From contig CAMDNW010000001.1 of assembly GCA_945903275.1 (NCBI GenBank), positions 62,001-126,000 of the forward strand: a DNA stretch of 64,000 bases, written 5' to 3'. The notes below the pieces were generated by a model that was not told the origin of the DNA, searched no databases, and saw only the letters and a program-made list of their open reading frames with translations. How positions within the stretch are numbered: the stretch's first letter is position 1; each line of letters starts with the position of its first letter. The stretch comes from Thermoflexus hugenholtzii JAD2. Lineage in GTDB: Bacteria > Chloroflexota > Dehalococcoidia > UBA2979. The position numbers were made by a program, and so were the translations under genes. Shown here in pieces: positions 1 through 64,000 of this stretch.

Positions 1-257
1 GGTCGGAGAAAGTGGTCGTTCGTGCACTCAATGAGCACGGCAAGGAGGTGCGCATTCGCGCGGAGAACAACCTCCTTGCGGAAGCGTTAGAGCATGAAGT
101 GGATCACATCAACGGCATTCTGTATGTCGACCGCCTAGACAGCACGGACGACCTCATCAAGCTCGACGGCACTGACTGGGCTACCGCGCGGCCGATCGGC
201 GAGGCTGCCGAGGAACCTGCTGCTGAGGCAGTAGAGGAGGTGGCGCAGCGTGGCTGA
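1..257 (+). CDS. def: Peptide deformylase, 3' part (cut by window edge)
   Basis: Removes the N-formyl group from nascent proteins. The frame is open from base 3 to the TGA at 255-257. The visible C-terminal part carries the HEVDH metal-binding motif followed by INGILYVDRL, the third conserved deformylase motif; its two His and the Glu bind and activate the metal. The N-terminal motifs lie upstream of the window. After the helix comes an Ala/Glu-rich tail of about 25 residues. The stop overlaps the yajC start, so the gene heads a def-yajC-secD-secF transcription unit. Methionyl-tRNA formyltransferase, which makes the substrate group, is encoded at 35493-36458. Confidence 0.9.
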   Translation, partial: SEKVVVRALNEHGKEVRIRAENNLLAEALEHEVDHINGILYVDRLDSTDDLIKLDGTDWATARPIGEAAEEPAAEAVEEVAQRG

Positions 258-564
258 GTTCCTGCTGCTCGTCATCCCGGTAGTTGCCGCGTTTTACTTC
301 ATTCTGGTGCGGCCGGTGGTGGAGCAGCAGAAGCGCCGCCGCCGGGACATCTCGCGGCTGCACGTTGGCGACGAGGTGCTGACGGCAGGTGGGTTCTATG
401 CAGTGGTGCTCGACATCCAGACCAGCGAAGGTGGCGGTGTGGAGATCACGCTGGAACCGGCCCCGGGTGTGCGCCTGCGCGCGACCGCCGAGGCGATCCT
501 GAGTATCACCACATCAGAGTCAGATGGGGCCGTCCAGCAGCGTAGGAAGGCCGGGAGCGCCTAA
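250..564 (+). CDS. yajC: Preprotein translocase subunit YajC
   Basis: Small single-pass membrane protein (104 aa) associated with SecDF in the Sec translocon. It has an N-terminal hydrophobic segment (about residues 4-20) ending in the conserved FYFILVRP, a basic QQKRRRR stretch, and the cytoplasmic domain with VGDEVLTAGGFYAVV, close to the family's GDxVxTxGGxxGxV pattern. The start is GTG at 250, overlapping the deformylase stop by 8 bases. The stop TAA (562-564) shares a base with the secD ATG. A TTS-rich tail follows the domain. Confidence 0.92.
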   Translation: MAEFLLLVIPVVAAFYFILVRPVVEQQKRRRRDISRLHVGDEVLTAGGFYAVVLDIQTSEGGGVEITLEPAPGVRLRATAEAILSITTSESDGAVQQRRKAGSA

Positions 565-2036
565 TGCCGACTCGAAGCCGGTGGATACCGGTGTTGTTGA
601 TCGTCTTGCTGACGGCGGGTGCGTTCTACGTGATCTGGCCACGGCGGCCTGCCGAGTTCCTGCCTTCGAAACTGTTCGGTGTGCGCATCCCGTGGCCAGC
701 GGGACAGGGCGTCCAGATCGGCGACTTTGAGCGCCGCTATATGCGTCTCGGCCTCGACCTACAGGGCGGGACGCGACTGCTGCTCGGTGCGTCGCTGCCG
801 GAAGGCATCGAGGGCAACGTCAATGACGCGATGGACGGCACGGTCAGCGTGCTGCGCCGCCGTGTCGACGCGACCGGTCTGGCCGAGGCCGAAATCACGC
901 GACAGGGTGCCACGAATATCTCTGTGCAGCTGCCTGGCAAGACCCGGGAGGAAGCACGCTCCTTGCTTGGACGGACGGCCCTGCTCCAGTTCTGCGAGCA
1001 GGCGCCCGGCATCGATCCCGACCTGCGCGTGCCCTGCGATCAGGACGGCCAGTGGGTGCGGGCTGTCGGCAAGATCGAGGGGCAGAGCGTGCCACTCACG
1101 TCGCGTTTCCTCAAGGCAAACGCACAGATCGGCACCGACACGCTTGGTCAGCCGCAAGTGATCTTTGAGTGGCAGGGCGATGGTGTGGAACTGTCTAGGC
1201 AGATCACCGAGCGCCTGGTAGGCAGGCCGCTGGGTATCTTTCTCGACAACGAAGCGCTGACCAAACCGACCGTGCAGAGCGTGATCGAGAGCAGCGGCAT
1301 TATCACCGGCATGACCCTCGACAGCCGTCCAGGCCGCATTGGTGCCCGCGAACTGGTGGTTCAGTTGAACTCGGGGGCATTGCCGGTGCAACTGACCGTG
1401 CTGCAAGAGCAGAACGTCGATGCCACGCTGGGCACCGATGCGGTGCGGGAATCGGTGCTTGCGGGCGAGATCGGTCTGCTCCTCGTGGTGCTGTTTATGG
1501 TGCTGTACTACCGCGTGCCTGGACTGCTCGCCGCGCTGGCGCTGGTTGTGTATGCCGCGCTCTCGCTCGCGGTCTTCAAACTGGTTCCGGTGACTATCAC
1601 GCTCGCAGGGATCGGCGCGTTTGTGCTGTCGGTCGGTATGGCCGTGGACGCGAATATCTTGGTATTCGAGCGCATGAAAGAAGAGATGCGTGACGGGCGC
1701 TCGTACGCCGCCTCGATCGAGGCAGGCTTCGCGCGCGCGTGGTCGTCGATCCGCGACTCTAACGTCGCGACGCTGATCACGACGTTCATCCTGTACATCC
1801 TCGGCGGTGGTATCAGCATCCCGGGCCTTGGTTCCTTTGAGGCGCCGCTGGTGCAGGGGTTCGCGATCACGCTGGGTCTGGGGGTCCTCGTCTCGATGTT
1901 CTCGGCGATCGTGGTGACGCGTTCTTTCCTGCGGCTGCTGGTTGGCACCGGTATCGCGCGTAACGCGGAATGGCTGGGAGCGAACTTGCGTCCGAGTGAA
2001 CCGGCACCATCCTCCGCCGTGGGGGTGGAGCGATGA
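564..2036 (+). CDS. secD: Protein translocase subunit SecD
   Basis: 490-aa SecD, a membrane protein that uses the ion gradient to pull preproteins through SecYEG from the outside. It has one N-terminal membrane segment (about residues 7-27), the GLDLQGGTRLLLG motif at the start of the large extracytoplasmic domain, and five further membrane segments from about residue 295. The RND signature near TM4 reads AVDANILVFERMKEE. The ATG at 564 overlaps the yajC stop (TAATG), and its own stop overlaps the secF start (ATGA), so translation of yajC, secD and secF is probably coupled. Confidence 0.96.
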   Translation: MPTRSRWIPVLLIVLLTAGAFYVIWPRRPAEFLPSKLFGVRIPWPAGQGVQIGDFERRYMRLGLDLQGGTRLLLGASLPEGIEGNVNDAMDGTVSVLRRRVDATGLAEAEITRQGATNISVQLPGKTREEARSLLGRTALLQFCEQAPGIDPDLRVPCDQDGQWVRAVGKIEGQSVPLTSRFLKANAQIGTDTLGQPQVIFEWQGDGVELSRQITERLVGRPLGIFLDNEALTKPTVQSVIESSGIITGMTLDSRPGRIGARELVVQLNSGALPVQLTVLQEQNVDATLGTDAVRESVLAGEIGLLLVVLFMVLYYRVPGLLAALALVVYAALSLAVFKLVPVTITLAGIGAFVLSVGMAVDANILVFERMKEEMRDGRSYAASIEAGFARAWSSIRDSNVATLITTFILYILGGGISIPGLGSFEAPLVQGFAITLGLGVLVSMFSAIVVTRSFLRLLVGTGIARNAEWLGANLRPSEPAPSSAVGVER

Positions 2037-3355
2037 CGACCATCGACCTCGTTGGTCCTCGCAAATGGTTATTCCTGATCAGTGGTCTGATGGTCGCCAT
2101 CTCGATTGGCCTTCTCCTGATCCCGCCCGCGCTCAAGCCGGGTATCGAGTTCACCTCCGGCACCACCATGCATCTGCGTTTCGCGGGCCGTGCGCTGCAG
2201 GACGACGTGCGCGATGAGTTCGCTCGGATCGGTCACGAGGAGGCGCGGGTACAGTCGACGGGGGCGCGCGAGTTCCTCATCCGCACCCGGAATCTGGAGA
2301 CGCCGGAAGGTTCGTTCGTGGAGGTAGTGCCGACTGCGGCGGCAGCCGCGACCGCGACACCGAGCCCGACGGACGCGACGGTGACCATCGGCCGTGCTGG
2401 TGCGACCGGCGATATCGCGCTGCGGGCTGTGGTCGGTGGCGACCCGTGCCGCCTCGGGATCGAGGCTGGTAAGGCCAGCGCTGGCGCGACCGCGCGGGTG
2501 GTCGAGCGGTTCGAGGACTGCGCGAGCGGCGCGACTTATCGCGTTCAGATAGGGACGGTGACAGGCTTCATTGCGGCTGCGGACACGCGTGACCTGAAGC
2601 TTGCCGCGACGCCTGCGGCCGGGGCGAGCGCCACGCCCACGCCGGTAGCGACTCCTGCCGCGCCGCGTCCGCAGGCGTCCGGTGAGCGTGGCGAGATCGA
2701 GGCGGCATTGCAGGCACGATTCGGAGACTTTGAGGTATTGGAGTTCTCGACAGTGTCGCCCGTGATCTCGCAGGCCGCAGTGCGGAACGCGACGGTGGCG
2801 GTGATTGTGTCCTCGCTGTTCATCATGGGGTACATCGCGTTTGCGTTTGCCACTGTGCCGCGCCCGTTCCGGTACGCCGTGTGCGCGATCGTCGCCACGC
2901 TGCACGACGCGATCGTCGTGCTAGGCGCGTTCTCATTGCTCGGGAAGCTGTTCGGGATTGAAGTGAACCTGATGTTCATCACCGGGTTGCTGACGATCAT
3001 CGGCTTCTCGGTACACGACACTATTGTGGTCTTCGACCGCATCCGCGAGAACATCCGGCTCGCTCCGGCGGCATCGCTGCACGAGAGTGTGAACGCCGCC
3101 CTGTTGCAAACGCTGGCGCGCTCCTTCAACACCTCGATCACGGTGTTGCTCACGGTGGCGGCGCTGCTGTTGCTGGGAGGCGCCTCGATCCAGTCGTTCC
3201 TGCTAGTGCTGCTCGTCGGCGTGGTCGTCGGGATGTATTCGAGCATCGCCGTGGCCGCGCAACTGCTGGTGGCGTGGGAGGACGGGGATTTCGGGCGACT
3301 CCGCGACCGGCTGACCGGCCGTGTGAGCGCACCCGCCGAGGCGAGTGGGCGCTAG
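2033..3355 (+). CDS. secF: Protein translocase subunit SecF with enlarged first extracytoplasmic domain
   Basis: Partner of SecD. TM1 lies at about residues 10-32 and TM2-6 from about residue 255, with the typical SVHDTIVVFDRIREN motif. At 440 aa it is well over 100 residues longer than a usual SecF. The excess sits in the first extracytoplasmic domain (roughly residues 97-218): an Ala/Thr/Pro linker, a compact segment with two cysteines (C139 and C163), then a second ATPTPVATPAAP-type linker. The reading frame is uninterrupted. The gene starts inside the secD stop and its stop overlaps that of the convergent transporter gene (shared CTAG at 3352-3355). Confidence 0.93.
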   Translation: MTTIDLVGPRKWLFLISGLMVAISIGLLLIPPALKPGIEFTSGTTMHLRFAGRALQDDVRDEFARIGHEEARVQSTGAREFLIRTRNLETPEGSFVEVVPTAAAAATATPSPTDATVTIGRAGATGDIALRAVVGGDPCRLGIEAGKASAGATARVVERFEDCASGATYRVQIGTVTGFIAAADTRDLKLAATPAAGASATPTPVATPAAPRPQASGERGEIEAALQARFGDFEVLEFSTVSPVISQAAVRNATVAVIVSSLFIMGYIAFAFATVPRPFRYAVCAIVATLHDAIVVLGAFSLLGKLFGIEVNLMFITGLLTIIGFSVHDTIVVFDRIRENIRLAPAASLHESVNAALLQTLARSFNTSITVLLTVAALLLLGGASIQSFLLVLLVGVVVGMYSSIAVAAQLLVAWEDGDFGRLRDRLTGRVSAPAEASGR

Positions 3356-3873
3356 CGGCCCAGCCCGCGCACGAGCACGACGCCTCCGAGGAGCATCACC
3401 GCCCCGAGCAGTCGGAGGGGACTGAGCGCGTACACTGGCTGACCGAACGCGCCAATGTGATCCAGCGCGATTGCGCCGATCAACTGGCCCGCAATAGTTG
3501 TGGCGAGGAAGAGCGCTACACCGATGCGGGGAACGATCGCCGCAGCGCCGAAGATGAAGGCCAGCCCGAACAGGCCGGTGATGACGTAGTACACCGGCAC
3601 GTCGCGCGCGATCACCGCAATGCCTGCCGCGGCAGCGACGGCAACCACCAGAAAGATACCTGCTCGGTCGAACGGCGCGGGCAACAGCGGAGGGTCGCCT
3701 CGGAACGCCCGGATCGTGAGGAACGTGGTCAGGCCGCAGACCGTGGCGAGCAGCGAGAGCCATGCCGCCTCGCCGGGACCGCGAGCCCGTCCGAGCGCGC
3801 CGAGCATCGAGGTTTGCAGGGCTGCGCCGAAACCGATAGCGAGCGCGATGAAGAGCGGCAAGACGGTACCCAT
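3352..3873 (-). CDS. DMT-family transporter of the YdcZ (DUF606) type
   Basis: About 173-aa integral membrane protein with five or six hydrophobic segments and almost no soluble part. The pattern MGTVLPLFIALAIGFGAALQ at the N-terminus and the G-rich later helices (ITGLFGLAFIFGAAAIVPRIG) resemble the YdcZ/DUF606 branch of the drug/metabolite transporter superfamily. The substrate is unknown. I start it at the ATG at 3871-3873 because a TACACT box lies exactly 6 nt upstream, implying a leaderless message. Its stop overlaps the secF stop tail-to-tail. Confidence 0.75.
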   Translation of the reverse strand: MGTVLPLFIALAIGFGAALQTSMLGALGRARGPGEAAWLSLLATVCGLTTFLTIRAFRGDPPLLPAPFDRAGIFLVVAVAAAAGIAVIARDVPVYYVITGLFGLAFIFGAAAIVPRIGVALFLATTIAGQLIGAIALDHIGAFGQPVYALSPLRLLGAVMLLGGVVLVRGLGR

Positions 3874-3879
3874 GCCGCG

Positions 3880-3885
3880 AGTGTA
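3880..3885 (-). promoter_or_regulatory. -10 box TACACT, leaderless promoter of the DMT gene
   Basis: TACACT on the minus strand, separated from the ATG (3873) by 6 nt. Transcription would begin at or next to the start codon. No good -35 box is seen. Confidence 0.5.
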
Positions 3886-3935
3886 CCGTCCGCGCTGCAA
3901 GGTGGAGGTACTGCCATCGCGCCGGGAGGTCAGTC

Positions 3936-4958
3936 GTGCCGTCTACCGTCTTCGTGACCGACCCGACGCACACCGAGCATCACTCGGCCGGCCACCCAGA
4001 GCGGCCTGAACGCCTCGAAGCGATCGTCGCGCACCTCGAAGCGCTCGGGCTGCGAGGGCGGATGCGTGAACTGGCGCCTCGCGAGGCGACGGACGGCGAG
4101 TTGCTGGCGGTACACACGCCGGAATTGCTTGCGGCCGTCGAGCGCGCCGCCGCTCGCAGCGCGTTTCTCGACCCTGATACCTACACGACGCCGGAGACGC
4201 CGGGCATCGCGCGCCGCTCGGCGGGAGCGTTGCTTGTGGCGGTCGATGCGGTGTTGCGTGGCGAGGCCGCGAACGGCTTCGTTGCCACACGCCCCCCGGG
4301 GCACCATGCGACTGCGGGGCAGGCGATGGGCTTTTGCTCGTTCAACGGCATAGCGATCGCGGCGGCCTCGGTGCTGCGCGCGGGCGTCGAACGGTTGGCG
4401 ATCGTGGATTGGGACGTGCATCACGGAAACGGGACACAGGCGGTCTTCGATGCTGACCCGCGCGTGCTGTACGTGAGCACACATGCCTACCCGTTCTACC
4501 CCGGTACGGGGGGCGTGTCCGAGATCGGTACGGGCGAGGCGCGCGGGACAATGGTGAATGTGCCGCTGCCACGTGAGACCGGCGACGAGGGCTTTGTCGC
4601 TGCGTACGAGCGGGTTGCCGTGCCCGCGCTCGAACGGCACCGCCCGCAACTCGTGCTTGTCTCGTGCGGCTGGGACGCGCACGCGCGCGACTTTCTCGCA
4701 ACCCTCAATGTGACGACCGAGGGTTATCTGCGCGCGGCGAGCCTAGTTATCACGGCCGCACGGGGCCTCTGCGACGGCCGCCTCGTCGCGACGCTAGAAG
4801 GCGGCTACGACACCCATGCGCTGGCGTGGTGTTCGAGCGGACTCGCGGAGTTGCTGCTGGGCGAGCCAGTGACGCCTGATCCGGAGCCGGTAGCGCCGCC
4901 GCCGGGGCCGGACGTGACATCGATCATCGAGGCCGTGCGGATAGCGGTGGGGCTGTGA
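3936..4958 (+). CDS. Histone deacetylase family protein (acetoin utilisation/polyamine deacetylase-like)
   Basis: 340-aa Zn-dependent deacetylase of the arginase/deacetylase fold. Conserved elements in order: HSAGHPERPERLEAI near the N-terminus, RPPGHHA (the paired catalytic histidines), DWDVHHGNGTQ (metal ligands Asp and His), SCGWDAHARD (third ligand Asp) and LEGGYD (the tyrosine-bearing loop). Bacterial members act on acetylated polyamines, acetylated lysine or small amides; the substrate here cannot be read from sequence. The GTG start at 3936 has GGGAGGT ending 5 nt upstream. It is a single-gene unit, head-to-head with the DMT gene. Confidence 0.9.
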   Translation: MPSTVFVTDPTHTEHHSAGHPERPERLEAIVAHLEALGLRGRMRELAPREATDGELLAVHTPELLAAVERAAARSAFLDPDTYTTPETPGIARRSAGALLVAVDAVLRGEAANGFVATRPPGHHATAGQAMGFCSFNGIAIAAASVLRAGVERLAIVDWDVHHGNGTQAVFDADPRVLYVSTHAYPFYPGTGGVSEIGTGEARGTMVNVPLPRETGDEGFVAAYERVAVPALERHRPQLVLVSCGWDAHARDFLATLNVTTEGYLRAASLVITAARGLCDGRLVATLEGGYDTHALAWCSSGLAELLLGEPVTPDPEPVAPPPGPDVTSIIEAVRIAVGL

Positions 4959-5011
4959 CACGGGCGCGTTGACGCTTCGAGGCCGCGCTTCATGCTGGAT
5001 ACACGATGTTG

Positions 5012-5086
5012 ATCTGACCTCGCCCAGCCATCCAGTTACCACGTCCGCCGCCCCAGCGTTGGCGCATTATTGTTGTGAGGTCAGAT
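5012..5086. repeat. 10-bp perfect inverted repeat bracketing the ABC-remnant leader
   Basis: ATCTGACCTC at 5012-5021 and its exact reverse complement GAGGTCAGAT at 5077-5086. The downstream copy contains the presumed ribosome-binding site and runs into the ATG of the truncated ABC gene at 5085. It could be an operator or a hairpin hiding the start site, but the 55-nt loop is long. Confidence 0.5.
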
Positions 5087-5483
5087 GCCACCACCGCTGA
5101 ACGAGGCTATCGGCCTCACCAAGCATTATCGTGATTTCACCGTCGTTGCCGGCATCTCGTTCCGTGTCGAGCAGAACGAGTGCTTCGGCCTGCTCGGGCC
5201 GAACGGCGCGGGGAAGAGCACGACGATCAAGATGCTCTCTGCCGTCACGCCGCCCACGTCTGGGTCGCTGACGGTATTCGGCTTCGACGCGTGGAAGGAT
5301 GCGCGAGCGGTGAAGGCGCGCATCGGCGTCGTGCCGCAGGAGGATAACTTCGACCCCGACCTGCCGGTGCGGCAGAACCTGGAGGTCTACGCGCGTTACT
5401 ACGGCCTCTCGAAGCGGGAGGCCGGCCCGCGCATCGACGAGGCGCTGGCGCTGGCGTTGATGCGGCGGCGGCTGATCGAGTAG
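5085..5483 (+). pseudogene. Truncated ABC transporter ATP-binding protein
   Basis: N-terminal half of a daunorubicin/Nod-type ABC ATPase (132 aa). It has the Walker A motif GPNGAGKST at about residue 40 and the Q-loop VVPQEDNFDPDLPVRQNL, then stops with a degenerate ALALMRRRLIE tail before the LSGGQ signature, Walker B and H-loop. ATP hydrolysis is not possible without these. No permease follows; the convergent hemW ends 15 bp away. I therefore call it a remnant of a larger transporter locus. It keeps a plausible start (GAGGT upstream of ATG). Confidence 0.8.
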
Positions 5484-5487
5484 CCGC
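5468..5487 (+). terminator. Possible short hairpin after the ABC remnant
   Basis: GCGGCT (5468-5473) pairs with AGCCGC (5482-5487) across an 8-nt loop, overlapping the stop codon. There is no T-tract, so terminator function is weakly supported. Confidence 0.3.
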
Positions 5488-5497
5488 GAGGCGTGGC

Positions 5498-6718
5498 CTA
5501 CGCCCGGTACGCCTCGGTCGGTGCAGCGTCGGGCAGGATGTCGATGAAGACCTCGTTCGAGAGCAGTTGCCCGCGCGTCGTGAGGCGGAGGCGGTCTCTC
5601 GCCCATTCAAGCAGGCCGGTGCCGAGGTGCCGCTGGATGGCGGGGCCGAAGATGGACTGTACCGAGTCGCCGAAGCGCGCCTCGAACGCCGAGGCAGAGA
5701 CACCTTCCATCAACCGGAGGCCGAGGATCATGGCGTCGGCGCGCATAGTGGCCTCGTCGGGCGATTCGCCGCCCTTGATCTGTTGCATGGTCGCCGAGCC
5801 GACGCCCTCGCGCTCCTCGTGCGTCGCGTTGACGAGTTCGACGTAGCGGTTGGGCGCGTCGACGTTCGCGAAGCGCTGTCCCGCGAAGAAGGAGTGCGCG
5901 CCGGCGCCGATACCGAGGTATGGGTCGGCGTGCCAGTAGACAAGGTTGTGCAGGCACTCGCGTCCCGGCAGCGCCCAATTGGACAGTTCATAGTGCCGAT
6001 AGCCAGCAAGGGCCAGGCGGTCGCGCGTCCACTCGTACTGGTCTGCGACTACATCGGGGTCAGGCTCGGGGAGCATGCCCTTGGCGACCTGGTAGTAGAG
6101 CGCGGTGCCCGGCTCGACGGTGAGGGCGTAGCAGGAGAGGTGCTCCGGGCGCAGCGCGAGCGCGCGCTCCAGCGTCTCCTGCCAGCGTCCGATCGGCTGA
6201 TCGATCAGCCCGAAGATGAAGTCGAGGTTCAGGTTGTCGAAGCCAGCGGCTCGGGCGGCCTCGACGGCCTCGATGGCGCGCTCGGCGGTGTGGATACGGT
6301 CGAGCATCTTCAGTTCGTCATCGTGTAACGACTGGACGCCGATGGAGAGGCGGTTGATGCCGAGCGCGCGCATACCTGCGAGGTGTTCGAGGGTCAGTTC
6401 GCCGGGATTGGCCTCGAGCGTCCACTCGGCGTCGTGGGCGACGTCGTACTGGTTGCGGACGGCGCGGGTGATGGCCTCGAGGTCGGCGAGCGACGAGAGG
6501 CTCGGGGTGCCGCCCCCGAAGAACACCGTGCGTACCTCGAAACGTCGCGCGGCGGGCGCCCACAGTTCAAGTTCACGGACGAGTGCGGGAGTGTACTCGG
6601 GCACGAGATGTTCGAGGCCTGCGTAGGAGTTGAAGTCGCAGTAGCCGCACTTCGCCGTACAGAACGGGATGTGCAAGTAGAGCGCCAGTGCGGGCCGGGA
6701 GGTGTCTGGGGCAGTCAC
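5498..6718 (-). CDS. hemW: Radical SAM protein HemW (coproporphyrinogen III oxidase-like haem chaperone)
   Basis: 406-aa radical SAM enzyme. LYLHIPFCTAKCGYCDFNSY near the N-terminus carries the CxxxCxxC [4Fe-4S] motif in the HemW form (FC...C.YCDF) rather than the HemN form. It is followed by FFGGGTPSLSS, EANPGELT and the C-terminal HemN-like domain (ATMRADAMILGLRL). HemW proteins bind haem and deliver it to haem proteins; older annotations call them oxygen-independent coproporphyrinogen oxidases. The start is GTG at 6716-6718 with TACGCT 6 nt upstream. It stands alone between the ABC remnant and the cupredoxin gene. Confidence 0.9.
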   Translation of the reverse strand: MTAPDTSRPALALYLHIPFCTAKCGYCDFNSYAGLEHLVPEYTPALVRELELWAPAARRFEVRTVFFGGGTPSLSSLADLEAITRAVRNQYDVAHDAEWTLEANPGELTLEHLAGMRALGINRLSIGVQSLHDDELKMLDRIHTAERAIEAVEAARAAGFDNLNLDFIFGLIDQPIGRWQETLERALALRPEHLSCYALTVEPGTALYYQVAKGMLPEPDPDVVADQYEWTRDRLALAGYRHYELSNWALPGRECLHNLVYWHADPYLGIGAGAHSFFAGQRFANVDAPNRYVELVNATHEEREGVGSATMQQIKGGESPDEATMRADAMILGLRLMEGVSASAFEARFGDSVQSIFGPAIQRHLGTGLLEWARDRLRLTTRGQLLSNEVFIDILPDAAPTEAYRA

Positions 6719-6724
6719 CCGCCT

Positions 6725-6730
6725 AGCGTA
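6725..6730 (-). promoter_or_regulatory. -10 box TACGCT, leaderless promoter of hemW
   Basis: TACGCT on the minus strand ends 6 nt before the GTG start codon, the same geometry seen at other genes in this window. Confidence 0.45.
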
Positions 6731-6776
6731 CCGGGGGAGCGCGCCACCCGCGAGCGGGGTATGACCGGGGTCGCCG

Positions 6777-7181
6777 CTACTCGACCTTCACCAACGAAGT
6801 CATCGAAAAGTGGATGTTGCACTTGTAGTTAAACGTGCCGACCTTTTCGAACTTCTGGCTGAAGGTTTTGCCTGCATCGAGCTTCTTGGAGTCGAACGCC
6901 TCGTCGGTCGCGGTGACGGTATGCGCGGCGCTGTCCTTGTTCGTCGAAGTGACGGTGGTTCCAGTCTTCACGGTGACCGGGCCGCTGAAGGCGAAGGAGG
7001 CGATAGCGACCTCGCTGCTGCCTGCCGCGCCGACCGATATCTTCGCGGGGGCGGTCTCAGTCTCGCCTCCACAGGCAGCGGCGAACAGAGTGAGGGCTAC
7101 AAGGGCCGGTGACGATGTGGCCTCGGGACCTAGGAGCCTCCTCGGGCGCTGCGATTGAACGCGGCTATACGGCTTCATCAT
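6777..7181 (-). CDS. Cupredoxin-domain lipoprotein
   Basis: About 134-aa exported blue-copper-like protein. After a basic N-terminus (QSQRPRRLL) and a hydrophobic stretch there is a lipobox, LFAAACGG, so it is probably anchored to the outer face of the membrane. The cupredoxin fold carries the likely type 1 copper ligands: His in SAAHTVTATD, then Cys, His and Met in YKCNIHFSM near the C-terminus. A role in extracellular electron transfer or copper handling is inference. I chose the tandem ATGs at 7181/7178; ATG at 7211 is also possible. No Shine-Dalgarno is obvious. It is divergent from the sortase gene. Confidence 0.8.
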   Translation of the reverse strand: MMKPYSRVQSQRPRRLLGPEATSSPALVALTLFAAACGGETETAPAKISVGAAGSSEVAIASFAFSGPVTVKTGTTVTSTNKDSAAHTVTATDEAFDSKKLDAGKTFSQKFEKVGTFNYKCNIHFSMTSLVKVE

Positions 7182-7297
7182 GTATGCGGTGACGAGTGGC
7201 TGTGGGTACATGTGCCGGGAACTGCAAGTCTTGATGTGACGTAACGGGCGTGCCAGAGACGAGCGGCGGGTATGCTCCGTGCCCCTTGCATATCGCG

Positions 7298-8056
7298 ATG
7301 AATTTGCCTGCGGGGTTTGAAGTTTCGGCGCGCGAGTTCCTCTCGATGCGTAGCCCTTCTGCGCGCCTCTGGGCCGTCGGCACGGCGGTAGTGCTGCTGG
7401 CCAGCACCGCATTCGTGACGGGCATGGTATCGAGGGCCTCGGCGGCGCTGGCGCTGATGCCTGAGGAGGCAGCGGCGACGGCGGTTGCGAGTGCGTCGAT
7501 CGTGCCAGCTGGGACCGTGGTGGAGGCCGTCGCGCCATCCTCGATCGCCGCCGAGGCGACCCCGGCTGCGATCCCTGCGCAGCTGCCCGCGCCCGACTTT
7601 GTCGCGCGCATCGTGATCACGAGGCTGGCAGTCGACCATGGCATCGAGACGCTCGGGGTGGGAGCGGACGGCTACATGCAGTCGCCACGGGACGGGGTGA
7701 ACGCGGTCGGCTGGTACCACGAGTGGGCCACGCCTGGCCGGGCTGGGAACAGTGTGTTTTCGGCCCACGAGACGTGGGACTATCGCCACGGGCCGTTCTA
7801 CGCTCTCGTGCGGGCGAAGATCGGCGATGAAGTGACGATCCGGATGACCTCTGAGGCCGTTCACCGGTATGTTGTGGCTAGTAACCGGCGCTATCAGGCT
7901 GACACGATGCCCGTCGGGAACATCATCTGGCCCGATATGCCCGCCAGCGAAGAATGGGTGACGTTCATCACCTGCGGCGGCCGCTTCGTGCCGACCGGCG
8001 ATGGTCTTGGCGAGTACCTCGACCGCGATGTGATCGTGGCGAAGCGAGTGGGCTAG
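7298..8056 (+). CDS. Class F-like sortase
   Basis: About 252-aa membrane-anchored transpeptidase. A hydrophobic helix (LWAVGTAVVLLASTAFVTGM) near the N-terminus is followed by an Ala-rich stalk and the sortase domain: RIVITRLAVDHGIETLGV, the catalytic His in VFSAHETW, the catalytic Cys in FITCGGRFVP, and a C-terminal RDVIVAKR with the Arg. The TCGG...RD-VIV arrangement resembles class F sortases. I start at ATG 7298 rather than the upstream in-frame GTG 7250 because a TATGCT box (7271-7276) lies between them. No LPXTG-type substrate was noticed in the window. Confidence 0.85.
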   Translation: MNLPAGFEVSAREFLSMRSPSARLWAVGTAVVLLASTAFVTGMVSRASAALALMPEEAAATAVASASIVPAGTVVEAVAPSSIAAEATPAAIPAQLPAPDFVARIVITRLAVDHGIETLGVGADGYMQSPRDGVNAVGWYHEWATPGRAGNSVFSAHETWDYRHGPFYALVRAKIGDEVTIRMTSEAVHRYVVASNRRYQADTMPVGNIIWPDMPASEEWVTFITCGGRFVPTGDGLGEYLDRDVIVAKRVG

Positions 8057-8123
8057 TCCGGCCCGGAGGGCCGTGCGACACTCCCCGAATCCCCCAACGA
8101 CCACCAAGGAGCCTACGGGCGTG

Positions 8124-9923
8124 ATGCGGACACATCGAGGCGGTGAATTACGCGCGGAGCATGCCGGGCAGCCGGTGACGCTTGTGGGCTGGGTGCACCG
8201 GCGGCGCGATCATGGCGGCCTCGCGTTCGTGGACTTGCGGGACGCGTCGGGCATCGTACAGGTGGTGTTTCACCCCGACAGCGCGCCGGAGGCGGCTGCG
8301 GTAGTGGCCGAGGTGCGGAGCGAGTATGTCGTGCGCATCGTGGGTGAGGTGGCGCTGCGCCGCCCCGGCACCGAGAACGCGGAGATGCCGACCGGCGCTA
8401 TCGAGGTGATCGCCCAGCGTGCTGAGGTGCTGAACGCCTCGGAGACGCCGCCGTTTCCGGTCAACCAAGAGACCTCTGTCGACGAGATGATGCGGCTGCG
8501 ATACCGCTACCTTGACCTTCGCCGCGAGCGGATGGCCCAGAATCTGCGCCTCAGGCACCGCATCGTGAAGTACATGCGCGACTATTTCGACGCGCGCGAC
8601 TTCATCGAGGTCGAGACGCCGGTGCTGAACCTCGCGACGCCGGAAGGGGCGCGGGACTATCTGGTGCCGAGCCGGGTGCACCCAGGCCACTTCTACGCGC
8701 TGCCGCAGTCGCCGCAACAGTGGAAGCAACTGTTGATGGTGGCGGGCGTCGAGCGGTACTTCCAGGTCGTGAAGTGCTACCGCGACGAAGACCTGCGTGC
8801 CGACCGGCAGCCGGAGTTTACTCAACTCGACGTGGAAATGTCGTTCGTCGATGAAGACGATGTCCTTGATGTCATGGAAGACTTGTATGCGCGACTGGCG
8901 GGGGAATCTGCGCCACAGTTCGCGATCCCATCGGGGCGATTCCCGCGGCTGACCTATCAGGACGCGATGGAGCGGTTCGGCTCCGACAAACCCGATCTGC
9001 GGTACGGGCTCGAAATCCGTGACCTCACGCCGCTGGTGACTGACACGGAGTTTGTGGTGTTCCGCAGCGTGATTACGGAGGGGGGTCGAATCCGGGGCTT
9101 CGCCGTGTCAGGTGGGGCGGAGACGCCGCGCCGGGGGATCGACGCGCTCACCGAACTGGCAAAGGAAACCGGCGCGCAGGGCCTCGTGACCGTCGCGTTC
9201 GGCGGCGAGGGCACGTTGGACGGTCTCGCGATCGAGGACGTGCGCTCGACGGTCACGCGCTTTTTCAGCGCGGAACAGTTCGCGGCTTTCGGCGGGGCGT
9301 GCGAGGCGAAGCGCGGCGACCTGCTGCTGATCGCGGCCGGACCGGACGCGCTCACCTCGAAGGTGCTGGATGTGTTGCGGCGGCGGGTAGCGGAGGATCG
9401 CGACCTCGCTGACCCGAATGTGCTGGCATTCGCGTTCGTGACCGAGTTCCCGATGTTCGAGTTCAGCGAGACCGACAGTAAGTGGAACGCGGTACACCAC
9501 CTGTTCACCTCACCATTCGAGGAGGACATGGCGCTGATGACTGAAGACCCGGCGGCGGTGCGCTCGCGCGCCTATGACCTGATTTGCAACGGCTGGGAGA
9601 TCGGGGGCGGTTCGATCCGCATGCACCGCCGCGAGGCGCTGATGCGGGTGCTCGCCCGGCTGGGTATCGAGGAGCAAGAGGCCATCGAGAAGTTTGGGCA
9701 CATGTTGGAGGCGTTCACCTACGGCGCGCCGCCGCACGGCGGGTTCGCGTGCGGCCTCGACCGCACGGTGGCGCTGTTGGCCGGGGAGCGCGATATTCGC
9801 GAGGTCATCGCCTTCCCCAAGACCAAATCAGCCTCGGATGTGATGACCGGAGCGCCTCAGCCGGTGAGACAGGCACAACTGGTGGAGGCGCATATCACCG
9901 TAGTTGCGCCGCCATCTGTATAA
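8124..9923 (+). CDS. aspS: Aspartyl-tRNA synthetase, probably non-discriminating
   Basis: Bacterial-type class IIb AspRS (599 aa): OB-fold anticodon domain at residues 1-110, motif 2 (VVKCYRDEDLRADRQPEF), the GAD insertion in the middle, and motif 3 (GFACGLDRTVALLAGE). With the ATG at 8124 the numbering matches E. coli AspRS, and residue 30 is His (VHRRRDH) where discriminating bacterial enzymes have Leu. His there is a reported signature of enzymes that also charge tRNA-Asn, which GatCAB then amidates; gatB is at 39777-41279. A GTG at 8121 is an alternative start; AAGGAG lies at 8105-8111. Confidence 0.95.
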   Translation: MRTHRGGELRAEHAGQPVTLVGWVHRRRDHGGLAFVDLRDASGIVQVVFHPDSAPEAAAVVAEVRSEYVVRIVGEVALRRPGTENAEMPTGAIEVIAQRAEVLNASETPPFPVNQETSVDEMMRLRYRYLDLRRERMAQNLRLRHRIVKYMRDYFDARDFIEVETPVLNLATPEGARDYLVPSRVHPGHFYALPQSPQQWKQLLMVAGVERYFQVVKCYRDEDLRADRQPEFTQLDVEMSFVDEDDVLDVMEDLYARLAGESAPQFAIPSGRFPRLTYQDAMERFGSDKPDLRYGLEIRDLTPLVTDTEFVVFRSVITEGGRIRGFAVSGGAETPRRGIDALTELAKETGAQGLVTVAFGGEGTLDGLAIEDVRSTVTRFFSAEQFAAFGGACEAKRGDLLLIAAGPDALTSKVLDVLRRRVAEDRDLADPNVLAFAFVTEFPMFEFSETDSKWNAVHHLFTSPFEEDMALMTEDPAAVRSRAYDLICNGWEIGGGSIRMHRREALMRVLARLGIEEQEAIEKFGHMLEAFTYGAPPHGGFACGLDRTVALLAGERDIREVIAFPKTKSASDVMTGAPQPVRQAQLVEAHITVVAPPSV

Positions 9924-9924
9924 T
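9919..9924 (+). promoter_or_regulatory. -10 box TATAAT upstream of the peptide-binding protein gene
   Basis: Consensus TATAAT overlaps the aspS stop codon. The predicted start of transcription (about 9931) leaves a 58-nt leader with a GAGGGAGG ribosome-binding site at 9975-9982. The -35 region is weak. Confidence 0.55.
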
Positions 9925-9988
9925 CTCTAAAAACCGTAACCGTCCCCCCTCCGTTCACCTAGCGACCCACACCAGAGGGAGGATTCCG

Positions 9989-11641
9989 ATGAGTGGCCAG
10001 AAGCGAATCTTCGCGATCCTGCTCGGTGTCCTTGCGACGCTTGTTCTGATTGTCGGTGGCCTGTCCACTGTTCTGCTGTTAAGCGGCGGAGCGCAGGGTG
10101 GCGACGGCGGCAGTTCTACCGGCGGTTCCCCCAGACGCGTCGATAGTTCGCCTGCGGGCGGGCGGCTACGATTGCCGGGAACCGATCCGATCACGCTCGA
10201 CCCCGCGGTTGCTGGAGATGCCGGGTCGGCGGACTTCATCGTCGAGATTTTCAGCGGCTTGATGACGATCAGCCCCAAACTGGAGATCGTGCCCGACCTC
10301 GCGGAGTCGTATCAGGTCAGCGACGACGGCAAGGTATACACATTCAAGATTCGCGAGAATGCGGTCTTCCACGACGGCCGGGCGGTCGAGGCGACTGATG
10401 TGAAGTGCTCAATCGAACGGGCGGCGGCGCGCGAAACGGCCTCACCGACCGCGCCGGTGTACCTGAACGACATCGTTGGCGCGCTGGACAAGATGAACGG
10501 GCGCGCGCAGGAAATCCGCGGTATCGAGGTCGTCGACCGCAAGACGGTGAAGTTCACCATCGACGCCCCGAAGCCGTACTTCCTCGCAAAACTGACGTAC
10601 ACCACGGCGATGGTGGTGGACTGCAAGCAGGCGCAGGCGAACCCGCGCAACTGGACGCGCAACCCCAATGCCACCGGTCCGTACAAGTTGAGTGAGTGGC
10701 GTGTCGGCGAGCGCATGGTGCTGGTCGCGAACCCGCGGTTCTACCTCGGCAGCCCCAAGGTGCAGCAGGTGCTGTATCAGTTCTCCGGCGGATCGACACT
10801 GACCCGGTTCGAGAACAACGAACTGGACGTGGCTGGTATTTCGATCAACGACATCGATAAGGTTCGCGACCAGAACAACCCGCTCAGCAAGCTCTACGTG
10901 ACAGGTTCCGACTTCTCGATCTCCTACATCGCGTTTAACACCACGCTGCCACCGTTCGATGATATGAACGTGCGGCGGGCGTTCGGCATGGCACTCGACC
11001 GCCGGAAGATCACAGACGTGACCTTCAACCGGATGCTTTCGGCGGCGACCGGCATTACGCCTCCGCAAATTCCCGGATTTACCGCGACCGACAAGTCGCT
11101 CAAGTTCGACCCCGAAGGGGCGAGACGTGCGCTGGCTGCCTCCAAGTACGCGGGGAAGATGCCTGCCGTCACGATGACCGAGATCGGCGGCGGCGCTGAA
11201 GCTGGCCTCGACACGCAGGCCTACCTCGAATCATGGCGAACCGTGCTTGGGGTGACGGTGCAGGTGAAGCAGAGCGACGCCGCCTCGTTCTTCGCCGACC
11301 TTGACGGCCAGAAACTGCAGATGTTCAACGCCGCGTGGATCATGGACTATCCCGATCCCGAGGACATCTTGGATCTCAAGTTTCACTCGAAGTCCACGTT
11401 GAACGACATCGCGTACTCTAACCCGCAGGTAGACGCGCTGCTGGAGCGCGCGCGCGTGGAGCGAGACCCGGTGGCACGCTTGAAGATGTATCAAGACGTT
11501 GAGAAGTTGATCGTCGATGACGCAGCTTGGCTACCGCTCTACTTCTCGCAGAATCACTCGGTCGTGAACTCCTCCGTCAAGGGCTGGTTCCAGCGGCCGA
11601 TGGTCATCCCGCGGTTGCGGTTCTTGAGCGTGGAGCGCTAG
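9989..11641 (+). CDS. Peptide/opine-type ABC transporter substrate-binding protein
   Basis: 550-aa family 5 extracellular solute-binding protein. An N-terminal membrane segment (residues 6-30) precedes a Gly/Ser-rich linker, then the SBP_bac_5 fold: LRLPGTDPITLDPAVAGD, LAESYQVSDDGKVYTFKIRE, and NATGPYKLSEW in the first half, and AWIMDYPDPEDILDLKF with a C-terminal YFSQNHSVVNSSVKGW. No lipobox Cys is present, so it looks membrane-anchored rather than lipid-anchored. The ATG at 9989 has GAGGGAGG 6 nt upstream; an open frame extends further 5' but is shadow sequence inside aspS. It is the first gene of a three-gene unit with two permeases. Confidence 0.92.
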   Translation: MSGQKRIFAILLGVLATLVLIVGGLSTVLLLSGGAQGGDGGSSTGGSPRRVDSSPAGGRLRLPGTDPITLDPAVAGDAGSADFIVEIFSGLMTISPKLEIVPDLAESYQVSDDGKVYTFKIRENAVFHDGRAVEATDVKCSIERAAARETASPTAPVYLNDIVGALDKMNGRAQEIRGIEVVDRKTVKFTIDAPKPYFLAKLTYTTAMVVDCKQAQANPRNWTRNPNATGPYKLSEWRVGERMVLVANPRFYLGSPKVQQVLYQFSGGSTLTRFENNELDVAGISINDIDKVRDQNNPLSKLYVTGSDFSISYIAFNTTLPPFDDMNVRRAFGMALDRRKITDVTFNRMLSAATGITPPQIPGFTATDKSLKFDPEGARRALAASKYAGKMPAVTMTEIGGGAEAGLDTQAYLESWRTVLGVTVQVKQSDAASFFADLDGQKLQMFNAAWIMDYPDPEDILDLKFHSKSTLNDIAYSNPQVDALLERARVERDPVARLKMYQDVEKLIVDDAAWLPLYFSQNHSVVNSSVKGWFQRPMVIPRLRFLSVER

Positions 11642-11654
11642 CGGGGAGCGGACG

Positions 11655-12641
11655 ATGACCGGCTATGTGATCCGCCGGCTCGCGATTCTCCCGTTCACGC
11701 TGTTTGTCGTGTCGTTCTTCACGTTTGCGATCGCGCGGTTCGGCCCCGGCGACCCGATTACCGTAACCGCAGGGCAGATTCGCGACCGCGAGGTGCTGGC
11801 GCGGATCCGGGCTGAGCGCGGCCTCGACGGGACGATTGCGGAGCAGTACATCCGCTGGGTGGGGCGAGCGGTTCAGGGCGACCTAGGCGAGTCGTATATC
11901 CAGCGCGGCTACTCAGTGCGCGAACTGATCGTGCCGAAGATGATGGTCTCAGCACAGTTAAACATCCTCGCGATCTTCTTCGTGTTCGCCATCGGAGTGC
12001 CGATGGGTCTGATCGCGGCGTGGTTCAACGGGAAATGGCTCGACCCGTTCATCATCTCGGCGCTTCTGTTCTTCAGCGCGATTCCGGTGCTGGTCGTGAT
12101 CCCACCGCTCCAGTGGCTGTTGGCGGTGCAGTTCAAGATTCTCCCGGTTGGCGGCTGGGACGGCCTGATTGATATCGTCTGGATTGCGGGCGTGATCGCG
12201 ATCCCGGTTCCCGATCCGCACTTGTACCTGCCACTACTGGTGATGACGATTCCCGGTTTTGCGGGCGTCGCACGCCTCGTGCGGATCACGGCGTTGCAGG
12301 TGGCGTCGGAGGACTACGTGCGTACGGCGCGGGCAAAGGGGCTGAAGGAGTCGACGGTTGCGCTGCGGCACGTCCTCCCGAACTCACTGCTGCCGCTCAT
12401 CACGGTCATCGGGCTCTCGCTGGCGGACATCCTCTCAGGGGCGTACTTCACGGAAACGCTGCTCGGCATCCCCGGCATCGGCTCGTTCACTTTCGAGTCG
12501 GTGCGGAGCCGTGACTACGATGTGATCCTAGCGACGACGCTGATCGTGGCGTTTTTCTTCATCGTGATGAACCTCATCACCGACCTCGCGTATGCCCGGA
12601 TCGATCCGCGGGTGCGATTGGGCGCGAGGATCGATTCGTGA
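11655..12641 (+). CDS. Peptide ABC transporter permease, DppB/OppB type
   Basis: 328-aa inner-membrane permease. The N-terminal YVIRRLAILPFTLFVVSF is typical of the DppB/OppB branch. The EAA loop that contacts the ATPase reads YVRTARAKGLKESTVALRHV, followed by PNSLLPLITVIGL and the ETLLGIPGIGSF motif. Six membrane segments are apparent. It starts 13 bp after the binding protein and its last codons overlap the next permease (GTGA). No cognate ATPase genes (DppD/DppF) lie in the window, so they must be elsewhere. Confidence 0.93.
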   Translation: MTGYVIRRLAILPFTLFVVSFFTFAIARFGPGDPITVTAGQIRDREVLARIRAERGLDGTIAEQYIRWVGRAVQGDLGESYIQRGYSVRELIVPKMMVSAQLNILAIFFVFAIGVPMGLIAAWFNGKWLDPFIISALLFFSAIPVLVVIPPLQWLLAVQFKILPVGGWDGLIDIVWIAGVIAIPVPDPHLYLPLLVMTIPGFAGVARLVRITALQVASEDYVRTARAKGLKESTVALRHVLPNSLLPLITVIGLSLADILSGAYFTETLLGIPGIGSFTFESVRSRDYDVILATTLIVAFFFIVMNLITDLAYARIDPRVRLGARIDS

Positions 12642-13600
12642 CGACAACCGTGACGCCTGCTTCCCCGGCAGCAGCGACACTGCCTCGGCAGCGCGGCCCG
12701 GTTGCGCAGTTCTGGTACCGGTTGCGCCGGAAGAAACTGGCGATGATCTCGCTGGTCGTGATTGCGGTGATCTACGGGGGTGGTATCACGGCGCCAGTGG
12801 TCGCGCCATACACGTACAACGAGCAGAACCTTGAAAACGCCCTGCAGCCGATGAGCAGCGAACACTGGTTCGGCACGGATCGCCTAGGGCGCGACATGTT
12901 CAGCCGGACGCTCTATTCGGCGCGGACCACGCTGGTGGTGAGCGTGGCGGTACTGGTGAGCGGCTCGCTCATCATCGGCAATGGCCTCGGGCTGTTGGCA
13001 GGCTACCGGGGCGGCTGGGTGGACAACGCGGTCATGCGCGTGGGGGAGGTGCTCTCGGCGCTTCCAGGTTTACCGATGCTGATCCTCGTCAATGCGGCGC
13101 TTGGGCCTCGTGTGCTGGAATTTGTGCAGTGGGCGCAGCAAGGCACGCCACTGGCTGGGGTGGCGCGTGACTTTGCCTCGTATATGACAGTGTTCATGGC
13201 GCTGTCGCTGTTTTTCTGGGTAGGGACGGCGCGGCTTATCCGTTCGCAAGTGCTTCAATTGCGGGAACGGGATTTCGTCACGGCGGCCCGGGCGTTGGGT
13301 GGAAGCACCTCGCACATCCTCTGGAAGCACCTGCTGCCGAACATCGCCTTCCTCGTGGTGCTCCAGATATCGGGCACGCTCGGCGGGGTGGCGGGGTCCG
13401 AGATCGCGCTGACCTGGTTCGGGGTCGGCGTCCAGCCGCCGACGCCGTCCTTTGGCGCCATGATCTACGAGGGCTCCGGGGCGCGAAACTTCCAGACGCA
13501 TCCTCATCTCCTGTTGGTGCCGGGGCTGACGGTTTCGGCGCTATTGTTCGCCTTCGTGCTGCTCGGCGACGCTATTAACGATGTGATTCGCGACCGCTGA
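12638..13600 (+). CDS. Peptide ABC transporter permease, DppC/OppC type
   Basis: 320-aa second permease of the system. It has an N-terminal Thr/Pro/Ala segment, the LRRKKLAMISLVVIAVIYGG first helix, the LGTDRLGRD-like signature (FGTDRLGRDMFSR), and the EAA loop FVTAARALGGSTSHILWKHLLPN. The GTG start overlaps the stop of the preceding permease by 4 bases, implying coupled translation. The downstream gap to tig has no clear hairpin terminator. Confidence 0.93.
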   Translation: MTTTVTPASPAAATLPRQRGPVAQFWYRLRRKKLAMISLVVIAVIYGGGITAPVVAPYTYNEQNLENALQPMSSEHWFGTDRLGRDMFSRTLYSARTTLVVSVAVLVSGSLIIGNGLGLLAGYRGGWVDNAVMRVGEVLSALPGLPMLILVNAALGPRVLEFVQWAQQGTPLAGVARDFASYMTVFMALSLFFWVGTARLIRSQVLQLRERDFVTAARALGGSTSHILWKHLLPNIAFLVVLQISGTLGGVAGSEIALTWFGVGVQPPTPSFGAMIYEGSGARNFQTHPHLLLVPGLTVSALLFAFVLLGDAINDVIRDR

Positions 13601-13658
13601 TCATCCGTAGGGATTTACCCGACGCGGGTGCTGGTAGGGAAGCCCGAAAATAGGCGCG

Positions 13659-13667
13659 TGCTATACT
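13659..13667 (+). promoter_or_regulatory. Extended -10 promoter of tig (TGCTATACT)
   Basis: TG-C-TATACT, an extended -10 box, about 28 nt upstream of the GTG start of tig. No convincing -35 box, as is common for extended -10 promoters. Confidence 0.6.
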
Positions 13668-13695
13668 CATTTCGGAACCGGATCACTGCGCGGAA

Positions 13696-15156
13696 GTGGG
13701 GGCGCACCCCGTGGGTGTGACAGCAGAACGTCTACCGCGATCACTGATGGCACTCGAGATCGAGGTTGAGCCGGAGCGGTTGGAAGCATCGATGGATAAG
13801 GCCGTGCGGCGGCTGTCGCAGCGCGTCCGCATTCCGGGCTTCCGGCCCGGGAAAGCCCCTCGGCACGTCATTGAGCGCACGCTTGGGCGCTCGGCGCTCG
13901 TGCAGGAGGCGCTGGAGCAACTGCTCCCCGACGTATACAGCGAAACGATCGCAGCCGAGTCGATCGACGCGATCGGTCAGCCATCGTTCGAGTTGAAGTC
14001 GATGGAGCCACTGGTCGTGGCGGCGACGGTGCCGGTACGCCCGACCATCGACCTGAAGGAATACACGGCGTTACGCGCGCCGAAGCCCGAGGCCGCGGTG
14101 GCCGAAGAGCAGGTCGAGGCCGCGCTGACGAACCTCCGCCGGCGCTATGCCACCCTGGACCCGGTCGACCGCCCGTTGCAGTGGGGCGACACCGTGCGCG
14201 CCGATGTCACGGTCAGCGTCGACGGGCAGGCCGAACCGCACGTCGAGGAGGGCGCTGAGTTCGCCGTGCTGGAAGGCACGACGATCTCGCTGCCGGGCTT
14301 CCTCGACCACCTGATCGGCCTCGAACGCGGCGGCCCGTACGAGATCGCGTATGAGTTGTCGGCCGACTTTGTGTCGGACGAACTGGCGGGCAAGGCGGCG
14401 CACTACACCGTCACGATTCACGAAGTGAAGCAGGAAGAACTACCGCCGTTCGACGACGACTTCGCGAAGTCGCTGGGTGAAGACTTCGAGACAGCTGCAG
14501 CGGTGCGTGAGCGCATCGAGCAGAACGTGCAGGCGCAGGCTGAGGCGCAGGCGGTTACCGCCTATCAGGAGGAAGTGCTCGACCTCTTGCTGGCGACGGC
14601 GGAGATTGACTACCCCGAAGTGCTGGTCGACAACGAGGTCGCCCGGATGATCGACCAAGAATCGAACCACGCCTCGCACACGCAGGAGGGCCTCGACAAG
14701 TGGCTCCAGCAGGTCGGGCGCACCGAAGACGAAGTGCGGGAAACCTTGCGGCCGCGCGCTGATCTGGCTGTGCGGCGTGCGCTGGTGCTGAACGAACTGG
14801 CGCAGCGCGAGGGCATCACCGTCGGCGAAGACGAGATTGAGACCGAAGTCGACCGGATGGTGGAGCAGTGGTTCGCCCCGCAGACCGCCGACCAGAACGA
14901 CGACCAGCGTGAGATGATCCGCGGCATGATCGCCAACGAGGAGTCGCGCGCCTCGATGCGCCACCAGCTACTGACCACTGCCACTCTTGGCCGCCTGACC
15001 GAGATCACGGCACAGGACGAGGCTGGAGACGGCGATGCACCGCGCCCACGCGGTACACGGCGCCGGCGCGGCCGGGCGGTGGATGGCGCCAACAGTGACG
15101 ATGCGGTTGAAGAGGCTGCTGAGGCAGCCCCGGAAGCCGAGGAGAAAACCGAGTAG
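13696..15156 (+). CDS. tig: Trigger factor, ribosome-associated chaperone and prolyl isomerase
   Basis: 486-aa three-domain chaperone. The N-terminal ribosome-binding domain has the signature IPGFRPGKAPRHV near residue 50, a FKBP-type isomerase domain lies at about 155-240, and a helical substrate-binding domain follows. The C-terminus carries an extra low-complexity tail, first Arg-rich then Ala/Glu-rich, of about 45 residues. The start is GTG 13696; GTG at 13711 or 13717 would also fit. tig, clpP and clpX in this order is a widely conserved arrangement linking folding with degradation. Confidence 0.95.
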   Translation: MGAHPVGVTAERLPRSLMALEIEVEPERLEASMDKAVRRLSQRVRIPGFRPGKAPRHVIERTLGRSALVQEALEQLLPDVYSETIAAESIDAIGQPSFELKSMEPLVVAATVPVRPTIDLKEYTALRAPKPEAAVAEEQVEAALTNLRRRYATLDPVDRPLQWGDTVRADVTVSVDGQAEPHVEEGAEFAVLEGTTISLPGFLDHLIGLERGGPYEIAYELSADFVSDELAGKAAHYTVTIHEVKQEELPPFDDDFAKSLGEDFETAAAVRERIEQNVQAQAEAQAVTAYQEEVLDLLLATAEIDYPEVLVDNEVARMIDQESNHASHTQEGLDKWLQQVGRTEDEVRETLRPRADLAVRRALVLNELAQREGITVGEDEIETEVDRMVEQWFAPQTADQNDDQREMIRGMIANEESRASMRHQLLTTATLGRLTEITAQDEAGDGDAPRPRGTRRRRGRAVDGANSDDAVEEAAEAAPEAEEKTE

Positions 15157-15207
15157 CGCAGGCCTTTCCGGGCACTGTCAGGGATGTAGAGAGCAGAGGG
15201 CAGGGTT

Positions 15208-15852
15208 ATGCCGAACAGCGAATGGCTCGCGCCGCAGAATATTGTGCCGATGGTGATCGAGACGACCGCTCGGGGCGAGCGGGCGTACGACATCTACTCA
15301 CTGCTCTTGAAGGAGCGAATCATCTTTCTGGGCACACCCATTGACGACCAGATCGCGAACACGATCGTCGCGCAACTGCTTTACCTAGACCGGGAAGACT
15401 CGGATCGGGACATCACCATGTACGTCCACTCGCCGGGTGGCGTGATCACGGCCGGGCTGGCGATCTACGACACGATGAACCTGATCCGGTCGGATGTCTC
15501 GACCATCGCGGTCGGGGCGACGGCCTCGATGGCGACGGTGTTGCTGTGCTCGGGGGCGAAGGGCAAGCGGTACGCGCTCCCGAACTCGACGATCCACATG
15601 CATCAGGCGCTCGGTGGCGCTCGAGGTCAGGCCTCGGACATCGAGATTGCGGCGCGCGAAATTCTGCGCAACAACGAGATCATCCGCGGGATCATCGCGA
15701 AGAACACCGGGCAGCCGGTGGAGCGTATCTCGCGTGACTTCGACCGTGACTTCTACATGAGCGCGCAGCAGGCGATGGACTACGGCATGGTAGATGAGAT
15801 CATCGGCGGCACTCCGGTGCCGGCGACTGAGAACGTATTGGCCCCGGCGTAA
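15208..15852 (+). CDS. clpP: ATP-dependent Clp protease proteolytic subunit
   Basis: 214-aa serine peptidase that forms the tetradecameric barrel used by ClpX. The catalytic triad is S107 (in [11 protein letters not shown]), H132 (in IHMHQALGG) and D181 (in [11 protein letters not shown]), each exactly ten higher than in E. coli ClpP. The substrate-strand motif [17 protein letters not shown] is intact. The N-terminal propeptide is short (starts [18 protein letters not shown]). ATG at 15208 follows AGAGGGCAGG. It sits between tig and clpX in the same direction. Confidence 0.97.
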
Positions 15853-15908
15853 GCCGGGGAGTGCGGGGGGTAGCACGGCCTCGCAAGAGGCCCGAGGGGA
15901 TCGGGCGC

Positions 15909-17207
<1,299 letters not shown>

Positions 17208-17232
17208 TCCGGGATGATGGACACACGGGTGC

Positions 17233-17238
17233 TATCCT
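17233..17238 (+). promoter_or_regulatory. -10 box TATCCT, leaderless promoter of tlyA
   Basis: TATCCT is followed 7 nt later by the tlyA ATG (17246); TG-C precedes it, giving an extended -10 (TGCTATCCT). Confidence 0.45.
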
Positions 17239-17245
17239 CGCCGCA

Positions 17246-18013
17246 ATGACCACGACTGATACACCTCGTCCGAAAGCCTTTCGGCAGCGGCTTGATGTTC
17301 TGCTGGTCGAGCGTGGCCTCGTCCCCAGCCGTGAACAGGCGCACGCGCTGATCCTAGCCCGTGAGGTGCTCGTCAATGGTGTCGCGGCCACGCGGCCAGC
17401 AGTCGCGGTGGCGCTGGATGCGGCGGTCGAAGTGCGGACGGCTGCGCCGTATGTGAGCCGCGGTGGCGAGAAGCTGGCCGGAGCGCTCGATGCCGCAGGC
17501 GTCGGTGTCGAAGGCCGCCGCTGCCTCGATGTAGGCGCATCCACGGGTGGCTTTACGGATTGCCTGCTCCAGCATGGTGCGGCGCATGTCGTGGCTGTCG
17601 ATGTTGGATACGGCCAGATTGCCCAGCGACTGCGCGACGACCCGCGGGTGGACGTGCGCGAGCGCACTAACGCCCGGACGATGGCCCCGCTCGGCGATCT
17701 GGTGGACTTCGCGACCGTCGATGTCTCCTTCATCTCGCTCACGCTGGTGCTGCCGGCGGTCATCGCCTCGCTCCGGGTTGGCGGCGATGTGTTCGCGCTG
17801 GTGAAGCCGCAATTCGAGTCAAGCCGCGACGAAGTGGGGAAGGGCGGCGTGGTGCGCGATGAGCGCGTACACGCGGCCTGCATCGCGCGGGTGGCGCTGT
17901 GGGCCATTGAGCACGGACTGCGGGTGCGCGGTGTGTTCCGCTCGCCGCTATTGGGGCCAGCAGGCAACATGGAGTTCTTCCTCTGGTTGCACAAAGACAG
18001 GGCGGCCTTGTGA
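17246..18013 (+). CDS. tlyA: TlyA family rRNA (cytidine-2'-O)-methyltransferase
   Basis: 255-aa protein with an N-terminal S4 RNA-binding domain (RLDVLLVERGLVPSREQAHA to about residue 65) and a FtsJ/RrmJ-type Rossmann methyltransferase domain. The SAM-binding loop is LDVGASTGGFTDCLL, followed by VVAVDVGYGQIA and the catalytic-region motif VDVSFISLTLVLP. TlyA proteins methylate cytidines in 23S and sometimes 16S rRNA and affect capreomycin sensitivity; older names call them haemolysins. The ATG at 17246 has no Shine-Dalgarno but a -10 box 7 nt upstream. Its stop overlaps the nadK GTG start. Confidence 0.92.
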   Translation: MTTTDTPRPKAFRQRLDVLLVERGLVPSREQAHALILAREVLVNGVAATRPAVAVALDAAVEVRTAAPYVSRGGEKLAGALDAAGVGVEGRRCLDVGASTGGFTDCLLQHGAAHVVAVDVGYGQIAQRLRDDPRVDVRERTNARTMAPLGDLVDFATVDVSFISLTLVLPAVIASLRVGGDVFALVKPQFESSRDEVGKGGVVRDERVHAACIARVALWAIEHGLRVRGVFRSPLLGPAGNMEFFLWLHKDRAAL

Positions 18014-18885
18014 GCCCGATCCAGCGCGTTGCCTGCCTCTATCATCCCGCCATCGAAGGCGCTGAAGGGGTCGCGCGCGACCTCGAACGGCTGATCGTGG
18101 GGCGAGGCGTGTCCTCCTGGGTCGCGGAGCTGCCCCGGAACGGGGACGGCGGCCTCGGCGAGGCAGTCGCTGGCTCCGACCTCGTGATGTGCGTGGGTGG
18201 TGACGGGACGGTGCTACACGCGGCGGGCATTGCAGCGCGCGCGGATAAACCGGTGTTCGGAGTCCGCATGGGCCGACTCGGATTCCTTGCTGAAGCGACG
18301 GAAGCCGAAGCCCCGGCCGCGCTCGTGACGATCCTCGAGGGCAAGGGACGCCTCGATCGCCGGACGATGCTGCAGGCGCAGGTAGACGGCGGACGGGTGC
18401 TACACGCGCTGAACGACCTCGTGATCGGCGGAGGCCGCATTGGGCGGACTGTCTCCGTCGGGTTGCGAGTCGATGGCGTCCTGCTCGCGGAATACCGGGC
18501 AGACGCGGTGATCGCGGCTACGGCTACCGGCTCGACCGGCTACGCGTTATCAGTAGGTGGCCCAATCCTGCACCCATCGTCCCGTGACCTGATTGTGACG
18601 CCGGTAGCCCCACATCTGTCCTATCAGAACGCCCTGGTGCTCCCGCTCGACGCCAGCGTGGAGTTCGAGGTGGCGCGTGGCGATGGCGGGCTGCTGATGG
18701 CTGATGGCCTCGATGAGGAGCCGGTGCATACGGGCGCTGTGGTGCGCATTACACGTTCCGCGCTGACCGCGACGTTCGTACGGGTGGGCGAGGAACGGCA
18801 GTTCTACGCGAATCTCGCACGGCGGCTCGGGTGGCTGCGGATCGACCATGCGCTCGGTGGCGACACCCCGAACGCCGCGCGGTAG
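18010..18885 (+). CDS. nadK: NAD kinase
   Basis: 291-aa ATP/polyphosphate-dependent NAD+ kinase, the source of NADP+. The diagnostic GGDGTVLHAA motif is at about residue 60, and the ATATGSTGYALSVGGPILHP nucleotide-binding segment follows in the C-terminal half. The NE-type motif reads HALNDLVIGGG, with Asp in place of the more common Glu. The GTG start overlaps the tlyA stop by 4 bases. tlyA-nadK pairing is frequent in bacteria, often with recN downstream; here recN is absent and a GNAT gene follows. Confidence 0.94.
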   Translation: MSPIQRVACLYHPAIEGAEGVARDLERLIVGRGVSSWVAELPRNGDGGLGEAVAGSDLVMCVGGDGTVLHAAGIAARADKPVFGVRMGRLGFLAEATEAEAPAALVTILEGKGRLDRRTMLQAQVDGGRVLHALNDLVIGGGRIGRTVSVGLRVDGVLLAEYRADAVIAATATGSTGYALSVGGPILHPSSRDLIVTPVAPHLSYQNALVLPLDASVEFEVARGDGGLLMADGLDEEPVHTGAVVRITRSALTATFVRVGEERQFYANLARRLGWLRIDHALGGDTPNAAR

Positions 18886-18963
18886 GGGGCTGCTGGGGCG
18901 CGCTGGGGCGCGGCGGACAGCCGCCGTATGTCCTATGCTTGTAGCCGATTACGGGAGGGTCGG

Positions 18964-19473
18964 ATGCCCGAGCAGGGTGCTTCGCCAGTCACTCGATCAG
19001 TCTCTACTGCACGTGCCGAACGCGCGACGGTGTATGACGCTGAGTCTATACATAACGTTGTTAACTATTGGGCGGCGCGCGGGGAGATGCTCCCGCGCAC
19101 GATGGGTGAGGTCTACGAGAACATCCGCGACTTCTTTGTCGTTCGCGAGGACGGCGAGACGGTCGCCTGTGGGGCGCTGCACATCACCTGGGGCGACCTA
19201 GCGGAGCTGAAGTCGCTCGCAGTGCGGGAAGACCGCCAGTCGGCCGGCTACGGGAGTGCTATCGTCCGGGCCTGCATCGAGGAGGGCCGCTCGCTCGGCC
19301 TCGAACGGGTGTTTGCACTAACGTACCGGCCGGGCTACTTCGAGCGCCTTGGGTTCCAGCAGGTCGATGTGATGGATCTGCCGCGCAAGGTCTGGAACGA
19401 GTGCTACCGCTGTCCGAAGTTCCCCGGCTGCAACGAGATCGCCATGGTGTGCGACCTCGGCGCCGCGAAGTGA
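18964..19473 (+). CDS. ArgA-like GNAT N-acetyltransferase
   Basis: 169-aa acetyltransferase. It matches the stand-alone amino-acid N-acetyltransferase type that makes N-acetylglutamate for arginine synthesis: DAESIHNVVNYWAARG at the start, LKSLAVREDRQSAGYGSAIV (acetyl-CoA loop), RPGYFERLGF, and a C-terminal NECYRCPKFPGCNEIAM with three spaced Cys, a hallmark of this group. Function as N-acetylglutamate synthase is inference; no other arg genes are nearby. The ATG at 18964 follows GGGAGGG. A TATGCT box lies at about 18934. The stop overlaps the GTG of the broken Nudix gene. Confidence 0.8.
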   Translation: MPEQGASPVTRSVSTARAERATVYDAESIHNVVNYWAARGEMLPRTMGEVYENIRDFFVVREDGETVACGALHITWGDLAELKSLAVREDRQSAGYGSAIVRACIEEGRSLGLERVFALTYRPGYFERLGFQQVDVMDLPRKVWNECYRCPKFPGCNEIAMVCDLGAAK

Positions 19474-20008
19474 CCGAAGCCGAAATCCTGTCTTCGTCGA
19501 CCGTCTACCAGGCGCGAGTCTTCGATGTCGAAGAACTGCGGGTGCGCTTTGACGACGGTGGCGAGCACCAGTACGAGGTCGTACGGCACCCTGGCGCGGT
19601 CGCCATCGTGGCGATTGACGCCGAGGGGCGCTGGCGCTCGTGCGTCAGTACCGGGTGCCCGCGGCGCGCGAACTCCTCGAAATCCCCGCGGGGACGCTGG
19701 AGCCGGGCGAAGAGCCGATGGCGACCGCGCACCGCGAACTCCGCGAAGAGACCGGGTATGCCGCGGATCGCCTCGAACCGCTAGGCGGCACATGGATGTC
19801 GCCTGGCTTCTGTAGCGAATACATCCACTATTTCCTCGCCACCGGGCTGCGGCCCTCGCCGTTGCCACAGGACGAGGACGAGCGGCTCTCAGCTCCGGTC
19901 GCGCTGCGCCTCGATGAGGTGCTCGCTGCCATCGACGACGGGACGATCGCCGACGCCAAGACCGTGGTGGCGACGGTATTGGTGGCGCGGCAGCAAGATT
20001 CCACGTGA
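19470..20008 (+). pseudogene. Frameshifted Nudix hydrolase (ADP-ribose pyrophosphatase-like)
   Basis: Two open frames together make one ADP-ribose pyrophosphatase-like protein. The first (from GTG 19470, overlapping the GNAT stop) encodes the N-terminal domain through VVRHPGAVAIVAIDAEGRW. The homology then moves to another frame at about 19634: ALVRQYRVPAARELLEIPAG, continuing to 20008. A -1 change, i.e. one missing base near 19632-19637 inside GCGCTGGCGCTCG, restores the join. The Nudix box is intact in the second part (GTLEPGEEP...RELREETGY). Either a recent pseudogene or a single-base sequence error. No slippery heptamer is visible, so programmed frameshifting is unlikely. Confidence 0.8.
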
Positions 20009-20096
20009 CGTATAACGAGGTGAGGTGATTCACTTGACGCTGCCCATGCGCACGGACAGAGTCGTGTGAGCACATGAGGTGGACAAGGGGCGAGAC

Positions 20097-20891
20097 ATGG
20101 CACAGGCGAGCACGACGCTTGGACGGGAACGCCGCTACGGGAAGACGCAGCGCGTAGACCGCTGGTGGCTAGAGCCATTGCTGGTCGCGTTTGGCCTCGT
20201 GTCGTTCATTGTGTACTCGACGGTTTCGGCGCTGATGGGCGCGGGCGACCCGCCGATCTGGGCGTACGAAGCAGGACCGTACCTGTCGCCGTTCTTCGAG
20301 CCGATCATCAAACCTGCATGGTTGCCGTCGTGGGTCTCGCCCGCTCTGCTGATCCTTGGTGGGCCGCTATCGTTCCGCATGACCTGCTACTACTACCGGC
20401 GGGCGTACTACCGCTCGTTCTTCATGAGCCCGCCCGCCTGCGCTGTGGTGGAACCGGCGAAGTCATATTCCGGTGAGACGCGGTTCCCACTGTTTCTCCA
20501 GAAGCTGCACAGGTACGCGCTTTACATCGCGCTCGCCTTCAACATGTTGCTCTGGTACGGGGCGATCAAGTCGTTCTACTGGGAGGGCGAGATTGGGATT
20601 GGCGTCGGTTCAGTCATCATGACCGCCAACGCGTTTCTGCTGATGATGTACTCGTTGTCATGCCACTCGCTTCGCCACCTGGTGGGTGGCGGTCTCGATT
20701 GCTTCTCGTGCTCGAACTTCACGAACACGCGGTACTCCGTATGGGCGCGCATCTCACAGTGGAATGAGCACCACCGCTTCTGGGCGTGGGCCAGTCTGAT
20801 CAGTGTCGGCGTGACCGATCTGTACATCCGGCTGGTTGCGAACGGTGTGGTTACCGACCTGCACACGTTTACCGCACCGTTTGTCCACTAG
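20097..20891 (+). CDS. sdhC: Succinate dehydrogenase/fumarate reductase membrane subunit
   Basis: 264-aa membrane protein directly upstream of the flavoprotein and iron-sulfur subunits, so it should anchor the complex and pass electrons to quinone. Four or five hydrophobic segments are visible, with candidate haem or quinone-site histidines in LQKLHRYALYIALAFNM, SCHSLRHLVGGG and ISQWNEHHRFWAW. It does not look like the short SdhC/SdhD pair of proteobacteria; it resembles the single longer anchor seen in some actinobacterial and Chloroflexota-type complexes. Start chosen at ATG 20097 after AAGGGGCGAG. The gene name is by context. Confidence 0.75.
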   Translation: MAQASTTLGRERRYGKTQRVDRWWLEPLLVAFGLVSFIVYSTVSALMGAGDPPIWAYEAGPYLSPFFEPIIKPAWLPSWVSPALLILGGPLSFRMTCYYYRRAYYRSFFMSPPACAVVEPAKSYSGETRFPLFLQKLHRYALYIALAFNMLLWYGAIKSFYWEGEIGIGVGSVIMTANAFLLMMYSLSCHSLRHLVGGGLDCFSCSNFTNTRYSVWARISQWNEHHRFWAWASLISVGVTDLYIRLVANGVVTDLHTFTAPFVH

Positions 20892-20957
20892 CAGATTGAA
20901 TGGGGAACGAGCGCCCAGTGCGCGCGTCCGCCTGACGAGGTAACAGGGAGAGCATCA

Positions 20958-22772
20958 GTGGTCGATTACGAGACACATGAATACGACGTGATCGTGATCG
21001 GTGCCGGTGGCGCTGGTCTCCGCGCGGCTGTCGAGTCATCGGCGACGGGCGCGAAGACGGCGCTGATCTGCAAGTCGCTGCTGGGCAAAGCCCACACGGT
21101 GATGGCGGAGGGTGGCATCGCCGCCGCGCTGGGCAACGTGTACGAGCAGGACAACTGGCAGGTGCACTTCCGCGACACCATGCGCGGCGGCAAGATGCTG
21201 AACAACTGGCGCATGGCCCAGATCCACGCGCAAGAAGCCCCCGACCGCGTCCGTGAGCTCGAGGCGTGGGGCGCGCTGTTCGACCGGACGGCGGACGGCC
21301 GCATCCTCCAGCGTGACTTCGGCGGGCACCGTTACGCGCGTCTGGCGCATGTCGGCGACCGCACTGGCCTCGAAATGATTCGCACGCTCCAGCAGCACGC
21401 CGTGCATCGCGGTATCGATGTTTACCAGGAATGCACGATCACGCGGCTGCTGAAGGACGGCGACGCGATCGCCGGCGCCTTTGGGTACTGGCGCGAGACT
21501 GGGCGCTTCGTGGTCTATCGCGCGAAAGCGGTCATCCTCGCGACCGGCGGGCTGTGCAAACTGTTCGCGATTAACTCGAACTCATGGGAGGGCACCGGCG
21601 ACGGGCACGCGCTCGCGGCGTGGGCGGGCGCGGATATGATCGACATGGAGTTTGTGCAGTTCCACCCGACCGGGATGGTCTGGCCGCTCTCCGTGCGCGG
21701 CATCCTAGTAACCGAAGGCGTGCGCGGCGACGGTGGCACGCTCCGGAACCGGGATCAAGAACAGTTCATGTTCAACTACATCCCGCCCATGTTCGCCGCC
21801 GAGACGGCGGACACCATCGAAGAAGCCGACCGCTGGTACACCGACAAGGTGAACGCACGGCGCACCCCCAACCTGCTGCCGCGTGACGAGGTGGCGCGCG
21901 CCATCAACTCCGAGGTGAAGGCCGGCCGAGGCAGCCCGCATGGTGGCGTATTCCTCGACATCGCCTCACGGCGCGACGCGGACTACATCCAGCGGCGCTT
22001 GCCGAGCATGTACCACCAGTTCAAGCAGCTGGCCGACGTGGACATCACCAAGGACGCGATGGAAGTCGGCCCGACCGCGCACTACGCCATGGGCGGCGTG
22101 CGCGTCGACGCCGAGACGACGGCGACCACGGTGCCGGGGCTGTTCGCGGCGGGCGAGGTCGCCGGCGGCATGCACGGCTCGAACCGCCTCGGGGGTAACT
22201 CGCTCTCGGATCTCCTAGTCTTCGGCCGGCGCGCGGGGCTGTACGCGGCCGAGTACGCGAACGCGATGCCGAATCTGCCCGGCCTGAACGGGACGGACGT
22301 GGACACGGCTGCCGAAGAGGCTACCGCGCCCTTCGACAACACCGGCCGCGAGAACCCCTACTCGATCCACCACGATATGCAGGATTCGATGCAGGAGTTG
22401 GTGGGCATCATCCGTAAGGAAGACGAGCTGGGCGAGGCACGCGAGCGGCTGCAGTCGTTCCGAGAGCGCTCACGCCACCTCAGGGTGGATGGAAACCGCC
22501 AGTTCAACCCAGGCTGGCACCTCTCGCTCGACCTGCGCACCATGCTGACTGTGGCCGACTTGATTACGCAAGGTGCGACCCTGCGTAAGGAAAGCCGTGG
22601 CGGGCACACCCGGGATGATTACCCGGGGCCGGACACGCACTTTGGGACAGTGAACATCGTGCAGCGGTGGACGCCAGATGGCGCTGTCGCCCGCGAGGAG
22701 CCATTGCCGCAAATGCCGCACGAACTGGCGGCGCTATTCGAAGGGGACAGCCATGCCGACAGCGCATCTTAA
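20958..22772 (+). CDS. sdhA: Succinate dehydrogenase/fumarate reductase flavoprotein subunit
   Basis: 604-aa FAD-dependent subunit oxidising succinate to fumarate. The N-terminal dinucleotide-binding motif is VIVIGAGGAGLRAAVESS; AHTVMAEGGIAAALGN contains the His that usually carries covalent FAD. VQFHPTGM, GSRLGGNSL-type GSNRLGGNSLSDLLVFGR and the capping-domain residues are conserved. The C-terminal helical domain has RLQSFRERSRHLRVDG. GTG start at 20958 preceded by AACAGGGAG. The last 20 bases overlap sdhB, so translation is likely coupled. Confidence 0.95.
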   Translation: MVDYETHEYDVIVIGAGGAGLRAAVESSATGAKTALICKSLLGKAHTVMAEGGIAAALGNVYEQDNWQVHFRDTMRGGKMLNNWRMAQIHAQEAPDRVRELEAWGALFDRTADGRILQRDFGGHRYARLAHVGDRTGLEMIRTLQQHAVHRGIDVYQECTITRLLKDGDAIAGAFGYWRETGRFVVYRAKAVILATGGLCKLFAINSNSWEGTGDGHALAAWAGADMIDMEFVQFHPTGMVWPLSVRGILVTEGVRGDGGTLRNRDQEQFMFNYIPPMFAAETADTIEEADRWYTDKVNARRTPNLLPRDEVARAINSEVKAGRGSPHGGVFLDIASRRDADYIQRRLPSMYHQFKQLADVDITKDAMEVGPTAHYAMGGVRVDAETTATTVPGLFAAGEVAGGMHGSNRLGGNSLSDLLVFGRRAGLYAAEYANAMPNLPGLNGTDVDTAAEEATAPFDNTGRENPYSIHHDMQDSMQELVGIIRKEDELGEARERLQSFRERSRHLRVDGNRQFNPGWHLSLDLRTMLTVADLITQGATLRKESRGGHTRDDYPGPDTHFGTVNIVQRWTPDGAVAREEPLPQMPHELAALFEGDSHADSAS

Positions 22773-23496
22773 GCTCTGGCGAGGCGACGACACCGGCGCG
22801 TATCAGGAGTACGACGTCGAGTACGCCGAGGGCATGGTCATCCTAGATGTTGTGCACCTGCTGCAGGCCACGCAGGTCGGCGACCTTGCGGTTCGCTGGA
22901 ACTGCAAGGCTGGTAAGTGCGGTTCCTGTTCCGCTGAGATTAACGGCAAGCCTCGGCTGATGTGCATGACGCGCATGAACACCTTCGTTCCGGGCGAGAC
23001 GATCTCGATCGCGCCGATGAAGACGTTCCCGCTGATTCGCGACCTCGTGACGGATGTGAAGCATAACTACGGGGTCGCCCGGAAGATGCTGGAGTTTGCG
23101 CCCGGTGCCCCGGCGGCAGATGGCGACTACCGGATGCAGCAGATCGATATCGACCGGCTGCAAGAGTTCCACAAGTGCATTGAGTGCTTCCTCTGTCAGG
23201 ATGTCTGTCACGTCATTCGTGAGCACCCGGACAACCTGAACAACTTCATCGGGCCTCGGTTCATCCTGCAACTGGCTCAGGTGGCGATGCACCCCCTCGA
23301 CACGAACGAGAAGAGCGCCTCCACCGCCGACCACTGGGGTGTGGACTACTGCAACATCACCAAGTGCTGCACCGATGTCTGCCCCGAGGGTATCCACATC
23401 ACCGACAACGCGATCATCCCGATGAAAGAGCGCATCGTGGATGAGTCCTTCGACCCGATCCGGGCGATCGGGCGGAAGTTGTTCGGCAAGAAGTAG
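22753..23496 (+). CDS. sdhB: Succinate dehydrogenase/fumarate reductase iron-sulfur subunit
   Basis: 247-aa subunit that carries electrons from FAD to the membrane anchor. The N-terminal ferredoxin domain has the [2Fe-2S] cysteines in NCKAGKCGSCSAEINGKPRLMC. The C-terminal domain has CIECFLCQDVCHV ([4Fe-4S]) and CCTDVCPEGI (the [3Fe-4S]/[4Fe-4S] remainder). I start at ATG 22753, 20 bases before the end of sdhA, with GGGGACAG upstream. The operon ends in a perfect hairpin shared with fumC. Confidence 0.94.
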   Translation: MPTAHLKLWRGDDTGAYQEYDVEYAEGMVILDVVHLLQATQVGDLAVRWNCKAGKCGSCSAEINGKPRLMCMTRMNTFVPGETISIAPMKTFPLIRDLVTDVKHNYGVARKMLEFAPGAPAADGDYRMQQIDIDRLQEFHKCIECFLCQDVCHVIREHPDNLNNFIGPRFILQLAQVAMHPLDTNEKSASTADHWGVDYCNITKCCTDVCPEGIHITDNAIIPMKERIVDESFDPIRAIGRKLFGKK

Positions 23497-23506
23497 CACC
23501 TGACTC

Positions 23507-23564
23507 ATCGCCAGACTTACGAAAGCGGCGCCCGTGCGGGCGCCGCTTTCGTAAGTCTGGCGAT
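23507..23564. terminator. Bidirectional terminator: perfect 28-bp hairpin between sdhB and fumC
   Basis: Bases 23507-23534 are the exact reverse complement of 23537-23564 with a 2-nt centre (effectively a 4-nt GTGC loop). It lies 10 bp after the sdhB stop and 17 bp before the end of convergent fumC. There is no T-run on either side, so it may work as a structural barrier rather than a classical intrinsic terminator. Confidence 0.75.
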
Positions 23565-23581
23565 TCCCCCGCCGGAAGTAC

Positions 23582-24988
23582 CTACGGGTGGATCATGTCC
23601 TCCGGGCGCACCCACTCGTCGAATTGCTCTGGAGTGACGAAGCCAGAGGCCACTGCCGCCTCCTTGAGCGTCAGGCCCTCGTGGTGACCCTTGTGGGCGA
23701 CCTGAGCAGCCTTGTCGTAGCCGATGTGCGGCGAGAGCGCCGTGACCAGCATGAGCGAGGAGCGCATCAGTTCATCGATGCGGGCGGTGTTGGCTTCTAT
23801 ACCGACGACCATGTTGTCGGTGAATGACTTGGAGGCGTCGCCGATGAGCCGGAGGCTCTGAAGCGTGTTGTAGACAATCACCGGTTTGAAGACGTTTAGT
23901 TCGAAGTGGCCCATTGCGCCGCCGATGTTCACCGCGACATCGTTCCCCATCACCTGGGCACAGACCATCGTGATGGCCTCAGCCTGCGTGGGGTTCACCT
24001 TGCCTGGCATGATCGAGGAACCCGGCTCGTTCTCGGGAAGCATCAGTTCGCCGATGCCAGCCCGGGGGCCGGAGCCGAGGAAGCGGATGTCGTTCGCGAT
24101 CTTCATCAAGGAGGCCGCGATGGTCTTCAACTGGCCGGAGAGTTGCACCTGCGCGTCGTGCGCGGCAAGCGACTCGAACTTGTTCGGGGCGGTGATGAAG
24201 GGCAGGCCCGTGAGTTTCGCGATCTCTTTCGCTACGCGCTCAGCGTACTCGGGGTGCGTGTTCAGGCCGGTGCCGACGGCGGTGCCGCCCAGCGCGAGTT
24301 CGTACAGCCTCGGCATACACGACTCGGCGCGCTCGATGCCGTAAGTGATCTGTTGGACATAACCGGAGAACTCCTGCCCGAGCGTCAACGGAGTAGCGTC
24401 CATCAGGTGCGTCCGGCCGATCTTCACGATCGAGGCGAACTCGTCCGCCTTCCGCTGGAGCGCATCGCGTAGGTAGCGCAGGTTCGGGATCAGGTGATGG
24501 ATGACCTGCTCGCCGGTGGCAACGGCCATCGCGGCGGGGAATACGTCGTTCGAGGACTGCGACATGTTCACGTGGTCGTTAGGGTGGACGGGGTTCTTCG
24601 AACCGAGTGTGCCGCCGAGGAGTTCGATGGCGCGGTTCGAGATGACCTCGTTCGCGTTCATGTTGGTCTGGGTGCCGGAGCCGGTCTGCCAGACGACGAG
24701 CGGGAACTGGTCGTCCAGTGTGCTGTCGATGACCTCCTGCGCCGCCTGCCGGATGGCGTCCGCGAGGCGAGCCTCGATTTTCCCGAGATCTTGGTTCACT
24801 GTGGCGGAGGCGTGCTTGATGATCCCGAGCGCGCGGATCAGCGGGCGCGGGAAGCGCTCGCCGCCGATGCGGAAGTTCTCGATGGAGCGTTGTGTCTGTG
24901 CGCCCCAGTAGACATCCGAGCGCACCTCGATGGGCCCGAACGAGTCGGTCTCAGTGCGTGTTTCCTTGGTCATACTCGTCGTGGTCAT
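23582..24988 (-). CDS. fumC: Class II fumarate hydratase
   Basis: 468-aa iron-independent fumarase, interconverting fumarate and malate. Diagnostic motifs: [56 protein letters not shown] and the superfamily signature [18 protein letters not shown] at 24988 follows CGAGGCAC; ATG at 24973 is a possible alternative. An N-terminal extension open to 25234 is shadow sequence inside mdh. Last gene of the minus-strand set pccB-icd-mdh-fumC, 62 bp downstream of mdh, with an imperfect GC-rich hairpin in the gap. Confidence 0.95.
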
Positions 24989-25050
24989 GGTGTGCCTCGT
25001 GGGGGAGTAGCGCGCGACGGCCGATTGGCCGCCGCGCTGTGTGCCGAGTG

Positions 25051-25983
25051 TTAACCCTTGGGCGTCGCCGCGACCAGTTCGCGGACGGCCTTGCCCGCCT
25101 CCTTGATGCCGGCGACCTCGTCGTCGGACAGGGGCGGCGTGTAGACCTTCTGGATGCCGCCCTCGCCGAGCAGCACCGGAGCGCCTACGTAGCCGTTGCG
25201 GACGCCCCACGGGCCATTGAGCAGCGTTGCACAAGGCAGGATGCGCCGCTCGTCGAGCAGGATGGCGTCCACCATTTCGATGGTGGCGGCGGCGGGCGCG
25301 ATGAATGCGCTGCCGGTCTTCAGCAGGTCGACGATTTCAGCCCCGCCGCGCTTGGTGCGGGCCACCAGGGCGTCGACCTTGCGAGTGTTCAGCAACTGGG
25401 TCAGCGGCACGCCGCCAACGGTCGCGTTGGAGACGATCGGAACCATGGTGGCCTCGGTGTGGCCACCGAGTACCCAAGCGCAGACATCCTTCACGGATGC
25501 GCCGGTCTCCATCGAGATGAAGGCACGGTAGCGGGCGCTGTCTAGCATGCCGCCCTGACCGATCACGCGCTCCTTCGGAAAGCCCGAGGCAGCCAGCGCC
25601 ACATGGCACATTGCGTCCATCGGGTTCGCAAAGATGATGAGCACAGCATTGGGTGAGTGCTTCGCCGCGTTGCCGACGACAGCGCGAACAATGCCAGCGT
25701 TGGTGCCGAGCAGATCTTCACGGGTCATGCCAGGACGCCTCGCGACGCCTGAGGTGATCACGACAACATCGGAGCCGGCGGTGTCGACCCAGTCGTTAGT
25801 GCCCGTGACGGTGGTGGAGAAGCCAGTCCAGGGTGCCGATTCAGCGATGTCGAGGCCCTTGCCCTGTGGCAGCCCTTCGACGATGTCGATGAGGACGACG
25901 TCGGCGTAGCCGCGCGCTGCCATCATCTGCGCCATCGCGCCACCCGTGTTGCCGGCCCCGACGAACGTTACCTTCTTACGCAG
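25051..25983 (-). CDS. mdh: Malate dehydrogenase, apparent CTG start
   Basis: About 310-aa NAD-dependent enzyme of the LDH-like malate dehydrogenase type. The first ATG in frame (25935) would remove the first beta strand and the GxGxxG loop. Reading back, the frame encodes [15 protein letters not shown] directly before it, the expected Rossmann N-terminus. The only plausible initiator is CTG at 25981-25983, 7 nt after GGAGGAG (25991-25997); a TGA in frame upstream excludes earlier starts, and no ATG, GTG or TTG lies between. Catalytic residues are visible in [13 protein letters not shown] (Arg) and the His of [12 protein letters not shown]. It converts malate to oxaloacetate next to fumC and icd. 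Confidence 0.9.
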
Positions 25984-26003
25984 AGCGCATCTCCTCCATC
26001 CAT

Positions 26004-26027
26004 GTCAGCCTGCCGAGGCAGGCTGAC
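26004..26027 (-). promoter_or_regulatory. Perfect 11-bp hairpin just upstream of the mdh ribosome-binding site
   Basis: GTCAGCCTGCC (26004-26014) and its reverse complement (26017-26027) with a 2-nt centre. On the minus strand it lies between icd and mdh, ending 6 nt before GGAGGAG. It could protect a processed mdh-fumC message or attenuate read-through from icd. Confidence 0.45.
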
Positions 26028-26082
26028 TGCTTCATCGACCGCGCATCTGCGCGTTCAGCCGGTTGTGCTAAGTCGCGACCGG

Positions 26083-27297
26083 CTACTTCATCGCCGCTTG
26101 CAGGTTCTCATCGAGCTTGTCGAGGAACTGCTGCGTGGTGAGCCACGGCTCGTTTGGCCCTTGCAGCAGCGACAGGTCGCGCGTCATGGAACCGGACTCG
26201 ATGGTCTTTACGCAGACGTCCTCAATGGTCGCCGCGAACGCGGCGAGATCCTTGTTGTCGTCCAGCTTCGCGCGGTGCGAGAAGCCACGAGTCCACGCGA
26301 AGATCGAGGCGACCGGGTTGGTGGAGGTCGCGTTGCCCTTCTGGTGCTCGCGGTAGTGGCGGGTGACGGTGCCGTGGGCGGCCTCGGCCTCGCACGTCAT
26401 GCCGTCGGGCGTGAGCAGGACAGAGGTCATCATGCCGAGCGAGCCGTAGCCCTGCGCGACGATGTCCGACTGGACATCGCCGTCGTAGTTCTTGCAGGCC
26501 CAGACGAAGCCGCCGCTCGACTTCAGCGCCTGCGCGACCTGGTCGTCGATCAGGCGGTGTTCGTACCAGATGTTCTTCGCCTTGAACCCCTCGGCGAACT
26601 CGGCGTCGAAGACCTCCTGGAAGATGTCCCGGAAGCGCCCGTCGTAGGCCTTCAAGATCGTGTTCTTGGTCGAGAGATAGACCGGCCAGCCGCGCATCAG
26701 GCCATAGTTCAGCGAGGAGCGGGCGAAGCCACGGATCGATTCATCAACGTTGTACATCGCCATCGCGACACCGGGGTCGGTGAAGTGGAAAACCTGATAA
26801 TCAGTCGCTGCGCTGCCATCGTCGGGAGTGAACTTCATCGTGAGGGTGCCCGCGGACGGCACTTTGAAGTCGGTCGCGCGGTATTGGTCGCCGAAGGCGT
26901 GTCGGCCGATGACGATTGGCTGCGTCCAGCCGGGGACGAGCCGCGGGATATTGGCGCAGATGATCGGTTCGCGGAAGACGGTGCCGCCAATGATGTTGCG
27001 GATCGTTCCGTTGGGCGAGACCCACATCTTCTTGAGGCTGAACTCTTCGACGCGTCCCTCGTCGGCCGTGATGGTCGCGCACTTCACGCCTACGCCGTAC
27101 CGCTTGATGGCTTCGGCGGAATCGATGGTGATCTGGTCGTTGGTCTCATCGCGCTTCTGGATGCTGAGGTCGTAGTACTTCAGGTCGACATTCAGGTACG
27201 GGAGGACGAGTTTCTCCCGAATGAACCCCCACATGATCCGTGCCATCTCGTCGCCGTCGATCTCCACGATCGGGTTCTTCACCGGGATCTTGGCCAT
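26083..27297 (-). CDS. icd: NADP-dependent isocitrate dehydrogenase, homodimeric eukaryote-like type
   Basis: 404-aa enzyme oxidising isocitrate to 2-oxoglutarate. The start [21 protein letters not shown] and the motifs [49 protein letters not shown] and [20 protein letters not shown] belong to the subfamily shared with mitochondrial and cytosolic IDH1/2, distinct from E. coli Icd. The NADP preference is inferred from subfamily membership. ATG at 27297 follows AAGGGG. A hairpin pairing AGCCGGT (26057-26063) with ACCGGCT (26078-26084) overlaps its stop codon. Confidence 0.94.
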
Positions 27298-27348
27298 ACG
27301 TCGTCCCCTTCCCCTATCGCCGCCGAGCTCCTCGTGCAGCGCCGCCTG

Positions 27349-28896
27349 CTAGAGCGGAATATTGCCGTGCTTCTTAGCCGGGAGCGTCTCGGCCTTGGAG
27401 CGGAGCATCTCAAGTGCATGCGCGATCTTGGCGCGGGTGTCCCGCGGGTCGATCACGTCGTCAATGTAGCCTTTCGCGGCGGCAATGTACGGGTGTTCGT
27501 AGCGGCGCTTGTAGTCGGCCACCAGCTGAACGCGAGCCACGGTGGGGTCTGGCGCGTTCTGGATGTCGCGGCGGTTGATGATGTTGACCGCCTGGTCGCC
27601 GCCCATGACGGCGATCGCGGCTCCCGGCCAGGCGTAGTTCACGTCGGCCCCGAGGTGCTTGGAACCCATCGCGTCGTACGCGCCGCCGAAGCCCTTGCGG
27701 GTGATGACGGTGACCTTGGGTACGGTGGCCTCGGCGTAGGCGTAGAGCAGCTTCGCGCCGTGGTTGATGACCCCGCCGTATTCCTGCGCGACACCGGGGA
27801 GGTAGCCCGGCACGTCCACCAGCGTGACCACAGCGATGTTGAACGAGTCGCAGAAGCGGACGAACCGTGCCGCTTTACGCGAGGAGTCGATGTCCAGCAC
27901 GCCGCCGAGGTACATCGGCTGGTTGGCGACGACGCCAACGGTGTACCCGCCGATGCGGCCAAGCGCGCAGACGATGTTCTGCGCGAATGCCTCGTGCACC
28001 TCGATGAAGCCGCCGTTGTCGACCACGCGCTCTATGACATCGCGGACGTCGTATGGGAGATTCTCTTCGGCGGGGACGATGTTGAGGATGTCGTCGATGC
28101 GGCGGTTGGTGTCGTCCCCGGTATCGACGTAGGGCGGGTCTTCCATGTTGTTGGAAGGAATGAAGGAGATCAGGCGGCGCACCTGATCAACACATTCCTG
28201 CTCGGTCGGGGCGGAGAAGTGAGCGACACCGGACTTCGCAGCGTGAGAGCGTGCGCCACCCAGTTCTTCGAAGGTGGTCTTTTCGCCGGTGACGCTCTGG
28301 ATAACATCGGGGCCAGTGATGTACATCTGCGAGGTGCCCTCGACCATGAAGATGAAGTCCGTGATCGCGGGTGAGTAGACGGCGCCGCCAGCGCAGGGGC
28401 CCATGATCACGCTGATCTGCGGAATGACGCCAGAAGCGCGCACGTTGCGTAGGAAGATGTTGCCATAGCCAGCGAGGGCTCCCACGCCCTCCTGGATGCG
28501 CGCGCCACCGGAGTCGTTCAAACCGACGACCGGCGCACCGGTCTTCATCGCGAGATCCATGAGTTTCGAGATTTTTTCGCCCATCACTTCGGACAGCGAG
28601 CCGCCGAAGAGGGTGAAATCCTGTGCGAAGACGTAGAGCAGGCGACCGTCGATGCGGCCCCAGCCGGTGACTACCGCGTCGCCGTAATAGCGCTCGCTGT
28701 CCGCCTCGTTCTCACTCCACTGGACGGCGAGGGCATCGATCTCCTCAAACGAGCCGGGATCGACGAGCAGGGCGATGCGCTCACGGGCAGTGAGTTTACC
28801 GCGCTCGTGTTGCGCGTCGATGCGATCCTGGCCGCCGCCGAGGGCGGCACGGCGTTTGAGTTCGGTCAGGTACTCGAGTTGCTCGTCGAAAGGCAT
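27349..28896 (-). CDS. pccB: Acyl-CoA carboxylase carboxyltransferase subunit (propionyl-CoA carboxylase beta type)
   Basis: 515-aa biotin-dependent carboxyltransferase with both crotonase-like halves. N-terminal half: RGKLTARERIALLVDPGSFEE, GGSLSEVMGEKISKLMDLA, GLNDSGGARIQEGVGAL and GPCAGGAVYSPAITDF. C-terminal half: VVANQPMYLGGVLDIDSSRKAARFVRFCD, DVPGYLPGVAQEYGGVINHGAKLLYAY and KGFGGAYDAMGSKHLGAD. It moves carboxyl groups from biotin to propionyl- or a related acyl-CoA. No biotin carboxylase subunit is nearby. ATG 28896 has GGGGAGG 8 nt upstream. It leads the minus-strand TCA genes, suggesting propionyl-CoA feeding toward succinyl-CoA (inference). Confidence 0.92.
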   Translation of the reverse strand: MPFDEQLEYLTELKRRAALGGGQDRIDAQHERGKLTARERIALLVDPGSFEEIDALAVQWSENEADSERYYGDAVVTGWGRIDGRLLYVFAQDFTLFGGSLSEVMGEKISKLMDLAMKTGAPVVGLNDSGGARIQEGVGALAGYGNIFLRNVRASGVIPQISVIMGPCAGGAVYSPAITDFIFMVEGTSQMYITGPDVIQSVTGEKTTFEELGGARSHAAKSGVAHFSAPTEQECVDQVRRLISFIPSNNMEDPPYVDTGDDTNRRIDDILNIVPAEENLPYDVRDVIERVVDNGGFIEVHEAFAQNIVCALGRIGGYTVGVVANQPMYLGGVLDIDSSRKAARFVRFCDSFNIAVVTLVDVPGYLPGVAQEYGGVINHGAKLLYAYAEATVPKVTVITRKGFGGAYDAMGSKHLGADVNYAWPGAAIAVMGGDQAVNIINRRDIQNAPDPTVARVQLVADYKRRYEHPYIAAAKGYIDDVIDPRDTRAKIAHALEMLRSKAETLPAKKHGNIPL

Positions 28897-28963
28897 CGTG
28901 CTCGATCCTCCCCAAGTTCGGGGGTTACTTCGCCGGGAGTATCCGTGTTCGTTGCCCGCAGCG

Positions 28964-29623
28964 CTAGCGGGGACGCGGGATAAAGAGTGTATCGCCAATC
29001 TGGATGCTGGCGAGGCTTGCGACTGTTCGGTTATTAGCGGCGGCGAGATCCTCGACGGTAACCTCGAACCGGGAGGCGATGTCGAAAGAAGTGTCGCCTG
29101 AGCGGACGGTGTACGTCAGCAGCCTGCCTGCCGGGGTGGTGGTCGGCGCTGGAGTAGACGTCGGCGTGGGCGATGGCCGGGGTGTGCCGGTTGTGCTGGG
29201 CGTAGCGGTGCCGGTGGCCCCAGGGCGTACGGTGCCCGTGGCGGTGGGTGCTGGGGTCGCCGTCCCCAGCACGGTTGAGGTGGTGGGGATCACCAGTTCC
29301 TGCCCGATCTTGAGGTCGGTGGGATTGGTGATGTTGTTCCGCTTCACGATGGCCTCGACGGTCGCATCATAACGCTTGGCGATCGTGAGGAGCGTGTCAC
29401 CGGCCTCGATACGGTAGGTGGTTTCGCGCGGAGCGGCGCCACCGGCGCTTGATCCGCCGCTGGCATCTACGATGGTTGGCACCGGAGGCTGCGGGTACGG
29501 GGTGGCGGTCGTAATCCTGGTCTGCTTGGGCGTGGCGACAGTGGTGGGCGTGTCCGTGCCGCACGCAGCCAGCAGCAAGGCGAACGCGCCAGCCAGCAGT
29601 AACCGAGGTGTGCGGTGCAACAT
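28964..29623 (-). CDS. Lipoprotein with two LysM domains
   Basis: 219-aa exported protein. Signal peptide with lipobox LLLAACG (Cys at about residue 22), a Thr/Pro-rich linker, LysM 1 (TTYRIEAGDTLLTIAKRYD to VIPTT), a long Thr/Pro/Gly/Ala linker (TATPAPTATGT, repeated), and LysM 2 (LTYTVRSGDTSFDIASRFE to LFIPRPR) at the very C-terminus. It should bind glycan at the cell surface; no catalytic domain is present. A run of nine G followed by T and five G (29637-29651 on the plus strand) lies just upstream of the start. Confidence 0.85.
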   Translation of the reverse strand: MLHRTPRLLLAGAFALLLAACGTDTPTTVATPKQTRITTATPYPQPPVPTIVDASGGSSAGGAAPRETTYRIEAGDTLLTIAKRYDATVEAIVKRNNITNPTDLKIGQELVIPTTSTVLGTATPAPTATGTVRPGATGTATPSTTGTPRPSPTPTSTPAPTTTPAGRLLTYTVRSGDTSFDIASRFEVTVEDLAAANNRTVASLASIQIGDTLFIPRPR

Positions 29624-29705
29624 CAGCGCCTCGTCCGGGGGGGGGTGGGGGAGTCGAGGCATCGTAGCGACGCCCAATGCGCTCGGACAACCTCGGCGAG
29701 CAGTG

Positions 29706-31022
29706 TTAGCCCGCATAGAGGTCATCGAGGAGCGCGACAGCAAGGTCGAGGAACTTGGCGAGGTCGGCCTGTAAGGTGTTCGCAAAGTCGTCCTGTGCGG
29801 TATGGATGAACTGGTCGTCGCCGGAGTAGAACATCAGTGCCGGGACGCCCGCCGCGATGAACGAAGCGTGGTCGGACGATGCACCCGGCCCGATGGAACT
29901 GGTGGTGCGCAGCGAGAAGTTGCGAGCTGCGGCAAGGGCGCTGGCACGGGCAGCCAGGTCGGCGTCCCCGATCAGAGCCGGGCGAGTGAGTTTCGCGACC
30001 ATATCGAAGTTGAGCATGAAGCGCGCCCCGGCCACGCCGTGCTGGCGGACGAAGGCGCGTGAGCCGAGCAGTCCGACCTCCTCGGAGCCGAAGGCGATGA
30101 CACACAGGCCTTCGATCCGGCGGGCACGAGAAAGCTCCATAATAAGTGAGGTGCCTGAGGCGTTGTCGTTTGCGCCGGGGCCAGCGGGCACCGAGTCGTA
30201 GTGACCACCGAGGTAGGCGGTGCACGGCGCGCTGGAGGGGCGGCCAACCACGTTCTGTGACGTGCCCTTGAGCCGTTGCGTCTTCGCGCTTACGCCGATA
30301 CGGCGCCCGGCTTGTGCCTTGAGCGCCGCGCCATCCTCGCTGGAGATGCCGACCACCGGAATGCGTGCACCGTCTGTGCCGAGGTCGCCCCGGAACTGGC
30401 CGGACTGGTTGTTAGCGACAACGACCGCCACCGCACCAGCATCCAGCGCCGCCCGCGTCTTTTCCGCGAACGTTGCGTCGCCGCGAGTCACGAGGGCAAT
30501 CGCGCCTCGCGCCTGTACCCCTGCATAGTCTGCGGCGCGCCCGGGGCCATTGATGACAACCAACGCGCCTGTGGCATCACCATCCGGTGAGCCGCTCATC
30601 GGTGTGGCTTCGATATCCGCCGCACCGTCAGGGCGCACCGCGCCGGTTGCGCCGACCGTGAGGTCAACCTCGAATGGTTCGATAGTGGCCTGGTAGCCAA
30701 CGGATTCCAGGTGCTTGCGGACGTATTCCGCGGCACGCCGCTCGCCCTCGGTCGTCGAGGCTCGTGCGCCGATGGTGGTGGTGAGTTCGCGAAGGTGTTG
30801 CATGGCCCGCGCGGGGTCGGCCGTCGCGGTGGCTAGGACGCCTCGGGCGTTCGGTGTGGGGCTCAATGCTGCGGCTGTGGTGCCGGTACTGACAGCGGCA
30901 GTTGGGCTGTTGGTCGCGTCGGCGGTAGTGGCCGGACGGCTGCAAGCGATGAGCGTCAGTGTGGCCAACAGGAGCAATGCGAGCAGTACTAGCCGTCGCA
31001 TGGGCTGAAGCAGGGGGTACAT
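29706..31022 (-). CDS. M28 family aminopeptidase lipoprotein with PA domain
   Basis: About 438-aa extracellular zinc aminopeptidase. Signal and lipobox LTLIACS, a low-complexity linker, then DPARAMQHLRELTTTIGAR. A protease-associated (PA) insert (GALVVINGPGRAADYAGVQ to VAVVVANN) sits before the M28 core. Zinc ligands and catalytic residues appear in order: GGHYDSVP (His), GANDNASGTS (bridging Asp), FGSEEVGLLGS (catalytic Glu pair), NFDMV (Asp) and SSDHASF (His). All are intact. Start at ATG 31022, or ATG 31001 closer to the signal peptide. It lies downstream of a small membrane protein gene on the same strand. Confidence 0.88.
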   Translation of the reverse strand: MYPLLQPMRRLVLLALLLLATLTLIACSRPATTADATNSPTAAVSTGTTAAALSPTPNARGVLATATADPARAMQHLRELTTTIGARASTTEGERRAAEYVRKHLESVGYQATIEPFEVDLTVGATGAVRPDGAADIEATPMSGSPDGDATGALVVINGPGRAADYAGVQARGAIALVTRGDATFAEKTRAALDAGAVAVVVANNQSGQFRGDLGTDGARIPVVGISSEDGAALKAQAGRRIGVSAKTQRLKGTSQNVVGRPSSAPCTAYLGGHYDSVPAGPGANDNASGTSLIMELSRARRIEGLCVIAFGSEEVGLLGSRAFVRQHGVAGARFMLNFDMVAKLTRPALIGDADLAARASALAAARNFSLRTTSSIGPGASSDHASFIAAGVPALMFYSGDDQFIHTAQDDFANTLQADLAKFLDLAVALLDDLYAG

Positions 31023-31075
31023 CGGTGAACCGCCTATCGAGGGAGCGAAGGCGCGCCTGGGTTTCGCTACTGGGT

Positions 31076-31528
31076 CTATCGAGGCTTGCGACGGTTCCAG
31101 AACTGCCGGAGCCGTTGGGAAAGCGTCGGCGCGCCGTAGCCCGGCGGCATCTGGCGGCCACGCCAATACTTGGGTTGTCCGCCACGACGCTGGACGCGTG
31201 AGCCGCCGAACACCATCAGCGTGAACGAGGTGAGAAACAGGAAGATTCCTGCGTACATCACCCACGGCCAAGAGATGCGGACGATCTCGCGGAAGAACAT
31301 GGAGCCGAGGATCAGTAAAAAGGACGCGAGCATCATCTGCGAGAGCGAGATGCCGGACAGCATGCGCATGAGCGCCTGTTGCTGCGCGGAGATACGGCCC
31401 GTGATCTCCTCAACGATTCGGTGACGGGCGCGGTGCTTGCGCTGGGTAGCGTCTGGGAACTGCTCGATGTTCGAGAGGATCTCGTTGATATCGCGTTCCA
31501 GCCGGTCGGGGTCGCGTCGGTCTGGCAT
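31076..31528 (-). CDS. Small membrane protein of unknown function
   Basis: 150-aa protein I do not recognise. It has a charged N-terminal part predicted as helical (DPDRLERDINEILSNIEQFP, then RKHRARHRIVEEITGRISAQ), two adjacent hydrophobic segments (about residues 75-95 and 100-120, FLLILGSMFFREI and VMYAGIFLFLTSFTLMVFGG), and a basic, Gly/Arg/Pro-rich C-terminal tail ending RQFWNRRKPR. It resembles the short two-TM proteins common in Chloroflexota genomes. The gene is 53 bp upstream of the M28 peptidase and may share its transcript. ATG 31528 chosen; a TAGACT box lies about 45 nt upstream. Confidence 0.65.
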   Translation of the reverse strand: MPDRRDPDRLERDINEILSNIEQFPDATQRKHRARHRIVEEITGRISAQQQALMRMLSGISLSQMMLASFLLILGSMFFREIVRISWPWVMYAGIFLFLTSFTLMVFGGSRVQRRGGQPKYWRGRQMPPGYGAPTLSQRLRQFWNRRKPR

Positions 31529-31656
31529 GGCCGGTCTCCGCTGCGCACCGGGAGCATGGTTACGCTCCACATAGTCTACATCCGCCTCGTGCCGTCCGGT
31601 TGGGCGGCGGCTCGCGATGGTCAGCGCGGCTGCGGATAACGGTTCGCGCCGCGCAG

Positions 31657-33669
31657 TCACACGCGCTCCATGATCAGGTTGCCTTCGCCGTCGGCGATCG
31701 CCGTCCAGCCGGGCGGCACGAGCGTGGTCGAGTCGAGTTGTGTGATCAGCGCAGGCCCGCCGATGCGATCCATCGAGGCAATCGATGCTCGCGGTAGTAC
31801 GCGGGTTGCCAGCCGCTCGCCGCCGAACCAGACCTCACGCTCGGCCGGTTCCGCAAGAGCGGCTGGCGTGAGTGAGGCTGTCGCGATGATAGCCGCACCT
31901 TCGCCGGGAACGCGCACGATAACCCGCGCGTTGACGACTTCGACAGGGGCGGCGGGATCGTGGTGCGCGAAGCGCGCCTCGTGTGCGGCATCCAAGGCGG
32001 TGCGCAGCGCCGCGAGGTCGAGTGCGCCATCGACCGGGATCGCGAGTTCGTACGACTGGCCTGCGTAGCGCAGGTCGAGCGCGCGAGTAATCTCGGCGCT
32101 GGAGTCGCCGACCTGATCAAGTGCATCGGCTATTGCGGCATCGAAGGCGATATGGAGTGCACCGAGTGACGCCTCGGCGAGCGGGCACAGCACTGAGCGC
32201 GTGCGGGTGGCGGTCAGGTCGCTGGCCGCCGCGCCGAGTGCGGCGAGGACGCCAGGGAGCGCCGGGACGAGCACGCGCGGCATATCGAGCGCCTCGGCGA
32301 GCGCGCAGGCGTGTAGCGGACCCGCCCCGCCGAAGGCGACGAGCGTGAAGTCGCGCGGGTCGTAGCCACGCTGGACAGATACGACCCGCAGCGCCCGCTC
32401 TATGTTGGAAGTGGCGACATCGATCACCGCCTGTGCCGCTGTGTGTGGGTCGCCGCCGAAGGCGTGGACGAGCGCTGAGGCGGCGACTCGCGCGCGACGT
32501 TCGTCGAGGCGCATCGCGCCGCCGAGCAGACCGTCGCGCCCGAGGCGGCCAAGTATGACTTGAGCATCCGTGACGGTGAATGCTTGGCCACGACCGTAGG
32601 CGGCGGGGCCAGGGTCGGCGCCCGCGGACTGCGGGCCGACCCGGAGCGCGCCACCGGTATCAAGGCGCGCGATCGAGCCGCCGCCTGCGCCGACGGTATG
32701 TACATCGACGGCTGCGGTGTGTGCCTGGAACCCCGCGATGACGATCTCGCTGCGCGTGGGGATTGCACCATCGCAGAGCGCAACATCGGTGGATGTGCCG
32801 CCCATGTCGAAGGTAACCACGCGGCGGAAGCCTGCACGCTTCGCCACCGCGAATGCGCCTGCGACGCCTGCGGCGGGGCCGGACAGCAGCGTGGCGACCG
32901 GGAGCATCGAGGCGCGGCGCACATCGGCTGCGCCGCCGTCCGACTGCATGACGTGCAGCCGTTCAACACCGCGTGTGGCGACGCCGTCTTCGAGTTCCCG
33001 AAGGTACCTCGACATCACCGGGCCGACGTAGGCGTTGAGCACGGTGGTGGCGGTGCGCTCGTCCTCGCGATACTCGGGCGAGACGCGCGAGGAGAGCGAG
33101 ACGTACAACTCGGTTGTCGACGCTGCCACCGGCTCGAACAACTCTTCGAGCGCCGGATTCGCGTAGGAGTGGAGCAGGGAGACGGCCAGCGACTCGGCCC
33201 CGGCGTCTTCGGCTTGCCGGACAAGGTTGCGGATCTCCGAATGGTCGGGGGCGAGTTCCACCGAGCCGTCTGGGCGGAGACGCCCGTGCAGCTCGAAGCA
33301 GAGTTCGCGCGGCACCAGGGGCATGGGCGTCTCCGCCTCCAGGTCGTACAGGTCGGACCGGGTCTGCCGCCCGATGAGCGGCAGGTCGCGGAAGCCCTCG
33401 GTGGTCACCAGGGCAGTGCGAGCACCGCGACGCTCAATGACTGCGTTGGTCGCCACCGTCGAACCGTGGATGACGAGGTCAGGTACTGTGCGGAGGGCGT
33501 TGAGGCCTTCCATGACGGCACGGGCGGGGTCGTCTGGGGTCGACGGGCGCTTGTGTATCTCGATGGCCCCGTCCCGCCAGAGCAGGAAGTCAGTGAACGT
33601 CCCCCCCACGTCGACGCCGAGGATGACCGTCATTGGTGGATGTGCCGTGTCTGAACCATCGGTTGCCAT
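31657..33669 (-). CDS. Hydantoinase/oxoprolinase family protein (HyuA-like)
   Basis: 670-aa ATP-dependent amidohydrolase subunit. N-terminal Hydant_A_N domain with ILGVDVGGTFTDFLLW and HGSTVATNAVIERRGARTALVTTEGF, then the Hydantoinase_A core with LSGPAAGVAGA, TFDMGGTSTDVALCDG, TVGAGGGSIARLD, GPQSAGADPGPAAYGRG and LVAFGGAGPLHA. Such proteins act on N-methylhydantoin, 5-oxoproline or, with partner subunits, acetone; the substrate is not readable. The usual HyuB partner is not adjacent. ATG 33669 is the listed start; ATG 33633 (MTVILGVDVGG) is equally credible. Confidence 0.88.
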   Translation of the reverse strand: MATDGSDTAHPPMTVILGVDVGGTFTDFLLWRDGAIEIHKRPSTPDDPARAVMEGLNALRTVPDLVIHGSTVATNAVIERRGARTALVTTEGFRDLPLIGRQTRSDLYDLEAETPMPLVPRELCFELHGRLRPDGSVELAPDHSEIRNLVRQAEDAGAESLAVSLLHSYANPALEELFEPVAASTTELYVSLSSRVSPEYREDERTATTVLNAYVGPVMSRYLRELEDGVATRGVERLHVMQSDGGAADVRRASMLPVATLLSGPAAGVAGAFAVAKRAGFRRVVTFDMGGTSTDVALCDGAIPTRSEIVIAGFQAHTAAVDVHTVGAGGGSIARLDTGGALRVGPQSAGADPGPAAYGRGQAFTVTDAQVILGRLGRDGLLGGAMRLDERRARVAASALVHAFGGDPHTAAQAVIDVATSNIERALRVVSVQRGYDPRDFTLVAFGGAGPLHACALAEALDMPRVLVPALPGVLAALGAAASDLTATRTRSVLCPLAEASLGALHIAFDAAIADALDQVGDSSAEITRALDLRYAGQSYELAIPVDGALDLAALRTALDAAHEARFAHHDPAAPVEVVNARVIVRVPGEGAAIIATASLTPAALAEPAEREVWFGGERLATRVLPRASIASMDRIGGPALITQLDSTTLVPPGWTAIADGEGNLIMERV

Positions 33670-33784
33670 CGTACCAGCGCTCGCGGGCTAGTCAGACCGT
33701 TGGGGCGTCCTTGACCCATGCGTAACGGCCCGGATAGCCTGTCTGGGCTTCAACTACCTGTCCATACCTTGGGAGCATCATCCG

Positions 33785-34396
33785 ATGCCGGATATCTACG
33801 CCGCTGAACTTCGTACCGCGTTCGGCAAGGCTTCGGCCAAACTCCGCCGTGACGGTGTAGTGCCCGCCAACATCTTCGGGCGCGGCCTCGACTCGCTGGC
33901 CGTCCAACTCCCCACCACTGAAGCGCGCACGATCTTGCGTGACCACGGGGTAAACACTCTGGTGAACCTGCAAGTCACTGGCGAGGCGCAGCCTCGCCCG
34001 GTAGTGGTGCGTAGTCTCCAGCGGCACCCGGTGAGCAAAGTGCTTCAGCACGTGGACTTCTATCAAGTCGACCTCGAGCGGACGATGCAGGCACATCTGC
34101 CGGTCACGGTCATCGGTACCGCACCTGCAGTGGCGACCTACAAGGGGTTGCTGCTTCACGGCTCGGACAACGTACTGGTGGAAGCGCTGCCGGCCGTGAT
34201 GCCGACGCATCTGGAAGTTTCGGTGGACTCGATCACGCAACTGGATGGTCAGGTCACCGTTGCCGATCTGCGGCTGCCCGCAGGCGTGGTAGTCCTGACA
34301 CCGATGGACACCATGCTCGCTCGGGTGACCGCGGTGCGCGGCAGTGGCGATGCAGTAGAGGTCGCCGAAGGCGAGCAGGCCGCCGCTACTCCGTAA
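33785..34396 (+). CDS. rplY: 50S ribosomal protein L25, CTC type
   Basis: 203-aa two-domain bL25 (general stress CTC form). The N-terminal 5S rRNA-binding domain runs from AAELRTAFGKASAKLRRDG through VPANIFGRGLDSLAV to QHVDFYQVDL, and the C-terminal TL5/CTC beta domain includes LLLHGSDNVLVEALPAVMPTH and LPAGVVVLTPMDTMLARV. It ends in an Ala/Glu-rich tail. ATG 33785 with GGGAGCATC upstream. Convergent with rlmN, with only 19 bp between stops and no hairpin. The pth gene that often follows rplY is absent. Confidence 0.94.
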   Translation: MPDIYAAELRTAFGKASAKLRRDGVVPANIFGRGLDSLAVQLPTTEARTILRDHGVNTLVNLQVTGEAQPRPVVVRSLQRHPVSKVLQHVDFYQVDLERTMQAHLPVTVIGTAPAVATYKGLLLHGSDNVLVEALPAVMPTHLEVSVDSITQLDGQVTVADLRLPAGVVVLTPMDTMLARVTAVRGSGDAVEVAEGEQAAATP

Positions 34397-34415
34397 GCCT
34401 CGTGTCATCGCCTCG

Positions 34416-35480
34416 TCAGACCAATGTGAGCGACTGCCGCTGCACGTAATCGGTGCGCAGTTGCCCGCAGGCAGCGGCAATCTCCACGCCACGTTCCACA
34501 CGCACGGTGGCGTTGATGCCCTCCGCTTGGAGGACGCGATGAAACGCGCGCACGCGGTCGCGTGAGGGTCGGCGCAGTCCGGTACCCGCTGTCGGGTTGT
34601 ACGGGATAAGGTTCACGTGCGCCTGGATGCCGCGTATGCGCGAGGCGAGCAGGCGGGCCTGCTCCTCGCTGTCGTTGACGCCGTCGAGGAGCGCGTAGGC
34701 GAACGTCACGCGCCGCCCGGTCGCCTCGATGTACTCGCGGGCGGCGGCGACGAGTTCGTCGATGGTCGTGCCGCCTGCGGTGGGGATGAGGCGGCGACGA
34801 AGGTCGTCGTCCGGGGCGTGCAAGGAGATCGTAAGACCGACTTGGAGGCCCTCGGCGGCCAGCCGGTGGATGCCGGTACGCAGGCCGACAGTCGAGATCG
34901 TGATGCCGCGTGCGCGCAGATCGAGGCCGTCCGCATGGATCATCCAGCGCACGGCGGCGAGCGTCGCGCTTGTGTTGGCCAGCGGCTCCCCCATGCCCAT
35001 GAAGACCACGTTGGTGGCGCGGCCTTCGCGGGTGAAATGCAGTACCTGCGCGAGGATCTCGGCAGGGGTGAGGTTGCGCGTGAAGCCTTGCTGCCCGGTC
35101 GCGCAGAAGACACAACCCATCGCGCAGCCGACCTGCGTAGAGACGCAGACCGTCGCGCGGCCGAAGGCCTCGGGATCCTCGGAGTCGTAGGCCATCCGCA
35201 CGGTCTCGACGGAGTCACCGTTGCCGAGGCCGAGCAGCGCCTTGGTGGTTGCGCCGTCGTCGGTAACGGTTGAGGTGAGTAGCGGGGGCGCAGCCAGCGT
35301 GAACTCCTCGTTGAGCCGGACGCGCAGAGCCGCAGGTAGGTCAGTCATGGCATCGAAGGTGGTGACACCACGCTTCAGCGCCCAGCGAGCGACCTGTGAG
35401 GCGCGATAGCGCGGCTCACCCCACGCCACGAAGAGCGCGCTGAGGTCGTCCGGACCGAGGTCGAGCAGATGGCGGGGCAT
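34416..35480 (-). CDS. rlmN: Dual-specificity rRNA/tRNA adenine-C2 methyltransferase RlmN
   Basis: 354-aa radical SAM enzyme methylating A2503 of 23S rRNA and A37 of some tRNAs. The cluster motif is CAMGCVFCATG, followed by VVFMGMGEPLAN, ISLHAPDD and the C-terminal methyl-carrying Cys in EIAAACGQLRTDY. The N-terminal RNA-recognition domain starts PRHLLDLGPDDLSALF and contains GEPRYRASQVARW. ATG 35480 is preceded by TAGACT at exactly 6 nt, placed directly after the fmt stop, so it may have its own leaderless promoter as well as read-through from fmt. Confidence 0.94.
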   Translation of the reverse strand: MPRHLLDLGPDDLSALFVAWGEPRYRASQVARWALKRGVTTFDAMTDLPAALRVRLNEEFTLAAPPLLTSTVTDDGATTKALLGLGNGDSVETVRMAYDSEDPEAFGRATVCVSTQVGCAMGCVFCATGQQGFTRNLTPAEILAQVLHFTREGRATNVVFMGMGEPLANTSATLAAVRWMIHADGLDLRARGITISTVGLRTGIHRLAAEGLQVGLTISLHAPDDDLRRRLIPTAGGTTIDELVAAAREYIEATGRRVTFAYALLDGVNDSEEQARLLASRIRGIQAHVNLIPYNPTAGTGLRRPSRDRVRAFHRVLQAEGINATVRVERGVEIAAACGQLRTDYVQRQSLTLV

Positions 35481-35486
35481 GAATCG

Positions 35487-35492
35487 AGTCTA
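35487..35492 (-). promoter_or_regulatory. -10 box TAGACT, leaderless promoter of rlmN
   Basis: TAGACT on the minus strand immediately after the fmt stop codon and 6 nt before the rlmN ATG. Confidence 0.4.
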
Positions 35493-36458
35493 TCAGCCGC
35501 CGAGTTGCGAGCCGGCCAATGCGGGGTCACCATGCAGATAATCTTCGATATCGAGCGCACGTTTCCCCGCGCGTTGTACGCGCAGCAACGCGAGTGCCCC
35601 ATCGCCGCAGGCGACAAGCGCGCGGGCGGTACGGCCCGGGAGCAGCGGCGTCAACGGTGAGCCGTCACCGAGAGCGACTGTTCCCGGGGCGGCATCGAAC
35701 CGTATCTCTAACGGCCACGCCTCATGCACGGTGAAGGCCGTGCCGCCGTGCGTGGTGGTGGCGAGTGGCCACGGGTGGAACGCCCGCACGCGCCGCCAGA
35801 CAGCCTCGGCGGAGGCGTGCCAATCGAGGATGCCGTCGGCCTTGGTGAGCCTCGGAGCGTAGGTCGCGAGTGCTTCGTCCTGCTGCGTTGTGGTGAGTTC
35901 GCCGCGCACCCAGTGTGGCAGCACAGCCAGCATCTCGCGTGCGCCGATAACAGCGATGCGATCGGTGAGCGAGCCAGCGGTGTCCAGCGGGCCAATGGGC
36001 GTGGTGACCGTGGAGACGATTGGCCCGCCATCGAGCGCGCGTACGACGCGCATGATCGACGCGCCGGTCATCGCGTCGCCTGTAAGGATCGCGGCAGTGA
36101 TCGGCGATGCGCCGCGGTGCCTCGGCAGTAACGAGGCGTGTACGTTCAGGACGCCGTGGGGGAACGCCGCGAGCAGGTGCTCGGGCAGGATGTGTCCCGA
36201 CGCGGCGAGCACGCCCACATCCGGGTGCAACGCGGCGAGCGCCATTGTGATGTCGCGGCGGATGCGCTCCGGCTCGAATGTCACGATCCCCGCCTCGTGT
36301 GCGAGCGCGCCGATAGGCGTCGGCTCGGGCGCACCGCTCCGGCCGCGGGGCCGCGCAGGTTGCGTCACGACCGCGACGACTTCGATGTTGGGTGCGCCGA
36401 GCAGGCCGCGTAGCATCGGCAGGGCGTAGTCGGGTGATCCAAAGAAGACGACACGCAT
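35493..36458 (-). CDS. fmt: Methionyl-tRNA formyltransferase
   Basis: 321-aa enzyme that formylates initiator Met-tRNA with 10-formyl-THF. It starts MRVVFFGSPDYALPML and has the catalytic region LNVHASLLPRHRGASPITAAI (Asn, His; the catalytic Asp is in the following LTGDAMTGASIM). The C-terminal tRNA-binding domain begins near TKADGILDWHASAEAVWRRV. ATG 36458 has TACCAT 6 nt upstream. fmt and rlmN are 12 bp apart. It works with the deformylase at the left edge of the window. Confidence 0.94.
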   Translation of the reverse strand: MRVVFFGSPDYALPMLRGLLGAPNIEVVAVVTQPARPRGRSGAPEPTPIGALAHEAGIVTFEPERIRRDITMALAALHPDVGVLAASGHILPEHLLAAFPHGVLNVHASLLPRHRGASPITAAILTGDAMTGASIMRVVRALDGGPIVSTVTTPIGPLDTAGSLTDRIAVIGAREMLAVLPHWVRGELTTTQQDEALATYAPRLTKADGILDWHASAEAVWRRVRAFHPWPLATTTHGGTAFTVHEAWPLEIRFDAAPGTVALGDGSPLTPLLPGRTARALVACGDGALALLRVQRAGKRALDIEDYLHGDPALAGSQLGG

Positions 36459-36464
36459 GTAGTG

Positions 36465-36470
36465 ATGGTA
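36465..36470 (-). promoter_or_regulatory. -10 box TACCAT, leaderless promoter of fmt
   Basis: TACCAT on the minus strand, 6 nt before the fmt ATG, in the 27-bp gap after the binding-protein gene. Confidence 0.4.
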
Positions 36471-36485
36471 CGGGTGGGGACCCGG

Positions 36486-38096
36486 TCAGCGCTTCTCACG
36501 GGCAATGTGCCACTCGTGCACGCCCGTGAACCGGCTTGCTGGTTCGAAGAGCACGCTGGCCGAGCCGCCCGTGAGGTTACGAGGCTGCACGTACAGCCGC
36601 CGCGAGTAGTGCAGCACCACGCTCGGCGCTAGATCGGCGTAGCGCGCCTGCCAGCGCATGTAGAGGTCTTTGCGCTCGGCGGTGTCGAGTGTCAGCCGCG
36701 CCTGTTCGAGCAGCCGGTCGGCCTCGAGGTCATGGAACCCCGCGACGTTGCGGCCACCGGAGGCGATCTGCGAGGTGTGCCAGCCGCCGTACGGGTCGGG
36801 ATCGACATCGGCCTGCCAGCCGAAGAGTAATAGGTCGTATTCGCGGTTGTTGATGTGGCGGCCCAACAGTTCGCTCGGCGACAGCGCGCGCACGGTGGCC
36901 TCGACGCCGAATCCGCGCAGTTGCGCCGCGATGGCCTCCGCCAGTGTCACGCGCTGGGGGTCGTCGTTGGTGAGCAGCTCTAGGCGCAATATCTTCCCGT
37001 CGCGCTGCAACGGCCCGCTGGCGACGCGACGCCATCCGGCGGCGATGAACAGCGCCTCAGCCTGCGCGCGCGTGGCCCAGCCGCCCGGGGCGTACGCCCA
37101 TGAGCCGGGCACGATCGGGCCGTCGCCGGGTAGTGCGGAGTCGTCCTCGGCGATGAGCGCGGTACGGTCGATGCTGGCGGCGAGTGCGCGGCGGAGCGCC
37201 GGTTCAAAGAGCGGCTCTCGCTGGTTATTCACGTAGAGGACGGTATAACTGGCTTCGACCAGCGGGGTCGCATGGAGTTGCGGTCGTGCGACCACCGCGC
37301 CCAGCGCTTCGGATGATGGCCTCGCGGACAGCAGCGCCCCATCGATCTCACGGCGTGCAAGCGCGCGGATGAGCGACGCGTCGTCCGGGTAGAAACGCAA
37401 CTCGATTGCCTCGAGTCCCGGGGTGCCGAGATGATAGATCGGGTTTGGCTCCAGCCGCGCGCCGGTTAGATCCATGCGCATGAGCCGGAACGGGCCGTTG
37501 CCGATGGTCGTACGTGTTGCGGGCGCCTCGATCAGTTCGGCGGGGCCGAGGCCATTGAGGAGGTGCCGAGGCACGATGCCGAGCGCGGCGAGGGCGAGAA
37601 ACGCGGCGGAAGGGGCAGGCAGGCGAAAGACCACCGTGCGCTCATCCGGGGTGAGCACGGTGATCCCAGTCCAGCGCGCGGCGAGTGATGAGGAGCCCTG
37701 AAAGCCTGGGGATTGCACGGCGCTCACCGTGAAGGCGACATCCTGCGCGGTAAGCGGGCGGCCATCATGCCAGACGAGGTCGGGTCGGAGGATGAACGTG
37801 TAGGCCAGTCCGTCAGGCGTGACATCCCAGCGTTCGGCTAGGTCGGGGGTAGGAGTGCCGTCGCCCGTGATCCGCGTGAGGCCGCTGAACAACAGCGCGG
37901 CAAGGTCGGCGTCGACGGGGTTCGCGCGTGCAAAAAGCGGCGTGGGTCTCGAGGGAAGGCCGACAATGCCTTCGACATAACGCCCGCCTGAAGCGGATGA
38001 CTCACTGCCGAAGCGGTACCAGCCAGCCATCAGCACCAACAGCCCCACGCTGAGGATGGCGGCATATAGCAGGCGTGAGCGCGTACGAGGTTCCAC
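36486..38096 (-). CDS. Orphan peptide-type ABC substrate-binding protein
   Basis: 536-aa family 5 solute-binding protein with an uncleaved-looking N-terminal membrane segment (LYAAILSVGLLVLMAGWYRFG). Family motifs: PVDADLAALLFSGLTRI, LAERWDVTPDGLAYTFILRP, VWHDGRPLTAQDVAFTV, RTTIGNGPFRLM and LFGWQADVDPDPYGGWHTSQ. No permease or ATPase genes adjoin it, and it lies between secG and fmt. It might act as a sensor or chaperone, or serve a transporter encoded elsewhere. GTG 38096, with TACTGC at 6 nt upstream as a weak -10. Confidence 0.88.
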   Translation of the reverse strand: MEPRTRSRLLYAAILSVGLLVLMAGWYRFGSESSASGGRYVEGIVGLPSRPTPLFARANPVDADLAALLFSGLTRITGDGTPTPDLAERWDVTPDGLAYTFILRPDLVWHDGRPLTAQDVAFTVSAVQSPGFQGSSSLAARWTGITVLTPDERTVVFRLPAPSAAFLALAALGIVPRHLLNGLGPAELIEAPATRTTIGNGPFRLMRMDLTGARLEPNPIYHLGTPGLEAIELRFYPDDASLIRALARREIDGALLSARPSSEALGAVVARPQLHATPLVEASYTVLYVNNQREPLFEPALRRALAASIDRTALIAEDDSALPGDGPIVPGSWAYAPGGWATRAQAEALFIAAGWRRVASGPLQRDGKILRLELLTNDDPQRVTLAEAIAAQLRGFGVEATVRALSPSELLGRHINNREYDLLLFGWQADVDPDPYGGWHTSQIASGGRNVAGFHDLEADRLLEQARLTLDTAERKDLYMRWQARYADLAPSVVLHYSRRLYVQPRNLTGGSASVLFEPASRFTGVHEWHIAREKR

Positions 38097-38117
38097 CGGG
38101 AAGCAGTACCGCCGCGG

Positions 38118-38342
38118 CTAGGTGGCTGCGACGCTCAAGGCGGAGAAGGCGAGGAAGACCGCGATCAGCACGATAGTCAGGCGGTGCATCGTCCGCTGCA
38201 TCCCGCGCCGGGTCCGGAACGCCGAGTCCTGCCCGCCAAGGTTCGCCCCGAAGCCCGTGCCCTTCACCTGCAGGAGCACGATGACCGTGAGAACCGAAGA
38301 GATGAGGATCTGCGCAATGCTGAGAAAGTGTTTGAGTTCCAT
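38118..38342 (-). CDS. secG: Protein-export membrane protein SecG
   Basis: 74-aa two-helix subunit of the SecYEG channel. TM1 is HFLSIAQILISSVLTVIVLLQ, followed by the conserved cytoplasmic loop GANLGGQDSAFRTRRGMQRT and TM2 (LTIVLIAVFLAFSALSV). ATG 38342 (MELKHFL) chosen; an upstream start at 38381 would add 13 residues without similarity. It follows yvcK by 42 bp and is 21 bp before the orphan binding protein on the same strand. With YajC/SecD/SecF at the left edge it completes part of the export machinery. Confidence 0.92.
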   Translation of the reverse strand: MELKHFLSIAQILISSVLTVIVLLQVKGTGFGANLGGQDSAFRTRRGMQRTMHRLTIVLIAVFLAFSALSVAAT

Positions 38343-38384
38343 GCGTCCATCGAGGCTACCGCCGTGCTGGACGGCGGGCAAGCG

Positions 38385-39704
38385 CTATTTCGTGATCTCG
38401 GCGGCGGTTCCCGCGAGCACTCGGAGGTCTCGTTCGTAGTACTGGCGCATCACAGCCGCCGCCAGCCGCTCCGGGTCGTGGCGATAACGGTGGTCGGGCG
38501 CGACCAGGTCGGCCAGCACGAGGCGCGCCCCGCCGTAATCGACATCGCCCGGAGCCACCACTGGGTCGGACTGCCACTCGTCGGGGAGCGGATCAGCTGG
38601 GAGATTGCTGTTTGCCAGCACTACGTTGGCGACATTCTTGGTGCCGAGGTGCCGGCAGAGCGCGGCATAGTGGTCGGCGGCGTTGTAGCCGTCAGTCTCC
38701 CCATGCTGGGTCGCGACATTTGCTACATAAATCTTATGGGCGGGCGAGCGGAGCAGCGCTTCCGCGAGGCCGGAGACGAGTAGGTTCGGCAAAACCGATG
38801 TATAGAGCGATCCCGGCCCCATCACGATCAAGTCGGCTTCGCGGATGGCGCGGAGCGCTTCGGGGTTTACGGGTGCTTGAGCGGGCTCAATAAAGACATC
38901 CTTCACCGGGGAACCGGCATGCGGGATATCCGACTCACCGCGAATGACCCGGCCATCTTCGAGCGTGGCGCCGAGCACGATGTCGGCGAGCGTGGACGGG
39001 ACGATGGCGCCGCGCACAGCAAGCACGCGTGAGGTCTCCCGAATGGCGGTCTCCATGCTCCCAGTGACCTCGGACATGGCGACGATGAAGAGGTTGCCGA
39101 AGGAGTGGCCGGCGATGCCTTGGCCGGCGTGCTCGCCGAAGCGGTACTGGAAGAGCTTCGTGACCAGCGGCTCGGCGTCGGCGAGAGCGGCGATGCAGTT
39201 GCGGATGTCTCCGGGAGGGATGACGTGCATGTCACGGCGCAGCAAGCCACTGGAGCCGCCGTCGTCGGCCACCGTGACCACCGCTGTGATGTTACTTGTG
39301 TACTGCTTGAGGCCCCGGAGCAGTGTCGATAGCCCGGTGCCACCGCCGATAGTAACGATCTTGGGGCCGCGCCCCTGCGTGCGCTGGCTATAAATCTGAT
39401 CCAACAACTGGCCCTGCCGCTCGGCTGGCAGCAGCGCCATCACGATGGAGCGATTGAGTTGCCAGGCCCCGTACAGCGTCACTCCGGACGCGACGCTGAT
39501 AAACAGCAGTCCACGCATCCAGCGCGGGATGAACTGCAACGTGGCGATGCCGACCCACGCGGGGAAGCTGTAGGAGACGTACACCTCGCGTAGCAAGTAC
39601 GCGAAGCCGAGCGCCATGATCACGACACCAACGAGAAGCACGAACAGCCAGCGCTTGACGTGCAGCCCGAAGTACAGCCACTTGGTAAGATTCGAAACGC
39701 TCAC
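38385..39704 (-). CDS. YvcK/CofD-like protein with N-terminal membrane anchor (gluconeogenesis factor family)
   Basis: 439-aa protein. Residues about 15-90 contain two hydrophobic segments (WLFVLLVGVVIMALGFAYLL and LLFISVASGVTLYGAW). The YvcK domain begins at KIVTIGGGTGLSTLLRGLKQ and continues with VTVADDGGSSGLLRRDMHVIPPGDIRNCI, AGHSFGNLFIVAM and IVMGPGSLYTSVLPNLLV. YvcK/CuvA proteins bind UDP-sugars and influence cell-wall synthesis and growth on gluconeogenic carbon. The usual rapZ and whiA partners are absent; secG follows instead. GTG 39704. Confidence 0.88.
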   Translation of the reverse strand: MSVSNLTKWLYFGLHVKRWLFVLLVGVVIMALGFAYLLREVYVSYSFPAWVGIATLQFIPRWMRGLLFISVASGVTLYGAWQLNRSIVMALLPAERQGQLLDQIYSQRTQGRGPKIVTIGGGTGLSTLLRGLKQYTSNITAVVTVADDGGSSGLLRRDMHVIPPGDIRNCIAALADAEPLVTKLFQYRFGEHAGQGIAGHSFGNLFIVAMSEVTGSMETAIRETSRVLAVRGAIVPSTLADIVLGATLEDGRVIRGESDIPHAGSPVKDVFIEPAQAPVNPEALRAIREADLIVMGPGSLYTSVLPNLLVSGLAEALLRSPAHKIYVANVATQHGETDGYNAADHYAALCRHLGTKNVANVVLANSNLPADPLPDEWQSDPVVAPGDVDYGGARLVLADLVAPDHRYRHDPERLAAAVMRQYYERDLRVLAGTAAEITK

Positions 39705-39776
39705 GAGCAGCCTCGCATGCTACCCAGCCTAGGATCAGGAGACGCGACGTAACGTGTTTCGGTCAATCGGGTTGCC

Positions 39777-41279
39777 TCAACCATCGAGGTGACGCCGGAG
39801 CGCCTCAGCAGCGGTGTTGGCATCGGCGCGGCCGCGCAACTGGCGCATGACCTGACCGACGAGGAACTGGATGGCGGACGGCTTGCCGCCCTGATAGTCG
39901 CTGACTGCCTTTGGGTTGGCCGCGATGACCTCGCTAGCCACCCGGTCGATCTCGGCGTCGTCGCGTACCTGGCCGAGGCCCCGCTCCGCAACGATGGCTA
40001 CCGGCGACTGCCCGGTCGCGAACACGATGTCGAGCACTTCCTTGGCCGTGGTGCCGGTGATCGTCCCACTCTCGGTCAACGTGACGAGTTCGGCGATGTG
40101 TGAGGGCGTCAGGGCAATCTCGCTCCAGTCGCGTTCGCCGCCACCTTCTGCGCGGCGGAGGCGGGCGACATCGCCGATGACCCAGTGGGCGACGGCCCGC
40201 GTGCGCGCCTGCTGGGCGGCAGCATCGGTAATACCGACGTTCACCAGCACGGCTGCCTCTTCAAACGCCTCGGCCTCGGTGCGCGTTTCGGTCAGGAGGT
40301 GCGCGTCGGCGAATGCGAGGCTGTACTGCGCCTCGAGGCGGGCGCGGCGGGCATCCGGCAGTTCGGGCAGGGTCGCGCGCAGCGCCTCGACATGCTCGGC
40401 GGCAATAGCGATCGGCGGCAGATCAGGCTCCGGGAAGTAGCGGTAGTCGTGCGCCTGCTCCTTCGAGCGCTGGCTGGCCGTCTCCCCGGTCGCGTCGATA
40501 TAGCCGCGCGTCTCCTGCTCGATGCGCCCGCCGGCGTGGAGGATCGCGGTCTGGCGATCGATTTCGGTCTCGATCGCGCGCTGCACGGCGCGGAACGAGT
40601 TCATGTTCTTGACCTCGACCTTGGTGCCGTACTCCTCTTGTCCCACCGGACGGAGCGAGACGTTCGCGTCGCAGCGGAACGATCCCTTTTCCATGTCAGC
40701 GTCGGATACCTCGATGTAGCGGAGGGTCTGGCGGAGCATGCGGAGGTAGACGCCCGCCTCAGCGGCGGAACGAATGTCCGGCTGCGAGACGATCTCCATG
40801 AGCGGCACCCCAGAGCGGTTCACGTCCAGCAGTGAATAGCCCTCGCCGTGTGCCTCCTCGCGGTGCAGCAAGCGCGCCGTGTCTTCTTCGAGGTGAATGC
40901 GTTCGAGGCGGATGAAACGAGCGCCGAGATCGGCCTCAACCTGTAGCCCGCCGCCGAGGCACAGCGGCTGGTCGTACTGGGAGATCTGGTAGCCCTTCAT
41001 CAGGTCGGGGTAAGGGTAGTTCTTGCGGTCGAACTTGGAGCGCGGCGGAATAGTGCAGCCGAGCGCGAGGCCGGTGAGCACGGTGGCCTCCACAGCGCGG
41101 CGGTTGATCACCGGTAACATGCCCGGCATCCCCATACAGACCGGGCAGACGTGGCTGTTCGGTTCGGCATCGAAATACGCCGAGGAGCAGCCACAGAACA
41201 TCTTCGACTGCGTCTTGATCTGCACGTGGACTTCAAGGCCGACGACGACCTCGTACTTCGTTGTTGCGGTAGTTGTCAT
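39777..41279 (-). CDS. gatB: Aspartyl/glutamyl-tRNA(Asn/Gln) amidotransferase subunit B
   Basis: 500-aa GatB, the kinase/tRNA-binding subunit of GatCAB, which converts mischarged Asp-tRNA-Asn and Glu-tRNA-Gln. Conserved regions: VVVGLEVHVQIKTQSKMFC, the zinc site CGCSS...CPVCMGMPGMLP, KFDRKNYPYPDLMKGYQISQYD, DVNRSGVPLMEIVS, SFRCDANVSLR and the C-terminal YqeY-like domain (GKPSAIQFLVGQVMRQLRG). I start at ATG 41279 because TACAAT lies 7 nt upstream; ATG 41288 overlaps that box. gatA and gatC are not in the window. It fits with the His30 form of AspRS at 8124-9923. Confidence 0.94.
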   Translation of the reverse strand: MTTTATTKYEVVVGLEVHVQIKTQSKMFCGCSSAYFDAEPNSHVCPVCMGMPGMLPVINRRAVEATVLTGLALGCTIPPRSKFDRKNYPYPDLMKGYQISQYDQPLCLGGGLQVEADLGARFIRLERIHLEEDTARLLHREEAHGEGYSLLDVNRSGVPLMEIVSQPDIRSAAEAGVYLRMLRQTLRYIEVSDADMEKGSFRCDANVSLRPVGQEEYGTKVEVKNMNSFRAVQRAIETEIDRQTAILHAGGRIEQETRGYIDATGETASQRSKEQAHDYRYFPEPDLPPIAIAAEHVEALRATLPELPDARRARLEAQYSLAFADAHLLTETRTEAEAFEEAAVLVNVGITDAAAQQARTRAVAHWVIGDVARLRRAEGGGERDWSEIALTPSHIAELVTLTESGTITGTTAKEVLDIVFATGQSPVAIVAERGLGQVRDDAEIDRVASEVIAANPKAVSDYQGGKPSAIQFLVGQVMRQLRGRADANTAAEALRRHLDG

Positions 41280-41286
41280 GCGCTCC

Positions 41287-41292
41287 ATTGTA
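41287..41292 (-). promoter_or_regulatory. -10 box TACAAT, leaderless promoter of gatB
   Basis: TACAAT on the minus strand, 7 nt before ATG 41279. Confidence 0.45.
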
Positions 41293-41334
41293 GCGGCGGC
41301 AAGCCTTGCATCCGGTGACGGCCTCCTGAGGAGG

Positions 41335-42204
41335 CTACATCGCGGCTCGCGTCAGGATGACCGGGATGGGCGATTCGCCAACCGTGCTCAACGCGACGCT
41401 CCCGAGCAGGATGCGCCGCCGGAACGAGTGGCCATGCGTCGCTATCCAGATCGCGCTCACGCCTTGCTCTCGCGCGGCGGCCACGATGGTGCGGTAGGCG
41501 TCCTGGCCACGGCGTTGATCGCGAACTTCAGTCGCGATCGGGAACCGCCTCGGCGCGCGGCGCTTGAACGCGTTCAACTGCTGTTGACAGCGCTCGGCCG
41601 TTGTGGCGGCATCCGGATCGCCCGCCTTCGCTGCATACGCGCGGAACAGAGTCAGGCGGACGCCATCGGCGGGCGCACCCGCGAGCGTGTCCCGAAGCGC
41701 GGGCAGGATCGACTCAGCCGCTCCCGAGCCGTCCGTGGTGATGAGCAGGTGGGCGGGGAGCGACCCGGTTGGGGGCCGTGTCTTCGGCCCGGTCAGCAGC
41801 AGCGGCACAGACGACTTGCGCAGGGCGGTGGTGGCGACGCTTCCGAGGACGGCGGTGCTGACTAACCCCGCGCCGCGGGTGCTCATGGCGATCATCCGTG
41901 CGCGTGCTGTCATCGCCGCACGCAGAATCGCGTCTGCCAAGTCCTCCCGTCGCTCCTTCATTACAACCTCGACGGAGGTGGGGACGCTCAGGCCGGTGAC
42001 GGCGGACTGCATCTCGGAGCGCCAGCGGGTGGCGACGCGCTCGGTGGCCTCGGCGACGGTGGGCGCGTACTCGTCCGCTACGTCTGCGCGCGGGTCGAGC
42101 ACGCGGATCAGCCGCAATCCCACACCAAGCGCCTGAGCAAGGTGGACGGCGTGCGGAAGCACCAATTTCGCCCGCCGCGAACCATCTGTCGTCACCAAGA
42201 TCAC
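41335..42204 (-). CDS. Tandem universal stress protein (UspA family)
   Basis: About 289-aa protein with two Usp domains. Domain 1 runs from VILVTTDGSRRAKLVLPHAV to the ATP-loop STRGAGLVSTAVLGSVATTA; domain 2 from LLITTDGSGAAESILPALRD to ATHGHSFRRRILLGSVALST. The first matches the GxxG...GS nucleotide-binding pattern better than the second. Start taken at GTG 42204, 6 nt after AGGAGG; an open frame extends upstream to 42456 but has no Usp similarity. It lies divergently from rarA. Confidence 0.88.
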   Translation of the reverse strand: MILVTTDGSRRAKLVLPHAVHLAQALGVGLRLIRVLDPRADVADEYAPTVAEATERVATRWRSEMQSAVTGLSVPTSVEVVMKERREDLADAILRAAMTARARMIAMSTRGAGLVSTAVLGSVATTALRKSSVPLLLTGPKTRPPTGSLPAHLLITTDGSGAAESILPALRDTLAGAPADGVRLTLFRAYAAKAGDPDAATTAERCQQQLNAFKRRAPRRFPIATEVRDQRRGQDAYRTIVAAAREQGVSAIWIATHGHSFRRRILLGSVALSTVGESPIPVILTRAAM

Positions 42205-42271
42205 CGCTGTCCTCCTCTGCCCCTGCAAATCCAACCGTACAGGTGGAAGCACGTTCGCTGCCACTTCCTGC

Positions 42272-42300
42272 GCTGGCAGCAGAGTCCGATCGCCTACACT
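42272..42300 (+). promoter_or_regulatory. Promoter of rarA: CTGGCA, 17-nt spacer, TACACT
   Basis: A -35-like CTGGCA (42272-42277) and -10 TACACT (42295-42300) with a 17-nt spacer. The ATG follows 6 nt after the -10 box, so the message is predicted to be leaderless. Confidence 0.55.
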
Positions 42301-42306
42301 TGACCT

Positions 42307-43653
42307 ATGCCACGAACGCCTCGTCCCGGGCCCGGAGCCGCCTCGAACCGCACCGTCCCAACGTTGCAACCGGCGCTCTTCTCGGGCGGGCGCGCGGCGG
42401 GTGAGCCGCTGGCGGCGCGCATGCGCCCGCGTGACCTCGGTGACTTCGTCGGGCAAGAGCGCGTGGCCGGAGAAGGCCGTCCATTGCGCCGCATGGTCGA
42501 GCGCGATGAGGTGCCCTCGATGATCCTGTGGGGCCCGCCTGGCTCCGGAAAGACCACGCTAGCCTCGATCGTCGCGAGCAAGACCAAGCGGCGGTTCACG
42601 CAGTTGTCGGCGGTCGCCTCAGGCGTGGCCGACCTGCGCGCGGCAATAGCTGAGGCGCAGCAGGCGCGCAACTTTGAAGGCATCGCGACGATTCTGTTCA
42701 TCGACGAGATACATCGTTTCAACCGCGCACAGCAGGACGCACTACTCCCCTACGTCGAGAACGGCACGGTCACGCTGATCGGCGCTACCACCGAGAACCC
42801 GTCGTTTGAGATCGTCGCGCCGCTGCTGTCGCGAGCGCGCGTCTTCAAAATGGAAGCGCTCGCGCCAGAGCACCTCGAAACGATCATGCGCCGCGCTCTG
42901 GCCGATCCGGTGCGGGGCTACGGCGGGCAGACCGTGCGCGTCGATGATGACACGCTGCACTCGATCGCCATGCTCGCGGGCGGTGATGGCCGCACGGCAT
43001 TGAACGTGCTGGAACTGGCGGTCTCGCTGGCGGAGCCGGATGCCGATGGCGGACGCACCGTCGATGCGGGGCTGGTCGAAGGAGCGGCGCAGCACCCGAC
43101 ACTCCAGTACGACCGTGCTGGCGACGCCCACTACGACACCATTTCTGCCTACATCAAATCGGTGCGCGGTTCGGATGTCGACGCTGCGCTCTACTGGCTG
43201 GCGCGGATGCTCGAGGCTGGTGAAGATCCGCTGTTTGTCGCACGGCGGATGGTGATCCTTGCGGCTGAGGACGTGGGCCTCGCCGACCCACAGGCGTTAC
43301 CGGTGGCGGTCGCGTGCCAGCAGGCTGTCCATTTCCTGGGGATGCCGGAGGCGGCGCTGCCGATGGCCGAAGTCACCGTCTACCTCGCGCGCGCGCCGAA
43401 GTCGAACTCCGCCTACGCGGCCTACAAGCGCGCCGTTGCAGACGTGACGCGCACTCGCAATGATGCGGTGCCTCTGCATCTGAGGAATGCGGTGACAGGG
43501 CTGATGCGCAACCTCGGCTATGGCGCGGGGTATCAGTACGCGCACGACTACGAGGGTCACGTACCACCCGCGCAGACACATCGCCCCGATGCGGCCGAGG
43601 GCAACATCTACTACGAGCCGGGCACGCTCGGTGACGAGGCACGAGGGCACTGA
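42307..43653 (+). CDS. rarA: Replication-associated recombination protein A (RarA/MgsA)
   Basis: 448-aa AAA+ ATPase acting at stalled replication forks. After a Pro/Ala-rich N-terminus with a LQPALF clamp-binding-like motif (residues 20-25), the core reads LAARMRPRDLGDFVGQE, Walker A ILWGPPGSGKTTLA, Walker B ILFIDEIHRFNRAQQDALLP and sensor GATTENPSFE. The C-terminal tetramerisation region has YDTISAYIKSVRGSDVDAALYWLARML and SNSAYAAYKRA. No Shine-Dalgarno; ATG lies 6 nt after TACACT. Convergent with a cupredoxin gene across a hairpin. Confidence 0.95.
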   Translation: MPRTPRPGPGAASNRTVPTLQPALFSGGRAAGEPLAARMRPRDLGDFVGQERVAGEGRPLRRMVERDEVPSMILWGPPGSGKTTLASIVASKTKRRFTQLSAVASGVADLRAAIAEAQQARNFEGIATILFIDEIHRFNRAQQDALLPYVENGTVTLIGATTENPSFEIVAPLLSRARVFKMEALAPEHLETIMRRALADPVRGYGGQTVRVDDDTLHSIAMLAGGDGRTALNVLELAVSLAEPDADGGRTVDAGLVEGAAQHPTLQYDRAGDAHYDTISAYIKSVRGSDVDAALYWLARMLEAGEDPLFVARRMVILAAEDVGLADPQALPVAVACQQAVHFLGMPEAALPMAEVTVYLARAPKSNSAYAAYKRAVADVTRTRNDAVPLHLRNAVTGLMRNLGYGAGYQYAHDYEGHVPPAQTHRPDAAEGNIYYEPGTLGDEARGH

Positions 43654-43691
43654 TGTGAGGAAAGGGCCGACCGTGTGCCCCTTCCTCACAT
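43653..43691. terminator. Bidirectional hairpin between rarA and the cupredoxin gene
   Basis: ATGTGAGGAA (43653-43662) pairs with TTCCTCACAT (43682-43691), extended after one mismatch by GGG/CCC; loop of 11 nt. It lies between convergent stops. Confidence 0.65.
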
Positions 43692-43708
43692 GTATCGTGT
43701 GCCTAGGA

Positions 43709-44164
43709 TTACTCGACGGTGAACGCGGTTGTCATACCGGCGATGTAGTGCGCGGGGACGTTGCAGACTAGGAGGTACTTGCCCGCGGTGAGCGTCACAT
43801 TCACGGACTCGGTCTTCCCGCCGGCGAACTCGGATGTCTTGCCGATGACTTGTAGGCCGGTCAGGTCAGCCTTGCCATCCTTGACCGGAATCTTGTCGGC
43901 AGCGACATCGGTCTTGATGACCTGAAGTTCGTGCGGTGTTGTGCCTTTGTTCTGCGCGCGGAAAGAAATGGCCCCGGCGGGCACACTCTTCTTGTCCGGT
44001 TCGATCGCAAACTCTTTCAGCCCAACAGTGACGGCCGGGCGGCCGGATGCAGCGGTGCCAGCCTTGGCCGCCGCCCCCCCGCTCTCGCCGCCGCCACACG
44101 CGATAGCGAACGCCGCCGTCACACCGAGCAGTACGAGGCTAGCCGTCTTTGTCCAATGATGCAT
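43709..44164 (-). CDS. Cupredoxin-domain lipoprotein (second copy type)
   Basis: 151-aa exported protein with lipobox TAAFAIACGGG, an Ala/Gly/Ser linker and a cupredoxin domain beginning PAVTVGLKEFAIEPDKKSVPAG. Type 1 copper ligands are likely the His in GTTPHELQVI and the Cys, His and Met of VCNVPAHYIAGM. It differs from the one at 6777-7181 by the longer loop between Cys and Met, so they are not recent duplicates. ATG 44164 with GAAGGAGG 5 nt upstream. Role in electron transfer or copper binding is inference. Confidence 0.85.
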   Translation of the reverse strand: MHHWTKTASLVLLGVTAAFAIACGGGESGGAAAKAGTAASGRPAVTVGLKEFAIEPDKKSVPAGAISFRAQNKGTTPHELQVIKTDVAADKIPVKDGKADLTGLQVIGKTSEFAGGKTESVNVTLTAGKYLLVCNVPAHYIAGMTTAFTVE

Positions 44165-44268
44165 ACGAACCTCCTTCACAGCGCCCACGCCGTGACAGAC
44201 GGGGCAAACCTGTTCCGGGAGAGAAGGATGCGCCGCGCTGCGCTTGTGGGCCAATTACGACCGAAGTC

Positions 44269-44352
44269 TGGTGCCGGGAGAGGGAATCGAACCCCCACGC
44301 CTTGCGGCCGCCGGTTTTAAGCCGGCTGCGTCTGCCGTTCCGCCATCCCGGC
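44269..44352 (-). tRNA. tRNA-Leu (anticodon UAA)
   Basis: Cloverleaf on the minus strand: acceptor GCCGGGA (44346-44352) with TCCCGGC, anticodon stem GCCGG/CCGGC around loop CTTAAAA (anticodon TAA at 44317-44319), a long variable arm as in class II tRNAs, and T-arm with TTCGATT. CCA is encoded (44269-44271). Confidence 0.95.
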
Positions 44353-44501
44353 ACAGGGCACTGACACGGGCATTGTCGCAGATGCGTACGAGACAATTAC
44401 AGGGCCGTTACACTTCACGCGCACGTGCCGGATAGAGTGATACAGGTGGCGGGGGAATTCGGCTATGTGCAGCGGTGCGCTACGGGCGCGAGGAGCACGC
44501 C

Positions 44502-46532
44502 ATGCGAGTACCTTCCCTGAAGAGCGCACAGGCGCTCCCGCTGCCCCGCTGGGGTGAGATACAGGGCACGGCCCGCGCGTTCGGGTGGCAACGCGGCGCC
44601 ATCAGCGGCATTGTCCTGCTGACATCGAGCATTATCGGCTACCAAGCATACGAGCGCTGGGGGCCTGCCGAGGCTACTCCGGCGCCCACGGTGCAAACCG
44701 CGACTGCAGCGCGCCGCTCGATTGTCGAACGCGCCTCGCTGCCAGGAACGGTGGGCGCAGCCCGTCAGGCGCGCATGGCGTTTGCCTCTACTACGACCGG
44801 CACCAATCTCAGTGGCCGCGTGGAGAGCATATCCGTCAAGACTGGCGATACGGTGAAGATTGGTCAGGAACTGGCGAGGATGAATACAACCTCGCTCGAT
44901 CTCTCGGTTCAGAGTGCGGAGTCCGCACTCCTAGTGGCACAACTGCGGATGCAGCAACTGATCGCAGGCGCGCTTCCGCAGGAAGTCGCCACGCTGCAGC
45001 AGTCCGTGATCAATGTGTCCTCGACGCTCGCGAGAGCCGAGAACGACTTGAAGACATTGGTTGATGGCCCGACACCGGCCGACATTGCCAGCGCAACACA
45101 GACATATCTTACTGCCCAGAACAGCCTGACGACGGCACAGGCGTCACTGGACGCGATTCAGATGCGTGCATCGGCGGCATCTCAGATCGTGCCAACCCAG
45201 ACCAGTCTCGACCAGATGAACGCTCAACGATTGCGCGCGCAGTCAGATATTGATGCCGCACTTGCGACGGTCGACTCGCGGCAGATGCCGCAAATCACCC
45301 ATTCGGCGCTGACAGACCTCTTAAATTTGGTGCGCGGTCGGTGTGGCCTGCTGGGCAACCGCGATCAGTGTGCGACACTCGCGATGTCCGCTACCGGCAT
45401 GACTGAGCTGGTGACCTCGATTAATACTCGCACGGCGACGCGCCCAACAGACTTTGGCCCATCGCTCGTGCGCTACACGGAAGCAGTGAGCAGCGCGGCC
45501 TATGCCGCGCTGCTGCAGGCGGCATTCCAGTTGGTGCAGGCGGAAGCGGCGCTGCCAGGACTGGCGAGCCGAGTTAATGATCTGGTGCAGGCGCAGTCGG
45601 GCTCCTCCGGATTCCCAACCAATGACGCTGTCACCAGCGCGCAGCGAACGCGCGATGCGGCGAAGCAGGGATTGATCACGGCTCGTGAGAAGCTCGATAA
45701 GCTTGTCGCCGGGCCGACCACTACCGATGCCTTGATCGGCCGCAATGCCGTTGAGGCCGCACGCGCGGCGCTGACTTCTGCGACCGTGAAGCGCGACGAG
45801 GCACTCGGTGGCCCGCTGCCTCTCGATCTCGCGATTCAGGAGCAGTCGCTGCGACAAGCCACGGTGAACATGCGCAAGGCTATCGACGAGCGGGTTGGGG
45901 CGGTCATTGTCGCGCCATTCGATGGCGTGGTCGGCACGATCACGATGAACGTCGGCGAGGCCACCGGTTCTGGCGCGATCATCCTGATCGACCCCCTGTC
46001 GATGCAGTTGAACGCAACCTCGCAGGAGGCTGATGTTGGTCGGCTCAAGGTCGGTCAGAACGTGTCTTTGACCTTTGACGCCTACCGGGGCCCGATTGTA
46101 ACCGGCCGGATCGCCTCCGTTGCGCCCGCTGCAGAAGTAACGCAGGGCGTGCCGAGTTACGCGGTGGTCGTCGAGGTGACGCGAGGCGTGCAGGGGGCGC
46201 AACGCACCTCCACAGTGAATCTGCTTGCCGGCATGGCCGGTTCGGCCTCGGTCGAGATTAATCGCAACGACAACGTGCTCGCCGTCCCATCGCGCGCTGT
46301 GCGGCGGCAAGGGCGGGGCCAAGTGATCGAGGTGATGGTCAATGGGAAACCGGAGATGCGCACCGTGCGTTCCGGTGTCTCCGATGGCACGTTCACGCAA
46401 ATCCTCGAAGGGATCGCCGAGGGCGATATCGTGACCATTCCGACAGCGGTCACTACGACCTCAGCGGTCGGCACTGGCGGTCAGCAGCAAGGTGCTCCGG
46501 GCGTCATCGTGGTGCCCGGCAAGGCGCAGTAG
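44502..46532 (+). CDS. Efflux transporter periplasmic adaptor (HlyD/MacA family), unusually long
   Basis: 676-aa membrane-fusion-type protein. One N-terminal membrane segment (AISGIVLLTSSIIGYQAYERW), a first lipoyl/beta-barrel half (ERASLPGTVGAARQARMAF, VESISVKTGDTVKIGQELARM), then about 330 residues rich in Ala/Gln/Ser, predicted coiled coil (SLDLSVQSAESALLVAQLRM to EAARAALTSATVKRDEA), and the returning barrel (VIVAPFDGVVGTITMNVGEATG, LKVGQNVSLTFDAY). The hairpin is much longer than in MacA (about 370 aa total). ATG 44502 has GAGGAG 7 nt upstream. It opens a four-gene operon with a MacB-type ATPase and permease. Confidence 0.88.
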   Translation: MRVPSLKSAQALPLPRWGEIQGTARAFGWQRGAISGIVLLTSSIIGYQAYERWGPAEATPAPTVQTATAARRSIVERASLPGTVGAARQARMAFASTTTGTNLSGRVESISVKTGDTVKIGQELARMNTTSLDLSVQSAESALLVAQLRMQQLIAGALPQEVATLQQSVINVSSTLARAENDLKTLVDGPTPADIASATQTYLTAQNSLTTAQASLDAIQMRASAASQIVPTQTSLDQMNAQRLRAQSDIDAALATVDSRQMPQITHSALTDLLNLVRGRCGLLGNRDQCATLAMSATGMTELVTSINTRTATRPTDFGPSLVRYTEAVSSAAYAALLQAAFQLVQAEAALPGLASRVNDLVQAQSGSSGFPTNDAVTSAQRTRDAAKQGLITAREKLDKLVAGPTTTDALIGRNAVEAARAALTSATVKRDEALGGPLPLDLAIQEQSLRQATVNMRKAIDERVGAVIVAPFDGVVGTITMNVGEATGSGAIILIDPLSMQLNATSQEADVGRLKVGQNVSLTFDAYRGPIVTGRIASVAPAAEVTQGVPSYAVVVEVTRGVQGAQRTSTVNLLAGMAGSASVEINRNDNVLAVPSRAVRRQGRGQVIEVMVNGKPEMRTVRSGVSDGTFTQILEGIAEGDIVTIPTAVTTTSAVGTGGQQQGAPGVIVVPGKAQ

Positions 46533-46540
46533 GGCGGCAC

Positions 46541-47341
46541 ATGAACTGCAAGACGATCATCCGTGTGCGCGACCTGACGAAGTCGTACCGCCTTGGCGAC
46601 GAGACAGTCTACGCGCTGGCCGGCGTGTCCCTTGATGTGGCCGAAGGCGAGTTCGTCGCGATCATGGGCGCGTCTGGTTCCGGCAAGTCGACGCTGATGA
46701 ACATTCTCGGCTGCCTCGACCGCCCGAGTTCCGGCGTCTACGAACTGGACGGCGTCGATGTCTCATCGATGGCGGATGATGACCTCTCCACCGTGCGGAA
46801 CCAGAAACTGGGCTTCGTTTTCCAGAGTTACAACTTGCTGCCGCGTATGCGGGCAGTAGAGCAGGTGATGGTGCCGCTGATCTACTCGAACGCACTCGAC
46901 CGTGAGGCGCGCGCGATTGAGGCGCTCACGCGCGTAGGCCTAGAGTCGCGCATTCACCACCGCCCGACTGAGATGTCCGGCGGTCAGCAGCAGCGCGTCG
47001 CGATCGCGCGGGCGCTGGTCACGAACCCGAGCGTCCTGCTTGCCGATGAGCCGACTGGGAACCTCGACAGCCGCGTGTCCGAAGAGATACTCGCGCTCCT
47101 GCAGCGGCTCAATGAGGAGTTTGGTGTCACGATCATGATGGTGACGCACGAATCTGATATTGCGGAATGTGCGACACGCACGGTGCAGATCGGGGATGGC
47201 CGCGTAGTCGGTGACCATCCTGTGGAGGCGCGACGGCGTGCGCGGCACGAAGTGGCCGTGGCACCTCCTCGAGCGTCGGCAGACGCGACCAGTTCAGTAG
47301 GGACAATCACAGCCGCTGCTCCGGCGGCAGGAAGCGTCTAG
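46541..47341 (+). CDS. MacB/LolD-type ABC transporter ATP-binding protein
   Basis: 266-aa ATPase with all motifs: Walker A GASGSGKSTLMN, Q-loop FVFQSYNLLPRM, signature MSGGQQQRVAIARAL, Walker B VLLADEPTGNLDS and H-loop MVTHESD. The last 45 residues form an Arg- then Ala/Ser-rich tail not needed for the fold. It starts 8 bp after the adaptor and ends 2 bp before the permease. It should power export of a drug, peptide or lipoprotein together with its neighbours. Confidence 0.94.
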   Translation: MNCKTIIRVRDLTKSYRLGDETVYALAGVSLDVAEGEFVAIMGASGSGKSTLMNILGCLDRPSSGVYELDGVDVSSMADDDLSTVRNQKLGFVFQSYNLLPRMRAVEQVMVPLIYSNALDREARAIEALTRVGLESRIHHRPTEMSGGQQQRVAIARALVTNPSVLLADEPTGNLDSRVSEEILALLQRLNEEFGVTIMMVTHESDIAECATRTVQIGDGRVVGDHPVEARRRARHEVAVAPPRASADATSSVGTITAAAPAAGSV

Positions 47342-47343
47342 AC

Positions 47344-48600
47344 ATGTCGTTCATCGACAGCCTTCGCGTAGCCATCGACTCTCTCAGCGCCCACCTCTTG
47401 CGTACGGTGCTTGCGATGCTCGGCCTGATTATCGGGGTCGGGGCCGTGATCACGCTGCTCGCGGTCGGCCGCGGCAGTCAGGATGACGTGCAACGCAACA
47501 TCCGGTCGCTGGGCGTCAATCTTCTCACTGTCCGCCCCGGCGCTCCGTCGACCGGAGGTATCCGCGCGGCGGCAGGGTCGCGCCCCACGTTGACGTATGA
47601 GGATGCACAGGCAATCGCCGCCCCGGGCGGCGTGGACAACGTCGGCGCAGTGAGTGTGGAGCAGAACATCGGGATTCAGATCGTAGTGCCGGGCGGGAGC
47701 AACTTTGCTACCCAGGCGATCGGCACCGACGAGTTCTACTCGATCGTCCGCAACACCCCGCTCGCGTCGGGCGAATTCTTCTATGAAGATCACCTCCGTA
47801 CGAATGCGATGGTGGTAGTGCTCGGCAGCAACATCGCGCAGACGCTGTTCGGTAGTCTCGACGCCCCCATCGGACAGCAGGTGCGGCTGAGCCTAGGACG
47901 AACGGGAGCTACGTTTACTGTGATTGGCGTGATGAGCAGCCGAGGAGGCACCGCGCTCGGCAACCTCGACGACCGCGTGCTCGTCCCGATTACGACGATG
48001 TCGCGGACGCTCGTCCGCTTCCGCGCGCCGACGGGCATTTTCGTCAGCACGATCAACGTGCAGACCACTCACCCGGACACCATGCCGCTGGTCGCTGAGA
48101 GCATCGGTGCACTGCTCCGCGAGCGGCACAAAGTGACCGAGGACGACTTTCAGGTGCAGAGCCAGCAGGATGCGATGGAGGCCGCCGCCGGCGTGGCACG
48201 GACGCAGTCCGTCCTGCTGGGCAGCATCGCGGGTATCTCGCTCGTCGTGGGCGGTATCGGGATCATGAATACGATGCTCGTCTCGGTGACGGAACGGACG
48301 CGCGAGATCGGTATCCGGCGTGCTGTCGGCGCACGGCAGCGCGACATCCTGATGCAGTTCCTGGTGGAGGCGATCCTTGTCTGCTGTGTCGGCGGATTGC
48401 TTGGCGCTGCGACTGGCATCGGCCTTTCGATGGCGGTCAACGGCCGCGAGATTCTCGGGCAGACCATGCACGCAAGGCTGACGCCAGATGCGGTGATACT
48501 GTCGCTGTTGGTCTCCATCGGGATAGGGATCTTCTTTGGTTTCTACCCGGCTGCGCGAGCCGCCCGCCTGCGGCCGATTGAGGCGCTGCGCTACGAATAA
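47344..48600 (+). CDS. MacB-type ABC transporter permease (FtsX superfamily)
   Basis: 418-aa permease. TM1 (LLRTVLAMLGLIIGVGAVITLLAVG) is followed by a large MacB-type extracytoplasmic domain (GSQDDVQRNIRSLGVNLLTV onward) and three C-terminal TMs, with the typical GGIGIMNTMLVSVTERTREIGIRRAVGA region and the terminal FFGFYPAARAARLRPIEALRYE. In MacB systems this protein acts by mechanotransmission rather than forming a through-channel. ATG 47344. Confidence 0.94.
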   Translation: MSFIDSLRVAIDSLSAHLLRTVLAMLGLIIGVGAVITLLAVGRGSQDDVQRNIRSLGVNLLTVRPGAPSTGGIRAAAGSRPTLTYEDAQAIAAPGGVDNVGAVSVEQNIGIQIVVPGGSNFATQAIGTDEFYSIVRNTPLASGEFFYEDHLRTNAMVVVLGSNIAQTLFGSLDAPIGQQVRLSLGRTGATFTVIGVMSSRGGTALGNLDDRVLVPITTMSRTLVRFRAPTGIFVSTINVQTTHPDTMPLVAESIGALLRERHKVTEDDFQVQSQQDAMEAAAGVARTQSVLLGSIAGISLVVGGIGIMNTMLVSVTERTREIGIRRAVGARQRDILMQFLVEAILVCCVGGLLGAATGIGLSMAVNGREILGQTMHARLTPDAVILSLLVSIGIGIFFGFYPAARAARLRPIEALRYE

Positions 48601-48632
48601 CGTCCGGCTCCGTGAGGTATTGAGAGGTTGCG

Positions 48633-49169
48633 ATGTACATCGGTTTCCGTAAGTTTCTCGGCGTGCTTGGCATCGTCGGGGTGGCGCTTGGCATCGTGTT
48701 CGGCTCGGGCGTGGCGGTTGGCCGGGGGCAGACCACTTTGGCGGCGCCTGCCGCTGCGACAGGTGTGGCCGCGGCTGGCGGCGGCGCGAGTGGCTCTGGC
48801 GGACTCGCTGCGGCCGCGGCCAACGGTGCTGCGGGCGGTGGGAGCGGTGATGGCCTCGTAACTGGCTCAGTCGAATCCGTTACGCCGACGTCGCTTGTGG
48901 TGAAGACAGCCGCAGGCCAGAACGTGGCGCTGACCGTCAACGCACAAACGATGGTGCGGAGGATCGAGGCCGGTGCGTTGCAGGATCTGAAAGCCGGTGA
49001 GCAGGTCGTCGTCACGCGTGACGCCTCGTCCGTCGCGACGGGCGTACAGGTAGTGCCACCCGGTGTGACGCTGCCGGGCGGCGGCGCTGGCCGAGGCGGC
49101 GCGGGGGCCAGCGGGAGTGCGATACCCAGTGGTACCGCCCCTGCGAAAGGGACGCCGCTCGCGCGCTAG
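48633..49169 (+). CDS. Gly/Ala-rich exported protein with DUF5666-like domain
   Basis: 178-aa protein. An N-terminal hydrophobic segment (FLGVLGIVGVALGIVFGSGVAVG) is followed by a Gly/Ala/Ser-rich stretch, a beta-rich core (LVTGSVESVTPTSLVVKTAA, VVTRDASS) like the small domain often found beside FtsX/MacB transporters, and a Gly-rich tail. Fourth gene of the efflux operon, 32 bp after the permease, so probably a surface accessory or a substrate of the pump (inference). Confidence 0.65.
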   Translation: MYIGFRKFLGVLGIVGVALGIVFGSGVAVGRGQTTLAAPAAATGVAAAGGGASGSGGLAAAAANGAAGGGSGDGLVTGSVESVTPTSLVVKTAAGQNVALTVNAQTMVRRIEAGALQDLKAGEQVVVTRDASSVATGVQVVPPGVTLPGGGAGRGGAGASGSAIPSGTAPAKGTPLAR

Positions 49170-49210
49170 GACGCCTGCGGTGTGTTCCAGATTTCCCGTG
49201 CGACAGCCAT

Positions 49211-49825
49211 GTGCAAATCGATAGCCTGTGCCAGTCACGGTGCATCGGGGTCGAGCCGCCGACCTGTTCCGTGCTCTACACGCCGCGCATTGACGACATG
49301 GCGCACGATCATGGCCCGGCGCATATGGGAGTTGTCGGTGCAGTACGCGCGCTCGACGCGGAGGTCGCGCTGCTCTCGCGAGCACTCGGCGGGCGGGCGC
49401 ACATTGTGCTCACGGCCGATCATGGACATCTTCGGGTGTCGCCCGGCGGGCGCTTGCGGATGGTGGCGGACAGCGAGGCTGGCCGGATGCTCGCAGACTC
49501 ATCGGGCGGCGATGCCCGCATACTCACGTTCCATCTGCGCTCAGATGCGATGCCTGCCGACTTCACGTGGGAGTTCGTGTACAGGCATGGCGAGCAGTTC
49601 GCACTGCTCACGCCCGATGACCTACAAGCACTCGGCCTCCTAGGGCCGGAACCGATCGGCGAGGCAGCGCGGAGGTGACTGGGGGGCCTTGTCGTGGTGG
49701 CCCTAGACGCCGACGTGCTCGAGTGGCGGACGCCGCGTGGACGGCCCGACCGGCGGCTGGAGTTGCCATCACACCACTCAGGGCTGACCGCCGCCGAGAT
49801 GAGCGTGCCGTTCATCCTAATCTAG
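49211..49825 (+). pseudogene. 3' remnant of a type I phosphodiesterase/nucleotide pyrophosphatase gene
   Basis: The frame shows the C-terminal half of an alkaline-phosphatase-superfamily enzyme: YTPRIDDMAHDHGP and IVLTADHGHLRVSPGG (metal-binding Asp/His), and after an in-frame TGA at 49676-49678 continues ALDADVLEWRTPRGRPDRRL and HHSGLTAAEMSVPFILI to the TAG at 49825. The TGA follows AARR, where CGA (Arg) to TGA would explain it. The N-terminal half with the catalytic Thr/Ser is missing upstream, and the start to about 49250 looks like unrelated sequence. Both losses indicate a decayed gene. Confidence 0.75.
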
Positions 49826-49831
49826 CGAGAT

Positions 49832-50194
49832 CTAACGGGCGCGTCGCCGCAGTTCGAGCAGCGCGCGACGCTCACCATCGAACACACGCGCCACGACGTT
49901 GCTGAGTACCTCGAAGTACGTAGTCTCCGAAGCGCCTGACCCACCCATGCTCTCGGCGGTATAGATGCCGTCGTCGAGGTCATCGAGGCGGTACCGGAGC
50001 ATCCGGCCGCCCTCATCCGGAGTGGCAACTTCGTCCTGTGACTCTATAGGCACGTGTCGTACGCCGTTCCCAGATGGATAGACGCGAGTGAGGAGCCCGG
50101 TCGAGATGCCTGAGCGGTACTCGGTTGTGATGTGTGGCGCAGCGATGCGTTGTACCGTGCGGACAAGGTTGAGGCCGGCGATATCAAGATTCAT
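49832..50194 (-). CDS. Conserved-looking hypothetical protein, 120 aa
   Basis: I do not recognise this protein. It is soluble, has no signal peptide, and looks like a small alpha/beta domain: MNLDIAGLNLVRTVQRIAAP, GISTGLLTRVYPSGNGVRHV, RMLRYRLDDLDDGIYTAESM, and a C-terminal helix VARVFDGERRALLELRRRAR. Start set at ATG 50194 because TACAAT lies 6 nt upstream; the longer open frame to 50515 is antisense shadow of the dehydrogenase in another frame. It abuts the phosphodiesterase remnant tail-to-tail (6 bp). Confidence 0.6.
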   Translation of the reverse strand: MNLDIAGLNLVRTVQRIAAPHITTEYRSGISTGLLTRVYPSGNGVRHVPIESQDEVATPDEGGRMLRYRLDDLDDGIYTAESMGGSGASETTYFEVLSNVVARVFDGERRALLELRRRAR

Positions 50195-50200
50195 ATGGCG

Positions 50201-50206
50201 ATTGTA
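50201..50206 (-). promoter_or_regulatory. -10 box TACAAT, leaderless promoter of the 120-aa gene
   Basis: TACAAT on the minus strand, 6 nt before the ATG; its first three bases are the end of the 50204-50223 hairpin. Confidence 0.45.
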
Positions 50207-50223
50207 GGAGCAGGCGCTCCTAC
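50204..50223 (-). terminator. Hairpin after the 2-hydroxyacid dehydrogenase gene
   Basis: GTAGGAGC (50204-50211) pairs perfectly with GCTCCTAC (50216-50223), 4-nt loop, two bases beyond the dehydrogenase stop. It overlaps the next gene's -10 box. Confidence 0.55.
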
Positions 50224-50225
50224 GG

Positions 50226-51248
50226 CTAGTAGCCTCGCGTCGTGTCGACCATGAATGACAGTGGTTCGCCTCGGAGATAGCGGGTGAGGTTCTCGCAGAA
50301 CACCTCGACGGTGCGATCATAGTAACGGTCGGTGCCCGCCGCGACATGCGGCGAGAGCACGATGTTGTCGAGGTCCCACAGCGGCGAGTCGGCGGCCAGC
50401 GGCTCCCGCGTGAACACATCGAGCGCCGCGCCTGCAATTGTCTGCGCCTGCAGCGCCTCCACCAGCGCAGCGTCGTCGATGAGTGAGCCGCGGGCGACGT
50501 TGATGAGTACGCCATCCGGCCGCATCGCGGCGAGCGCGCGCGCGTCGATGAGATGCCGGGTCTCTGCGGTCGCAGGCGCGGCTAGCACGACGAAGTCGCT
50601 CGCCCCAAGTAGGTAATCGAGGTCGGCGGGCGGCATGGCCTCGTCGACTAGCGGGTGCGGCCCGCGCACGGTGAATGACCGGCGGATCCCGAGGATGCGG
50701 CACCCGAATGGCTTGAGCCGCCTGGCTACCTCGGTGCCGATCGCGCCGAGACCGATGATGCCGATGGTGCAGGTGGCGAGTTCGCGCGGCATGTAGCGAC
50801 GATAATTGTGCGCCTGCTGGTCGCGGAAGGTCTGCGGCCAGCCCTTGGCAAACATCAGTATCGCGGTGAGTACCCACTCTGCGATTGGGCCAGCGGACAT
50901 ATCGCCGATGGTAGTGAAGGTGATTCCGGCGGCGCGGGCTGGGTCGATATGCTCCGCACCGGCTTGTGTCAGTTGTACCCAGCGCAAATGTGGTGCGACC
51001 TGTGTCAGGTCAAGGCTGGGAATCATCCCGGCCCACGCTGCGAGTATGACTTCGGCGTCCGTCAGTGCAGCAACGAGTTCCGCGTCAGGCACGGCTGACT
51101 GGAGTTCGCTCGGATACGGCAACCGCCTGCCGAACGTGGCGCGTGTGCCTGCCGCGAGCGTGCGGACGCGGAGCGATGGCGCCGCACCCTCGATGCGGCG
51201 TGCCAGCGCAGGGTCAAGGTCGAGCGTGACGACGATCTCGATGGTCAT
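50226..51248 (-). CDS. D-2-hydroxyacid dehydrogenase
   Basis: 340-aa NAD(P)-dependent oxidoreductase of the D-isomer-specific family. Nucleotide-binding motif TIGIIGLGAIGTEVARRLKP, catalytic Arg in LINVARGSLIDDAALVEAL, Glu in DVFTREPLAADSPLWDL and His in LSPHVAAGTDRYYDR. The N-terminal part (residues 1-90) is typical of the GyaR/phosphoglycerate dehydrogenase-like members but the substrate is not evident. ATG 51248; TACCGT lies 8 nt upstream. Single gene, divergent from the amidase. Confidence 0.9.
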   Translation of the reverse strand: MTIEIVVTLDLDPALARRIEGAAPSLRVRTLAAGTRATFGRRLPYPSELQSAVPDAELVAALTDAEVILAAWAGMIPSLDLTQVAPHLRWVQLTQAGAEHIDPARAAGITFTTIGDMSAGPIAEWVLTAILMFAKGWPQTFRDQQAHNYRRYMPRELATCTIGIIGLGAIGTEVARRLKPFGCRILGIRRSFTVRGPHPLVDEAMPPADLDYLLGASDFVVLAAPATAETRHLIDARALAAMRPDGVLINVARGSLIDDAALVEALQAQTIAGAALDVFTREPLAADSPLWDLDNIVLSPHVAAGTDRYYDRTVEVFCENLTRYLRGEPLSFMVDTTRGY

Positions 51249-51346
51249 GGAGTATCACGGTACCGCCGGGAGCCATTGACGGGCACCCCCGGGACTGTTC
51301 GTATGGTTTGGTCACGGCGCACTGGGCGCGCAGACGCGGAGGCCTG

Positions 51347-52381
51347 ATGCGCCTGAGCCTGCTCGGGCTGATGTGTGCGCTGTTGCTTGGCGGTTGCGGG
51401 GCCGAGGCGTCTGCACGCGCCGAGGTCGCTGCCGCGAGTACCGGTATTGCGACGCCCGCTGCATCCACCGCTATGCCCGTGGAAGTAACCGCGACGCCCA
51501 CTCCGGCTCCTGCCACAGCGACTCTCATGCCGCCGCCTGCACCGCAGGCCGCGCCTGTCGTACAGGTGGTAGTGCTGCAGGCACCGAAAGACCCGACAAC
51601 GATCACGCCGTTGTCGCGCACGTCCGGCGACCGGATCCGCACGGTCGTGATCGACCCCGGACATGCTGAGGATGAAGTCGGCGCGGCAGCGAGCGGTGTC
51701 GTCGAAAAGCACTCGAACCTCGAGATGGCGTTCCGCGTCGAGGCGCTGCTGGCGGCGCAGGGCGTGCGCGTGATCCTGACGCGCCGCGCCGACGAGCGCG
51801 CGTACACGGGGCAGGCGATCTCCGGATTCAGCGCGACTCGCCGCGACCTCCAGGCCCGCATCGACCTCGCGAACGACAGCCGGGCCGATCTGTTCATCTC
51901 GATCCACTCCAATGGCTCCTTGAGCGGTGCCGACCGGGGAGTCGAGACCTACTACAACAGCCAGCGGCCGTTCTCCGACCAAAACCGCATGCTCGCTGCG
52001 ACGCTCCAATCGAGCGTGGTGAGCGAGATGGCTGATGCTGGCTATCCGGCTGTCGATCGCGGACACAAAGCCGACACCTGCCTGCGTGCCTTTCAGGGTC
52101 GCTGCTTCCCGCTGTTTGTCCTCGGCCCCGCACGAGTGACGACTCGCGATGAGGTGATCCAGCGCGGCGGCAGCCTGGACACGCTCGGGTTCACGACGGT
52201 GCAGACGGCGACGACCAGCCGCGCTACGGAGATGCCCGGCGCGCTTGTAGAACTACTGTTCGTCAGCAGCCCCGAGGACGCCGCCCTGCTCCGCGGTGAA
52301 GACTCGCGCGCTGCCCTCGCGCGCGGCGTCGCACGAGGCATCCTCGAGTTTCTGCGCACCACGCCGCCTCGGGCTGGCTGA
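51347..52381 (+). CDS. N-acetylmuramoyl-L-alanine amidase lipoprotein
   Basis: 344-aa cell-wall hydrolase (Amidase_3). Signal peptide with lipobox LLLGGCG, an Ala/Thr/Pro linker, and the zinc amidase domain: VVIDPGHAEDEVGAAASG (His), VEKHSNLEMAFRVEALL (Glu), DLFISIHSNGS (His) and a C-terminal PGALVELLFVSSPEDAALL with the catalytic Glu. It cleaves the amide between muramic acid and the stem peptide. ATG 51347 with GGAGG 6 nt upstream. It is 2 bp from the deacetylase gene, forming a cell-wall pair. Confidence 0.9.
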   Translation: MRLSLLGLMCALLLGGCGAEASARAEVAAASTGIATPAASTAMPVEVTATPTPAPATATLMPPPAPQAAPVVQVVVLQAPKDPTTITPLSRTSGDRIRTVVIDPGHAEDEVGAAASGVVEKHSNLEMAFRVEALLAAQGVRVILTRRADERAYTGQAISGFSATRRDLQARIDLANDSRADLFISIHSNGSLSGADRGVETYYNSQRPFSDQNRMLAATLQSSVVSEMADAGYPAVDRGHKADTCLRAFQGRCFPLFVLGPARVTTRDEVIQRGGSLDTLGFTTVQTATTSRATEMPGALVELLFVSSPEDAALLRGEDSRAALARGVARGILEFLRTTPPRAG

Positions 52382-52383
52382 CA

Positions 52384-53268
52384 ATGGCACGCCATCTGGT
52401 ACGCCTCGGCCTCGTGTTCGCCGCCGCGCTCGGATCGCTGGGGCTCGGCTGCGCGCGCGGAGCAATCCCGCCCGCATCGGTGCCTCCGCCAGCCGCCACT
52501 GCCGAGGCGACAGCTACCTCGATACACGAGCACGTGCTCTCGACCGCAACTGCTACCACTCCGGCTCCAACACCAACTTCGACCGGCACCGCCATCGCTG
52601 CGCCGGTCGCACGGGCTGCGGTGGCGGTGCCGGCCGGGATAGCAGCGCGCGTTGTTGACCGCTGGCCGACCGAACGGCGGTTCATCGCGTTGTCGTTTGA
52701 TGCGGGATCGGATGCCGGGTACACGGCGCAGATCTTGGATACGCTGCGCGAGCATCGGGTACTCGTTAGTTTCGGTATGACGGGCCACTGGGCGGAGCAG
52801 TATCCCGATCTGATGCGCCGCATCGTGGCAGACGGCCATCACCTCATAAACCACACGTATGATCACGGCTCGTTCACCGGGGTGTCGACTGGACGAGGCC
52901 CGCAGACCTCGGCGCAGCGCCACGACCAACTCCGCCGTACCGAGGAAACAGCGCGCCGGCTCACCGGCGCGGAGATGCGACCGTACTTTCGCCCGCCTTA
53001 TGGCGACTACGATGCCTCGGTGAACGCCGATATAGCCACCGTGGGCTATCACTACAACGTGATGTGGACGGTGGACTCACTTGGCTGGAACGGCCTCTCC
53101 GCTTCCGGCATCGTCCAGCGGTGCCTCGCGCGGGCGGAGCCGGGCGCGATCCTCATCTTCCATGTCGGTGCGCAGTCGCAAGACGGTCCGGCGCTTCCGG
53201 CGCTCCTCGATGGCCTCAAGCAGCAGGGCTACAGCTTCGGCACCGTGGCGCAATTGATCGAGGGCTGA
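52384..53268 (+). CDS. Polysaccharide deacetylase (NodB domain) lipoprotein
   Basis: 294-aa exported enzyme. Lipobox SLGLGCARG, a long Thr/Pro/Ala linker, and a carbohydrate esterase 4 domain: motif 1 IALSFDAGSDAGYT, where the usual second Asp of FDDG is Ala, motif 2 NHTYDHGSF (metal His pair), motif 3 RPPYGDYD, then WTVDSLGWNG and ILIFHVG. Because motif 1 is altered, metal binding or activity may differ; deacetylases with FDxG variants in the FDAGSD form do exist. Likely acts on peptidoglycan or a surface glycan beside the amidase. Confidence 0.88.
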   Translation: MARHLVRLGLVFAAALGSLGLGCARGAIPPASVPPPAATAEATATSIHEHVLSTATATTPAPTPTSTGTAIAAPVARAAVAVPAGIAARVVDRWPTERRFIALSFDAGSDAGYTAQILDTLREHRVLVSFGMTGHWAEQYPDLMRRIVADGHHLINHTYDHGSFTGVSTGRGPQTSAQRHDQLRRTEETARRLTGAEMRPYFRPPYGDYDASVNADIATVGYHYNVMWTVDSLGWNGLSASGIVQRCLARAEPGAILIFHVGAQSQDGPALPALLDGLKQQGYSFGTVAQLIEG

Positions 53269-53299
53269 CGTGGTGGGGGTGGGCTGAAGCTCCCCAACC

Positions 53300-53305
53300 T
53301 ATACT
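53300..53305 (+). promoter_or_regulatory. -10 box TATACT of the lemA-htpX unit
   Basis: TATACT about 36 nt upstream of the lemA ATG; an AAGGAGG ribosome-binding site (about 53329-53335) lies in the resulting leader. Confidence 0.5.
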
Positions 53306-53341
53306 TACCTGTCGTATCGCCTGATTGCCAAGGAGGCCCCG

Positions 53342-53911
53342 ATGGGCACCACGCTGACCTTGCTGATTGTCCTGGGAGTCATTGTCGTACTCGCTGGGTT
53401 CCTGATTGCGTTCTACAACGGACTGGTTCGCGGTCGCCTGCGCGTGGATGAAGCGTGGGCGCAGATCGGTGTGCAGTTGAAGCGCCGGCACGATCTCATC
53501 CCCAACCTCGTGAGCGCTGTGCGCGATTACATGAAGTTCGAAGAGGACGTGCTGACCCGAGTCACCGAGGCCCGCGCCAGTGCTGTGAGCGCGGGTGCGG
53601 AGGGGCCAGCGCAGGCTGCTGCCGCCGAGAATCAACTGACCGGGGCGCTGCGCTCACTCTTCGCTGTCGTAGAGAACTACCCAGACCTGAAGGCGAGCCA
53701 CAATGTCGGTGACCTACAGGAGCAATTGGCCACCACTGAGAACCAGATCGCGTTCTCTCGCCAGCACTACAACGCGACCGTGCTTGAATACAACACCGCA
53801 ATCCAGACGCTCCCTAATGTGATCTTCGCCGGGGCGCTGGGCTTTACCTCACGTGAGTTCTTCGAGGCCGAGCCGGAAGCCTCGGTGGTGCCGGAGGTGC
53901 GGCTTCGCTAG
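53342..53911 (+). CDS. lemA: LemA family protein
   Basis: 189-aa protein with an N-terminal membrane helix (LTLLIVLGVIVVLAGFLIAFYN), the family segment RLRVDEAWAQIGVQLKRRHDLIPNLV, a central helical bundle, LTGALRSLFAVVENYPDLKAS, LATTENQIAFSRQHYNATVLEYN and the C-terminal FFEAEPEA. Molecular function is unclear; LemA is often paired with membrane proteases or TPM-domain proteins. ATG 53342 follows AAGGAGG. It is paired here with HtpX, 24 bp downstream. Confidence 0.94.
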   Translation: MGTTLTLLIVLGVIVVLAGFLIAFYNGLVRGRLRVDEAWAQIGVQLKRRHDLIPNLVSAVRDYMKFEEDVLTRVTEARASAVSAGAEGPAQAAAAENQLTGALRSLFAVVENYPDLKASHNVGDLQEQLATTENQIAFSRQHYNATVLEYNTAIQTLPNVIFAGALGFTSREFFEAEPEASVVPEVRLR

Positions 53912-53935
53912 CGCGTTGCGCGACCGAGGCAGACT

Positions 53936-54907
53936 GTGGCCACCTTTTACACACTGCAGGCGTCGAATCGCCGCAAGTCGGCACTGCTGCTTCTCGTCGT
54001 AGCGGTGGTCTTTGCCGTGTTCGGTGCTGCCGCGGGCTTCGCGCTCAACGGTACGGTTGAGGCTGCCCTCGGGGCGCTCGTGATCGCGCTTGTGGTTTCG
54101 GTGGTGCTGTCGCTCGGCTCGTATTACGGCGGGGATGCGCTGGTTCTGGCGACCTCTGGCGCGAAGGAGGCCGATTCCGCACGCGATGCCGAACTGCTGA
54201 ACGTCGTCCGGGAACTCTCGCTCGCGTCGGGGATCCCTATGCCACGGGTCTATCTCATCGATGACAGCGCACCGAACGCGTTCGCGACCGGGCGTGACCC
54301 AAAGCACGCCTCGATCGCAGTCACAGCGGGACTCCTCAACAAACTCGACCGTGAGGAGTTGCAGGGCGTGATCGGCCACGAACTGGCGCACGTTGGTAAC
54401 TTCGACATCCGCTTCGCTTTGCTGGTCGGCGTGCTGGTGGGGAGCATCGCGCTGCTGGCCGACTTCTTCCTGCACTCGATGCGCTGGGGCGGGATGGGTC
54501 ACCGCTCGCGCCGGGACGAGGGTGGCGGCGGGGCGCAGGTGATCGTGATGGTGCTGGGACTCATCCTCGCTGTGCTCGCGCCGATGTTCGCGCGACTGGT
54601 GCAGATGGCCGTCAGCCGCCAGCGAGAGTACTTGGCTGATGCGACCTCGGTGGCGCTGACGCGGAACCCGGTGGGCCTCGAACGCGCGCTGGCGAAGATC
54701 GCCGGCGACTCTGAGGTGCTAGAGGTTGCCAATCGCGCTACCCAGCATCTCTACATCGTGAACCCCATCAAGAAGTTCGAGGATCGCGCGCGTGGCCTGT
54801 TTTCCACCCACCCGCCAATCGGCGACCGTATCAATCGCCTTCGAGCACTCCGAGGTGCCTCACCGCTGGGTGCCGGGAGCCTGAGCGAGACGGAAGCGGC
54901 GGAGTAA
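53936..54907 (+). CDS. htpX: Zinc metalloprotease HtpX homologue
   Basis: 323-aa membrane M48 peptidase involved in membrane-protein quality control. Two N-terminal TMs, PMPRVYLIDDSAPNAFATG, the zinc motif GHELAHVGN (HELAH, first His near residue 148), two more TMs, then SRQREYLADATSVALT with the third zinc ligand Glu, and THPPIGDRINRLRAL. GTG 53936. The lemA-htpX pair is a recurrent arrangement in many bacteria. Confidence 0.95.
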   Translation: MATFYTLQASNRRKSALLLLVVAVVFAVFGAAAGFALNGTVEAALGALVIALVVSVVLSLGSYYGGDALVLATSGAKEADSARDAELLNVVRELSLASGIPMPRVYLIDDSAPNAFATGRDPKHASIAVTAGLLNKLDREELQGVIGHELAHVGNFDIRFALLVGVLVGSIALLADFFLHSMRWGGMGHRSRRDEGGGGAQVIVMVLGLILAVLAPMFARLVQMAVSRQREYLADATSVALTRNPVGLERALAKIAGDSEVLEVANRATQHLYIVNPIKKFEDRARGLFSTHPPIGDRINRLRALRGASPLGAGSLSETEAAE

Positions 54908-55113
54908 GTGACTTCCGCCGGCTGCTTCGGCACATCCCTGAGTTGCGGCGCAGCCTGCGGCTGTCCATGATCAATCTCAGTTTCGTTCGCCTCGGCAACG
55001 CTGGCGGATCGGATGCGTCTTACTACCGGACGCGGTCGCCACTCCCATCGTCAATTCGCCGTCCGTAGGCATTGTGGGATCGAGGCTCTCGATTGGCACG
55101 AGTGGAGTATGAG

Positions 55114-56400
55114 ATGACTACGCCCCGGCCACTGCTTCTAAGGGGGTTCAGGCTGGCTGTGTTGTTGGCAGTCTGCGCACTCACCGTAGTCGTCACGGAT
55201 CGCATTCCTGTCGTAACCGGCAATCTGGCTCATGTGTACTCGCTTGGCGAGGACGTGTTGACCAATGGCAAGCTGACTACACAAGAGCTGATAGGCCTGA
55301 TCGGTGATTGCGAGGTGCCGGAGCTGCCGCCTCACTGCGGCGACCCGCCGGCCCGCTGGAGCACCGCAGAGCGGCCGGTCGCGATATGTACGTTCCAGTC
55401 TGGCCGTCCGCCATGGCTGGCCGAGGCCCAATTTCGCCAGATGGTCGTGGATGCCGCGGCGCAATGGAACGATGCCGAAGCGGCAATCGGGATCCGCTAC
55501 AACGGCGACTGTGCCAGCGGGGCCCGGTGGGGCACCAGCAACCGGCGCAACGAGATCGGCTTCGACGATGAGCGCGACCGAGTCAGCGGCCGCGCGGTCG
55601 CCGTGACGCTGACCACCACTTCTTGGTCGCCGCCAATCAACCCTACCGTGCGCAACATTATCGAGACCGACATTGTCGTCTCGGAGATATTCGGCAACAT
55701 ACCAGAATGCCTCGTATCAACGTTGGTGCACGAAATGGGACATGCCATCGGCTTTGGACACAGCACGGATATCAACGACGTGATGTATCCGAGCCTCAAC
55801 TCCTTTAGCGCGGCGACTTGCCGGGCAGCGCCCTCTTCCGCAGAGGTGAGCCGCCTGCGCGAGCTGTATGGGTTGAACCTCCGTCCTAGGCTTTCGACAC
55901 AATCCGCGGTGGCGGCAGCCGTCGGTGCTCTCGTTTCGCTGAATGCCCTCGCAGTCGATCCCGAAAACGAGGCCGTGACCTACGAATGGATACAAACAAG
56001 CGGCCCCGCCGTCGCGCTCCAGCCCGGTTCCACGGGACAGGTGAATTTCACCGCCCCGGTGAGCGTCTCAATTCTGGAGTTCCGCGTCACTGCACGCGAT
56101 AGATATCTGCACCCGGCCTCGGCGACGGTGCGCGTCACAGTAACTGGGGTCGGCACTATCTCGGGTACGTTGCCTCAGTCAGGCCTCGGCCTCTTCGTGT
56201 TCAACGGCGGTACGTCTGATCAACTGCTTGCTGCAGCGGCCTGTCCCCAGTCGACCGCCGTCTTCTGGTCGCTCGATGCGGACGGCCAGTTCGTCGCGTA
56301 CGTGCCGGGCACAACTGTGTCGTCGGTCAATGCTGCGTGGCTTGCGAAGTTCCCCGGCGGCTTACCCGCAGGCACGCCGTTGCTCGGTCGGTGCCGCTAG
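55114..56400 (+). CDS. Exported matrixin-like metalloprotease with Ig/PKD-like domain
   Basis: 428-aa protein. N-terminal signal or anchor (LAVLLAVCALTVVVTDRIP), a catalytic domain with the M10 zinc motif HEMGHAIGFGH and a following DVMYP Met-turn, a beta-sandwich (VGALVSLNALAVDPENEAVT to ASATVRVTV) resembling PKD/REJ repeats, and a C-terminal domain (LFVFNGGTSDQLLAAAACPQ to GTPLLGRCR) of the kind that caps many Chloroflexota surface proteins. Several Cys pairs suggest disulfides. Start at ATG 55114 after GTGGAG. The 206 bp upstream (54908-55113) hold no gene that I can see. Confidence 0.8.
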   Translation: MTTPRPLLLRGFRLAVLLAVCALTVVVTDRIPVVTGNLAHVYSLGEDVLTNGKLTTQELIGLIGDCEVPELPPHCGDPPARWSTAERPVAICTFQSGRPPWLAEAQFRQMVVDAAAQWNDAEAAIGIRYNGDCASGARWGTSNRRNEIGFDDERDRVSGRAVAVTLTTTSWSPPINPTVRNIIETDIVVSEIFGNIPECLVSTLVHEMGHAIGFGHSTDINDVMYPSLNSFSAATCRAAPSSAEVSRLRELYGLNLRPRLSTQSAVAAAVGALVSLNALAVDPENEAVTYEWIQTSGPAVALQPGSTGQVNFTAPVSVSILEFRVTARDRYLHPASATVRVTVTGVGTISGTLPQSGLGLFVFNGGTSDQLLAAAACPQSTAVFWSLDADGQFVAYVPGTTVSSVNAAWLAKFPGGLPAGTPLLGRCR

Positions 56401-56447
56401 TCGCCTATTACTCCCGCGGCGAGTGGACGTGCAGTTGAATCCTGCGC

Positions 56448-56453
56448 TACGGT
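56448..56453 (+). promoter_or_regulatory. -10 box TACGGT, leaderless promoter of the HxlR gene
   Basis: TACGGT ends 7 nt before the GTG start. TGGACG at 56424-56429 is a possible -35 with an 18-nt spacer. Confidence 0.45.
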
Positions 56454-56460
56454 TTATCCG

Positions 56461-56829
56461 GTGACACTGCACATGACCACCGCGCTTGGTGACGACGGCT
56501 ACTGCCCCATCCGGGCCACGTTGCAGTTGTTCGGCCGGAAGTGGGTTCCGCTCATCGTCTACGAACTGCGAGGCGGGAAGCGCCGGTTCAATGAACTCGC
56601 CGTGGTCATCGGCGGATGCAACTCCCGCACGCTCCGCGACCGCCTCGAGACCCTCGAGGAACTCGGCATCGTCTCGCGCACCATTGTGAACACCATGCCG
56701 CCTTGGGTGGAGTACGCGCTCACCGGACGCGGCCAAGACTTGGCCAGCGCCCTAGGACCACTCGAAGTGTGGGGTCAGAAGTACCTTGCCGAGGCCGGCG
56801 TAAGCCCACTCCAACCCGCCGCTCACTGA
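56461..56829 (+). CDS. HxlR-family winged-helix transcriptional regulator
   Basis: 122-aa DNA-binding protein. YCPIRATLQLFGRKWVPLIV carries the N-terminal Cys common in redox- or electrophile-sensing members, followed by the winged helix RFNELAVVIGGCNSRTLRDR, LETLEELGIVSR and the wing VEYALTGRGQDLASAL. Another Cys lies in the recognition region. Targets are unknown; the pyrophosphatase gene downstream and itself are candidates. Start at GTG 56461 (MTLHMTTALG) or the in-frame ATG four codons later. Confidence 0.88.
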   Translation: MTLHMTTALGDDGYCPIRATLQLFGRKWVPLIVYELRGGKRRFNELAVVIGGCNSRTLRDRLETLEELGIVSRTIVNTMPPWVEYALTGRGQDLASALGPLEVWGQKYLAEAGVSPLQPAAH

Positions 56830-56994
56830 CCGCCTAGCCTGCGCTATTTGTCATAACAATTCAGATCACCTGAGTAGACTGGTGTGCTGTGATGTGGCTG
56901 TCAGTTGCGTGTGACCCCTGCGCATGGCATCGTCCGCGCAAATCCGCGCACCGCCGGGGTGGGAACGACGCGCGGTCAGAGGGGTAGAGACGCT

Positions 56995-59094
56995 ATGGAA
57001 CAACAGGCCTATTACCTTGTGGTGGCGATGGGTGTGCTGGCGATCGCGTATGGCGCGATGGCCAGCCGCTCAGTGCTCGCGGCCAGTGCTGGCTCGGCGC
57101 GGATGCAGGAGATTGCGACTGCTATCCGTGAGGGCGCTCAGGCGTACTTGAACCGGCAATACCAGACGATCGCCATAGTGGGCGTCATATTGGGCGTCCT
57201 GCTGGCGGCGCTGCTCGGCGTCCACGTGGCGCTGGGCTTCGTCATCGGGGCTGTGCTGTCTGGCCTTGCCGGCTACGTCGGCATGAACGTCTCCGTCCGT
57301 GCGAACGTCCGCACGGCCGAGGCCGCTCGCAATGGGATGGACGCGGCGCTCAATATCGCGTTCAAGGCGGGGGCCATCACTGGTCTGCTGGTGGTGGGCT
57401 TCGGTCTGCTCGGCGTAACGCTGTACTACCTGCTGCTTCGGAACTTCATGTTCGATCCTGGTACTCCGGAAGGTATGTCGCACATCGTCGAAGGCCTAGT
57501 CGGTCTCGGCTTTGGCGGCTCTCTCATCTCGATCTTCGCCCGTCTTGGCGGTGGCATTTTCACCAAGGGCGCCGACGTGGGCGCCGATCTCGTCGGTAAG
57601 GTCGAGGCAGGCATCCCCGAGGATGACCCGCGCAACCCGGGCGTGATTGCTGACAACGTTGGCGACAACGTCGGCGACTGCGCTGGCATGGCAGCTGACC
57701 TGTTCGAGACTTATGCCGTGACCCTCGTCGGCACCATGCTGCTGGCGGCAGCGTTCTTCACCGGCCCGCTGCAGGAGACGATGCTCGCGTTGCCGCTCGT
57801 GATGTGCGGCGTCTGCATCTTGGCGTCGGTAGTCGGTTCATTCTTTGTCCGGCTGGGCGGTGGCACGGCCATCATGGCTGCGCTTTACAAAGGTCTCATC
57901 GCCACGGCGGTGATCTCGACTGTCCTCATCGCTGGTGTGCTCAACTGGATGCTCGGCTTTGGCCCTATCGAGGGCGCTGAGTTCACAGGGATGAACCTGT
58001 TCATCTGCGCGCTGGTCGGCTTCGCGATTACCGGCCTCATCGTCTGGATCACCGAGTACTACACGTCGACTGAGTACCGCCCGGTGCGCAGCGTCGCGGC
58101 GGCCTCGGAGACCGGTCACGGCACGAACGTCATCCAGGGTCTCGCGATTTCGATGGAGGGAACCGCGCTCCCCGTCATAGTGATTGCCGTCGGCATCATC
58201 GTTTCGTATGCGAATGCCGGTCTGTTCGGCATCTCCATCGCCGCGACGGCGATGCTCGCGCTCGCCGGCATGGTCGTCGCCCTCGACGCCTATGGCCCGG
58301 TCACAGACAACGCGGGCGGCATCGCCGAGATGGCGGAACTGCCCGAGTCGGTGCGCGAGGTAACCGACGCTCTCGATGCCGTCGGGAACACCACCAAGGC
58401 TGTGACCAAGGGCTACGCCATCGGCTCAGCCGGTCTCGCCGCGCTGGTGCTGTTCGCCGCATACACCCAGGATCTCGGCCGGTACTTCCCGGAGTACAAA
58501 GACCTTAAGTTCGACCTATCAGACCCATATGTGGTCGTCGGTCTATTCCTCGGTGGCCTGCTCCCGTACCTGTTCGGTGCCATGGGTATGACCGCGGTTG
58601 GCCGCGCCGCCGGCTCGGTTGTCGTAGAGGTGCGCCGCCAGTTCCGTGAGCACCCCGGCATCATGCTGGGCACCGAACGGCCCGATTACGGCCGTGCGGT
58701 GGACATGCTCACCAAAGCAGCGATCAAGGAGATGATCCTGCCGTCGATGCTCCCGGTGCTTGCTCCGATCGTCCTCTACTTCATCGTGGTAACGGTGGAA
58801 AGTCAGCCCGCCGCGTTCGCCTCCGTGGGCGCGATGTTGCTCGGCACTATCGTCACCGGCCTCTTCGTCGCGCTGTCGATGACCACCGGCGGCGCCGCGT
58901 GGGACAACGCGAAGAAGTACATCGAGACCGGTCAGTACGGTGGAAAAGGTTCCGAGGCCCACAAGGCCGCGGTGACCGGCGACACGGTGGGCGACCCCTA
59001 CAAGGACACCGCTGGCCCAGCCGTGAACCCGATGATCAAGATCACGAACATTGTCGCGATCCTCTTGCTCGCGATCATCGCCAACGTCGGCTAG
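56995..59094 (+). CDS. hppA: Membrane-bound proton-translocating pyrophosphatase, K+-independent type
   Basis: 699-aa integral membrane protein that hydrolyses pyrophosphate and pumps H+. About 16 hydrophobic segments. Catalytic motifs: [40 protein letters not shown] and, near the C-terminus, [11 protein letters not shown] and [19 protein letters not shown]. The determinant reads [14 protein letters not shown], with K468 and T471 in the two positions (Ala/Lys and Gly-or-Ala/Thr) that mark K+-independent enzymes. ATG 56995 chosen after AGAGGGGTAGAG. Upstream 56830-56994 contains the promoter region (a TAGACT box at 56875-56880) and nothing else I recognise. Confidence 0.95.
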
Positions 59095-59095
59095 C

Positions 59096-59170
59096 ACCGC
59101 ACCTGCTCACACATCACAGAGAAGCCCCCGCATTGCGGGGGCTTCTCTGTGATGTGTGAGCAGGTGCGGT
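59096..59170. terminator. Bidirectional terminator: perfect 36-bp hairpin between hppA and the aldo/keto reductase
   Basis: 59096-59131 is the exact reverse complement of 59135-59170 with a 3-nt loop (ATT). It starts one base after the hppA stop and reaches the first base of the convergent gene's stop codon. No T-run is present on the plus-strand side. Confidence 0.8.
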
Positions 59171-60117
59171 TACTTCTTCGAGGCCTCGTCTATAGCCTTC
59201 AACACGTCTGGCGTGATGCTCGCCAGCGCGTCACTGACTGCGGCGTTCTCACGCACCTGGTCGGGGCTGGTCGCGCCACAGATGACCGAGGCGACGATAG
59301 GCTGTGATGCTACCCAGCCAACCGCCAGCTGCGTCATGGTGATGCCTGCTTGCTCGGCGATCGCCTCCCACGCTTCGAGCCTGTCGAAGTTCGCGTCCGT
59401 GAGGGTCGTCTGCGTGGCGCGCGGGTTGCGCTCCATTCGCGTGCCGGGGACAGCGCCCTGGCCGCGCTTGTGCTTCCCTGTTAGGAAGCCGCCCGCAAGC
59501 GGGCTGAATGCGGTGAGTCCTAGCCCGTAGTGCTGGCAGGCCTGGATGTGCTCGCCCTCTGGCGCGCGGTTCATCAGGCTGTACGCTGGCTGCGAGGCCA
59601 CGAGTGGCTCCCAGCCGTGGTGCTTCGCCGTCTCATTCGCGGCGGCAATCTGCCAGCCCGCGAAGTTGGAGCAGCCGATGTAACGCACCAAACCCTCGCG
59701 CACGAGGTCGTTCATGGCCGACATCTGCTCTTCAAACGGTGTGTTCATGTCGGGCCGGTGGAACAGGTAGACATCCATGTAGTCCGTGTCGAGGCGCTGG
59801 AGCGAGCCGACGATGGCCTTGCGCATGTAACCGCGGGAGTTGCCTCGTGTGTTGGGGCCGGGGCCGGCGGCATAGTTCCCGAACTTGGACATCACCACCC
59901 ACTCGTAGCGGTGATCCTTGATGGCCTTGCCGATGTACTGCTCGGAAAGTCCCCCGCCATAGCCGTCAGCGGTGTCGATGAAGTTGATGCCGCTCTCGAG
60001 TCCCGCGTCGAGGATCGCCTTGGTGCCTTCGGCATCTACAGGGCTGCCGAACTGGTTGGTGCCAATGCTAATCGCGGATATCTGAATGCCTGAGCGTCCC
60101 AGTGGCCGGTATTCCAT
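59170..60117 (-). CDS. Aldo/keto reductase
   Basis: 315-aa NADPH-dependent oxidoreductase with the (beta/alpha)8 fold, close to the YghZ/voltage-channel-beta-like group. Catalytic tetrad: Asp and Tyr in FIDTADGYGGGLSEQYIG, Lys in WVVMSKFGNY and His in VYLFHRPDMNTP. NADPH-binding residues occur in AFSPLAGGFLTG and VICGATSPDQVREN. The substrate is unknown. ATG 60117 with GAAGGAAAAGAG upstream. The 166 bp between it and tRNA-Glu hold only promoter-like sequence. Confidence 0.92.
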   Translation of the reverse strand: MEYRPLGRSGIQISAISIGTNQFGSPVDAEGTKAILDAGLESGINFIDTADGYGGGLSEQYIGKAIKDHRYEWVVMSKFGNYAAGPGPNTRGNSRGYMRKAIVGSLQRLDTDYMDVYLFHRPDMNTPFEEQMSAMNDLVREGLVRYIGCSNFAGWQIAAANETAKHHGWEPLVASQPAYSLMNRAPEGEHIQACQHYGLGLTAFSPLAGGFLTGKHKRGQGAVPGTRMERNPRATQTTLTDANFDRLEAWEAIAEQAGITMTQLAVGWVASQPIVASVICGATSPDQVRENAAVSDALASITPDVLKAIDEASKK

Positions 60118-60235
60118 CTCTTTTCCTTCTGCTAGCAGCCGGTTTGGCCGGCCGCGACAATGCGTGTGGCCTTGAGCACCGGTATGCTACCGCAACGCTC
60201 TTGTCCGGGTCACATTGCCCCGGCGCTGCAGGTGG

Positions 60236-60265
60236 TTGAGCGGGATGCGTGGGCTTTGTTACCCT
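60236..60265 (+). promoter_or_regulatory. Promoter of tRNA-Glu: TTGAGC, 18-nt spacer, TACCCT
   Basis: TTGAGC at 60236-60241 and TACCCT at 60260-60265. Transcription would start about 12 nt before the mature 5' end. Confidence 0.5.
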
Positions 60266-60283
60266 GCATTTCCTGAACGTCGT

Positions 60284-60360
60284 GGCGCGTTCGTCTAGTG
60301 GCCCAGGACATCGCCCTCTCAAGGCGGAGATCGCGGGTTCGAATCCCGCACGCGCTACCA
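60284..60360 (+). tRNA. tRNA-Glu (anticodon CUC)
   Basis: Acceptor GGCGCGT (60284-60290) pairs with ACGCGCT (60350-60356, one G-U at the end). D-stem GTCT/GGAC, anticodon stem TCGCC/GGCGG with loop CTCTCAA (anticodon CTC at 60318-60320), T-stem GCGGG/CCCGC with TTCGAAT. Discriminator A and encoded CCA (60358-60360). Confidence 0.95.
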
Positions 60361-60372
60361 TATCCCCCTCGG

Positions 60373-60378
60373 TACACT
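60373..60378 (+). promoter_or_regulatory. -10 box TACACT, leaderless promoter of the 65-aa gene
   Basis: TACACT 13 bases after the tRNA-Glu 3' end and 6 nt before the ATG at 60385. Confidence 0.45.
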
Positions 60379-60384
60379 GTCTGC

Positions 60385-60582
60385 ATGACGACTTCTGACC
60401 CGAAAGAGACCTATCGCGAGGCGTACGTCGACTGGCAGGCCCAGCTTGCCAAACTCCACGCGTTCTTTCTCGATGGTCAGCGCATCCCGCCGCAGGAGAT
60501 CAAAGGCCTGCTGAACCGTGAGGCCCGAGCCAAGTCCCGCTATGACGAGGCTCGCCGCCGTCTCCTTGGTATCGAGGAATAA
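60385..60582 (+). CDS. Small hypothetical protein, 65 aa
   Basis: Short soluble, charged, probably all-helical protein (MTTSDPKETYREAYVDWQAQ, LHAFFLDGQRIPPQEIKGLL, EARAKSRYDEARRRLLGIEE). It resembles small helical-hairpin proteins with no assigned function. Start placed at ATG 60385, 6 nt after TACACT; the longer frame from 60298 lies inside the tRNA gene. It is 3 bp upstream of the CcdA-like gene, so the two are likely co-transcribed. Confidence 0.65.
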   Translation: MTTSDPKETYREAYVDWQAQLAKLHAFFLDGQRIPPQEIKGLLNREARAKSRYDEARRRLLGIEE

Positions 60583-60585
60583 CGA

Positions 60586-61344
60586 ATGCGATCAGGGGCG
60601 CCTCGTGCAGCACTACTGGGCGCAACCTTTGCCGCTGCATGGTCGCCCTGCATCGGCCCGATCCTCGGGGCAGTTCTAGCGATGGCGGCCGCCTCGGGAA
60701 CGGCGGCGCAGGGCGGGCTGCTGCTCGCGGCGTACTCGCTCGGCCTTGGCCTCTGGTTCCTTGCCTTCGGCATGTGCTTTGGATGGCTTGCCCCGCGGCT
60801 CCGGCAGGCGCAGCCGTACCTGCCCGTGTTGATGACGGTCTGCGGCGCGCTCTTCATCTTGGTCGGGGCCGCAATGTTCCTCGGTGAGTTCGGGCGGCTC
60901 AATCGCACGTTTCAGTCGCTCGGCTTCTGGTTCGGGGCGACATCGGACGCCGAGGTGCGCCTAGCCGGTGGGACCGCCGGGTTGCTCGGCCCCGCCGTCG
61001 CATGTTTTGGCGGTGTCGTCTCATTCCTCTCGCCCTGCGTGCTGCCCCTCGTCCCTGTCTATCTCGCCGACCTCGCTGGCGAGGCGGCTGTGGCGAGCGG
61101 TGAGGTGGCCAGTCGGGGGCGGCTGCTCATTCACTCCGCCGCGTTCGTGCTCGGATTCACGGCGGTGTTCGCGCTGCTCGGCGTGTCAGCGGGACTGCTC
61201 GGCAGCGTGCTGCTAGACCGGCTTGACCTCGTCACACGGGTGGGTGGATTGGTGCTGATCCTCCTCGGGCTCCACATGAGCGGCCTTATCCATGTGCCAT
61301 ATCTCGAACGCACGTACCAATTGCCGCCGCCGGCCCGCCGGTAG
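60586..61344 (+). CDS. CcdA-family thiol-disulfide membrane protein with halves in reversed order (circular permutation)
   Basis: 252-aa membrane protein with six hydrophobic segments. Canonical CcdA begins with a three-TM half containing FLSPCVLPLVP and ends with a three-TM half containing FAxGWTPCIGPIL. Here the second type comes first: FAAAWSPCIGPILGAVLAMA (Cys22) followed by LLLAAYSLGLGLWFLAFG, and the first type comes last: VSFLSPCVLPLVPVYLADLA (Cys151), FVLGFTAVFALLGVSAGLLG and VLILLGLHMSGLIHVPYLER. Joining its end to its beginning recreates the standard order. Both redox Cys are present, so it could still pass electrons from cytoplasmic thioredoxin outward. Start ATG 60586; no alternative N-terminus lies upstream. 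Confidence 0.85.
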   Translation: MRSGAPRAALLGATFAAAWSPCIGPILGAVLAMAAASGTAAQGGLLLAAYSLGLGLWFLAFGMCFGWLAPRLRQAQPYLPVLMTVCGALFILVGAAMFLGEFGRLNRTFQSLGFWFGATSDAEVRLAGGTAGLLGPAVACFGGVVSFLSPCVLPLVPVYLADLAGEAAVASGEVASRGRLLIHSAAFVLGFTAVFALLGVSAGLLGSVLLDRLDLVTRVGGLVLILLGLHMSGLIHVPYLERTYQLPPPARR

Positions 61345-61373
61345 CCACCCATAGCGCATCGCGGCGCGCCTCG

Positions 61374-61379
61374 TACAAT
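61374..61379 (+). promoter_or_regulatory. -10 box TACAAT, leaderless promoter of the 149-aa gene
   Basis: TACAAT, 6 nt before ATG 61386. Confidence 0.45.
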
Positions 61380-61385
61380 GAATGC

Positions 61386-61835
61386 ATGGCTGAGTCAGAC
61401 TTCGGCGTTGATATCGAGGAGATGGGTCGCGTCTTCGACGAGGCGGACGTGATCGTCCTCCGCTTCCATGTGATCGCTCAGCGCCTCTTGCTCGATATGC
61501 GCGCTGCCCCCAGCGATCTGCCACTGATCCGCCTTGTCCCGCCCGTGAACAACGCTGAGGAGCGTTACCGCTACCTCGAACGCGAGCGCCCGGGTATGCC
61601 ACTGCCGGATCAGATCACCGTTGTCGGCTGGCCACGCTACGTGCAGGTGATGCAGGACACGGGCCTCTGGCAACGCATCACCGACCGGCTGCTGCGCCAG
61701 GGTGGCCCCGATATGCAGCAATACTGCGACGAGGCTTACCGCGAAGTGCGCGCCGCCGAGCGTGCCGAGGTCGCCGCTGCCATCCGTGGCGGCGAAGGCT
61801 ACGAGTCGCTCTGGGAGCGGGTTGCATCGCGCTGA
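61386..61835 (+). CDS. Hypothetical protein, 149 aa
   Basis: Soluble protein without signal peptide that I cannot assign. Features: FGVDIEEMGRVFDEADVIVL, an ARLV-type beta strand (FHVIAQRLLLDMRA), LPLIRLVPPVNNAEERYRYL, a QITVVGWPRYVQVM segment and a helical Glu/Arg-rich C-terminus. The composition matches neighbouring genes, so it looks native rather than acquired. ATG 61386 has a -10 box 6 nt upstream and no Shine-Dalgarno. Followed after 5 bp by a lipoprotein gene. Confidence 0.65.
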   Translation: MAESDFGVDIEEMGRVFDEADVIVLRFHVIAQRLLLDMRAAPSDLPLIRLVPPVNNAEERYRYLERERPGMPLPDQITVVGWPRYVQVMQDTGLWQRITDRLLRQGGPDMQQYCDEAYREVRAAERAEVAAAIRGGEGYESLWERVASR

Positions 61836-61840
61836 ACGCC

Positions 61841-62575
61841 TTGCCAACCCTTCGTGCCGTCGTCGGTCTCGTGATGCCTGTGCTTGCCGGCAGTGTGCTT
61901 GTCGCATGTGCCGGTGCGCGCAGTACCGCGGATATCCCGGCCATCGTTTCGGCGGTACCGTTCGCCGATGGCGAGCGGCTTACCTATGCGCTCCATGACG
62001 GTACAGGGGCAACCGTCGGTCGCGGCACGTTCAACGTCCGCCGTGAGGGTGACAGGCTGCAACTGCAACAGTCTTACGAGACCGTCGCTGGCGACGGGCA
62101 GCCGCCGCGCGACACCACTGCTGTCACCGTCGACCCCGCCACGCTGCGCCCGCACGCACTGGCGCGTCTCATCCGCCGCGCTGACGGAGACGACCGCTAC
62201 GCCGCCTCATATGCGGCAGACGGCCAGAGCGTGGGTATCACCAACAACGACGAGCAGCCACGCACCGTGAAACTGCCGCAGCCGGTGTACGACAACGAGT
62301 CGTCTCTTTGGCTCTGGCGTGCCGCCCCGCTGGCCGAGGACTATCGGGCGACCTACGTCTCTATGAACGCCGTCGAACGTGTCCGGCAGACGGTCGAACT
62401 CACCGTCACCTCGCGCCAGCGTATCGAAGTGCCCGCCGGGGCTTTCGAGACGTGGCGGCTGCAGGTACGCAGCGGGCGGGCGACCCACGTCGCTTGGATC
62501 AATGTAGAAGCGCCGCATCATGTCGTACAGTGGGACAACGGTGCGCTGGTGTTCAAACTCGAATCTGCGCGCTAG
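61841..62575 (+). CDS. DUF3108-like exported lipoprotein
   Basis: About 244-aa protein with a signal peptide and lipobox GSVLVACAG. The mature part is beta-rich: FADGERLTYALHDGTGATVG, TFNVRREGDRLQLQQSYE, VTVDPATLRPHALARLIRR, TVKLPQPVYDNESSLWLWRA and IEVPAGAFETWRLQVRSG, a pattern like DUF3108 proteins of the outer envelope. No enzymatic motif is evident. TTG 61841 is taken as start; ATG 61874 leaves a shorter signal peptide. Its stop overlaps tail-to-tail the ancestral end of the broken thermonuclease gene (CTAG at 62572-62575). Confidence 0.65.
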   Translation: MPTLRAVVGLVMPVLAGSVLVACAGARSTADIPAIVSAVPFADGERLTYALHDGTGATVGRGTFNVRREGDRLQLQQSYETVAGDGQPPRDTTAVTVDPATLRPHALARLIRRADGDDRYAASYAADGQSVGITNNDEQPRTVKLPQPVYDNESSLWLWRAAPLAEDYRATYVSMNAVERVRQTVELTVTSRQRIEVPAGAFETWRLQVRSGRATHVAWINVEAPHHVVQWDNGALVFKLESAR

Positions 62576-63241
62576 CCCCCGCTGCCCGAGGTGCTCCACA
62601 GGCAGCCGCGCCGCGCTACCTTCGCTCCATCCTCGATGCCTACGAACTGGCCTCGCAACGCGCCGTCCTCGCGCTAGGCACGCACGAGGCCTTCATCGAG
62701 AAGTGCCGCGTCGATTGAGCGGCCGTCGGCCGTGAACAGATACCGCAGCTCGCGCCCGAATCCGTCCTGCTGACGCACGTCCGCCATAAGCCGCATGCTG
62801 GTTCCCGCGAGCGCCGCGAGGCGAGCGGTCGCCTCGGGATCGCATCGTTCTTCTCGTTCCGGGGTATCGATGCCGAATACGCGCACGCGCAGCGGTTCGC
62901 TTGCCGCCCGCACATCGAGCGCATCGCCGTCGATGATGCGCTCGACGCTGACGAGCGCATCACGCCTCCGGCCTCGGGAGATACCAGCCGTCGGTACGGC
63001 GTTCGAGAGCAGGGGCGCCACTGGTGCTCGGCACGGTAGTTGCCGGCGATGACGGGCGCGTCGATGGCGTAGTGGTGACTGTCTCCGTCGAGGCCGGAGC
63101 GACCGCGTCCGGCCATAACTGCGTCCTGCCAAGGATGCTGAGCAGGATGCCGACGCTGAGGATCAGCATCAACCGGCTGAGGCGGTGTCGCGAGGCAGGC
63201 AGGCGTGTCGGCCAGTCGGACTGATACCGCCGCCGGCTCAC
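62572..63241 (-). pseudogene. Membrane-anchored thermonuclease (SNase) gene with frameshift and premature stop
   Basis: N-terminal part, from GTG 63241 (overlapping the upstream stop), encodes a TM anchor (LMLILSVGILLSILGRTQLW) and a Thr/Ser/Pro linker, and ends at a TGA at 62960-62962 (WYLPRPEA). The nuclease domain continues in another frame: ALVSVERIIDGDALDVRA, RVRVFGIDTPEREERC, GFGRELRYLFTADG to LLDEGLVRA, then a TAG at 62674-62676. Beyond the TAG the same frame reads REDGALRGQFVG...ARRGCLW, the usual SNase C-terminus, ending at 62572. So one indel near 62960 and one nonsense change (probably TGG to TAG) break the gene. Confidence 0.8.
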
Positions 63242-63810
63242 GCTGGCAGCACGGGCACGGTCGCCTCTTCCAGTCCGCCTGCGACCTCCGCCCACTGCTG
63301 CCGCGCTACCACCAGCGCCGCATCGAAGGCCGCACGTTCCGCCGGGCGCACACATACGACGCCACCTGCGCGGTAGCGCTCGCGTTCCTCGACGGTGGGG
63401 CCGGCGGCCGAGGCGCCCGGCAGGGTCTCCACGGCGCTCAGGAAGTCCCGCACTTGCCACTCGTAGATGCCCTCACGCTCGGGGACGGCGAACACCCAGA
63501 GTGCTGATGTGTCAGCCGGTGGATGTGCGGCCTCAGCCTCGACCGCGGCGCTCCACATGCCGCGGATCACCGGCGCAAGTCCGCGCATCACGAACGCCAT
63601 GTGCTGACGCGACTCGGCGAAGGCGTCCAGCGCCTCCCGTCCCGCCAGCCACGTCGCGACGACGAGGCGCTCGCTGTCCAGACCGATGAGCACGTCCTCG
63701 GCGCCCGGAGCGTCCGACAGCGCACGAGCGGCCTCGACGGCGTGCGTCAGCCCGTCCGCTGGGGCGTCAGGGCGCAGCCTCGCCGTCACGATGTGCAATG
63801 CGCCGGGCAT
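63238..63810 (-). CDS. Hypothetical protein, 190 aa, possibly a dimeric alpha/beta-barrel protein
   Basis: Soluble protein that I do not firmly recognise. ALHIVTARLRPDAPADGLTH, VLIGLDSERLVVATWLAGRE and EALDAFAESRQHMAFVMRG follow the strand-helix-strand layout of antibiotic-monooxygenase-like (ABM) barrels, and a second similar half follows (LWVFAVPEREGIYEWQVRDF). No catalytic residues can be named. The ATG at 63810 shares a base with the TAA of the upstream small gene, and its stop overlaps the start of the thermonuclease gene, so all three formed one transcription unit. Confidence 0.6.
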   Translation of the reverse strand: MPGALHIVTARLRPDAPADGLTHAVEAARALSDAPGAEDVLIGLDSERLVVATWLAGREALDAFAESRQHMAFVMRGLAPVIRGMWSAAVEAEAAHPPADTSALWVFAVPEREGIYEWQVRDFLSAVETLPGASAAGPTVEERERYRAGGVVCVRPAERAAFDAALVVARQQWAEVAGGLEEATVPVLPA

Positions 63811-63989
63811 TAGGCTGCCAGCGCTTGGTGAAGGGCAAGGTCACGCATTGCGTTGTCGAACGTCGGGACGGCGGCGAGTGAGGCGGCGGCAAGCACGGAG
63901 AGCACGCAGAGCGCGATGGACGCGCTGAGATCGCGGCGCACGCGCCGCCAGGCAAGCCAGACGAGCGACCGCAACGCCATTGCGGACAT
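63810..63989 (-). CDS. Small membrane protein or truncated FtsX-like permease N-terminus
   Basis: A 59-aa reading frame from ATG 63989 to TAA 63810-63812, with no stop between 63989 and the window edge, so it may begin further upstream. It encodes ALRSLVWLAWRRVRRDLSAS, a hydrophobic segment (IALCVLSVLAAASLAAV) and ends FDNAMRDLALHQALAA. This looks like the first helix and start of the extracytoplasmic domain of an FtsX-type permease, cut off. It could also be a genuine one-TM small protein. Its stop is coupled (TAATG) to the 190-aa gene. Confidence 0.45.
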   Translation of the reverse strand: MSAMALRSLVWLAWRRVRRDLSASIALCVLSVLAAASLAAVPTFDNAMRDLALHQALAA

Positions 63990-64000
63990 CGTAGGGCTTA

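Follow-up and report, generated by a model that had tools for sequence, protein, structure and literature searches.

A circularly permuted CcdA with exchanged halves and a second helix order in related Chloroflexota

Results and Discussion

An open reading frame encodes CcdA with its halves in swapped order

The open reading frame at 60586..61344 of the window, i.e., of the whole analysed stretch of 64,000 nucleotides, encodes a CcdA protein with its two halves in swapped order. It is a circularly permuted derivative and not a canonical member of the family. The first-pass annotation had described both pseudo-repeats of CcdA in this frame, with the C half first and the N half last, and the profile match obtained here showed exactly these two pieces in exchanged positions. 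New beyond this annotation are the family-wide occurrence of the permuted order, a second permutation in relatives, and probably more than one permutation event. The term P3 was used throughout for the helix order TM4-5-6-1-2-3 of the window, the term P1 for the order TM2-3-4-5-6-1. The features of the locus are as follows.

60284-60360: tRNA-Glu gene, preceding the 65-aa gene
60385..60582, + strand: small conserved gene upstream of ccdA, 65 aa, no Pfam or NCBIfam match above cut-off
60586..61344, + strand: circularly permuted CcdA, order TM4-5-6-1-2-3 (P3), 252 aa, ATG start, from profile and Pfam mapping
60601..60921, + strand: canonical C-terminal half (TM4-TM5-TM6), now N-terminal, canonical CcdA profile positions 129-236
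60649..60651, + strand: codon of Cys22 in WSPCIGPIL (canonical TM4 cysteine), invariant
60922..60984, + strand: new linker leading from the old C terminus (TM6) to the old N terminus (TM1), predicted periplasmic
60985..61323, + strand: canonical N-terminal half (TM1-TM2-TM3), now C-terminal, canonical profile positions 14-121, PF02683 positions 8-102
61036..61038, + strand: codon of Cys151 in SPCVLPLVP (canonical TM1 cysteine), invariant
61386..61835, + strand: conserved downstream gene, 149 aa, no known family, syntenic partner

Residues 6-112 of the protein correspond to the canonical C-terminal half (TM4-6, motif WSPCIGPIL) and residues 134-246 to the canonical N-terminal half (TM1-3, motif SFLSPCVLPLVP). 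Hydropathy, Lys/Arg distribution and predicted helices revealed six helices arranged as two inverted three-helix repeats. When 11 divergent permuted proteins were aligned, the two cysteines, the prolines flanking them and one Glu of the linker proved invariant. The linker is acidic and poor in Lys and Arg in the family of the window.

Profile scores were compared for the native protein and for a rotated version, in which residues 125-252 were placed ahead of residues 1-124. In the native order, positions 8-102 of the DsbD_TM profile (PF02683) matched residues 140-236, i.e., the N half, and positions 119-196 of the DsbD_2 profile matched residues 6-93, i.e., the C half. Upon rotation the DsbD_TM match, split into two stretches in the native order, became one stretch covering positions 8-211 of 219, and the scores rose from 63.3 to 73.7 bits for DsbD_TM (cut-off 27.1) and from 26.2 to 42.4 for DsbD_2. 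Using a canonical CcdA profile, built from the relatives L034-L061 and one other, two domains were obtained for the native protein, positions 129-236 (100.8 bits) first and positions 14-121 (120.0 bits) thereafter, versus a single domain from 14 to 236 with 228.0 bits for the rotated one. The earlier proposal that placing the end before the start restores the usual order was borne out by this end-to-end alignment. Within the permuted set the best domain gained a median of ~110 bits on rotation, and 27 canonical proteins treated in the same way as a control lost a median of 139 bits. A profile of the permuted proteins aligned with the solved CcdA structure 5VKV, its top PDB sequence match, in two blocks of swapped order. 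Pseudo-symmetry of the halves is no explanation for the swapped order, since each of them scored on the profile part corresponding to it.

The swapped order occurs throughout the family of the window

Within the family of the window (f1, 44 genomes from 17 genera) 38 genomes gave a match, one of these being a fragment and 37 showing the swapped order. In all 37 genomes, which were assembled separately, both halves were located within one open frame. The public MAGs L033 and L062 also carry the swapped order. The latter is RH-chloro-G1, the type of Candidatus Bathosphaera prima, and belongs to the JG30-KF-CM66 cluster near SAR202 and Dehalococcoidia; its CcdA has the same sequence as the one encoded by G008, which belongs to the genus of the window. 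The window thus most likely stems from a Bathosphaera-like genome of the Chloroflexota. The remaining 28 relatives found across bacteria have the canonical order. Open frames extended upstream in relatives (up to ~390 aa) contained no third half, and the profile detected only one C half and one N half. One genome of the family (G019) encodes an extra canonical CcdA with a thioredoxin-like N-terminal extension, possibly a TlpA-CcdA fusion (L065, L095, L096).

It is very improbable that the halves represent the ordinary inverted repeat of the LysE/DsbD superfamily, with an order that is merely apparent as N and C halves are homologous. The halves of CcdA are indeed pseudo-symmetric, and MAFFT placed C halves on the N half in one alignment. 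Nevertheless, the matches fall on half-specific profile positions, the motifs SPCVLPLVP and WSPCIGPIL differ, and the large score change on rotation had the opposite direction in the canonical controls; half-specific scores and controls together led to the rejection of this explanation. Even less credit can be given to an assembly or binning artefact in which two ccdA fragments were joined in the wrong order. The genome of the window is a 29-contig assembly, however, the same order in one open frame recurred in 37 of the 44 family genomes and in two public MAGs, and the linker is conserved including its invariant Glu. Misassembly and a gene-split error were rejected on the basis of these independent genomes. 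The same order in related genomes, a check suggested in the first-pass annotation, excludes misassembly.

Topology of the permuted protein and a second permutation

In canonical relatives a mean of 2.7 Lys/Arg was counted for loop 1-2, 2.75 for loop 3-4 and 3.7 for loop 5-6, versus 1.0 for loop 2-3 and 0.3 for loop 4-5. According to this distribution, loops 1-2, 3-4 and 5-6 face the inside and the termini of canonical proteins the outside. The canonical topology used here is based on these counts and on a review (PMC7329351).

The distribution of the helix orders was obtained from class-wide and phylum-wide searches with subsequent domain mapping. Outside the family of the window, P3 was found in f66 (six genomes), f50 (G110) and f31 (G073). 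The order P1, which maps with canonical profile positions ~50-235 first and 9-48 last, was detected in at least nine other Chloroflexota families (f20, f5, f90, f107, f108, f137, f140, f146, f147) and is rare elsewhere (loci L125-L132, L134, L136, L138-L159, L183, L184). Several of the P1 genomes consist of a single contig (G316, G411, G495, G607). Both permuted orders share the same TM6-linker-TM1 fusion. A profile of this junction, applied with a threshold of E below 1e-16, detected 20 of the 301 genomes of Chloroflexota, one of 296 genomes in the G658 phylum (Actinomycetota), one of 249 in the G666 phylum (Clostridiaceae) and none of 249 in the G663 phylum (Kaistia, Alphaproteobacteria), with a lower sensitivity in other phyla as the profile was made from Chloroflexota sequences. 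Both hits outside Chloroflexota were P1.

The P1 cut is located in loop 1-2 and the P3 cut in loop 3-4, both predicted to be cytoplasmic, and a cut in loop 5-6 was not seen among the permuted CcdA proteins mapped. The linker of P1 and P3 contains 0.6-0.9 Lys/Arg and 2.5-2.9 Asp/Glu. With cytoplasmic cuts and a periplasmic linker, each helix can keep its orientation and both new termini come to lie in the cytoplasm. By their residue composition, the cut and joined loops follow the positive-inside rule, with a linker predicted to be periplasmic. The initial assumption of three helices per half with a preserved topology fits the end-to-end alignment of the rotated protein and the Lys/Arg counts, which put the new linker outside.

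In P1 proteins of f137 and f147 (L138, L143), TM3 and TM4 are separated by a long hydrophobic insert, which probably represents extra helices. The canonical CcdA of f33 (L170, L171) carries a hydrophobic N-terminal extension and an insert in its N half, again probably extra helices.

Gene neighbourhood

The stop codon of the 65-aa gene and the start of ccdA are separated by 3 nt. Small genes of 65-75 aa with the core motif KGLLNREARAKERYDEARR were found in five families of the class (L121 5937-6164; L177 4820-5002). They lie ahead of P3 ccdA in the families f1 and f66 and ahead of canonical ccdA in f16, f33 and f25, and their product is possibly an unrecognised CcdA accessory protein. The 149-aa gene is located downstream of the permuted ccdA throughout f1 and downstream of a canonical ccdA in f25 (L177), where the block of small gene, canonical ccdA and downstream gene matches the block of the window. 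As a canonical ccdA occupies the same neighbourhood in a sister family, the change of order took place at an orthologous locus, and the permuted form seems to have originated there. Concerning the history of the gene, we regard synteny as stronger evidence than the tree tests.

Structure model and predicted role in cytochrome c maturation

An AlphaFold2 model of the window protein, calculated with an alignment containing correctly placed C-half fragments, reached a pLDDT of 77 and a pTM of 0.73; an earlier model from an alignment of N halves only had yielded 64 and 0.42, respectively. The structural modelling recommended at the outset returned the CcdA structure 5VKV as top and only stand-out PDB fold match with a probability of 0.90 (others listed ≤0.13). 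The corresponding TM-score of 0.44-0.48 (E 0.24) is modest, as was to be expected of a sequential aligner, which cannot properly score a permuted chain, and the match gives weak support for an O-shaped scaffold like that of 5VKV. Canonical CcdA consists of six helices in two inverted repeats, of which TM1 and TM4 may move as an elevator with the cysteine pair (PMC7329351). In the permuted protein the fold would stay that of two inverted three-helix repeats, with the cysteines of TM1 and TM4 paired.

The permuted ccdA is the only DsbD_TM gene in the genome of the window and is not adjacent to ccm genes. A cluster on contig C8 (L193, G000:C8:40000-56500) encodes a CcmG-like thioredoxin, CcmE, CcmF, CcmB, a CcmC-like protein, COX15/CtaA, an ABC ATPase in the CcmA position, Cox1, and Cox2 with a cytochrome c domain. 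The CcmG-like protein of this cluster is the candidate for a periplasmic thioredoxin-like partner. Since the only DsbD_TM gene and the Ccm cluster are found in the same genome, reduction of CcmG for cytochrome c maturation is the most likely role of the window CcdA, as far as can be deduced from gene content. Electrons would pass from cytoplasmic thioredoxin via the permuted CcdA to the periplasmic thioredoxin-like CcmG, which would keep apocytochrome c reduced. Overall, we are highly confident that the circularly permuted gene encodes a functional CcdA, with CcmG as the putative partner and electron transfer as the predicted activity.

Evolutionary history of the permutation

A tree of 84 re-ordered proteins, with which a quick tree of 89 agrees, requires eight transitions between the three orders, and permuted forms fall among canonical ones more than once in the trees. 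A single clade of all P3 proteins was rejected (AU p 0.0035), the reason being that the protein of f31 groups with canonical L164 of family f68 (62.7% identity over 228 aa, support 99/94). P3 without f31 as one clade was not rejected (AU p 0.54), and the rejection of one clade for all P1 proteins was weaker (p 0.029). As the groups were tested after the tree had been seen and the f31 case is one genome, we call it likely, not proven, that the permutation arose more than once.

The linker provided additional indications for its origin. In the canonical protein L164, SLINLNQYFNF is located close to the C end and LAGLAIAFGAGLLSVLSPC close to the N end; the protein L124 contains SLINLNSYFTF...GPLGLAIAFAAGLVSVVSPC, resembling the C tail and the N leader of L164. 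Several linkers of f66 end with LTGPFGF, comparable to the N leader YLTGPFGI of canonical L135. Judged by these motifs, the linker resembles the C-terminal tail of a canonical protein continuing directly into a canonical N-terminal leader, a make-up fitting tandem duplication, fusion and trimming. In an ancestor of the window's family a canonical ccdA (TM1-6) would most likely have been duplicated in tandem and fused as N1-C1-N2-C2. Trimming of the outer halves would have left C1-N2, the old C and N termini would have become the periplasmic linker, and the new termini would have been placed in the cytoplasmic TM3-TM4 loop with all helix orientations kept. The same route, a tandem duplication with loss of N1 and C2, had been put forward in the first-pass annotation; the linker agrees with it, while no tandem, double-length or 12-helix CcdA intermediate was present in any of the loci searched, and we infer this step.

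A different history, in which a single ancestral fused double CcdA gave rise to every permuted form by different trimming (P1, P3, canonical) and not by separate permutation events, appears rather unlikely to us. The shared TM6-linker-TM1 fusion of P1 and P3 and the clade of P3 without f31, which was not rejected, speak for it. However, the clade of all P3 proteins was rejected, that of all P1 proteins less firmly, the f31 protein pairs with a canonical one at the identity given above, and a double-length form was missing from the loci searched. We rather favour, with some reservation, that CcdA of Chloroflexota was permuted repeatedly and in place at two different cytoplasmic loops (P1, P3) with the same periplasmic fusion, which would provide a natural series of coexisting canonical and permuted orthologues of a polytopic helical membrane protein; new termini were found only where both ends are cytoplasmic and never in a periplasmic loop. 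It is improbable that the permuted protein has lost its function as a thiol electron carrier and was recruited elsewhere, for example together with its two unnamed neighbours. Its gene adjoins these two conserved, function-unassigned genes rather than ccm genes, nevertheless, the catalytic Cys residues and the Pro residues flanking them are invariant, the neighbours also accompany canonical ccdA in sister families, and the genome needs a CcmG reductant without having another DsbD_TM gene.

Comparison with known systems

The permuted CcdA represents a rare natural case of a many-helix membrane protein cut and re-joined in evolution, apparently still working as far as can be judged from its sequence. 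This natural permutation is fixed throughout a family of uncultured Chloroflexota; canonical orthologues are available from the same locus, and relatives show a second order. With such matched natural pairs, questions on membrane insertion, on the placement of termini and on the evolution of inverted repeats can be tested directly. Caution is required since profile searches break permuted genes into partial matches. The first-pass annotation knew of no described permuted CcdA, and our literature search, conducted largely without subscription journals, found no paper linking CcdA, DsbD or cytochrome c biogenesis to circular permutation of the protein.

The protein shares with CcdA (PF02683; 5VKV) the two three-helix inverted repeats, the cysteines of TM1 and TM4, the size, and Pfam matches of both halves. 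It differs in the order TM4-5-6-1-2-3, in the fusion of the old termini by a linker of ~20-35 residues, and in new termini predicted to be cytoplasmic. With the membrane domain of DsbD (DsbD-beta) and ScsB it has the kind of transmembrane electron carrier and the cysteine motifs in common (NCBIfam PRK00293, weak match). DsbD possesses periplasmic alpha and gamma domains, whereas the window protein is permuted and lacks both. Transporters of the LysE superfamily are not known to have a redox cysteine pair. This superfamily (RhtB, NicO, TerC, others) was grouped with the DsbD family by sequence statistics (PMC4608589), and the main text of that paper makes no mention of permutation. Rearrangements of helix order in membrane transporters were proposed for the topological isomers PnuC/SWEET and for the ZIP fold (PMC7162841, PMC13192868). 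Those cases were deduced from deep relationships, either between families or inside an ancestral repeat. In contrast, canonical and permuted CcdA orthologues coexist, with identities reaching 63%, and in other families they occupy the same locus.
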